Shown here in pieces: positions 1 to 32,593 of a stretch of 32,593 bases of DNA. How positions within the stretch are numbered: the stretch's first letter is position 1; every line of letters begins with the position of its first letter. The notes below the pieces were generated by a model. It saw only the letters and a program-made list of their open reading frames with translations, was not told where the DNA came from and made no database searches. Made by a program: the position numbers and the translations under genes. The DNA is taken from assembly GCA_027451445.1 (NCBI GenBank), contig DAIDJG010000245.1, positions 1-32,593 on the forward strand, given 5' to 3'. The stretch is from Singulisphaera sp. GTDB lineage: Bacteria > Planctomycetota > Planctomycetia > Isosphaerales > Isosphaeraceae.

Positions 1-1908
1 CACCGGCAAATGGGCACCGAGCTCCAAGTGGAGTGTGCCAACCGAGGCCGGCGCTCCGTCCCCGGCGGCGCCGGCGTCAGGAAGCCAGCTCAACGCCTCT
101 TCAACGTAGTGACCGGTTCGCAACACCATCGAATTCGGCGCTGTCGGCGGGACGATGCGCTGGCCCTGAAGATGGGCCGTGCCGACCGGAACCTTCACAA
201 CGAACGAAGTTCCCTTGCCGGCCAGGCTCGTGGCTTCGACATCGCCACCGTGCAAACGTACCAGTTCCCGCACCAGGGCCAAACCGATCCCAGAACCTTC
301 CTGCGTTCGCCCCGTGACGCCTTCGACCCGGTGAAACCGCTCAAACAATCGGGGCATCTGGTCGGCGGGGATGCCGACGCCGGTATCCCGCACGACCAGC
401 TCGGCATGCGACCCCGACTGCCGCACCATGACTTCGATGCGGCCCTCCAAGGTAAACTTGAAGGCGTTCGAGACCAGATTGAGGACGATCTTCTCCCACA
501 TCTCGGCGTCGACGTAGACCGGCTTCGGCAACGGGGCGCAGTCCAGCACCAGTTCCACGCCCGCCTTCTCGCAGGCCGACTGGAAGTTACTCGCCAGTTC
601 CCTCGTCAACTCAGCCAGATCGACCGGCTGGAAACTGATCTGAACGCGCCTGGCCTCGATTCGGGAGAAGTCGAGCAACATGTTCACAAGCTTCTGAAGC
701 CGCAGAGCGTTCCGTTGCAGCGTCAGCAGTCGCTCCCGCTGAACGCGCTCGTCAGCGTCGGCGATCGCGTCGTCCAGCGGCCCCAGGATCAACGTGAGCG
801 GAGTGCGAAACTCGTGGCTCACGTTCGAGAAAAACGTGGTCTTGGCCCGGTCGAGCTCCGCCAGGGATTCCGCCCGCCGCTGCTCTTCCTCGTAGGCCCG
901 TGCATTGGCGATGGCCGTGCCGGCTTGCGAGGCGACGAGGCCCAGGAATCCGAGGTAGGCGTCATTGAGCCGCAGGCGGCTGCTCACTCCGGCGACCAGG
1001 AACCCCGCAGGCTCGTGCGGCTTGCCGGAGCCGATGGGCAGCACGACCGCCGTGGTCGGCGGGTCGGGCCACGGGCCCGCCGGGACCGCAGAGAAGCAAT
1101 CGGCGAGGTCGACAACGATCTGGGGCTGCATGGTCCAGACTGCGTCTGCCAACGGCCAGGGTCCCCCCTTCACGTCGAGTTCGAGGAGCCTCGGGCCGAG
1201 TTCCCCTACGGCCGCGATCCCGGCGGTCGACGCCAGGCGCGCGTGCGCGCCGTCCGCATCCACGAGGTAAAACAGGGCGAACGGGATGTCGCGCTCGTGC
1301 GTTTCCAACGCGCGGGCGGCGATGGCACACGCGGCTTCCGCCGTCTTCGCCTCGGCCGGGCGAGTCCCCAGGTCACGAAGCGCCGTCATCCGGCGCTCGC
1401 TGAGCACCTTCTCGGTGGTTTCGTGCACGGTCGCGAGGACGCCGCCGATGCCGCTCGGCACGCTTTCATCCGGCACCGGGCTGTACGCGATGAGCCAGTG
1501 CGTCTCCTCATTGAACCCGTACCGGTCGATGACGAGCATAAGGTCCTCGTCCCAGGTCGCCGGGCCGCCGTGAAACGGCGTGTCGATGAGCGGCTGAAGC
1601 ACGTCCCAGATTTCGCGCCAGCACTCCTTGACGGGCAATCCCAGGCCCCACGGATGCTTATTGCCCAGCACCGGACGATAAGGGTCATTGTAGATCGAAA
1701 TGTATTGCGGCCCCCACCAGAGCAACATGGGCAGGCGGTTTGCCAGCATCATCCGGACGACAATTCGAAGCGCCGGCGACCACGACTCGGCTGGCCCCAG
1801 CGGCGTCTTCGCCCAGTCGAATGCGCGGATGCGCTCGCCCATCTCGCCGCCCCCGGCAAGGAAGGCAAAGGGGCTCGCCCCCGCAGCCGGCGATTCGGTA
1901 TGAGCCAT
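1..1908 (-). CDS. PAS-GAF hybrid-type sensor histidine kinase (3' end beyond window)
   Basis: Membrane-free sensor kinase, 636 residues visible, open to the window edge with no stop. Residues about 25-170 form a PAS-like sensor region (DWAKTPLGPAESWSP near its start), about 180-330 a GAF-like region, then a HisKA phosphoacceptor helix with SHEFRTPL (His about 365), and an ATPase domain with N box SNAFKF (Asn about 481), G1 box DTGVGIP (Asp about 508) and G2 box GSGIGLAL. The kinase domain is followed by RTGHYVEEALSWLP; in relatives a linker of this kind leads to C-terminal receiver domains, so a hybrid kinase is inferred, with the receiver outside the window. The ATG at 1908 is chosen because GGAGGG lies 5-6 nt upstream. 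No hydrophobic segment is seen, so it is probably cytoplasmic. The ligand is unknown. Confidence 0.9.
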   Translation of the reverse strand, partial: MAHTESPAAGASPFAFLAGGGEMGERIRAFDWAKTPLGPAESWSPALRIVVRMMLANRLPMLLWWGPQYISIYNDPYRPVLGNKHPWGLGLPVKECWREIWDVLQPLIDTPFHGGPATWDEDLMLVIDRYGFNEETHWLIAYSPVPDESVPSGIGGVLATVHETTEKVLSERRMTALRDLGTRPAEAKTAEAACAIAARALETHERDIPFALFYLVDADGAHARLASTAGIAAVGELGPRLLELDVKGGPWPLADAVWTMQPQIVVDLADCFSAVPAGPWPDPPTTAVVLPIGSGKPHEPAGFLVAGVSSRLRLNDAYLGFLGLVASQAGTAIANARAYEEEQRRAESLAELDRAKTTFFSNVSHEFRTPLTLILGPLDDAIADADERVQRERLLTLQRNALRLQKLVNMLLDFSRIEARRVQISFQPVDLAELTRELASNFQSACEKAGVELVLDCAPLPKPVYVDAEMWEKIVLNLVSNAFKFTLEGRIEVMVRQSGSHAELVVRDTGVGIPADQMPRLFERFHRVEGVTGRTQEGSGIGLALVRELVRLHGGDVEATSLAGKGTSFVVKVPVGTAHLQGQRIVPPTAPNSMVLRTGHYVEEALSWLPDAGAAGDGAPASVGTLHLELGAHLPV

Positions 1909-2591
1909 GCCATCCCTCCACGAAGCATGAGGCGGCTAAGCCCTGCGGCGGCGTCCGTCGGCGCGCAACAGCCACGCTTCACCTTCCGGATAGAAAGGCC
2001 AGAACCCGGCCGAGCCACTTGTCGTCCAGCGGGTCGGGTCGGTCGGAAGGCGTCGGGCCGTGCGGCCAAAGCAGTGAATGATATTGAGTCTATAGCGTCG
2101 TTACCAGACCCGCCAGCCGTCCCGACCGTTCGGGTGCGAGATCCCATTAATGCGTGCACCTAGCCTGTTCGGGACCAACTGCGACTGCGATCGGTCCTTC
2201 AGGGTCGGTGTCAATGACCGCAACGACGCTTTAAAATCATATAGATTAAATTTTAATAATATCAACTTATTGCACACCACGTTCGACACGCGATTGCGAT
2301 CTCGTAGTTCGAGGAGGCCGAGGCCATTGCCTCGCCCTCCCAAAAACATGCATGTTCCGAACACAAAATGATGTCTTCTAATTAAGGTGTGCGCAACACG
2401 TGGGAAAACCGCTCTAAGAGTCTGTCCCGGAAGTGGAGCGGAGCCGGAAAAGGGGGACTGGCTCCGAGTCTTCGAGTTGCCTGTCCCCCCTTTTCTGGCG
2501 GAGCGGGCGTGGAAAATGGGGACGGGCACCGTCCGAAGACGGCCGGAGCCAGTCCCCATTTTCCACGCTCCCGGGACTTGTGGGACAGACT
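1909..2591. other. 683-bp gene-poor gap with AT-rich pocket, hairpin and repeat element
   Basis: No convincing gene. From the kinase side the gap holds a GC-rich leader, then an AT-rich pocket at 2229-2275 that stands out from the surrounding GC-rich DNA and is a plausible promoter region for the kinase. A hairpin follows at 2314-2339 (11-bp arms, one mismatch, CATT loop), then a perfect palindrome AACATGCATGTT at 2345-2356. The right end is filled by the double-hairpin repeat described separately. Open frames that cross the gap translate the repeat and resemble no known protein. Confidence 0.6.
2314..2339. other. Hairpin, 11-bp arms
   Basis: Inverted arms at 2314-2324 and 2329-2339 with one mismatch and a four-base CATT loop. 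Neither strand has a T-run after the hairpin, so it is not a canonical terminator. It could structure the kinase leader RNA or be a repeat remnant. Confidence 0.45.
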
Positions 2592-2593
2592 CT
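2417..2593. repeat. 177-bp double-hairpin palindromic element (REP/BIME-like) with 12-bp terminal inverted repeats
   Basis: The element is bounded by perfect 12-bp inverted repeats AGAGTCTGTCCC (2417-2428) and its complement (2582-2593). Inside are two hairpins. The first pairs GAAAAGGGGGAC (2447-2458) with GTCCCCCCTTTTC (2483-2495). The second has a perfect 16-bp stem, CGTGGAAAATGGGGAC (2508-2523) with 2552-2567, and an inner CCGTC/GACGG stem. The two hairpins share the GGGGAC...GTCCCC core, as expected for paired REP units. No transposase is encoded, so if mobile it would act in trans (inference). The right terminal repeat overlaps the stop codon of the neighbouring acetyltransferase. Confidence 0.75.
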
Positions 2594-3077
2594 AACTGGT
2601 TGCCTGTGACATCCGGTCGATCCCGTTTGCATCCAGGCGAACGCACCTGTAGAGGTGAAGGAGCGCTGCGCCGTGGCGCTCGTAGAACGAGATCCCCCGG
2701 TGGTTACCCAACGCGACGGTCCACTCGATGCGACCGCAATCCCGTTCCTTGGCGATTCGGGCGAGACTCGCCATCAGCGCTTTACCGACACCGCGACCTC
2801 GGTAATGTTCCCGGACGTAAAGATCGTCGAGCCAGATCCCCGGCTTCGCCAGGTAGGTTGAGAATTTCTCGAAGTAGGTCGCCAGACCGACCGCCTGTCC
2901 ATCGATCACGGCGAGGAGGGCCTGCACCCTGGGTGAAGCGGAGAAGAACGCCTGCCGGAGTTGTTCTTCGGTTGCCACGAAGGCGTCTCGGGAGCCATCA
3001 AACTCGGCGCTCAGGGTAAGCAATTCGATGACCGCGCCCATGTCCGCGTCGGCGGCATGGCGAACGATGGTTTCCAT
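2592..3077 (-). CDS. GNAT-family N-acetyltransferase
   Basis: Predicted acetyl-CoA-dependent N-acetyltransferase, 161 aa, a single GNAT domain of usual length. The acetyl-CoA binding motif A is clear: LDDLYVREHYRGRGVGKALM at about residues 85-105 (RGRGVGK is the pyrophosphate loop), followed by the motif B region ending FYERHGA. The closest recognisable subgroup is the SSAT/thialysine-acetyltransferase type, but the EWSVLDWN stretch usual there reads EWTVALGN here, so the substrate is unknown. It is a paralogue of the GNAT at 11196-11690. The TAG stop (2594-2592) shares its last two bases with the terminal repeat of the palindromic element, so the last codons may have been set by that insertion. 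No strong Shine-Dalgarno precedes the ATG. Confidence 0.88.
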   Translation of the reverse strand: METIVRHAADADMGAVIELLTLSAEFDGSRDAFVATEEQLRQAFFSASPRVQALLAVIDGQAVGLATYFEKFSTYLAKPGIWLDDLYVREHYRGRGVGKALMASLARIAKERDCGRIEWTVALGNHRGISFYERHGAALLHLYRCVRLDANGIDRMSQATS

Positions 3078-3720
3078 GACTCGGCCGTCTCCGGTCCATC
3101 GTTCCAGGCTCCAGGCTCGCTGGCGCGACTCTGCTCTCGACGCTGGAACAGCCGTACCGCCTCAGCTCGCGGCGGTTTCACTGGCCACGAGACCTACACA
3201 TGCGATCGAAGAATCTCTTTCAGAGCGGCCGGGGGAGCGTCCCGGATTGGGGAAGAAAAGGGGGCAGGATGCAAGGCCGTCCGCGGCAATTGAGACTAGC
3301 TTCCAGCCCAAGCAAAACGTAGAACGTCGCCTTTCCAGACACCCCTCCGTAGCGACCCAGACAGGCACGAAAGTCGACCGGTCGAACGAGAGCGCCAAAC
3401 GGTTGTATTGCGCACGGTGATCACCTATCAAAACTCAGAAGCATCAAAACTCCCTCCCCCCTTGTGGGGGAGGGAGGCTACTTTCCCCACATCCGTAACG
3501 TGAGGGCGCGTTCCAAAGTTTGGGGTGATGTGGAGCGAGGACCGTCTGCGGCTCTTCGTGTGCAACCCAACCGTTAGGCGCTCAAGACCGAATCGGCGCT
3601 CCAACGCGCGGACGAATTGCTCCGAAGCGGACGTGTGCGCTCGGGGAAGTGCGAACCCAAGCGTCGCCAATTCTTCTGCGAAAGTGTCTGGCATGAGCGA
3701 GCTCACACAACCTATTGAAT
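3078..3720. other. 643-bp gap without a recognisable gene; contains a terminator
   Basis: Short open frames on both strands match nothing I recognise. The one reading out of the DUF4058-like gene region (down to 3428) runs straight through the terminator hairpin. The only structure I can support is the hairpin at 3450-3476. The rest may be decayed sequence. Confidence 0.5.
3446..3476 (-). terminator. Rho-independent terminator for the DUF4058-like gene
   Basis: Perfect 11-bp stem, CTCCCTCCCCC (3450-3460) against GGGGGAGGGAG (3466-3476), with a five-base loop. Read on the minus strand the stem is followed at once by TTTT (3449-3446). It lies about 245 nt beyond the stop of the minus-strand gene ending at 3721, which leaves a long 3' untranslated stretch. 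The stem is also of a type that may be dispersed as a repeat. Confidence 0.6.
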
Positions 3721-4455
3721 TCATGAGATGTGCAAGTATCGGCATGTTTCCTCGTAACTCGATTCCAGCTCCAGGTCGATACTCAAATTGTCGTCCAGAC
3801 AGATCGGCAGAGTCGGCAAGACGTGTCCGATGTGCATCGGGTGAAACCAGATCTCCAGCAACGTCTTCTGACGAGTGCGGTGACGGCTGCGCATCGTGAC
3901 GGCGTAGAGACAAGCCGGGTCGCTCTCGAGCGCGGGGTCATTGCAACCGATGAATTTAAGAACATCTGCGTAGAGATTGAACTCACGAACCGTGACGACG
4001 TCGACCAGCGACACGCACACGTTGCGTTGCATCAGGGCCGCGACCTTGGCGACAAAGGCTCGCCGGATTTCGGGACGATCCTTGTTGGCGGGGCTGATCA
4101 GTTCGATCGCCGCGACCAACCGCCGACCGCGGCGGTCGTCGTAGATCCGCACCTCGTATTCGTCCTGGTCGGGCAAGTCGGTTTCGATCGTAAGCGTGGG
4201 TTGCGGCGGCGCATGGGTCGCCACTGCCACGCCCCCACTCGCGTCCAGCATTGGAGTTGTCAGAGGTTCGTCGATTTCGTAGGCCGAAACATCGATCTCG
4301 AACGTGGCCCCCAGATGCACTCCGGGTGCCGCGACGAATCCTTTCGGCAATAGCGGAAAAAGCTGCTGCACGATGACCATCGGCCAACCGCCGTGCAGCT
4401 CGTCCCAGGAATGGTGTTTATCGACCGGCGGCCCAAAGTGATCGCGAAGCGGCAT
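3721..4455 (-). CDS. DUF4058-like family protein
   Basis: Protein of 244 aa with no signal peptide or membrane segment. The N-terminus MPLRDHFGPP...HSWDELHGGWP and the central AIELISPANKDRPEIRRAFV followed by a VSLVDVVTVRE strand match the DUF4058-type proteins I associate with planctomycetes and cyanobacteria. The strand-plus-ELISPANK arrangement has been compared with restriction-endonuclease-like folds, but I cannot show catalytic residues, so function is unassigned. The start is well supported: GGGAGG lies 5-6 nt upstream of the ATG. It is a single-gene unit with its own downstream terminator. The confidence is for family membership only. Confidence 0.8.
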   Translation of the reverse strand: MPLRDHFGPPVDKHHSWDELHGGWPMVIVQQLFPLLPKGFVAAPGVHLGATFEIDVSAYEIDEPLTTPMLDASGGVAVATHAPPQPTLTIETDLPDQDEYEVRIYDDRRGRRLVAAIELISPANKDRPEIRRAFVAKVAALMQRNVCVSLVDVVTVREFNLYADVLKFIGCNDPALESDPACLYAVTMRSRHRTRQKTLLEIWFHPMHIGHVLPTLPICLDDNLSIDLELESSYEETCRYLHIS

Positions 4456-5021
4456 AGCAACCTCCCATGACCCTAAGTTTACCGCGCCGAGCGTTGCGAT
4501 TCAGGAGTCTGACCGCGCGACTCCCGGCATCGTTACCGCGCGGGAAGAAGCGCGGATCCTGTCCAGGTATGAAATCACGGCAGCTTGTGAGGTCTGTGTT
4601 GATTTCCGGCCTCTCGCTACATCAGACGCAACGAAGTTCTTTCAATTCACGCAAGTGTCTGGTGTTTAGTGCATGGTCCATTTCCGCCGCTTGGACCGTC
4701 CGCTCTCCCTGGAGTTCGGCGCCGGCGGAGTCCAGTTCATAAAATACTGCAGCTCGGCCTGCCTTCGCGGTGAGCATCCCGCCGGTCCCTAAACCGGAGT
4801 CCCGCTACAAACTAGACACATGTGCGCAAGCGCAGCAATTGCGTTGCATTCCCCGCGCGCTTTCCCTTTTCCGCCCCTCCGTTCCGCACGCGCGGGAAAA
4901 TCGCTTCGCGATCCAAATCATACTGGACAAATGCATCTCATCCCGTATAATGGGCGTTGACGGGATGCCAAACCAATTTCCGCCGGGAGGGCCGAGTTCC
5001 CCAACTGAGGGGCACAGCCAC
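4456..5021. other. 566-bp upstream region; no gene seen apart from a promoter
   Basis: No supported gene. A short plus-strand frame at 4467-4742 has no ribosome-binding site and a serine/arginine-rich composition typical of a chance frame. An inverted pair CCCGCGCG (about 4853-4860) and CGCGCGGG (about 4890-4898) encloses a pyrimidine-rich loop. A near-consensus promoter sits at 4924-4951. Confidence 0.5.
4924..4951 (+). promoter_or_regulatory. Sigma-70-type promoter for the TOPRIM/DUF3987-like gene
   Basis: TGGACA (4924-4929, five of six consensus bases) is followed after 16 nt by a perfect TATAAT (4946-4951). Transcription would begin near 4958, which rules out the upstream in-frame ATG at 4770 and favours translation from 4965 or 5022. 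This is the best promoter match I saw in the window. Confidence 0.65.
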
Positions 5022-7097
5022 ATGTCGTCGGTGAGCGAGTGGGACGGGAGGGCGGGGCAACGGCAATTCGCCGAAGAGCTGGAGCGGCGGCCGTCCGAGG
5101 TGGTGTTCGTCACGGCCGACGCGGGAGGGGCGGAGGCGCTGCGGGCTTGGGGATTGCTGGCGTGGGCACGGCCGAGCGCTTGGGACGGAGAAACGCTCCG
5201 GCTCCTCGCGCGGCGCGATGTTGTGATGATCGTCCACGGTCCCAAGGCGAACCCGGAGCAAGCCCGGCGCGATGCCGAGGCGCTGGCGGGCGTGGTCCGG
5301 CGGGTGGGCGTGCTGGTGCCGCGCGAGTCGCCGCAGCACGCGCCGACGCGCGATCTCGGGGAGTACGTCAGGCGGCAGCGGACCATTGGGCTGGGCTCGC
5401 AGGTGCTGCTGATGGAGGCGCAGGCGTGCCTGCGCGGGCAGGTGCCGCGGGTCGAGCCGGTGGAGGCACATGAGGAGTGGCCGCCGTTGCGGCTGGGAGA
5501 GCGACCGCTGGTTGAGCCATTCCCCCTCGATGTGTTGCCAAATACGGTGGCGGAATTGGTCACCGCCGTGGCCCGCGATGCGGGTGCGCCGGTCGACTCC
5601 GCGGCGGTCCCCGCGCTCGTCGCGGCCGGGGCGGCCGTCGGCGGGAATGCGGGGCTCGTGCTCAAGCCGGGCCAGTGTGTGTTCGGTACGCTGCATGCGC
5701 TGAACGTCGGCGAGCCGTCCATCGGTGGCTCGTGGGCGATGTCCGCAGTGATCCAGGCACTGCGCGAGCTCGGTGGCGTGCCGGTTGCGCCCGCGAAGGA
5801 TCTCGTCCGCTGGCTCGATAACCCCGGACGCGGGCTGCTGGTCGCGCGCGAAGATGCCACGACGTGGCTCGCGGACCTGAGCGCTCCGCGCAAGCGCGAG
5901 GGAGAGCCGTCCGCCGACCTCTGGCACCATGCCCTTCGCGGCGTGCCTGGCGGAGCGCAAAAGGCGCCGTTGCTGTCGTTCTGTGGCACCGTGGGCCCCG
6001 AAGTGCTCGGCCACTTCGGCCGAGGCCCGGGGCGAAGGCGCCTCGGCGGGTGGCGGGGAAGCGAGCTGCTCGATCATATGCTCGTCGTGCTGCCGGACCC
6101 CGTTCCGACGGCGTACTGGTCGGACGAAGGCGTCCCCAAAGCAACGACCGACGCCTGGTTTGCCGCGCTGAAATGGCTCAGGCTGCACCAACCGCCGGGG
6201 CCGCCCGGCGACGGGCTCCGGTGCGAGCTCGTCTCGTTTACGGAGGGCGCCAAGGCGGCGTGGGTCGCCTGGTACAACGCCCGCACCGATGAGTTCAACG
6301 CCCCCGGCTGCGACCCGTCGCAGCGCGCGGCCGAGTGCCAGCTTCGGGAGATCACCCCGCGGCTGGCGCTGATCGTTCATTTGCTGGACGTCGCGTTCGA
6401 CCCCGCGCGAAAACCGGGCGATCCCTTGCCGCCGCTGGGGGTCGAGTCGTTGCGCAAGGGTTTGCGGCTGTGGTCGTACTTCCGCGCGCAGCAGCGTCGC
6501 GTGCGCTGGGTGATCTCGGGAGGGGCGCGCGAGCCGGTGGCGGGGGCGATCGTCGACTGGATTCGGCGGACGGGGCGAACGCACTTTTCGGTCAGCGAGC
6601 TGACCGACGCCCTGCGCTGGCTCCGCACGAGGCCGGACGAGCCCGAGTCGGCGCTCGACGCGCTCGAAGCGTGTCATGCCATCCGTCGCCGGGCGGACGC
6701 GCCACGCCCTCCCCGGAGCCCCGGCCGGAAGCAGAGCCCGATCTACGACGTGCACCCAGCGCTCGTGGGTCAGAACGGTGGAGAGGCTGCTACGATGGAT
6801 TCGCGCGGGGAGCCTATTTCGGATTTCTCGGATATTTCGGAGCCGTATTCAACCACGACAGCAGGCATGCCACTCGCAGTTCAAGATGGTGAAGAGACCG
6901 CCGTGACCGACCAGAGTGAGGCGCCTATTTCGGATTTCTCGGATATTTCGGAGCCGTTTTCGCCCACGTCCACGGGCGCGCGGGCGACCTTGGTGGTCCC
7001 AAGAGGCGGCAATGCCGTACCGACCGATTCGCGCGGGGCGCCTATTTCGGATATCTCGGGAGATTGTTGGAAGGAGGCCGGGTGTCGATCTCCGTAA
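5022..7097 (+). CDS. TOPRIM/DUF3987-like primase-helicase relative with degenerate motifs
   Basis: Protein of 691 aa from the ATG at 5022, preceded by GAGGGG at 9 nt; 4965 is an alternative start, and the promoter at 4924-4951 excludes 4770. The N-terminal 120 residues follow the TOPRIM pattern of phage/plasmid primases (VVFVTADAGGAEALRAWGL, then RRDVVMIVHGPKAN), but the catalytic Glu and the Asp-x-Asp are replaced. The middle follows DUF3987 (VAELVTAVARDAGAP, VPALVAAGAAVGGNAGLVLK, later LLSFCGTVGPEVLGHF), yet the segment where a P-loop is expected reads GEPSIGGSWAM without the Lys. The family is linked to mobile-element replication proteins. The C-terminal 120 residues are low-complexity and hold three PISDFSDISEP-type repeats. 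The frame is intact over 2 kb, so a structural or domesticated role is possible. Family assignment is moderate; biochemical role unknown. Confidence 0.7.
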   Translation: MSSVSEWDGRAGQRQFAEELERRPSEVVFVTADAGGAEALRAWGLLAWARPSAWDGETLRLLARRDVVMIVHGPKANPEQARRDAEALAGVVRRVGVLVPRESPQHAPTRDLGEYVRRQRTIGLGSQVLLMEAQACLRGQVPRVEPVEAHEEWPPLRLGERPLVEPFPLDVLPNTVAELVTAVARDAGAPVDSAAVPALVAAGAAVGGNAGLVLKPGQCVFGTLHALNVGEPSIGGSWAMSAVIQALRELGGVPVAPAKDLVRWLDNPGRGLLVAREDATTWLADLSAPRKREGEPSADLWHHALRGVPGGAQKAPLLSFCGTVGPEVLGHFGRGPGRRRLGGWRGSELLDHMLVVLPDPVPTAYWSDEGVPKATTDAWFAALKWLRLHQPPGPPGDGLRCELVSFTEGAKAAWVAWYNARTDEFNAPGCDPSQRAAECQLREITPRLALIVHLLDVAFDPARKPGDPLPPLGVESLRKGLRLWSYFRAQQRRVRWVISGGAREPVAGAIVDWIRRTGRTHFSVSELTDALRWLRTRPDEPESALDALEACHAIRRRADAPRPPRSPGRKQSPIYDVHPALVGQNGGEAATMDSRGEPISDFSDISEPYSTTTAGMPLAVQDGEETAVTDQSEAPISDFSDISEPFSPTSTGARATLVVPRGGNAVPTDSRGAPISDISGDCWKEAGCRSP
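6812..7059 (+). repeat. Three in-frame direct repeats encoding PISDFSDISEP
   Basis: A 35-base unit beginning GCCTATTTCGGATTTCTC occurs identically at 6812-6846 and 6923-6957, and a shorter variant at 7040-7059. Start-to-start spacing is 111 and 117 bases, multiples of three, so the frame and the encoded peptide are kept. Copies one and three also share the preceding GATTCGCGCGGGG. The unit is much more AT-rich than the rest of the gene. Confidence 0.85.
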
Positions 7098-7127
7098 CCC
7101 CGGAGGGGTGACCGACAAGAGTGGCTC

Positions 7128-7145
7128 GGCCGGCAATGGCCGGCC
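7128..7145. other. Short GC hairpin after the DUF3987-like gene
   Basis: GGCCGGC (7128-7134), loop AATG, GCCGGCC (7139-7145), about 30 nt after the stop of the preceding gene. There is no T-run, so it may be a factor-dependent terminator element or a copy of a small dispersed palindrome. Confidence 0.4.
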
Positions 7146-7199
7146 CTACGGTTGACGACGCCCCTAAAAGCCCGCATCCCGCATACGTTGCGGTCTTGG

Positions 7200-7340
7200 C
7201 GGCTTCGCGGCCGCATTTCCTCCCTTCGAAGAGACGCAGAGCGCGGGAATGCCGTCCCCGACGCTCTTCGTCTCTTCGAGCCTGGAAAATGCGCCCGCAG
7301 AGCGGGCAAGACGGCATTCCCACATGGGAGCGTGGGAACG
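7200..7340. repeat. Nested palindromic intergenic element
   Basis: Two interlocking inverted repeats. The first is an 18-bp pair with one mismatch (7226-7243 against 7262-7279, arms containing CGAAGAGACG). The second is a perfect 11-bp pair, GGGAATGCCGT (7245-7255) against ACGGCATTCCC (7311-7321). An outer, weaker pair links GCATTTCC near 7213 with GGAAAATGC near 7284. No coding potential. It resembles a non-autonomous dispersed element; copy number in the genome is not visible here. Confidence 0.6.
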
Positions 7341-7980
7341 AGGAGTTGCCTCCGGTTCTGCCAAACCAAACACTGTGTAGATTCCAATGCTCGGGAAGGG
7401 GGGGTGGGACGATGGAGAGTCAGCGATCGAGTGCACGAGTCGCAGATCGACGGACGTGCTCTGGGGCGGATGCATCGGCAACGAGTCGATGCGCCGCGGG
7501 TGCGGCGAAAACAACGAAATGCTTGCCATCAAAAATCGTCGGAATTCGAGACCGGATCACCATTTATATCCTATGAAGCAGGTTAGAACTAGCGAGTTAC
7601 TCGGAGCATAGAGAGTACGGACCGCGCGCATCGCGGCGAACCGCATACGATCGGGCCAATGGCGACCGAGGCGACCGTCCCGAGGTGACGCCGACGAGAT
7701 GACGGCACGACACCACGGGCCATTCGCGCCGCTCGCCAACGTGCCGGGAAACCGAACCGCAAGGCACACCAGTGCCGTTTCCATTTCGCAGCCGAAGCCC
7801 TACGGACTGGAACAACGACGCGTGCCCCAGAATGAGACGTCCCTTTATGGCACGTCAAACGCTGATGACCTCGATCCTGACACGAACAGTGACGACCGAT
7901 TCTCAGCCCGTGAAGCCCTCTGCGTACCAATAACATCCCAACCGAACGGCAGCTCAGAACGATAGTGCGCCGTTGCGCGG

Positions 7981-8061
7981 TCCGATCGGAAATTCGGAAC
8001 CCATTGGCAGACAAGGGGTTGCGGACTTCCGAATGGACGAATCCGATCGGTAATTCGGAAC
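7981..8061. repeat. Diverged direct repeat with internal palindromes
   Basis: TCCGATCGGAAATTCGGAAC (7981-8000) recurs with one change at 8042-8061, a 61-base step. Each copy contains the palindrome CCGATCGG, and TTCCGAAT (8028-8035) is the inverse of ATTCGGAA (8053-8060). A GACAAGG(G/A)G word also recurs after each copy. It lies about 70-150 nt beyond the stop of the minus-strand membrane-protein gene. Confidence 0.6.
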
Positions 8062-8130
8062 GTCAAGGGGGACAAGGAGTAACGAGCAGACGATGGATAC
8101 AAGTTGACAGATACGTAAGCCCGTTTGGGC

Positions 8131-9174
8131 TTAATCGGCCGACGCGGCGCCATGCAGGATATCGTCTTCCAGATGCTCGGCCGTGTCGGTGAGGGCGCGG
8201 ACCTGCCGGATGTTGGCGAGATAAAAGAGAAAGCTCACAAGCCCTCCGCCGTACATCAGAACGCGGAACCCCATCATCGCGAGGGCGCCGTCGGGATGGT
8301 TGACAAGCGCAAAAAGCTTGTTGCTCACCTCTTCGCCCAGCCCGAGTGCTCCGAACGGTATCGGCGCGGCCATCGAGAAGAGCGTTAATGGGACCAGGAG
8401 AAGATGATCGGCCAGACTTGGCAGTGCGTTGGGGAACAGAGTCTGGCTAATCACATACCAAGCGAGCACACTCATCCCATGGGTCACGCACGAGAGTCCG
8501 AGGCAACCGCCCACAACGCCGAGCTTTTGACGGTAGGCTTCCGAGACGGCCTTCAACTCGCGCAGCAGGGCCGCGAGTTTCCCGTGTCCTTCGAGCAGTT
8601 GGGGATACCTGCGCGTCAGCGACTGATTGAAGATCGCCGCCAGCCCGATGAAGCCAACTGCGACCGTGCACCAGGCGATCACAATCAATGTCCGAACCTC
8701 AGGGCGTCCCCCCGCTCTGCCCCACGCGGCGATTCCCGCCAAGCCTGCCAGGAGAAAGAGGCCAAGCAGCCCGAGGATGCGATCGATGACCATCGAAGCA
8801 ATCGCGCGCGTGTTATCAATCTTCATCTTTACGAGGTAACCCGCCTTGATCAGGTCGCCTCCCACGGCCCCTGGAATGATCAGGTTGAACAGGTTTCCAA
8901 TGAACCCGAGTAAGACGGCATCGCGCAGGCGGAATGAGCCGTCGAGCACCCTCACGAGCCGGTACCAACGGTAATACGTAAACAGCATCCCCACCACGTA
9001 AATGCCAAATCCCGCAGCGAAAACCCGGCCGTCGAGTGGACGATTAAAGACGTCTCTGATGTTCTTGCTGTGCTTGTTCAAAACCCACGCAAATAGCGCG
9101 AACGCAACAGCGATCAACGCAAGGTTGATGACCAACGACCGGAGACGATGTTTTTTCTGATTCTCGGTGCTCAT
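8131..9174 (-). CDS. Lysylphosphatidylglycerol synthase-type transmembrane protein (flippase-like)
   Basis: Polytopic inner-membrane protein of 347 aa with about eight hydrophobic helices, the first at about residues 13-30. The LPG_synthase_TM/UPF0104 signature is seen in the LLGFIGNLFNLIIPGAVGGD segment (near residues 90-115; shorter window GNLFNLIIPGAVGGD) and in a downstream MVIDRILGL. Members act as lipid or lipid-linked-sugar translocases or as the membrane half of lysyl-PG synthases; no synthetase domain is attached here. The start has GGAAGGAG about 9 nt upstream. It lies 57 nt after hisB on the same strand, so co-transcription with hisCB is likely, but no functional link to histidine synthesis is evident. 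Confidence 0.85.
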   Translation of the reverse strand: MSTENQKKHRLRSLVINLALIAVAFALFAWVLNKHSKNIRDVFNRPLDGRVFAAGFGIYVVGMLFTYYRWYRLVRVLDGSFRLRDAVLLGFIGNLFNLIIPGAVGGDLIKAGYLVKMKIDNTRAIASMVIDRILGLLGLFLLAGLAGIAAWGRAGGRPEVRTLIVIAWCTVAVGFIGLAAIFNQSLTRRYPQLLEGHGKLAALLRELKAVSEAYRQKLGVVGGCLGLSCVTHGMSVLAWYVISQTLFPNALPSLADHLLLVPLTLFSMAAPIPFGALGLGEEVSNKLFALVNHPDGALAMMGFRVLMYGGGLVSFLFYLANIRQVRALTDTAEHLEDDILHGAASAD

Positions 9175-9231
9175 GCGTCTCGGCTCCTTCCGATTCGCGA
9201 AAAGTTCTTTCCGGTGGGCATGCGTTGGCTC

Positions 9232-9822
9232 TCAGAGCGTTCCCTTGGTCGACGGTACGCCTTCCGCCCTCGGGTCGCGCTCACAGGCGTCGCGCAACGC
9301 GCGGGCGAGCCCCTTGAAGATCGCCTCGCTGATATGGTGCGTGTTGCGGCCGTAGTGGAGGAGTACGTGGAGGTTCATGCGTCCCTGGGTACACACGGCC
9401 TGCCAGAAGTCGGCGACGAGTTCGCTGTCGAACGTGCCGATCCGGGGGGCGGGCATGGGGGCGTTCCAGACCCAGTAGGGACGCCCGCCGAGGTCGACGG
9501 CACAGGTCACGAGGGTCTCGTCCATCGGCAAGATCGCGTGACCGTAGCGTCGGATTCCCGCGCGGTCGCCCAGGGCACGGTCGAGGGCTTGCCCAAGGCA
9601 GATCCCCACGTCCTCCGTGGAGTGGTGCGCGTCAACGTGAAGATCGCCGGTGCACGCGACATCGAGGTCCATCAGCGAATGGCGGGCAAAGAGTTCGAGC
9701 ATGTGATCGAGAAAGCCGACCCCCGTCGCCGTCTGGGCGCGGCCCTGACCGTCGAGGTTCAACGAGAGTCGAATATCCGTCTCGCGCGTCTGGCGCGCGA
9801 TTTCCGCAGTTCGATTCGCCAC
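9232..9822 (-). CDS. hisB: Imidazoleglycerol-phosphate dehydratase
   Basis: Dehydrates imidazole glycerol phosphate to imidazole acetol phosphate in histidine biosynthesis; cytoplasmic Mn-dependent multimer in the family. Metal-binding motifs are present: [21 protein letters not shown], and near the end [15 protein letters not shown]. The GTG at 9822 gives 196 aa starting [12 protein letters not shown], which matches the usual length and N-terminus. The frame extends upstream to GTG 9861 (GGAG at about 8 nt) and TTG 9876, so the start is uncertain. It follows hisC on the same strand with a gap of about 70 nt. It is the monofunctional type, with no phosphatase domain. Confidence 0.95.
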
Positions 9823-9889
9823 GGCGTTTCGTCCAGCCCAGAAATAAGGAGTGACTGTCACCTGACTCCGCCTCAAGCGGACGTTGAGG

Positions 9890-10960
9890 CTACCATACTT
9901 TGGGAGAATCCGCTCCCCCGAGTAGCTCGCGCAGTACGGCTTCGAGCCGGTCGATCTCCGCTTCCGTGCCGACCGTGATCCTCAAACCGTCAGGCCGGCC
10001 GGGGTAGCGCATCAGGCGGACGAGGATCCGTCGCTCCTTCAGGCTCTGATAGACCGCTGAAGCCGGAGGACCGCCGGTGCACCATACAAAGTTCGACTGG
10101 CTGTCGGGAAGGTCGTAACCGAGTGAGCGCATCAGGTTGGTGAGACGCCGACGCGTGGAGAGGATTTTTGAGCGGGTCTGAGCGAGGTATTCCTGGTCGT
10201 CGAGCGCGGCGGCCCCACCGATCAGGGTGAGCGTGTTGCAGTTATACGAGTCCTTCACTTTGATCAGGCCGGCCACGACCTCCGGCTGGGCAATCAGGTA
10301 GCCGAGCCTCAGGCCAGCCAGGCTGTACCCTTTGCTAAAGCTGCGCGTGACGATCACGTTGGGATGGCGCGCGACCAGACCCACACACGACGTTTCCGCG
10401 AAGTCGGCGTACGCCTCATCGACGACGAGAGGGCCGTCGAAGTTTTGCGCGATCTCACTAACGGAATCCGGCGAGAGCGCGGTCCCGGACGGGCTGTTCG
10501 GGTTGGCGAGGAATGCGAGCTTGGCCCCCGAGGCGAGGAAGGCCGCGGGATCCAGGCTCCAGTCGGGCCGATATTCGACGGCAACTTCCCGCGCATTTTG
10601 GAGCTCAACGAGCGTGCGGTAGAGAATGTAGCTGGGCGTCGGACAGAGGACGGGGTCTCCAGGGCCGGCGAACGCCCGCGTGATTATCGTCAAGAGGTCG
10701 TCCGAGCCATTACCGGCAAGCACCATGTCGGGCTCGACCCCGTGCAGCCGTGCGGCCGTTTCGCGAAAGTTCGTCGCGACAGGGTCCGGATAGAGACGCA
10801 AGCGGTCGGTCAATGCCCGCCCGATGGCGTCGAGGGCTTTCGGTGAGGGAGGATAAGGGTTCTCATTCGTGTTCAGCTTGATAAAACCGCCATCGCGCGG
10901 TTGCTCGCCCGGGACGTACCCGGCCATGCGGTCGATGTGCGGTTGAAAGTAACGGCTCAT
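9890..10960 (-). CDS. hisC: Histidinol-phosphate aminotransferase
   Basis: PLP enzyme of fold type I that converts imidazole acetol phosphate to L-histidinol phosphate with glutamate. 356 aa from the ATG at 10960, which gives the family-like start [20 protein letters not shown]. Visible landmarks are [11 protein letters not shown] (about 31-40), the cofactor-pocket NPNSPSG (about 153-159), DEAYADF (Asp about 181) and the PLP lysine in [16 protein letters not shown] (Lys about 210). The upstream in-frame ATGs (10993, 11071) translate the repeat-filled gap and are rejected as starts. The Shine-Dalgarno is weak. It is first of a hisC-hisB-membrane-protein run. Confidence 0.95.
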
Positions 10961-11019
10961 GGAGAGAGATCTCGGGGTATTCCGGCGCGCCATTGGCGAT
11001 CGGGGCAGGTTACTTAATG

Positions 11020-11185
11020 ACAAATGCAAAATGGCAGATGGAAGATGCAATATGGCAAATGGAAGATGCAATATGGCAGATGCCGAAACAGCGGCGACAG
11101 CCTAATTCTTGGGTTCGTGCAATGGTCCGTTAGGCATCGTCTGACATTTCGCATCTGCCATTTTGCATCTCGCATCTAGCATTTT
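11020..11185. repeat. Short tandem repeats and their inverted copy upstream of hisC
   Basis: From about 11020 the words ATGCAAAATGGCAGATGGAAG, ATGCAATATGGCAAATGGAAG and ATGCAATATGGCAGATG follow one another in a step of 21-22 bases. From about 11149 the inverted version appears (GCATCTGCCATTTTGCATC, then GCATCTAGCATTTTGC). The two blocks could pair as a long imperfect hairpin. They fill most of the 235-bp gap between the acetyltransferase and hisC, and are AT-rich compared with the flanks. Confidence 0.75.
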
Positions 11186-11195
11186 GCTAGGGTTG

Positions 11196-11690
11196 TTAGA
11201 TTCGAGGCGGGGCGAGCTCTGCGAGCCGTTGGAGCGAGGTCTCATCGATGCGGTAGACCGTCCAGTCGCTGAGTGGCTGGGCACCTTGCGAGCGGTAGAA
11301 GCCGATGGCGGGCTGGTTCCAGTCCAGCACCGACCATTCGAGCCGCCCAAATCCACGGTCGATCGCCTCCTTGGCGACGGCGGCGAGCAAGGACTTGCCG
11401 ATGCCCTGTCCCCGGTACGCTTCGCGCACGAAGATGTCCTCGAGGTAGAGCCCGGGCTGACCTCGAAACGTGGAAAACGTCACGAAATACAGCGCAAACC
11501 CAGCCGGCTCGCCGCCCATTTCGGCGAGGATCGCCTCGGCGAACGGCCGAGGGCCAAACAGGTGCGAGCGCAGTGCGTCGGGGGTCGCCCGGGCGAAATC
11601 CTCCAGATGCTCGTAGACGGCCAACTCATGAATCAGGCGCACCAGTGCCTCGGCATCATCGGGACGGCATGGGCGAATCGTCGCAGTCAT
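11196..11690 (-). CDS. GNAT-family N-acetyltransferase (SSAT-like)
   Basis: Acetyl-CoA-dependent acetyltransferase of 164 aa. Motif A reads YLEDIFVREAYRGQGIGKSL (about residues 82-101), and RLEWSVLDWNQPAIGFY follows, the pattern typical of the spermidine/thialysine N-acetyltransferase subgroup; an amine or amino-acid analogue substrate is therefore possible but unproven. Its ATG overlaps the stop of the upstream LRR gene (11687-11690, ATGA), which indicates translational coupling. It is a paralogue of the GNAT at 2592-3077 and keeps the conserved DWN stretch that the other lacks. Confidence 0.92.
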   Translation of the reverse strand: MTATIRPCRPDDAEALVRLIHELAVYEHLEDFARATPDALRSHLFGPRPFAEAILAEMGGEPAGFALYFVTFSTFRGQPGLYLEDIFVREAYRGQGIGKSLLAAVAKEAIDRGFGRLEWSVLDWNQPAIGFYRSQGAQPLSDWTVYRIDETSLQRLAELAPPRI

Positions 11691-12451
11691 TCGCCGGTGT
11701 TCTCCTTCGTTCGACTGATGTCCACGTTGGGCAACGCCGCCCTCAACTCCGTGGCACCCGTGAGAGTGACCCGTGTCTCGGAGACATCCAACGTCTTCAG
11801 ATTCGTTAAACCTTTGAGATGTCGCAAGCCGGCATCGGTCACTCGTGTCCGCTCGAGGTTCAAGAGTTCGAGGCTGGTCATGCCCTCGAGGTGGGCAAGG
11901 CCGTCATCCGTAATCGGGTTGCCGACGAGAATCAACTCGCGCAGCTTCGTTAGCGGCTTCACGTGCTTCAGGGCCTTGTCGGAGAGAAGCGGCGGAGGCG
12001 CGGTCACGCCGCCCACGGGACCATCCACACGCGTCAAATCGAGGACTTGCAGGTCGGGGAGCAATTTGAGGTCCCTCAGGCCGAGCTCGCTGATATCGAA
12101 CGCGTTCGCGAGATCGAGCGATTCTAAACGATGGAGGCCCGTCATCCTCGCCATGTCCAAATTCGTAAACCGTCCGTCCGTTCGAGAGTTGACCGAGAAC
12201 GACACGCTCGTGAATCCGCCTTGCTTCCAGTTGTCTTCGTTGATCACCCAGTCGACGCTCGCGCCGGAGGCCATCAAGTACAGCGTGGACCGAAGATGCT
12301 TGAAAACGGGCGGCCCCAGGATGAGTGAGACCAGAATGAGAACGGCCAGAACCATCCGTGCAACCCAGCTCCGGACTTGCCGCCGGCGTCTGAAGCGCAT
12401 CGCGTCTTCGGGAGTAATGATCGGCTCGGCTGAGATTGTCGCGGTACTCAT
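11687..12451 (-). CDS. Membrane-anchored leucine-rich-repeat protein
   Basis: 254 aa from the ATG at 12451, which has GGGAGG about 8-9 nt upstream; the in-frame ATG at 12493 would start inside hisD. A basic cytoplasmic head (FRRRRQVR) is followed by one hydrophobic helix (about residues 30-50), so the rest is probably extracytoplasmic. The C-terminal two thirds hold at least four leucine-rich repeats, for example LESLDLANAFDISELGLRDL, LRELILVGNPITDDGLAHL, LELLNLERTRVTDAGLRHL and LKTLDVSETRV. The repeats are of the TDAGL type, abundant in planctomycetes. Such proteins usually mediate binding; the partner is unknown. It starts 25 nt after the hisD stop. Confidence 0.85.
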   Translation of the reverse strand: MSTATISAEPIITPEDAMRFRRRRQVRSWVARMVLAVLILVSLILGPPVFKHLRSTLYLMASGASVDWVINEDNWKQGGFTSVSFSVNSRTDGRFTNLDMARMTGLHRLESLDLANAFDISELGLRDLKLLPDLQVLDLTRVDGPVGGVTAPPPLLSDKALKHVKPLTKLRELILVGNPITDDGLAHLEGMTSLELLNLERTRVTDAGLRHLKGLTNLKTLDVSETRVTLTGATELRAALPNVDISRTKENTGE

Positions 12452-12476
12452 CCACCTGCCTCCCTTTCCCCGGCCA

Positions 12477-13853
12477 TTACTGGTCCGCGGCAAAGTCCTC
12501 CAGCCGCACGTCCACGCTGTATCGATGCGCGGTCAGACCTTCCTTGTCGGCGAGCATGCGCACGTCGGGTGCGATGGCAGCGAGGCCTTCCCGATTCACA
12601 TAGATCAGGCTCGTTCGTTTCAAAAAATCGTTGGAGCAAAGCCCGGAGGCCCAGCGCGCCGTGCCGCCGGTCGGCAAGACGTGCGACGGGCCGGCGGCGT
12701 AATCGCCAACAGCCACAGGCGTGTCATGCCCGAGGAAAATCGCGCCCGCGTTCGTCAGTCGTTCGGCGAGCCGGTCGGGGTCGGACGTCGAAACATGGAG
12801 GTGCTCGGGGGCGATCTGGTTCGAAAGCGCGATGGCTTCCTCCTCATCACGGACCAGGATCAACGCGCCGAATTTCTCGAGGCTATCGCGCGCCAGATCA
12901 CCTCGGCTGAGGCGTTCGAGCTGCACGACGAGGGCGTCGGCCACCCGGTCGATGAGATCGGCTTCCCAGGTGATCAGAATACTGGCGCCCGGAGAGTGCT
13001 CGGCCTGACTGATCAGGTCCGATGCGACGAAGCGCGGGTCGGCTGTCCAGTCGGCGATCAAGACGACCTCGCTCGGTCCCGCGATGCTATCGATATCGAC
13101 CTCGCCGTAAACCTGCCGCTTGGCCAACGCGACGAACAGGTTTCCGGGCCCGACGATCTTGTCGACCGCCGGGATCCCCGCCGCACCGTAGGCCAGGGCC
13201 GCGACCGCCTGTGCGCCGCCGATCCGATGCACTTCCGTGACACCCAACGTGTGGCACGCCGCGAGCAGGTCCGTGTTGTACCCTCCAAACGGCGTGGGAG
13301 GCACGACCACGGCAATCTCTTCGACCCCAGCCGCTTGTGCGGGCACAACCGTCATCAGCAACGACGAGGGATAGGCCGCCGCCCCGCCGGGAATGCAAAC
13401 GCCGACGCGCCGGAGCGGACGATACCGCAGTTGCAGCTCGCTGTTCGGCCCTTGCCGCATGATGGCGTCGCGATTGAGGATGCCCGACTGAAACGCAAGG
13501 ATATTGTTGCGTACCCTCCGGAGCGTGCGCAAGTACGCGGGGTCCGCCAACTGGTGGGCGTTCGCAAGCTCTTCGGGCGTGACGTGCACCTCGTGCGGTT
13601 CAAGCGTCACGTTGTCGAGCTTCGCGGTGTACTCGAGCACCGCGTCGAGCCCTCGGCACTGCACGTCGGCGCAAATGCGCTCGACGACCTGCTGGGGGGT
13701 GAGCGGCTCACCGAACGCCGCGATCGTGCGAGCCCGGCCCTGGGGACTGACCAGGTTGCCCTTTGGGCTGAGCTGGCGCCGGAGCTCCTGGATGGCCTCG
13801 CGCGCATCGACACTGGCGCAATCAATTCGGCAAATATTCAGGGTCGTGGACAT
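12477..13853 (-). CDS. hisD: Histidinol dehydrogenase
   Basis: Zn- and NAD-dependent enzyme that oxidises L-histidinol to L-histidine, the last step of the pathway. 458 aa, slightly longer than the usual 430 because of an N-terminal extension of about 20 residues. Key residues are in place: zinc ligands Gln and His in SQAEHSPGA (283, 286), Asp 384 in VGDYAAGPSH, His 443 near the C-terminus, and the catalytic Glu-His in APEHLHV (350-351). The NAD-site glycines (VCIPGGAAAYPSS, KIVGPGN) are present. First gene of a minus-strand unit hisD-LRR-GNAT, divergent from the threonine aldolase gene. Confidence 0.97.
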   Translation of the reverse strand: MSTTLNICRIDCASVDAREAIQELRRQLSPKGNLVSPQGRARTIAAFGEPLTPQQVVERICADVQCRGLDAVLEYTAKLDNVTLEPHEVHVTPEELANAHQLADPAYLRTLRRVRNNILAFQSGILNRDAIMRQGPNSELQLRYRPLRRVGVCIPGGAAAYPSSLLMTVVPAQAAGVEEIAVVVPPTPFGGYNTDLLAACHTLGVTEVHRIGGAQAVAALAYGAAGIPAVDKIVGPGNLFVALAKRQVYGEVDIDSIAGPSEVVLIADWTADPRFVASDLISQAEHSPGASILITWEADLIDRVADALVVQLERLSRGDLARDSLEKFGALILVRDEEEAIALSNQIAPEHLHVSTSDPDRLAERLTNAGAIFLGHDTPVAVGDYAAGPSHVLPTGGTARWASGLCSNDFLKRTSLIYVNREGLAAIAPDVRMLADKEGLTAHRYSVDVRLEDFAADQ

Positions 13854-13889
13854 CGATCGCGGGCTCTCCGCCGGGGTTGGAATGGACCT

Positions 13890-13897
13890 ATTCTATA
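13890..13897 (-). promoter_or_regulatory. Possible -10 element of hisD
   Basis: TATAGAAT on the minus strand, 37-44 nt upstream of the hisD ATG, in the divergent hisD/ltaE spacer. No clear -35 hexamer lies at the expected distance, so this is a weak call. Confidence 0.3.
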
Positions 13898-13944
13898 GGC
13901 GCGAAGCGGCCTCGTCTTTATTTTTTTCGGCGAAGTTCCGAAGG

Positions 13945-13969
13945 GGCTGTCGCGAGAACCTCGACAGCC
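13945..13969. promoter_or_regulatory. Inverted repeat in the hisD/ltaE divergent spacer
   Basis: GGCTGTCG (13945-13952) and its exact complement CGACAGCC (13962-13969) are separated by nine bases. A TACAAT hexamer that could be the ltaE -10 begins five bases later, at 13974. The position, between two divergent starts, suits an operator; no family-specific motif is recognised. Confidence 0.4.
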
Positions 13970-14021
13970 GGTTTACAATGTCTTCCCTGCGTGGTTTTTG
14001 CCATCTTTTGAGGCGTGAGTC

Positions 14022-15074
14022 ATGACCCAGCGCGTGATCGACCTGCGTTCCGACACCGTCACCAAGCCCACACCGGCGATGCGCCGGGCGATGGCCGAGG
14101 CGGAGGTCGGCGACGACGTGCTCGGCGAAGACCCGACCGTCAACCTGCTTCAACAACGCACGGCAGAGCTGCTGGGCAAGGAGTCCGCACTCTTCGTACC
14201 GACAGGAACGATGGCAAACCAGATTGCCGTTGGAATCCACGCGCGGCCGGGAGACGAGCTGATCTGTAGTGCGATCTCTCATATCTACGTATGGGAGGGG
14301 GGCGGAATTGCGCGGCTATCGGGTGTAACGACCCGCACCGTCGAGGGCTCGAGTGGTCTGATTCATGCGAACGACCTCGCGGGGAAGATCCGTCCGGACG
14401 ACGGCCATTACGTCCGCACGCGACTTGTGACTCTCGAAAACACACATAATCGAGGCGGCGGACGCGTCCATCCGATCGAGGACGTTGCGGCCATCTCATC
14501 GTGGGCCAAGGCGCACGGGCTCGCATTGCACCTAGACGGCGCAAGGCTCATGAACGCGGTAGCGGCAACCGGCGTGTCGGCCCGCGAGTGGGGGCGGCAC
14601 TTTGACACCGTCTCCATTTGCTATTCGAAGGGCCTGGGCGCTCCCGTCGGCTCGGCCATCGCGGGGACGGCCGAGGCAATGAAGGCCGCCCATCGGCTCC
14701 GCAAGGTGTTCGGCGGTGGGATGCGCCAGGCGGGCGTGATCGCGGCGGCAGCGTTACACGCCCTGGAGCACCACGTCGATCGGCTTGTCGAAGATCACGA
14801 GAACGCCCGGATCCTTGCCCATGCGGTCGAGGCGACGGAAGGGTTGGGGCTTGAATCGGGGATGCCGGACACGAACCTGATCTGGGTCGTGGTGTCTCCT
14901 CAATTGGGGACGGCGGCGGAAGTCGTTTCGCGATTGCGGGCCGACGGTGTGCTCGTGTCGGCACTCGGTCCCCAGGTCCTTCGTGCGTGCACGCACCTCG
15001 ACGTCTCCCGCTCCGACGTCGAGCGCGCGGCCGAGGCGTTCCGCCGGCTGGGGAAGGTCCGAGTGTCGGCGTAG
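14022..15074 (+). CDS. ltaE: Low-specificity L-threonine aldolase
   Basis: PLP enzyme (beta-eliminating lyase fold) that cleaves L-threonine and L-allo-threonine to glycine and acetaldehyde. 350 aa, the usual size. The N-terminus [16 protein letters not shown] is diagnostic, with [11 protein letters not shown] next. The pocket residues follow the family: SHIYVWE (His about 87, which stacks on PLP), LHLDGAR (Asp about 172, Arg about 175) and [14 protein letters not shown] (PLP lysine about 203). GAGG lies 9-10 nt upstream of the ATG. It is followed 25 nt later by endonuclease V on the same strand. Confidence 0.95.
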
Positions 15075-15099
15075 TAGGAACGACGATTTCGGAGTTGCG

Positions 15100-15798
15100 A
15101 TGAGGCTTCGCGCGCTGCACGACTGGACTTTGACCACGGCCGAGGCAAGGGACCTCCAGCTCAAGTTGGCGCCCAAGATTAACACAAAGACGCCGCTGAA
15201 GCCGTGGAGGACCGTCGCCGCGGCGGATGTCTCGTACAACAAGTTCGATCCCTGGTTGTACGCCGCCGTCGTCGTGATGAAAGCGGATACGTTCGAACTG
15301 ATCGAGCGCGTAGGGGTCGTCCGCGAGGCGACATTCCCTTACGTGCCCGGCCTGTTGACGTTTCGAGAGGCCCCCGCCGTGCTTGAGGCGTTTGCACAGT
15401 TGAAAACGACTCCGGATGTGATTCTGTGCGATGGGCAGGGGATCGCGCACCCGAGGCGGATTGGGCTCGCAAGCCACCTGGGGCTTTGGCTCAACGTGCC
15501 AACGATTGGCTGCGCCAAGTCACGTTACATCGGCGAGTACGACGAACCGGGACCGGAGCGTGGCGCGCGATCGCCGTTGGTCGACGACGGGGAAGTGATT
15601 GGGGCCGTCTTGCGATCGCGTGCGAAGGTCCAGCCGTTGTTCGTCTCCGCCGGCCACAGAATCGATCTGGAGGGTGCGATTTCGGTCGTTCTTGATTGTG
15701 CCGTGAAGTATCGCATCCCGGTGCCCGCTGCCGCGGCGCACGGGTTCGTCAACGAATTGCGTCGGGCCGCCGTCGAAGGGAAGCCGCTGCCGGTATGA
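15100..15798 (+). CDS. nfi: Endonuclease V
   Basis: DNA repair nuclease that nicks the second phosphodiester 3' of deoxyinosine and other deaminated bases. 232 aa from the ATG at 15100 (GGAG upstream); an earlier in-frame start at 14947 lies inside ltaE and is rejected. The catalytic acids occupy near-standard positions: Asp 43 in AAADVSYNK, Glu 90 in YVPGLLTFREAP (with Tyr 81, the strand-wedging motif) and Asp 111 in LCDGQGIAHPRRIGLASH. Lys 140 in GCAKSRYIG also matches. The protein looks fully active. Confidence 0.95.
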   Translation: MRLRALHDWTLTTAEARDLQLKLAPKINTKTPLKPWRTVAAADVSYNKFDPWLYAAVVVMKADTFELIERVGVVREATFPYVPGLLTFREAPAVLEAFAQLKTTPDVILCDGQGIAHPRRIGLASHLGLWLNVPTIGCAKSRYIGEYDEPGPERGARSPLVDDGEVIGAVLRSRAKVQPLFVSAGHRIDLEGAISVVLDCAVKYRIPVPAAAAHGFVNELRRAAVEGKPLPV

Positions 15799-15970
15799 CC
15801 GACCGATTGATCTTGCCGGCCTGGGGGGGTTCGGTTAGGTTCCGGCCCGTTTTTCCTGAGATGGCCGCACCTCGCGCCGAACTGACCCTGGCCGGGGACT
15901 TCTCGATAGGTCAGGCCGTCCGGGAAAAACCGGTGGATCGGATCAGACCCTCAAGGACGGGGACCTTCTG

Positions 15971-16333
15971 TTGCGGATCGGGCGCCGCGGTTGGATCGCG
16001 CTCTCGCTTTCCGTCTGGCTTTCAGGATGCGGTTCGATGCCCCGATCCTTCCGGGGAATCACCGATCCTTCCGGGGTTGTGCGCGCCCGTGCGGCTGGTC
16101 TCGGCGAAGGATTGCCGCAAACGGTCGTGATCCCCGCGCTGATTGGACGGTTGGATGATCCCGATACCGTGGTTCAGCTCTCGGCGAACGAGGAACTGAA
16201 ACGCGTCACCGGTCAGGACTTCGGGTTCCGTGCGTGGAACGATCTCGAAGAGCGGCGTGCTGCGGTGGAGCGCTGGCGCTCCTGGTGGAATCGCCGCCAA
16301 GCCGGTCTGGGCAGTTCCCGCCAGAAATATTAA
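15971..16333 (+). CDS. Small lipoprotein with HEAT-like segment
   Basis: 120 aa predicted lipoprotein. The TTG at 15971 is chosen because it gives a complete signal peptide (RRGW then a hydrophobic stretch) ending in the lipobox LSGC with the lipidated Cys at position 20; AAGGACGGGG lies upstream. The mature part contains VIPALIGRLDDPDTVVQLSANEELKRVTG, a single HEAT/PBS-lyase-like helical pair (shorter core: ALIGRLDDPDTVVQLSA), and a WRSWWN tail. I recall similar short lipoproteins in planctomycetes. Likely a membrane-anchored binding protein; function unknown. Confidence 0.65.
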   Translation: MRIGRRGWIALSLSVWLSGCGSMPRSFRGITDPSGVVRARAAGLGEGLPQTVVIPALIGRLDDPDTVVQLSANEELKRVTGQDFGFRAWNDLEERRAAVERWRSWWNRRQAGLGSSRQKY

Positions 16334-16408
16334 AGTACCCCGCCGAATCGGCCGACCGGCCGCCCCGAAATCCCTCGTAGTGCTGACGGTCAAGGAAGGA
16401 CCGACACC

Positions 16409-17263
16409 ATGACGACGCCCGCCTCAGACTTCGGACTCGCCGCCCCGTTTGGATGGATCGGCCGGAAGGCGCTCGGCGGCGTGGCGTATCTCGGAGGGCT
16501 TGGGTTGCTGGCCACCGGCGCGTTTCGATCGTGGGTCCGACCGAGTGGGCCAGCGCCGGCGCTGAGGCCGGCCGTGATGTGGCAGCTTCTGCGTTGCCTG
16601 GCGATGGGTTTGCCGCTGGTGGCGCTGGTGCATGTTGGGCTTGGCTCGTTCCTCTCGATGCAATCGTACTTCGGCGGCACATTCGTTGACGGCGCGGGGG
16701 CTGTCGTCGGGGTTGGCTTGATCCGCAACCTCGCCCCGCTCATGGCCGGCATGACGCTCTCGGCTTTGCTGGCGGGGCGGATGATCCCGGACCTTCGCGC
16801 CCGCGTTCAGGCTGCGGCCGAAAGCGAAGGGGACGCGACTCTGGACGGGAATCGGCTCGCGTTGCCCCGTCTCCTGGCGGGAACGCTTGCCGGGCCTGTG
16901 CTCGGACTGTGGGGCTCGCTGGTCGGCGGTTTGATCGGCTGGGCCGTCGGGCGCTCGTTGCTGGGGGTGAGCTCGAGCAGCTTCTGGCTCATGTTCCGCG
17001 ACATGCTCTGGGTGCGCGACGTCATCGGCCTGCTCGTTAAGGGCATGGCCTTTGGATTCGCCGGTGCGCTTTTCGCATGTTTCGAGGGACTGCGAGGGCC
17101 CGCCGACGATACGGACGACCTGGATGCGGTCTCCTGGGCCATTTTCCGTGCGATCTGTTTCTCGACGTTAGTGATTCTCTTTATCAACAGTAGTTGGTTT
17201 ATCTTCGTGTATCATGCCGGCCCGGCATTTGGGCCAACGCTGCTGGCGCCTCTCAATCCGTAA
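16409..17263 (+). CDS. MlaE-family ABC transporter permease
   Basis: Polytopic membrane protein of 284 aa with five to six hydrophobic segments, usual for the MlaE/YrbE permease family, which moves phospholipids or other lipids between membranes together with an MCE (MlaD) protein and an MlaF ATPase. Recognisable parts are QLLRCLAMGLPLVALVHVG near residues 60-80, GVGLIRNLAPLMAGMTLSA, and the downstream GVSSSSFWLMFRDMLWVRDV. AAGGAAGGA precedes the ATG. The MCE partner follows 68 nt later. No ATPase gene is adjacent. Confidence 0.88.
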   Translation: MTTPASDFGLAAPFGWIGRKALGGVAYLGGLGLLATGAFRSWVRPSGPAPALRPAVMWQLLRCLAMGLPLVALVHVGLGSFLSMQSYFGGTFVDGAGAVVGVGLIRNLAPLMAGMTLSALLAGRMIPDLRARVQAAAESEGDATLDGNRLALPRLLAGTLAGPVLGLWGSLVGGLIGWAVGRSLLGVSSSSFWLMFRDMLWVRDVIGLLVKGMAFGFAGALFACFEGLRGPADDTDDLDAVSWAIFRAICFSTLVILFINSSWFIFVYHAGPAFGPTLLAPLNP

Positions 17264-17331
17264 ATCGGCGGGCTCCGAAAGCCTCAAGGATGTGGTGTTC
17301 GCCTGACTTATCACCTGGGGAGGGAACCCCG

Positions 17332-18621
17332 ATGAATGGCCGAAATTCGCCACGCGAAGTCGTCGTGGGACTCGCGATCGTTGCTACGCTCTGCGGCCTG
17401 GTCGCCCTGCTGGCCCTGGCTTCCGGAGGACCGGGCTTCCTCAAGTCGAAGCAGACGATCGACGTCATCTTTAGAGACGGCCAGGGGATCCGCGTCGGCA
17501 GCGCGGTCCGCATCGCCGGAATCGATGCGGGCCACGTTGTGGCGGTCGATCTTGACAGTAAAGACGGCGCTCTGCGAGCACGCGTGAAGATCGCCATCCC
17601 AGTCGAACTGGCCAAGAAACTGCGACAAGACGTGAAGATCACCATCCAGGCGGCTCTCACCGGGCAGACCCGTGTGAACATCGTGTCTTCCGGACGCTCG
17701 GCTGTCCAACTCGTGCCCGGCCAGGAGGTTCAGGGGGTCGAGTCAACGTTCTTCGACCCGATCCTGGAACAGGTTGGGCTCGGTCCCGTGGAACGCAGCC
17801 ACCTGAGTCACACGATTGCGGAAGTGCGCCAGACCGTCGACGCCACCGGGCCCCGCGTCCGCCAGATTCTCGGCTCCCTTCAGGACACCGCGAACGGATT
17901 CAAGGAGACGAGCGACACCGTACGTCCAGCGCTCGAAACCACGGCGACTCAGGTCGAGACTCTGGCCAAACGGATCAGCGCTTCCGGACCCAAGATCGAA
18001 GCGTCTCTCGCACGGATCGAATCCATCACGCAGCAGGCCGATGGTATGGTGACCGAAAACCGGCCGGTGGTGCTCGCGAGCATGGCGAACATCAAGGATC
18101 TTTCAGCGACGCTCAATGACATCGCGGCGCGCGATCGCGTCAAGGTCGAGCGCCTCCTCGACGGACTGGACGGGACCCGCGCTCGGGCCGACCGCGTGCT
18201 CTACCAGGCGGATGTGTTCGCCTCGCAAGGAGTCGCCATCGTGACGACCAAGCGTGCCGACCTCGAACGTTCAATCAGCAACGTCCGCGACGCGACCGAC
18301 TGGGCTGACAAACTCGTCCAAAAAATCTACGCAAACCCGTTCGTTCTCAGCCCTTTCTACAAGCCAACGCCCGAGGATGTTCGCGTTCAGGCCGTATACG
18401 ACATCGCCCAGGTCTTCACCAAGGGCGCCCGAGAGCTGAACGACCTGGTCAAGACACTCGACGCACTGCAAGCACGGACCACCGCGCCCAACCAGAAAGA
18501 AGACATCGCCGCCCTGCAACGCCGTATCGCGTCCGTGACCGACGGCCTCGGCCAAACTTCCGAGCGTCTTGCCGAAGCCCTTCGACACTCGAGCGGTGAT
18601 GTGCAGAGAACGCGTCGGTAG
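17332..18621 (+). CDS. MCE-domain (MlaD-like) lipid-transport protein
   Basis: 429 aa from the ATG at 17332, which has GGGGAGGG upstream; the in-frame start at 17194 would overlap the permease and is rejected. One N-terminal membrane helix (about residues 10-31) anchors a single MCE domain (about 40-120, opening TIDVIFRDGQGIRVGSAVRI and including GIDAGHVVAV). The remaining 300 residues are rich in helical, coiled-coil-like sequence (runs such as ATQVETLAKRI, SITQQADGM), as in longer MCE proteins that form a periplasmic tunnel or needle. Works with the MlaE-type permease just upstream. The missing ATPase would be encoded elsewhere. Confidence 0.92.
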   Translation: MNGRNSPREVVVGLAIVATLCGLVALLALASGGPGFLKSKQTIDVIFRDGQGIRVGSAVRIAGIDAGHVVAVDLDSKDGALRARVKIAIPVELAKKLRQDVKITIQAALTGQTRVNIVSSGRSAVQLVPGQEVQGVESTFFDPILEQVGLGPVERSHLSHTIAEVRQTVDATGPRVRQILGSLQDTANGFKETSDTVRPALETTATQVETLAKRISASGPKIEASLARIESITQQADGMVTENRPVVLASMANIKDLSATLNDIAARDRVKVERLLDGLDGTRARADRVLYQADVFASQGVAIVTTKRADLERSISNVRDATDWADKLVQKIYANPFVLSPFYKPTPEDVRVQAVYDIAQVFTKGARELNDLVKTLDALQARTTAPNQKEDIAALQRRIASVTDGLGQTSERLAEALRHSSGDVQRTRR

Positions 18622-19021
18622 ACCGGCTTCAACCGCTGCACCGGCAGCAAGTGGATGCACCCATTCATGAAACAGATCCGACGTGGACCACAGTGAACCG
18701 GCGACCGGAACCCAACAAGTCACCCATATCTTGCCCAAGGCGCCGTTGTCCTGACGATTATGGAAAAAGCAAATGGGCCGGCGGGTGGATTTCATTTTTT
18801 TAAGTTAAATCCGCTCCATCTTCCGGTCGATAACTAGGTCTGTGGAGGTTCGAATGTGGAGTTCGGGCTGCCACAGCGGAGACCGGAGGGGAGATTGGGC
18901 GGGGCATAGTAGACGCCCGTTACCCAGTTTCCCGACCACTCCGTGGGTTTTCCGGTGAAGGCAACGCCCGATCGCGCCGGCGACCAATCGCTGGCCAAAG
19001 CACCACGAGGGGAGGCTCAAA
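18622..19021 (+). other. 400-bp intergenic region upstream of flgM
   Basis: No gene. It contains an AT-rich patch around 18791-18810 with a run of seven T, the sigma-28-like site at 18806-18833, and a long leader up to the flgM ribosome-binding site GAGGGGAG at about 19007. No terminator for the MCE gene is evident. Confidence 0.5.
18806..18833 (+). promoter_or_regulatory. Possible sigma-28 (FliA) promoter of flgM
   Basis: TAAATCCG (18806-18813), 12 nt, then GTCGATAA (18826-18833). The enterobacterial FliA consensus is TAAAGTTT, 11 nt, GCCGATAA, so the -10 matches in seven of eight bases, the TAAA of the -35 is kept, and spacing is one base longer. It lies about 190 nt before the flgM ATG. 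Plausible because flgM is often under sigma-28 control; unproven in this lineage. Confidence 0.35.
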
Positions 19022-19306
19022 ATGGAGATCCACGGCGCTGGGGGAATGCAAGGCCCCCAACCCATTTACCCGCGGCTGGCGGCGTTTAGCGTCGATGCCG
19101 GCCAGACCGTGCAAGCGAATGCAGCCCGGGATCATGTCGAGATCTCGCCCCTGGGGCAGATGCTCGATGGCATCAGCCGGCTGCCTGAGATCCGTCACGA
19201 AAAGGTCGAGGAAATCCGCCGCCAGATCGCGGCCGGGACGTATGAGACCTCGGCCAAGCTCGAAGTGGCGCTCGATCGCCTGCTCGACGAATTGCACGGC
19301 TGGTAA
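19022..19306 (+). CDS. flgM: FlgM-like anti-sigma-28 factor
   Basis: 94 aa, the usual length for FlgM, the cytoplasmic inhibitor of flagellar sigma factor FliA that is exported when the hook is complete. The C-terminal half carries the family pattern VEISPLGQMLDGISRLPEIR, then KVEEIRRQIAAGTYET and a final LDRLLDEL helix, which in FlgM binds the sigma factor. The N-terminal half is Gly/Pro/Gln-rich and probably disordered. A GAGGGGAG site lies about 8 nt upstream. No other flagellar gene is in the window. A strong terminator follows, so it is probably a single-gene transcript. Confidence 0.85.
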   Translation: MEIHGAGGMQGPQPIYPRLAAFSVDAGQTVQANAARDHVEISPLGQMLDGISRLPEIRHEKVEEIRRQIAAGTYETSAKLEVALDRLLDELHGW

Positions 19307-19413
19307 GGAACCGGCCACTCCCCTTTTGGAGCCCAATCCAGGCATCCGTCCGCTTGACGAGAAAGCGGTGCGGACGGTTGCTACGCTTAGCCCGTAACCT
19401 GGCATTTGTAACC

Positions 19414-19478
19414 GGCCGATGGGTCGGGCCCTCCGCCTGCTGGCGGGCCCCACCCATCGGCCGGCCACTTTTTTGCCG
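19414..19478 (+). terminator. Rho-independent terminator after flgM
   Basis: An 18-bp stem with one mismatch pairs GGCCGATGGGTCGGGCCC (19414-19431) with 19445-19462 across a 13-base loop, and the run TTTTTT follows at about 19469. It ends the flgM transcript about 105 nt beyond the stop and isolates the downstream ATPase gene. The strongest terminator in the window. Confidence 0.85.
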
Positions 19479-19639
19479 ATCCGCCCCAGAATTTGCTAGC
19501 TTGGACCGCATGTCTTAGCGACAATCACGTCCTCCGAACCGTGACGATGAATTTCGCATCCAACTCCTGCACACTCCGTCGTGCAAGATTTCGCGCGGTG
19601 CTCCGTGAGCCCTCATGGCTCGTCGAGGAGGTCTTGAAC

Positions 19640-21199
19640 GTGGAAACCACGGGAACGAACGCCCGTCCCGCGGGCGCGCCACCGGCAAGGGTGACGAATC
19701 CGCCCAACGAGGTGGTCCCATCGACAAGTCAGCCAGTGGACGAACTCCTGACATCGGCTCTCATGGCCAGTGGTCTGATGACCGGCGAACAGGTGCTGGA
19801 GGCACAACGGTACGGTCAGGAGCATCATCGTGATTTGCGACAATCAATCCTGGAACTGAATCTCATCTCGCCGGACCGTTTGAACGAGCTCGCCTTCGAG
19901 CGGCTTACAGCGCTCGCAGGCGGGAACGGGAAATCTGCGGAAACGACGGGGGTACCCGCCGTCGCGGCCGCCCCGCTCTCGCCCGACCGCGCGAAGTTCG
20001 AGCGTGACGTTCGCAACGAATTGCGCGAGCTGGCCGCGACCGCGACCTTACCGGACCTCCTTGCACACATCCTCGAGCGCGCCCTCGACGCCCGGGCGAC
20101 CGACATTCACTTCGACCCTCGCGAAACGGGCATGCGCGTGCGCTATCGGATCGATGGTCAGCTCCAGGACATTCTGGAGATTGAACCATCGCTCACGACC
20201 GCGCTGGCGAGCCGGATCAAGGTCCTTTCGAACCTCAACATCGTCGAGCGCCGGCACTCGCAGGATGGCCGGATCACGATCCAGCACCACCGTCAGCCAC
20301 GCGACTTGCGGGTTTCGACCTTTCCCACGGCGTTGGGCGAAAAGATCGTTGTCCGCGTCCACGAGGTCTTAACGAACGCCCCAAGCTTCGAACACCTCGG
20401 CATGTCGCCGAGACAGGCGGAACAACTCACTCGCCTCATCGCCAAGCCCTACGGCGCCATTCTTGTCGCCGGCCCAGTCGGGGCGGGAAAGACGTCGACG
20501 GTCTACAACTGCCTGGGAAAAGTGAACTCCCCGTCGCTAAACGTGATGACGATCGAAGATCCGATCGAAAATCGGATCGACGGGATCAATCAAACACAAG
20601 TCGACGTGCGCGGAGACCTTCGGTTCGCCGATGGGCTCAAGGCGATGCTTCGACAGGATCCCGACGTCATCATGATCGGTGAGATCCGGGACGATGAGAC
20701 TGCCCAGATCGGCATTCGTGCATCGCTGACGGGGGTGCTCGTCTTCAGCACGATCCATGCCTCGGATTCGCCTAGCACCATTGGAAACCTCTACAATTTC
20801 GGGATCCCTGGCTATCAGATTTCGAGCAGCCTCCTGGCTGTCGTATCCCAGCGCCTTCTTCGCAAGATTTGCCCATACTGCCGCGTCAGCTATCCGGCAG
20901 ATGCCAAGATCATGGCAGCGCTCGACCTGAACCCGGACGAGCACGACGGGCTTGTGCTGCACAAAGGACTGGGATGCCCCGCGTGCTTCCAGACCGGCTA
21001 CCACGGCCGCACGGGTGTTTTCGAAATCATGGAGGTGGGGGAGGAACTCCGCGAATTGATCTTCCAGCAGATACCCAAGGACATTCTCCGCCGAGTCGCG
21101 ATTGACCTGGGAATGCAAACGTTGAAGAGCGCGTCGGTCGATAAAATCCTGGAAGGCACGACCACCGTCGAGGAGGTGTATCGCGTGGTTTCGTTCTGA
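19640..21199 (+). CDS. PilB/GspE-type secretion/pilus ATPase
   Basis: 519 aa hexameric traffic ATPase that powers type IV pilus extension or type II secretion from the cytoplasmic face. The GTG at 19640 is chosen because GAGGAGG lies 8 nt upstream; the frame extends to 19493 but without a ribosome site. An N-terminal GspE/MshEN-like helical domain (about residues 34-95) precedes the core: RATDIHFDP (N2 domain), Walker A GPVGAGKTS (Lys about 284), Asp box TIEDPIE, Walker B DVIMIGEIRDDETA (about 342-355), His box STIHASD. A tetracysteine zinc site is present (CPYC about 411-414, CPAC about 446-449). All catalytic motifs are intact. No pilin or secretin is nearby, so pilus versus secretion cannot be decided. 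Confidence 0.92.
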   Translation: METTGTNARPAGAPPARVTNPPNEVVPSTSQPVDELLTSALMASGLMTGEQVLEAQRYGQEHHRDLRQSILELNLISPDRLNELAFERLTALAGGNGKSAETTGVPAVAAAPLSPDRAKFERDVRNELRELAATATLPDLLAHILERALDARATDIHFDPRETGMRVRYRIDGQLQDILEIEPSLTTALASRIKVLSNLNIVERRHSQDGRITIQHHRQPRDLRVSTFPTALGEKIVVRVHEVLTNAPSFEHLGMSPRQAEQLTRLIAKPYGAILVAGPVGAGKTSTVYNCLGKVNSPSLNVMTIEDPIENRIDGINQTQVDVRGDLRFADGLKAMLRQDPDVIMIGEIRDDETAQIGIRASLTGVLVFSTIHASDSPSTIGNLYNFGIPGYQISSSLLAVVSQRLLRKICPYCRVSYPADAKIMAALDLNPDEHDGLVLHKGLGCPACFQTGYHGRTGVFEIMEVGEELRELIFQQIPKDILRRVAIDLGMQTLKSASVDKILEGTTTVEEVYRVVSF

Positions 21200-21272
21200 C
21201 GGAAACCAGGCGGCGCGGGGTCGATTCGCCGTTGCGACTGAAACCGAGAGCACACCGGCAAGGAGGTCGGCA

Positions 21273-22073
21273 ATGCATCCCGGCTTGAATAAAGCGCTTG
21301 GGGCAGCGGTTCTCGCCCCGGGCCTGTTGGTTCTGAGCTTGCTCACTGCGCCTAGCTCAGCAGATGAACCGCGAGGGCTCGGTCGCTTTTTCCGCCTCGG
21401 CGGCTCCCCTGCCCCGACCACCCCCGCGCCTCCATCTGCACCGAATCCGGGCGCGTCGATCGTTGCTGACACCGGCGCTCCCCCACCGGTCTCCGCCGCC
21501 CCCAACCCCGGCGTGGCGGTCGGAACCGCGCCCTCAGGGGGAATCGCCGCGTCTCCGCGCATCGTCGCTCAACCCCGTGTCACCCGGCCGGTGACGGAGG
21601 CCGATCCTCTCGTGAGTCGCCTCGCACTCGTGCGCTCGAACGATGGCAATCAGTTCGGTGTCTTTCTCCAGGTCTTCGCTGATGGAACGATCATCGATGG
21701 CGAGGGAGTCCACCGGGTCGGTCGCGATGTCCTCAAGCCGTTGATCGACGTACTCCAAGAGGCCGACCTATCCAAGATCAAAGGCCACTGCGGCGCACCG
21801 GCAACCGACTACACCGAGTATGTTCACTTGATCGTCTTCGAGCGTAGCTTTGGCAAGCTGCGAGCGAGCTCATTCTCGTACTCAGGAAATCCGCAAGGGT
21901 GCGACCACACCGTTCATCGACTCCACGCCGCGCTTGACACCCTGCAGACCAAGATCAGCCGTCCGCCGACGGTCGCTACAGGGCCCGTTTCCGGCACGAC
22001 TTCATCGAGCGGAAACAGTGCCGCGATTCCCCTCGGCCCGGCCAATTCGATCCCGCTGACTCCGTTGAATTAG
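21273..22073 (+). CDS. Secreted Ala/Pro-rich protein of unknown function
   Basis: 266 aa. A Sec signal peptide (hydrophobic core at about residues 9-25) ends near PSSA-DEP. Residues 40-100 are a Pro/Ala/Gly-rich linker with two APNPG repeats. Residues 110-235 form a compact domain (VSRLALVRSNDGNQFGVFLQ, then VFADGTIIDGEGVHRV, a central GHCGAP and later GNPQGCDH) with two cysteines that could form a disulfide. The C-terminus is again Ser/Pro-rich. GGAGG lies 7 nt before the ATG. It follows the ATPase by 73 nt and may share its transcript. I do not recognise the family. Confidence 0.75.
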   Translation: MHPGLNKALGAAVLAPGLLVLSLLTAPSSADEPRGLGRFFRLGGSPAPTTPAPPSAPNPGASIVADTGAPPPVSAAPNPGVAVGTAPSGGIAASPRIVAQPRVTRPVTEADPLVSRLALVRSNDGNQFGVFLQVFADGTIIDGEGVHRVGRDVLKPLIDVLQEADLSKIKGHCGAPATDYTEYVHLIVFERSFGKLRASSFSYSGNPQGCDHTVHRLHAALDTLQTKISRPPTVATGPVSGTTSSSGNSAAIPLGPANSIPLTPLN

Positions 22074-22124
22074 CGGCCCCCCGCAATCCAAAGTCGTCGC
22101 CTGGAAGATGCGTGGGCCGCCCGC

Positions 22125-22130
22125 TACAAT
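22125..22130 (+). promoter_or_regulatory. Possible -10 hexamer of fur
   Basis: TACAAT at 22125-22130, four bases before the palindrome at 22134-22150. A weak -35 (CTGGAA) lies 18 nt upstream. If used, the palindrome would cover the transcription start, the expected place for a repressor site. Confidence 0.35.
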
Positions 22131-22133
22131 GAG

Positions 22134-22150
22134 TCAAGAATGATTCTTGA
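22134..22150. promoter_or_regulatory. Perfect 8-1-8 palindrome, candidate Fur operator
   Basis: TCAAGAAT-G-ATTCTTGA is an exact inverted repeat around one central base. Its core AAT-N-ATT is the centre of the classical Fur 7-1-7 box (TGATAATNATTATCA), while the outer bases differ. It lies 64 nt upstream of the fur start codon and just after a possible -10. Autoregulation is inferred from position and symmetry. Confidence 0.6.
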
Positions 22151-22162
22151 TGAGAAAACACA

Positions 22163-22194
22163 AGCCCGGCCAACAACACGCCGGGCTCCTTCTT
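22163..22194 (+). terminator. Hairpin before fur: terminator or attenuator
   Basis: AGCCCGGC (22163-22170) pairs exactly with GCCGGGCT (22180-22187) across nine bases, preceded by AAAACACA and followed by the pyrimidine-rich CCTTCTT. It may terminate the upstream secreted-protein transcript; if fur is transcribed from near 22130 the hairpin lies in its leader and would act as a partial attenuator. Confidence 0.55.
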
Positions 22195-22213
22195 GACTCC
22201 GAGGACCTTTGCA

Positions 22214-22708
22214 GTGGCGGACCCCGCCCCTCTTGGACCGCTGTCCGTTGCCGAGAGCCCGGAAGCCAAATTCCGCGAGTTCCTCGAAATCCGCGGCGAG
22301 AAGCTCACCGAGCCTCGCCGCGTGCTCGTGCGCCACATCTTCGATTCGCACAAGCATTTCGATGCGGACGAGCTCGTGGCAGACCTGCGCACGGCGGGTC
22401 GCCAGGTCAGCCGTTCAACGGTCTACCGCACGTTGCGTCTCTTGGTCGAGGCCAACCTGCTACGCGAGCTGCGTCTGACAAACCGTACAGCCTATGAGCA
22501 TGACTATGGCTATCCGTCGCACGACCACCTGCACTGCACCGAGTGCAACGCGGTCGTCGAGTTTCGCAACGACGCAATCACGCAGCTTCGCGAGTCCGTG
22601 AGCCGGGAGCATGGATTTCGACCCGTCGGCCACCGGTTCATCATCACAGGCATCTGTCCGGCGTGTACCCGAGCGCGCAGCCCGAGGCGGCGACTCGATC
22701 TGATCTGA
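22214..22708 (+). CDS. fur: Fur-family metal-responsive transcriptional regulator
   Basis: 164 aa dimeric DNA-binding repressor. The GTG at 22214 is preferred, with GAGGA about 9 nt upstream; a TTG at 22193 is the alternative. The winged-helix domain includes the recognition segment VSRSTVYRTLRLLVEANLL (about 66-84). The metal and dimer part has SHDHLHCTEC (His 103, 105, 107 and Cys 108, 111) and a second CPAC (148-151), so both structural-zinc cysteine pairs are present. The HDHLHC element resembles Fur more than Zur or PerR, but the metal cannot be fixed from sequence. An 8-1-8 palindrome upstream suggests autoregulation. Ends seven bases from the convergent gene. Confidence 0.92.
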   Translation: MADPAPLGPLSVAESPEAKFREFLEIRGEKLTEPRRVLVRHIFDSHKHFDADELVADLRTAGRQVSRSTVYRTLRLLVEANLLRELRLTNRTAYEHDYGYPSHDHLHCTECNAVVEFRNDAITQLRESVSREHGFRPVGHRFIITGICPACTRARSPRRRLDLI

Positions 22709-22714
22709 CGCAGC

Positions 22715-24349
22715 TTATTCCAGATAGCCAAGATCACGCAGGCGTTCTTCGATAATCGACTGTTCCTCGGGCGTGTATTCGAAGTGCTGCTTGTGTGGAC
22801 CCGTGACAGGGTTGCTGCCGGGGTCCTGGCGTCGCGTTGGTAGTTCGGCAAGCAAGCTGAGGGGCCGCCCTTCAACATGGCTGGGGATCGGCAGGCCAAA
22901 CAGTTTCAGGATCGTCGGAGTCACATCGTGCAGATCAGCGCTCAGCACGCGCCCAGGAGCGATCTGTCCGGCAGAGAGAGCGAGGATCCCTTCCGGACGA
23001 TGGGTGCCGGGCAGGTTCGCGTCAGGTTCAACCCAGGCGTCACCTGAGGCAAGCTTGGTCCGAACCCAGTAAGGTTCATCGGGAAGCGCAATCAGGTCGG
23101 GGTAGCCCTCGCGAGCGGGGTCGAGGTTATAAGTCTCAGCAGTCCCGACGATCTTGGGGAAGAGCGGCCGTCCCGTCTCCGGATGCTTCGCCGCCGCCAG
23201 TGCACCGACGGTCTCTTCGCGCGCATCATCGATTTCCCGAGGCGTCCGCAAAGGGGCACCGGGGCGGCGGTCGGCCGAGTTCATATAGACCATCGCCGCC
23301 GTGTCCTGGTGTGGTGCGAACGCGAGCGTCCGCTTCCAGTCGAACGGGAACTGAGCGGTTACCGACGAGTCGAACGAGGACGTGCGCGCATTCGGGTCAT
23401 CGCGCTTGGCCTCCCAGAGCCGGAAGCGGTCCTTGACCTGTCGCAGTCGCCGGCCGAACTGGCCACTGATCCCCGGTAGCTTCGCGATACCCGCGTCGAG
23501 GAGTATACGATTGACCTGGATGCGTCCGAGACAGGGACCAAATCCGTGATCGCTCGCGACCATGATGGCCGCGCCTCGGCGGTCGGCCAGTTCGCAGAGC
23601 ACCCCGATCGCGACGTCCAGCCCGCGCAATACCTGCGCAGCGGCCTGGTTCCAGGCTGGCTCCTCGACTCCCGTTTCGTCGACATTCAGGTAGGGCCAAA
23701 CGCGATGCTGGAAGGGGTCGAGGTTCTGAAACTGAACCATCAGCACCGACCAATCGGGTAGCATTTTGTCGGCGACAACACCTCCTTCGGCGCGTCCCCG
23801 AAAGCTTTGCGCCGTGAGACGAGCATTCTCGTCCAGTTCTTCGAGCGCCAGCGGCGCACGCTTCCAGAAGTAGCGGAGAGAGTAATCCGGTGCTTCCGCC
23901 CGGAGCCTCGCGGCGAAGTCGGGCGCTCCAGAGAGCGCAGCGTCGAGATGCGGCGCGTCCATCCCCGAGACCACGATGCCTCGAACCGGTGGAGGTGGGT
24001 ACATTCCCGGCACGTTGAGACAAATGATCGACCGCCCCGCCTGCGAGAACGAATTCCAGACCGTCGGCACCCGGACGCGGGCCGAGTGATTGACCTTCAT
24101 CTGGTTCGTTGCCATATCGTAGTGCCGATGATCGAACAGCCCGTGCCGCGCCGGGGAGCAGCCGGTCAACATCGTCGTCCATGCGGCCGTGGTGACGGGC
24201 GGTATACACGAGCGGAGCGTTCCGTAAGCGGAACGCGCGAGCAGAGCGGCAAGGTTCGGCATCAGCCCGCGCTCGATCATCGGGTCGAGAACCGTCCACG
24301 TCGCGCCGTCGAGACCGAGGATGAGCAGTCGGTCGAGGGTGGTGAGCAT
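22715..24349 (-). CDS. Alkaline-phosphatase-superfamily phosphodiesterase/nucleotide pyrophosphatase
   Basis: 544 aa, no signal peptide seen. The N-terminus LLILGLDGATWTVLDPM gives the first metal-binding Asp, and CIPPVTTAAWTTMLTGCSP carries the nucleophile Thr (shorter core PPVTTAAWTTMLTG) as in type I phosphodiesterase/nucleotide pyrophosphatases. Later metal ligands are in VQFQNLDPFQHRVWP and MVASDHGFGP, and a final LPGTHRPEG holds the last His. Substrates in this group are phosphodiesters, nucleotides or phospholipid headgroups; which one here is unknown. GAGG precedes the ATG. It is transcribed after the methyltransferase gene with a 161-nt gap. Confidence 0.85.
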   Translation of the reverse strand: MLTTLDRLLILGLDGATWTVLDPMIERGLMPNLAALLARSAYGTLRSCIPPVTTAAWTTMLTGCSPARHGLFDHRHYDMATNQMKVNHSARVRVPTVWNSFSQAGRSIICLNVPGMYPPPPVRGIVVSGMDAPHLDAALSGAPDFAARLRAEAPDYSLRYFWKRAPLALEELDENARLTAQSFRGRAEGGVVADKMLPDWSVLMVQFQNLDPFQHRVWPYLNVDETGVEEPAWNQAAAQVLRGLDVAIGVLCELADRRGAAIMVASDHGFGPCLGRIQVNRILLDAGIAKLPGISGQFGRRLRQVKDRFRLWEAKRDDPNARTSSFDSSVTAQFPFDWKRTLAFAPHQDTAAMVYMNSADRRPGAPLRTPREIDDAREETVGALAAAKHPETGRPLFPKIVGTAETYNLDPAREGYPDLIALPDEPYWVRTKLASGDAWVEPDANLPGTHRPEGILALSAGQIAPGRVLSADLHDVTPTILKLFGLPIPSHVEGRPLSLLAELPTRRQDPGSNPVTGPHKQHFEYTPEEQSIIEERLRDLGYLE

Positions 24350-24395
24350 TGCGGCGACCTCGCTACGAGGAAAATCGGAAGCCTGATGTTATTCC

Positions 24396-24411
24396 CTCTC
24401 CGCGCGGAGAG
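24396..24411. other. Perfect 16-bp palindrome between methyltransferase and phosphodiesterase genes
   Basis: CTCTCCGCGCGGAGAG, fully self-complementary, in the 161-nt gap upstream of the phosphodiesterase start. There is no T-run on the minus strand, so a terminator is unlikely. It could be a regulator site or a small dispersed repeat. Confidence 0.4.
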
Positions 24412-24510
24412 CGGAAGGACGCGCGGTCGTCGAGCGTCCCGTTCGGCAAGGTCCGTGCCCTGCTCCGCGCTGGAGCGGGTGGTTTCGTTTTCGCGTCGAG
24501 ACGCCCGCCT

Positions 24511-25215
24511 TTAGCCCGCCTGGGCGAGCCCCGCATCACTGTCGATTGTGAAGTCGGCCGAGTAGTAGGCTGCGATCTGCCGACGCTCTCCCTTGGAGCG
24601 ATAAACCTGCGCCAATCCTCGGCGCAGCTTTGTACCCAAAGACAATTCATCCTGCGCACCCCGCAGAAACGCGCGATAGCGAGCGGCGAGTTGGTTCGCC
24701 TTCGCCGTGAAATCGCCCGGCGCCGGCGCCTTGAAACCGAGGCCCATCACCGAGTGCGGGAACGCATGATAGCCCTGGTAACCCGTCATACGTGCGTCAT
24801 AGTTTCCAAGCATCCTGCGCAGGCAATTGGGCGTCATCCTCCAGTAATCATCCGGATAACCATGAATGCGAAAGTTGAGCGGCGATGTGATCAGGAACAG
24901 TCCGCCTGGCTTCAAAATGCGGAAGACCTCGTCGAAGGCCCGCCGAACCTCAAAAACGTGCTCGAACGTCTCGATGCAGAGTACCGTCCCCGCGGATTGA
25001 TCGGGCAGGCTGATCGCGCTGACGTCTTCGACGCGGTCAACCCCGAGACCGGGGCGCATGTCGCAACCCACATAGTCCTTGCCCGGAAAGAGCGAGCGCA
25101 GATCGGCGTAATCCTCCTGTCCCTCGACCTGGAACGAGCCAAACTCGTAGACCGGCCCGGGACAGTCGAACGTTTCGGACACCAGGCGGCAGAACGCCTT
25201 GTTGTGATCGCGCAT
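24511..25215 (-). CDS. SAM-dependent class I methyltransferase
   Basis: 234 aa from the ATG at 25215 (GGAGGAG 8 nt upstream); in-frame ATGs further up lie in the non-coding divergent spacer. A Methyltransf_11-like core is seen: motif I region PVYEFGSFQVEG (Glu-Phe-Gly in place of the usual D-x-G), acidic loop YVGCDMRPG, motif IV AGTVLCIETFEHV, and FRILKPGGLFLITSP as post-II. The PLNFRIHGYPDDYWRMTP stretch resembles methyltransferases of surface-polysaccharide or glycan clusters. Substrate unknown; the neighbouring polytopic glycosyltransferase-like gene is divergent and could share a pathway (inference). Confidence 0.85.
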   Translation of the reverse strand: MRDHNKAFCRLVSETFDCPGPVYEFGSFQVEGQEDYADLRSLFPGKDYVGCDMRPGLGVDRVEDVSAISLPDQSAGTVLCIETFEHVFEVRRAFDEVFRILKPGGLFLITSPLNFRIHGYPDDYWRMTPNCLRRMLGNYDARMTGYQGYHAFPHSVMGLGFKAPAPGDFTAKANQLAARYRAFLRGAQDELSLGTKLRRGLAQVYRSKGERRQIAAYYSADFTIDSDAGLAQAG

Positions 25216-25488
25216 TGCGAGCGCTCCTCCGTGAGCACGAACCGAGCGGACGGTCCTTAATGGGAACCCCCGGACGCCATTCCGAGGCGCGCGAATGTTA
25301 TTCCAAGCCGCCCGATGGGTCAATCCGAAGAGCACAAGACAAATCATGGGCTCAGACGTCCACGGCAATCGATGTCCGGCGCATCAGTGATCGCCCTTGT
25401 GGCAACACGCCGTTTTCCTACAATCCCGTTCGCGCCGCAGCTCTGCTCCCAGAGCACACGCGAGAACCCTGCACGGAGGCCAACGTTA

Positions 25489-27738
25489 ATGGATCCGAAC
25501 GCTGTCCTTCCTCCTCCAGCCAGAAGCTTAGTCCGCTGGTGCGTGCTCCTTGCGTCCGCGGTCGCCGGAGGGATTATCGGAGCGGTGTGGCCTCGAGCCG
25601 CCCTCCTGGGACACTGGCTCTATTGGGGCGGCGTGCTCTTCCCGGACGATGTCCGGCCGGCCGATTCGCTCTGGCCCCGCTTCGGACCGGCGTCCTGGAT
25701 CGCGATCGCTGCCATCGTGCTCGTCGTGATCGTGAGAGAACTCCGAACCCGCTCGGACGAACGGAGGGATCCGCTGATCACCACCGCCGCCTGGTTCATG
25801 CTGATCGGAGCGGTTGCTGTCCTTCTTGTTGATGTGTTGGGCCAGATGATGTCGCGAGCGCGGTTCCCGCTCGACTTGCTGCTCTGGTCCGAGAGTCCAT
25901 TCGTCCAGGATATGGTCAAGCTGAATCGGGGACGGTGCCCGTACTCACCCGCCGACCAAAATAATTCTTTCGTGTACAACCCCGGGGCTCCGCTCATCAC
26001 CTGGGGCCTCTCTCGGCTCTTCGGCCGCTACGGCGATCTCACTTTCGCCCGTGGGCTCCAGGTCGCTTTCACGCTTCTGGCGTGCGGCTTAGCATGGGCG
26101 ACCGCGCGAGTCTTGATCCGGGGTCGCACATCGGACGGTCCAGAGACGACCAAGCCACTCCACCCCATCATGATCGTGGGCCTCGCGCTGGTCGTTTGCG
26201 CCGCCGGGCTCAACCCCGCCGTCTCGCCGTACATCGACCTGCTCCACAACGACGCCCTCGCGCTGCTGACCGCGACCGCCGGCCTGGCGGCCCTGGCGCT
26301 TCGAGAGCGGACGGGAGCCAGGCGTTGGCTGCTGTGGGCCGCACCACTGCCAATGCTCGCAGTGCTCGCCAAACAGACCGGCTCGGTCGTCTGGATCGGA
26401 ATGATCCTCGGCGTCCTCATCCAGGATCGGAAGTTCCGATCAGCGGCACAGTTCGCCCTGGCATCGGGCGCATACATCGCCGCTATGGCCGTCGGCCTGA
26501 CACTCTGGTCGCACGGGTGGTGGACGTTCTGGACGATGAGGGTCCTGGCCCAGCAGCCGATCGCTGGGCAAATCGGCCTCGGCACGAACGCGGCGGTGAT
26601 CCCCTCACTGACTCTCCCGCTCTTGGTCCTGCTTCTATGGCTTGCGATTCATCTCGCGAGGCCGCGGGTGACTCGCGAGCCAACCGTGATTTCCTCGGCG
26701 CTTTACGTCGGTTTGCTCAGTGGTTCGGCGACGCTCACGTCGTTCAAAGTTGGCGCGTGTGGCCCCAACCACTGGGGCGCAGCAGGGCTCGGCATGACGA
26801 CCCTGGCCGTCGCGGCGGCAGGCCGCTTACTGATCACGCCTCGGCAACCGCAACTCGTCCGATTGGCCGTACCACTGGGCCTTCTGCTCACCGTGGCCCT
26901 CCTCCACCGAACGACCCGCCCCTTACCAGGACCCGACGAGTACCGCACAGCCGCCTTACTCATGAACACCTTTGCTCAGACGGACGCCTCCCGCACACTC
27001 ATCGACCATGGCACGTTACCCTACCTCAAACGCAACATAATCCCTATCGATCGTAGCAACCCGATCCTCGAGGTCTCGACCGGTGGGGTTGGGCAGGTCG
27101 ACCAGACCGTCGATCGGATGCTCTCACAAAAATACCAGAGGATCCTTATTCACGATTTTGGGAATTGCCCATGGTATGTGCAGGTTATGGGAGCGATCCA
27201 GATCGCCTACGAACCCAAGTTTCGACTGTCGGGTTCGCGTCGGCGTTCGATCGTATCCTACCTGCTCGGTGACGTCGTCGTCTTCGAACCCAAATCCGCG
27301 ACGCAGATGAACGCACAGCCGACATTCGCGGTCTCCACCGATCCGGTCGTCCTCGTGACGACCGGACGAGCCCCGGCTGAAGTGCGCATCCGTTTTTCGC
27401 GGCCAATGAACCCAGCAACAATCACACCAGAATCTGTTTACTTAATGACGCTTGAAGGCGACCGAATCGTGCCGAAGTGGCCCAACCACGCGTCGGACTT
27501 GCGGTATGACGCCGGCTCACAGTCGGCGGTCATCACGACACCGGCTTCGTTCTGGCCGGGCCGTTACTGGATCATGGTGACGGGCGCTGCGCGTGACTTC
27601 AGGGGCCAGCCCATCTGGCGTGAGCGTTTCATGGGTTGGATCGAAATCCAGCGTTTCCGATGGCTGGCCGACGTGACCAAAGGGCCCGACGCCGAGCGAA
27701 TTTCTCGCGCCGAAGCCGCGCCCGTCCTGCGACGATGA
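25489..27738 (+). CDS. Polytopic GT-C-like membrane protein with C-terminal Ig-like domain
   Basis: 749 aa from the ATG at 25489 (GGAGG about 11 nt upstream). About ten to eleven hydrophobic helices fill residues 15-500. The first large extracytoplasmic loop holds DMVKLNRGRCPYSP and NSFVYNPGAPLITW, resembling the acceptor/donor loop of dolichol-phosphate-mannose or arabinofuranosyl-type GT-C glycosyltransferases. After the last helix comes a soluble region (DHGTLPYLK, DRSNPILEV) and, at about 630-720, an SbsA-type Ig-like strand domain (VRIRFSRPMNPATITPESVY). The pairing of a glycosyltransferase-like membrane body with an Ig-like tail is unusual. A catalytic acid cannot be fixed, so the enzyme call is tentative. 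Confidence 0.7.
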   Translation: MDPNAVLPPPARSLVRWCVLLASAVAGGIIGAVWPRAALLGHWLYWGGVLFPDDVRPADSLWPRFGPASWIAIAAIVLVVIVRELRTRSDERRDPLITTAAWFMLIGAVAVLLVDVLGQMMSRARFPLDLLLWSESPFVQDMVKLNRGRCPYSPADQNNSFVYNPGAPLITWGLSRLFGRYGDLTFARGLQVAFTLLACGLAWATARVLIRGRTSDGPETTKPLHPIMIVGLALVVCAAGLNPAVSPYIDLLHNDALALLTATAGLAALALRERTGARRWLLWAAPLPMLAVLAKQTGSVVWIGMILGVLIQDRKFRSAAQFALASGAYIAAMAVGLTLWSHGWWTFWTMRVLAQQPIAGQIGLGTNAAVIPSLTLPLLVLLLWLAIHLARPRVTREPTVISSALYVGLLSGSATLTSFKVGACGPNHWGAAGLGMTTLAVAAAGRLLITPRQPQLVRLAVPLGLLLTVALLHRTTRPLPGPDEYRTAALLMNTFAQTDASRTLIDHGTLPYLKRNIIPIDRSNPILEVSTGGVGQVDQTVDRMLSQKYQRILIHDFGNCPWYVQVMGAIQIAYEPKFRLSGSRRRSIVSYLLGDVVVFEPKSATQMNAQPTFAVSTDPVVLVTTGRAPAEVRIRFSRPMNPATITPESVYLMTLEGDRIVPKWPNHASDLRYDAGSQSAVITTPASFWPGRYWIMVTGAARDFRGQPIWRERFMGWIEIQRFRWLADVTKGPDAERISRAEAAPVLRR

Positions 27739-27758
27739 GCTTGTCGCCGGCTCGAAAC

Positions 27759-28907
27759 TCACCTCGCCACGAGCGCCAGCGTTGGCACATCGATGTGCTC
27801 GCGAGACGTCCACGCCGCCCCATCGCGCTCCACGCGATGATACAACGTGTCCCGCTCAACAGGCACTCGGCCCGCCTCCGTGATCAAGCGGCGGATCTCG
27901 GCGACGGTGCATTCCTGAGGCGTCTCGGCACCCGCGTCGTGATAGATCTTTTCATGAACAACCGTACCATCAATGTCGTCCGCTCCGAATGCGAGCGCCA
28001 CCTGCGCGGTCTTGATGCCGAGCATGACCCAGTACGCTTTGATATGTGGGAAATTATCGAGCATCAAGCGGCTGATGGCCATCACCTTCAAGTCCATCAC
28101 CCCCGACGGCTTGGGGATCTCGTCCATCCGCGAATTGTCGGGGTGGAACGCAAGCGGAATGAACGTCTGGAAGCCCCCGGTCTCATCCTGGAGCTCGCGG
28201 AGCCGGATCAGATGGTCGATGCGATGCAGGGGTTTCTCGATATGGCCGTAAAGCATCGTGGCGTTGGAGTGCAGGCCGAGTTGATGTGCCGTGCGATGAA
28301 CCTCCAGCCAGGTCGCCGTCGACGCCTTCGCACCGCAGATCTGTTCCCGGACCTCGGGATGGAAAATCTCCGCCCCGCCGCCCGGAAGACTCCCCAGGCC
28401 CGCGTCGAGCAAGGTTTGAAGAATGTCGCGGATCGGCTTCCGATCGATCTTGGCGAACCATTCCACCTCGACGCCGGTGTAGGCCTTCACGTGAATCTCG
28501 GGTGCCGCTTCTTTCACCCAGCGCACGACGTCGACGTAGTACTGAAACGGCAGCTTGTGATGCAGCCCGCCGACGATGTGCAACTCCGTCGCGCCCCTCC
28601 CGTGGGCCTGGGCCGCTCGCTCCTTGATCTGACCCTCGTCCATCGTGTACGCGCGGGGATCGTCCAGGTCGGCCCGGAACGCGCAAAAGTCGCACTTGTA
28701 GACACAAACGTTCGTTGGGTTAATATGGGTGTTGACGTTGTAATACCCAAAATTGCCGTTATACCTTTCACGAACCAGGTTCGCCATCGTCCCGAGCGCG
28801 AACAGGTCGTTCGACTCTTCCAGCGCGATGCCGTCGTCGAAGCTCAAGCGCTGCCCTGCCTCAACCTTCTCACGAATCGCGTTCAAGCGTGACGCTTCGG
28901 TCGGCAT
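27759..28907 (-). CDS. mqnE: Aminodeoxyfutalosine synthase (radical SAM)
   Basis: Radical-SAM enzyme of the futalosine menaquinone pathway, which joins the enolpyruvyl benzoate product of MqnA to adenosine from SAM. 382 aa, standard length. The 4Fe-4S motif CX3CX2C is at Cys 68, 72 and 75 (NVCVYKCDFCAF). Further family landmarks are GNFGYYNVNTHINPTN before it, GATELHIVGGLHHKLP, and later LPGGGAEIF and HSNATMLYGH. It is distinguished from MqnC by these patterns. Last gene of the minus-strand menaquinone cluster, 95 nt after the DUF202 gene; ends 20 bases from the convergent membrane-protein gene. Confidence 0.95.
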   Translation of the reverse strand: MPTEASRLNAIREKVEAGQRLSFDDGIALEESNDLFALGTMANLVRERYNGNFGYYNVNTHINPTNVCVYKCDFCAFRADLDDPRAYTMDEGQIKERAAQAHGRGATELHIVGGLHHKLPFQYYVDVVRWVKEAAPEIHVKAYTGVEVEWFAKIDRKPIRDILQTLLDAGLGSLPGGGAEIFHPEVREQICGAKASTATWLEVHRTAHQLGLHSNATMLYGHIEKPLHRIDHLIRLRELQDETGGFQTFIPLAFHPDNSRMDEIPKPSGVMDLKVMAISRLMLDNFPHIKAYWVMLGIKTAQVALAFGADDIDGTVVHEKIYHDAGAETPQECTVAEIRRLITEAGRVPVERDTLYHRVERDGAAWTSREHIDVPTLALVAR

Positions 28908-29002
28908 GTCGGAATCCCTCTCTCACTTTCGATGACCAAGGACTATGGTGGATCACGCTTTACAGTGATTTTAGTCAAAACTGAACGGACCGGCAATGGC
29001 GG

Positions 29003-29428
29003 TCAGAGGCCCACGATCGTCGTTCTCCACAGCACGAGCCCCAGGATCACCAGTCCGCCAACCACGACGCACACGGTCAGGACCAGCACGGAATGGTTTG
29101 CGGGCTCGTAACGATCCGCGTCGATCAGGCGGCGAGCGCGCGTGTACAACCAGCCCGACCATCCGCTCAGGAGCGTTCCGAAGCACAACACGACCATTCC
29201 CGTGACCACGAACTCGTGCCCTGCGCGTCGGGGGTGCGCCACCGGCGGGCGAGACAATGTCACAAACTGCTGGAGAAAAAGCCCCATCCGGGCGAGGACG
29301 AAACCGAGGCCGATGAGCGCCAGAGAGGTACGCACCCAGGCCAGAAAGGTCCGTTCGTTGGCCAGGTGATCCCGCGCTCTCGAGGCGCTCTGGGGAGCAA
29401 CAGTCTGTCCGGATTCGTGCGATCCCAT
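29003..29428 (-). CDS. DUF202 (YidH-like) membrane protein
   Basis: 141 aa with three hydrophobic helices (about residues 33-55, 71-93 and 112-135). The DUF202 signature DHLANERTFLAWVRTSLALI (about 20-39) is intact. Homologues are small inner-membrane proteins of unknown function. It sits between the UbiA-type prenyltransferase (36 nt upstream) and mqnE, so it is likely co-expressed with menaquinone synthesis. Whether it takes part in that pathway is unknown. Confidence 0.88.
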   Translation of the reverse strand: MGSHESGQTVAPQSASRARDHLANERTFLAWVRTSLALIGLGFVLARMGLFLQQFVTLSRPPVAHPRRAGHEFVVTGMVVLCFGTLLSGWSGWLYTRARRLIDADRYEPANHSVLVLTVCVVVGGLVILGLVLWRTTIVGL

Positions 29429-29464
29429 GTGAAATAGCTCTTTAGCGAAACGTCGGCATCGTGT

Positions 29465-30337
29465 TCAAGACACCAGCAAATCGACCAAGCCAACGGCCAG
29501 CAAACCTGTACTGATCGCGATGTTGACCTGAAAAAACGCAACGTTGACGCGCGCAAGGTCATCCGGACGAACGATCAGATGCTCATAAACCAGGAGTGCG
29601 GCGACGATGATGATGCCCAGGTAGTAGACCCATCCCAGCGGATAAAAGACACCTAACAAGACGAGCGCGATCACCATGAGCCCATGGCAAGCCGCAGCGA
29701 GCCGGAGCGCCCCTCGCGTCCCGAGTCGCGCCGGAATACTGCGGAGTCCCATCTTCCGGTCGAATTCCTCGTCCTGGCACGCGTAGATGACGTCGAACCC
29801 AGCGACCCAGAACAGCACCGCCAGTCCCAGCAAGACCGGAGGCCAGCTCACCGCGCCTCGCAACGCGATCCACGCCGCCAGGGGCGCAAGGGCCAACGAC
29901 ACGCCGAGCCAGAAGTGAGCCAGACTGGTAAAGCGCTTGGTGTAGGAATACGCCAGCACCCACGCCAGCACCGGCATCGCTAGCCGCAGCGGCCAGGGAT
30001 TGGGCAAGAAGAGCGCGGTCGACAGCACGAAGACGACAGAGCACACAACGGTGAAAACGACCACGGACGACACGCTCAGCTTGCCGCTCGGTAGATGTCG
30101 CGTCGCCGTGCGCGGGTTCATCGCATCGATCTTGCGATCGACGACCCGATTGAACGCCATCGCCGCCGAGCGCACGGAGGCCATGCAGAGAAGGATGCCC
30201 AGCCCATCCTGCCAGCGGCCATGCCACCCATCCGCGCGGTGAGCCGCGAGCGCCGCTCCGAGCAGCGCAAATGGGAGCGCGAACAACGTATGGCTAAATT
30301 TGATCATCCCGAGGATGTCAGTCAGTCGGCTGAGCAT
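29465..30337 (-). CDS. UbiA-family prenyltransferase (menaquinone, MqnP-like)
   Basis: 290 aa integral membrane prenyltransferase. The ATG at 30337 is chosen, giving MLSRLTDILGMIKFSHTLFA; upstream residues of the same frame overlap the SDR gene. About eight helices. The first Asp-rich motif is FNRVVDRKIDAMNPRTATR (the N-R-x-x-D-x-x-x-D form) and the second is DVIYACQDEEFDRKMGLRSI; both bind the Mg-diphosphate of the prenyl donor. By context it should prenylate the naphthoate intermediate of the futalosine route, as MqnP does. It overlaps the upstream SDR gene by 20 bases. Confidence 0.93.
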   Translation of the reverse strand: MLSRLTDILGMIKFSHTLFALPFALLGAALAAHRADGWHGRWQDGLGILLCMASVRSAAMAFNRVVDRKIDAMNPRTATRHLPSGKLSVSSVVVFTVVCSVVFVLSTALFLPNPWPLRLAMPVLAWVLAYSYTKRFTSLAHFWLGVSLALAPLAAWIALRGAVSWPPVLLGLAVLFWVAGFDVIYACQDEEFDRKMGLRSIPARLGTRGALRLAAACHGLMVIALVLLGVFYPLGWVYYLGIIIVAALLVYEHLIVRPDDLARVNVAFFQVNIAISTGLLAVGLVDLLVS

Positions 30338-31211
30338 CGCCAAGGCTCCCCCCACGTTGGCGGCGATTGAGGTCACCCGCCTTGTCGAAATGGGATACGA
30401 CCGACGAGAGCGCAACGTCACCCAACCATGGCCAAAGGTGAAAGAGGCCCCCGAGCATGCGGAACGGCCAAACAATCCGTCTCCGAACCCTCAACCGCCG
30501 CCTCGGCCGATCGATTAACCGCGCAATCCGGCGGGCGACATCGTTCACCTCGGCCGTCATCCAGGGCAAAGGGGCATCGAGCAGCGGATTGTACTCCCCG
30601 CTGGCCGGTGCGTACGTCATCAAGGCGTCGAAAAACTCCGTTTTCACGGGGCCGGGCTCGACCAGGCAGACGTTCACGCCTTTGTGGCGCAACTCCCTGC
30701 GATAGGCGTCGTTCCAGTACCCCAGACCGGCCTTCGTCGCCCCGTATGCTCCGAGTCCCGAGTTCGCCACGTACGTGATCGCCGAGCCAACGTTGATAAT
30801 CGTCCCATGCCGAGCCACAAGGTGCGGTGTCGCCTCTCGGGCCAATAAAAGGGGCGCGACGAAGTTCACCATCAATTGCTTGCGCAGGTCGGACGGCTCC
30901 GCTTCGGAAAAGAGCGTCGGCAGCCCAAAGCCCGCGTTGTTGACCAGCACATCGAGCCCGCCGAAGTGCGCGACGGTCGACCCAATGATGGTCCGCGGAG
31001 CGTCCGCATCGGCCAGATCAACAGGCACGCTCAACACATCGACGCCCGTCGTTCGCAGCTCGGCGGCCAACCCATCCAGGCGATCACCGCGGCGGGCCGT
31101 CAGAACGAGGTTGCGACCCTGTCGCGCCAGCTCGCGCGCCAGCGCGGCCCCGATGCCGGCGGACGCCCCCGTGACGACGACGACCTTGCGATTTCGATCA
31201 ACCGGCGTCAA
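30318..31211 (-). CDS. Short-chain dehydrogenase/reductase
   Basis: 297 aa NAD(P)-dependent oxidoreductase of the classical SDR type. The cofactor motif TGASAGIG (about 14-21), LVNNAGFG (about 89-96) and the catalytic Ser 143, Tyr 156 and Lys 160 (YGATK) are intact. TARRGDRL after the second strand, with basic residues, favours NADPH. The last 60 residues are an Arg-rich, hydrophobic extension (RPRRRLRVRRRIVWPF) that could bind the membrane. It overlaps ubiX (ATGA at 31208-31211) and ubiA, so it is embedded in the menaquinone unit. No SDR step is assigned in the known futalosine pathway. Confidence 0.9.
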   Translation of the reverse strand: MTPVDRNRKVVVVTGASAGIGAALARELARQGRNLVLTARRGDRLDGLAAELRTTGVDVLSVPVDLADADAPRTIIGSTVAHFGGLDVLVNNAGFGLPTLFSEAEPSDLRKQLMVNFVAPLLLAREATPHLVARHGTIINVGSAITYVANSGLGAYGATKAGLGYWNDAYRRELRHKGVNVCLVEPGPVKTEFFDALMTYAPASGEYNPLLDAPLPWMTAEVNDVARRIARLIDRPRRRLRVRRRIVWPFRMLGGLFHLWPWLGDVALSSVVSHFDKAGDLNRRQRGGSLGDAQPTD

Positions 31212-31837
31212 CGATTCGACTCCTCAACCCGCGGCTCGGCGCCATCACCCCAGCGCGGGACCAATGTATTCTCAAGCCCAAGTTGATCACAGATCCGCGC
31301 GACGATGAACTGAACCACGTCATCGAGCGTCTGCGGCCGGTGATACCAGCCTGGCATCGCCGGCAACACGATAGCCCCCGCGCGGGTCACCGCGGCCATG
31401 TTTTCCAGGTGAACCAGGCTCAACGGCGTCTCTCGAGGAACCAGTATGAGCTTCCGACGCTCCTTCAAATGCACATCAGCAGCCCGGCTGATCAGGTTCG
31501 TCGTGAACCCATGGGCGATCGCCGCAAGCGTGCTCATGCTACAGGGGGCCACGACCATCCCGGCCGTCCGAAACGATCCGCTGGCGATCCCCGCGGAAAA
31601 ATCGGCGTGGTGATGATAGAGGATCGCACACCCTTCTGGGAAGCCAAACACGCGGTGATCGAACTGCGAGAGCGAGACATCGATCCCCATCTCCTCGCGC
31701 AACACCTGGGCCCCGCTCGGACTGATCGTCAGGTGGACCCTGCGTCCCGACCCCACGAGCTGTCGCAGCAGCGCGACCGCGTACGGCGCACCGCTGGCCC
31801 CCGTCATCGCAAGTACGAAATCCCCCCCCGCGCTCAT
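31208..31837 (-). CDS. ubiX: UbiX-family flavin prenyltransferase
   Basis: 209 aa; makes prenylated FMN, the cofactor of UbiD-type decarboxylases. The N-terminal FMN-binding AMTGASGAPYAV, the central VAPCSMSTLAAIAHG and the C-terminal LVPRETPLSLVHLENM are characteristic. In the futalosine pathway a UbiD/UbiX-type pair removes the naphthoate carboxyl group after prenylation, which fits this location; the UbiD partner is not in the window. The start overlaps the end of ubiE (ATGA, 31834-31837). Confidence 0.94.
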   Translation of the reverse strand: MSAGGDFVLAMTGASGAPYAVALLRQLVGSGRRVHLTISPSGAQVLREEMGIDVSLSQFDHRVFGFPEGCAILYHHHADFSAGIASGSFRTAGMVVAPCSMSTLAAIAHGFTTNLISRAADVHLKERRKLILVPRETPLSLVHLENMAAVTRAGAIVLPAMPGWYHRPQTLDDVVQFIVARICDQLGLENTLVPRWGDGAEPRVEESNR

Positions 31838-32589
31838 TGCGGGGACTCCGAAAGCGGTTTCGTGCCGACATAGAGCGTCGCGATCCCGCCCGTGAGGGGG
31901 TGCAACTCCAGCGCCGACAGCCCGCGCGCGGCCAGCAGATCGAGCATCGCCGGTCCGTCAGGGAACTGGAGCACACTGTTAGGCAGGTAGTGATACGCGT
32001 TTGCGTCATTGGGCGCAATCGCTTGCCCAACCCTGGGGAGCACGTGGCGGAAGAAGGCCAGGTACAGCCGCCCGAGGATTCGTCCTCGAGGCCGCGAGAA
32101 TTCGAGGATCGCCACTTTCCCGCCGGGACGGGCAACACGGATCATTTCGTCGATGCCCCGGACCGTGTCCTTCACGTTCCGCAACCCGAACGCGACGGTG
32201 ACCACGCCGAACGTATCGTCTGGCAACGGTAGCCGCTGCGTATCGCCCTCGATCAAGGTCACTCGACCCGAAGCGCCGGCCTTGCGGACCTTGGTATTGC
32301 CGATTTGAAGCATCTCGTGGCAGAAGTCGGTCCCGACGATCGGCGACGCTCCTTTCCCCGCCCGGTCGTACGCCAACGCGAGGTCGGCGGTCCCCGAGCA
32401 GCAATCAAGCACCGGAACGCCGGGCTGCGGCGGAACAGTGCGCGTCGTGAACCGCCGCCAGAGCCGATCGATGTTCAGGCTCAGAAGATGGTTCAGGAAG
32501 TCGTACTTCCCCGCGATCGACGCGAACATGGACCGCACTCGCTGATCGGACTTGTCAACAGGGGGCGCAGGCTGCGTGTCGGTGGCCAT
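31834..32589 (-). CDS. ubiE: Demethylmenaquinone methyltransferase (UbiE/MenG)
   Basis: 251 aa; SAM-dependent C-methylation of demethylmenaquinone, the last step of menaquinone synthesis. Family landmarks are FASIAGKYDFLNHLLSLNID (written within 20 residues), motif I VLDCCSGTADLAL (usually CCGTGDLAL), VTVAFGLRNVKD, and EFSRPRG followed by YHYLPNSVLQFPD. The complete ATG start at 32589 is four bases from the window edge, so its ribosome site and promoter are not visible. Reading toward lower coordinates it heads the ubiE-ubiX-SDR-ubiA-DUF202-mqnE run; earlier genes may lie outside the window. Confidence 0.95.
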   Translation of the reverse strand: MATDTQPAPPVDKSDQRVRSMFASIAGKYDFLNHLLSLNIDRLWRRFTTRTVPPQPGVPVLDCCSGTADLALAYDRAGKGASPIVGTDFCHEMLQIGNTKVRKAGASGRVTLIEGDTQRLPLPDDTFGVVTVAFGLRNVKDTVRGIDEMIRVARPGGKVAILEFSRPRGRILGRLYLAFFRHVLPRVGQAIAPNDANAYHYLPNSVLQFPDGPAMLDLLAARGLSALELHPLTGGIATLYVGTKPLSESPQ

Positions 32590-32593
32590 GCTC

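Follow-up and report, generated by a model that had tools for sequence, protein, structure and literature searches.

A probable catalytically dead TOPRIM-DUF3987 paralogue with iterons in the tail of its own gene

Introduction

Why would a bacterial chromosome keep, in open frame, a gene for a replication protein that seems to have lost both of its active sites? The question is raised by a gene in a 32,593-nucleotide stretch of Singulisphaera sp. DNA (hereafter, the window), for which an earlier note had proposed a TOPRIM domain joined to a DUF3987-like part. The association of DUF3987 with mobile elements is already known: the domain has been described as a predicted mobile-element helicase (PMC5862659), and a DUF3987 model detects the PICMI primase, which takes part in satellite replication (PMC10803314). 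Our analysis makes it very likely that the window gene is a Rep paralogue that is catalytically dead and has been maintained by selection. A C-terminal winged-helix-like region, iterons and paralogues, all overlooked in the earlier note, are described together with the degenerate domains (Table 1).

Results

An intact gene behind a conserved promoter

The reading frame is indeed intact over 2 kb, with 691 codons and no stop. An alternative upstream start exists (GTG at 4770); the ATG at 5022 is the position shared with paralogues in the alignment, and it sits after the conserved promoter. This promoter-like site is the best in the window, as had been stated, and the same block is found upstream of the G001 orthologue and three paralogues in G000. 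Here G000 is the genome of the window (10.9 Mb, 622 contigs) and G001 the only congener searched for paralogues.

Several other elements lie in the window. Two long imperfect palindromes, at 7189-7316 and 2417-2593, are 72-74% self-complementary, and copies of the region 2329-2414 are found behind the paralogues on contigs C74, C378 and C135. Two arrays of 21-nt tandem repeats (11022-11083 and 11140-11187) flank the divergent gap between the ORFs 9890-11071 (-) and 11163-13898 (+).

Table 1. Positions in the window of the gene, its domains and the associated DNA elements.
Feature	Position	Strand	Basis
Promoter-like site TGGACA-N16-TATAAT	4924..4951	+	11/12 match
CDS, degenerate TOPRIM-DUF3987-winged helix protein	5022..7097	+	691 aa, frame intact
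Degenerate TOPRIM domain, aa 10-121	5049..5384	+	HMM link to intact TOPRIMs; structure model
Position of the catalytic Glu, here Ala32	5115..5117	+	Alignments
Position of Asp-x-Asp, here His72-Gly-Pro74	5235..5243	+	Alignments
DUF3987 AAA+ helicase-like core, aa 170-500, predicted MCM-like fold	5529..6521	+	Pfam; structure model
Walker-A remnant GEPSIGGSWAM, Lys replaced by Gly236 (5727-5729)	5709..5741	+	Alignment
Walker-B acidic pair, ED not DE, aa 277-278	5850..5855	+	Alignment
C-terminal winged-helix-like region, aa 505-580	6534..6761	+	Model secondary structure; dN/dS 0.10-0.17 among G000 copies
Iteron array 1, ATTTCGGAT TTCTCGGAT ATTTCGGAG	6816..6842	+	9-bp direct repeats
Iteron array 2, sequence as array 1	6927..6953	+	9-bp direct repeats
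Iteron array 3, two nonamers, ATTTCGGAT ATCTCGGGA	7044..7061	+	9-bp direct repeats

Both catalytic centers are altered

The N-terminal domain had been read as following the TOPRIM pattern, and a profile search together with structure models bears this out, giving a predicted beta-alpha-beta fold of the DnaG/Twinkle type. A Pfam scan of the protein matched no TOPRIM model. A profile of the N-terminal domains of eight genus members, searched against a set of 2,688 ORFs, reached the intact TOPRIM domain of planctomycete TOPRIM-DUF3987 fusions with a best E-value of 1.6e-7. The model of residues 1-140 (pLDDT 80.6) matched the TOPRIM domains of DnaG, Twinkle and T7 gp4 with Z-scores of 10.6 (4edg), 10.3, 10.2 and 9.6, unrelated rows in the same comparison scoring clearly below these, near 5, and its top 20 structural matches were TOPRIM proteins or were annotated near them; the alignment behind this model held two intact TOPRIM rows, so that the result leans toward TOPRIM. 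Strands and helices follow one another in the same order in the full-length model, for which no TOPRIM rows were used. Foldseek with the N-terminal model gave no confident match, and the TOPRIM matches came from structural re-alignment. The catalytic residues are altered as claimed: the window protein reads VTADAG and IVHGPKAN where a fusion protein of Iodidimonas reads VTEGEK and WPDHDQAG, and neither the catalytic Glu nor the Asp-x-Asp is present (A32, H72 and P74).

The assignment to DUF3987 rests on a Pfam match above the curated cut-off and on the AAA+ helicase fold of the predicted model. DUF3987 (PF13148), the sole Pfam domain found, scored 52.8 bits (E 4.7e-14; cut-off 27), far under the score of intact members. 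One profile search of the PDB returned no sequence relative, and the predicted core (residues 170-493) matched MCM helicases with a Z-score of 16.3 and an rmsd of 3.9 over 260 aligned residues. The P-loop does lack its Lys: the remnant GEPSIGGSWAM stands where relatives have VGAPTAGKSPAM, with Gly236 in place of the Lys. The replacement varies among subclades (G, A, M or T), and nearby Arg positions (GxDR and DGFxxR) are also gone in the window protein. Judged from these residues, the protein is a DUF3987 member by descent, not a working ATPase. Behind the core, residues 505-577 of the model follow a helix-strand-helix-helix-strand pattern, and some of the MCM alignments reach residue 580.

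A Lys-less clade under purifying selection

The gene has at least five copies in G000 (in the window and on contigs C74, C16, C135 and C378). Contigs C1, C135 and C378 break inside paralogues, which makes five a minimum, and we take C1 to be the 5´ part of the C135 or the C378 copy because the ends overlap by about 125 identical bases. A contig search with the window protein alone gave no match. G001 has one orthologue, with 57-58% identity, and further Lys-less copies. Homology between copies is limited to about the gene and short flanks, and the neighborhoods differ. The frame is open in every full-length copy and in three fragments at contig edges. In G000 there are also relic tails of the family (C582:38982-39209 and C131:84-109), which have C-terminal peptide homology and iterons and from which the remainder of the gene is absent. 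No intact DUF3987 gene was found in G000, a fragmented assembly, and the intact DUF3987 gene of G001 carries iterons that differ from those of the window.

A branch with 99/99 support sets all nine Lys-less proteins apart, and their nearest neighbor in the tree is a Lys-bearing protein of G016. The window protein has 40-44% identity to the G001 subclade, which makes the clade a deep one, and the suggestion of a new subfamily is upheld by this monophyly. The Lys was lost before the copies arose; dN/dS among them therefore measures selection on an already changed protein. By a simple Nei-Gojobori count on these GC-rich genes, dN/dS was about 0.29 for the TOPRIM domain (window versus its two full-length copies; one comparison in which changes were very few gave higher values, up to 1.0), 0.23-0.35 for the DUF3987 part between copies, one short fragment excepted, and about 0.5-1.7 for the tail. 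The strongest purifying selection within the protein falls on the winged-helix-like region (0.10-0.17), and within the subclade of the window dN/dS is near 0.3-0.5. Purifying selection after the loss, a conserved promoter and a single Lys-less clade strongly support the earlier view that this is not a simple pseudogene. The loss of both active sites withstood the profile search, two structure models, the alignment of relatives, dN/dS and the tree.

Iterons in the drifting tail

Three arrays of nonamers lie in the tail of the gene (Table 1). Across the 11 complete arrays of G000 the TCGGA core is invariant, and Asp codons are GAT in 22 of 22 cases, compared with 11 of 30 in the gene body. It seems that the iterons are conserved as DNA in an otherwise drifting tail; since the copies share ancestry, the codon pattern is suggestive, not conclusive. 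The window arrays are all on one strand and lack the inverted second array of many intact relatives, and no strongly AT-rich stretch follows the stop codon. In G047, a relative that has the Lys, the iterons share the TCGGA core and are inverted. Two other readings of the repeats were considered. The ISDFSDISE repeats could matter as peptide, an explanation that was dropped because in relatives the element shifts frame or falls past the stop codon. The inverted repeats could be terminators; as the arms in G016 hold unequal numbers of nonamers, this reading was not followed, and it may apply at some loci.

Nonamers behind other DUF3987 genes

Relatives, gathered with an alignment of intact DUF3987 members, have locus-specific nonamers at their 3´ ends, often with an inverted second array. 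Some of these nonamers fall after the stop codon; others are part of the final codons, where their frame varies. They occur also in alphaproteobacteria and Hydrogenedentes, and in the Streptococcus phage Javan191 nonamers flank an AT-rich spacer behind the primase/helicase gene. Among 118 non-redundant DUF3987 genes, 51 had lag-9 or inverted repeats within -200 to +150 of the stop codon, compared with 4 of 118 for an interior control; the two-copy array threshold was chosen after examples had been seen, so the counts are descriptive (a strict three-copy threshold gave few matches), and interior coding sequence is an imperfect control for intergenic sequence. The two 150-nt bins that adjoin the stop codon held 11 and 10 lag-9 repeats (21 in sum), and every other bin 0-2; with any other lag between 5 and 15 no bin exceeded 3, and the same two bins summed to 0-4. 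Sequence near the stop codon is richer in AT than the gene interior, a difference confounded by coding versus intergenic sequence.

Example loci with 3´ iterons, often inverted across a spacer, are L046, L047, L054, L176, L177 and L247:4407-4560, from several phyla. At L046 (G001:C492:49010-50467), an inverted repeat that is nearly perfect and a stretch rich in AT come after an intact gene for a primase-polymerase-like and DUF3987 protein. As expected of integrative elements, six loci from planctomycetes and one from Hydrogenedentes have a phage-type integrase gene close behind the DUF3987 gene.

Elements just behind rep genes have precedents: SaPI Rep and SCC Cch2 recognize iterons directly behind their own gene through a C-terminal origin-recognition domain (PMC7581432), and pRN1 requires a stem-loop just downstream of orf904 (PMC4234260). 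Given these, the natural reading of the 3´ repeats is a replication origin, and we propose the 3´ nonamer element, by analogy, as a candidate origin of DUF3987 replicons.

Dispersed nonamer sites

G000 has 58 sites with the triple nonamer or a close variant of it and none with a reversed control pattern. Gene tails account for part of these; most lie elsewhere, many of them in interrelated, palindrome-containing repeats at least about 160 bases long. Palindromic repeats with triple nonamers are dispersed over contigs C114, C176, C274, C306, C425, C534, C610 and others. With a stricter pattern, seven other genomes of the family gave two sites, both in G001. The iterons of the other dead copies of G001, when sought in that genome, gave only 3 sites, and the dispersal is thus not general. 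The likeness of the dispersed nonamers to the window iterons, within palindromic repeats, may be coincidental to the protein.

Discussion

Among the roles guessed at in the earlier note, a domesticated replication protein or a regulatory decoy fits best, by inference. The results above show the descent, the lost residues, the single Lys-less clade, the selection after the loss and the iterons conserved in the drifting tail, and on them we build the following course. The ancestor was the replication initiator of an integrative mobile element, a single protein that united a primase, a helicase and an origin-binding domain. Both catalytic centers were lost, the helicase Lys once, in the ancestor of the sampled genus members, and the gene multiplied in the chromosome and has remained under purifying selection. 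Its mode of action would most probably be sequence-specific DNA binding: the winged-helix region may recognize nonamers with the TCGGA core at the end of the gene that encodes it, and probably also the nonamer copies dispersed in the genome. That the window protein binds the nonamers is, by analogy with known initiators, likely. As it could neither open nor prime the iterons that it occupied, it would repress its own gene and compete with iteron-bearing replicons. We give even chances to the whole of this reading, a dead Rep with iteron binding kept for these two roles, and the repressor or decoy role within it is a guess from analogy. An opponent is conceivable, since G047 is Lys-bearing and has the TCGGA core and inverted arrays; none is present in the G000 assembly. 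The lack of an intact DUF3987 gene in G000, and the different iterons of the intact one in G001, speak against an opposing role. Two further points count against the reading: the window tail has direct arrays only, and the dispersed nonamers sit in complex palindromic repeats that may have no connection with the protein.

The copies could instead be decaying remnants of a once-mobile element, their low dN/dS reflecting residual transfer or gene conversion. The relic tails on C582 and C131, the different neighborhoods of copies whose homology is confined to about the gene, and a Pfam score far below that of intact members would all fit decay. However, no full-length copy and none of the three fragments at contig edges has a broken frame, the congener has kept the promoter, and the clade is deep and yet retains dN/dS values near 0.3-0.5 in the subclade of the window; we thus consider decay unlikely. 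Improbable, too, is a domesticated system in which the dead Rep paralogues and the many iteron repeats scattered over the genome make up a DNA-binding network that keeps iteron-bearing mobile elements silent or organizes the chromosome.

A related proposal, that the protein has been exapted as a genome-organizing or regulatory factor binding dispersed nonamers chromosome-wide, draws on the 58 sites in G000, mostly outside gene tails and in interrelated repeats, with none for the reversed control, and on the mere 2 sites in G001, which has a single orthologue. The repeats, however, resemble self-propagating palindromic elements, the nonamer likeness could be chance, and the comparison of site numbers is one of two genomes, all of which leaves this role doubtful.

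Eukaryotic MCM helicases are mixed hexamers and offer a precedent for a non-catalytic subunit in a mixed oligomer with an active helicase. The MCM-like fold predicted for the core would suit such a subunit, as would the intact primase-DUF3987 protein of G001 (C492), but the fragmented G000 assembly (622 contigs) has no intact DUF3987 partner, and we regard this arrangement as very unlikely. That the protein is still catalytic, with residues supplied at other positions, is scarcely credible: its TOPRIM and DUF3987 parts are also under purifying selection, but the TOPRIM acidic positions, the Walker-A Lys and the Arg positions have all changed together, and the substitute for the Lys varies by subclade.

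A literature search, mostly without subscription journals, found no dead DUF3987 clade and no 3´ nonamer element of DUF3987 genes, which hints that both are novel. Nor did the papers covered by it say at which site DUF3987 replicons begin to replicate. Dead Rep paralogues that persist under selection are candidates for defense or regulation by origin competition, of which few cases have been documented. The candidate origin element of DUF3987 replicons was an unexpected by-product of the analysis, and it allows a direct and cheap test of where replication starts in these replicons, which include phage satellites and integrative elements.

The closest known relatives are the DUF3987 primase-helicases such as the PICMI primase, which are alike in descent, domain order and 3´ iterons; the window gene differs in that both centers are lost, no integrase adjoins it and the chromosome holds several copies. 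SaPI Rep and SCC Cch2 share the iterons at the 3´ end, but are helicases of other families whose active sites are intact, in contrast to those of the window protein. Orf904 of pRN1 is likewise a replication protein with a required element just 3´ of its gene, but pRN1 is an active plasmid with a stem-loop, where the window gene has tandem nonamers. The step from iterons to function is made by analogy, with SaPI and SCC as models for recognition, RepR´ for repression and Odn for origin attack. RepR´ of pIGRK is a Rep-derived antagonist, a form of Rep that represses (PMC6854812), and Odn of ICP1 is an origin-directed nuclease, a Rep-derived domain turned against the origin (PMC8263062). Each is related to Rep and counters replication by binding an origin; the first is a truncated version of an active protein and the second a nuclease, whereas the window protein is most likely a full-length dead paralogue.
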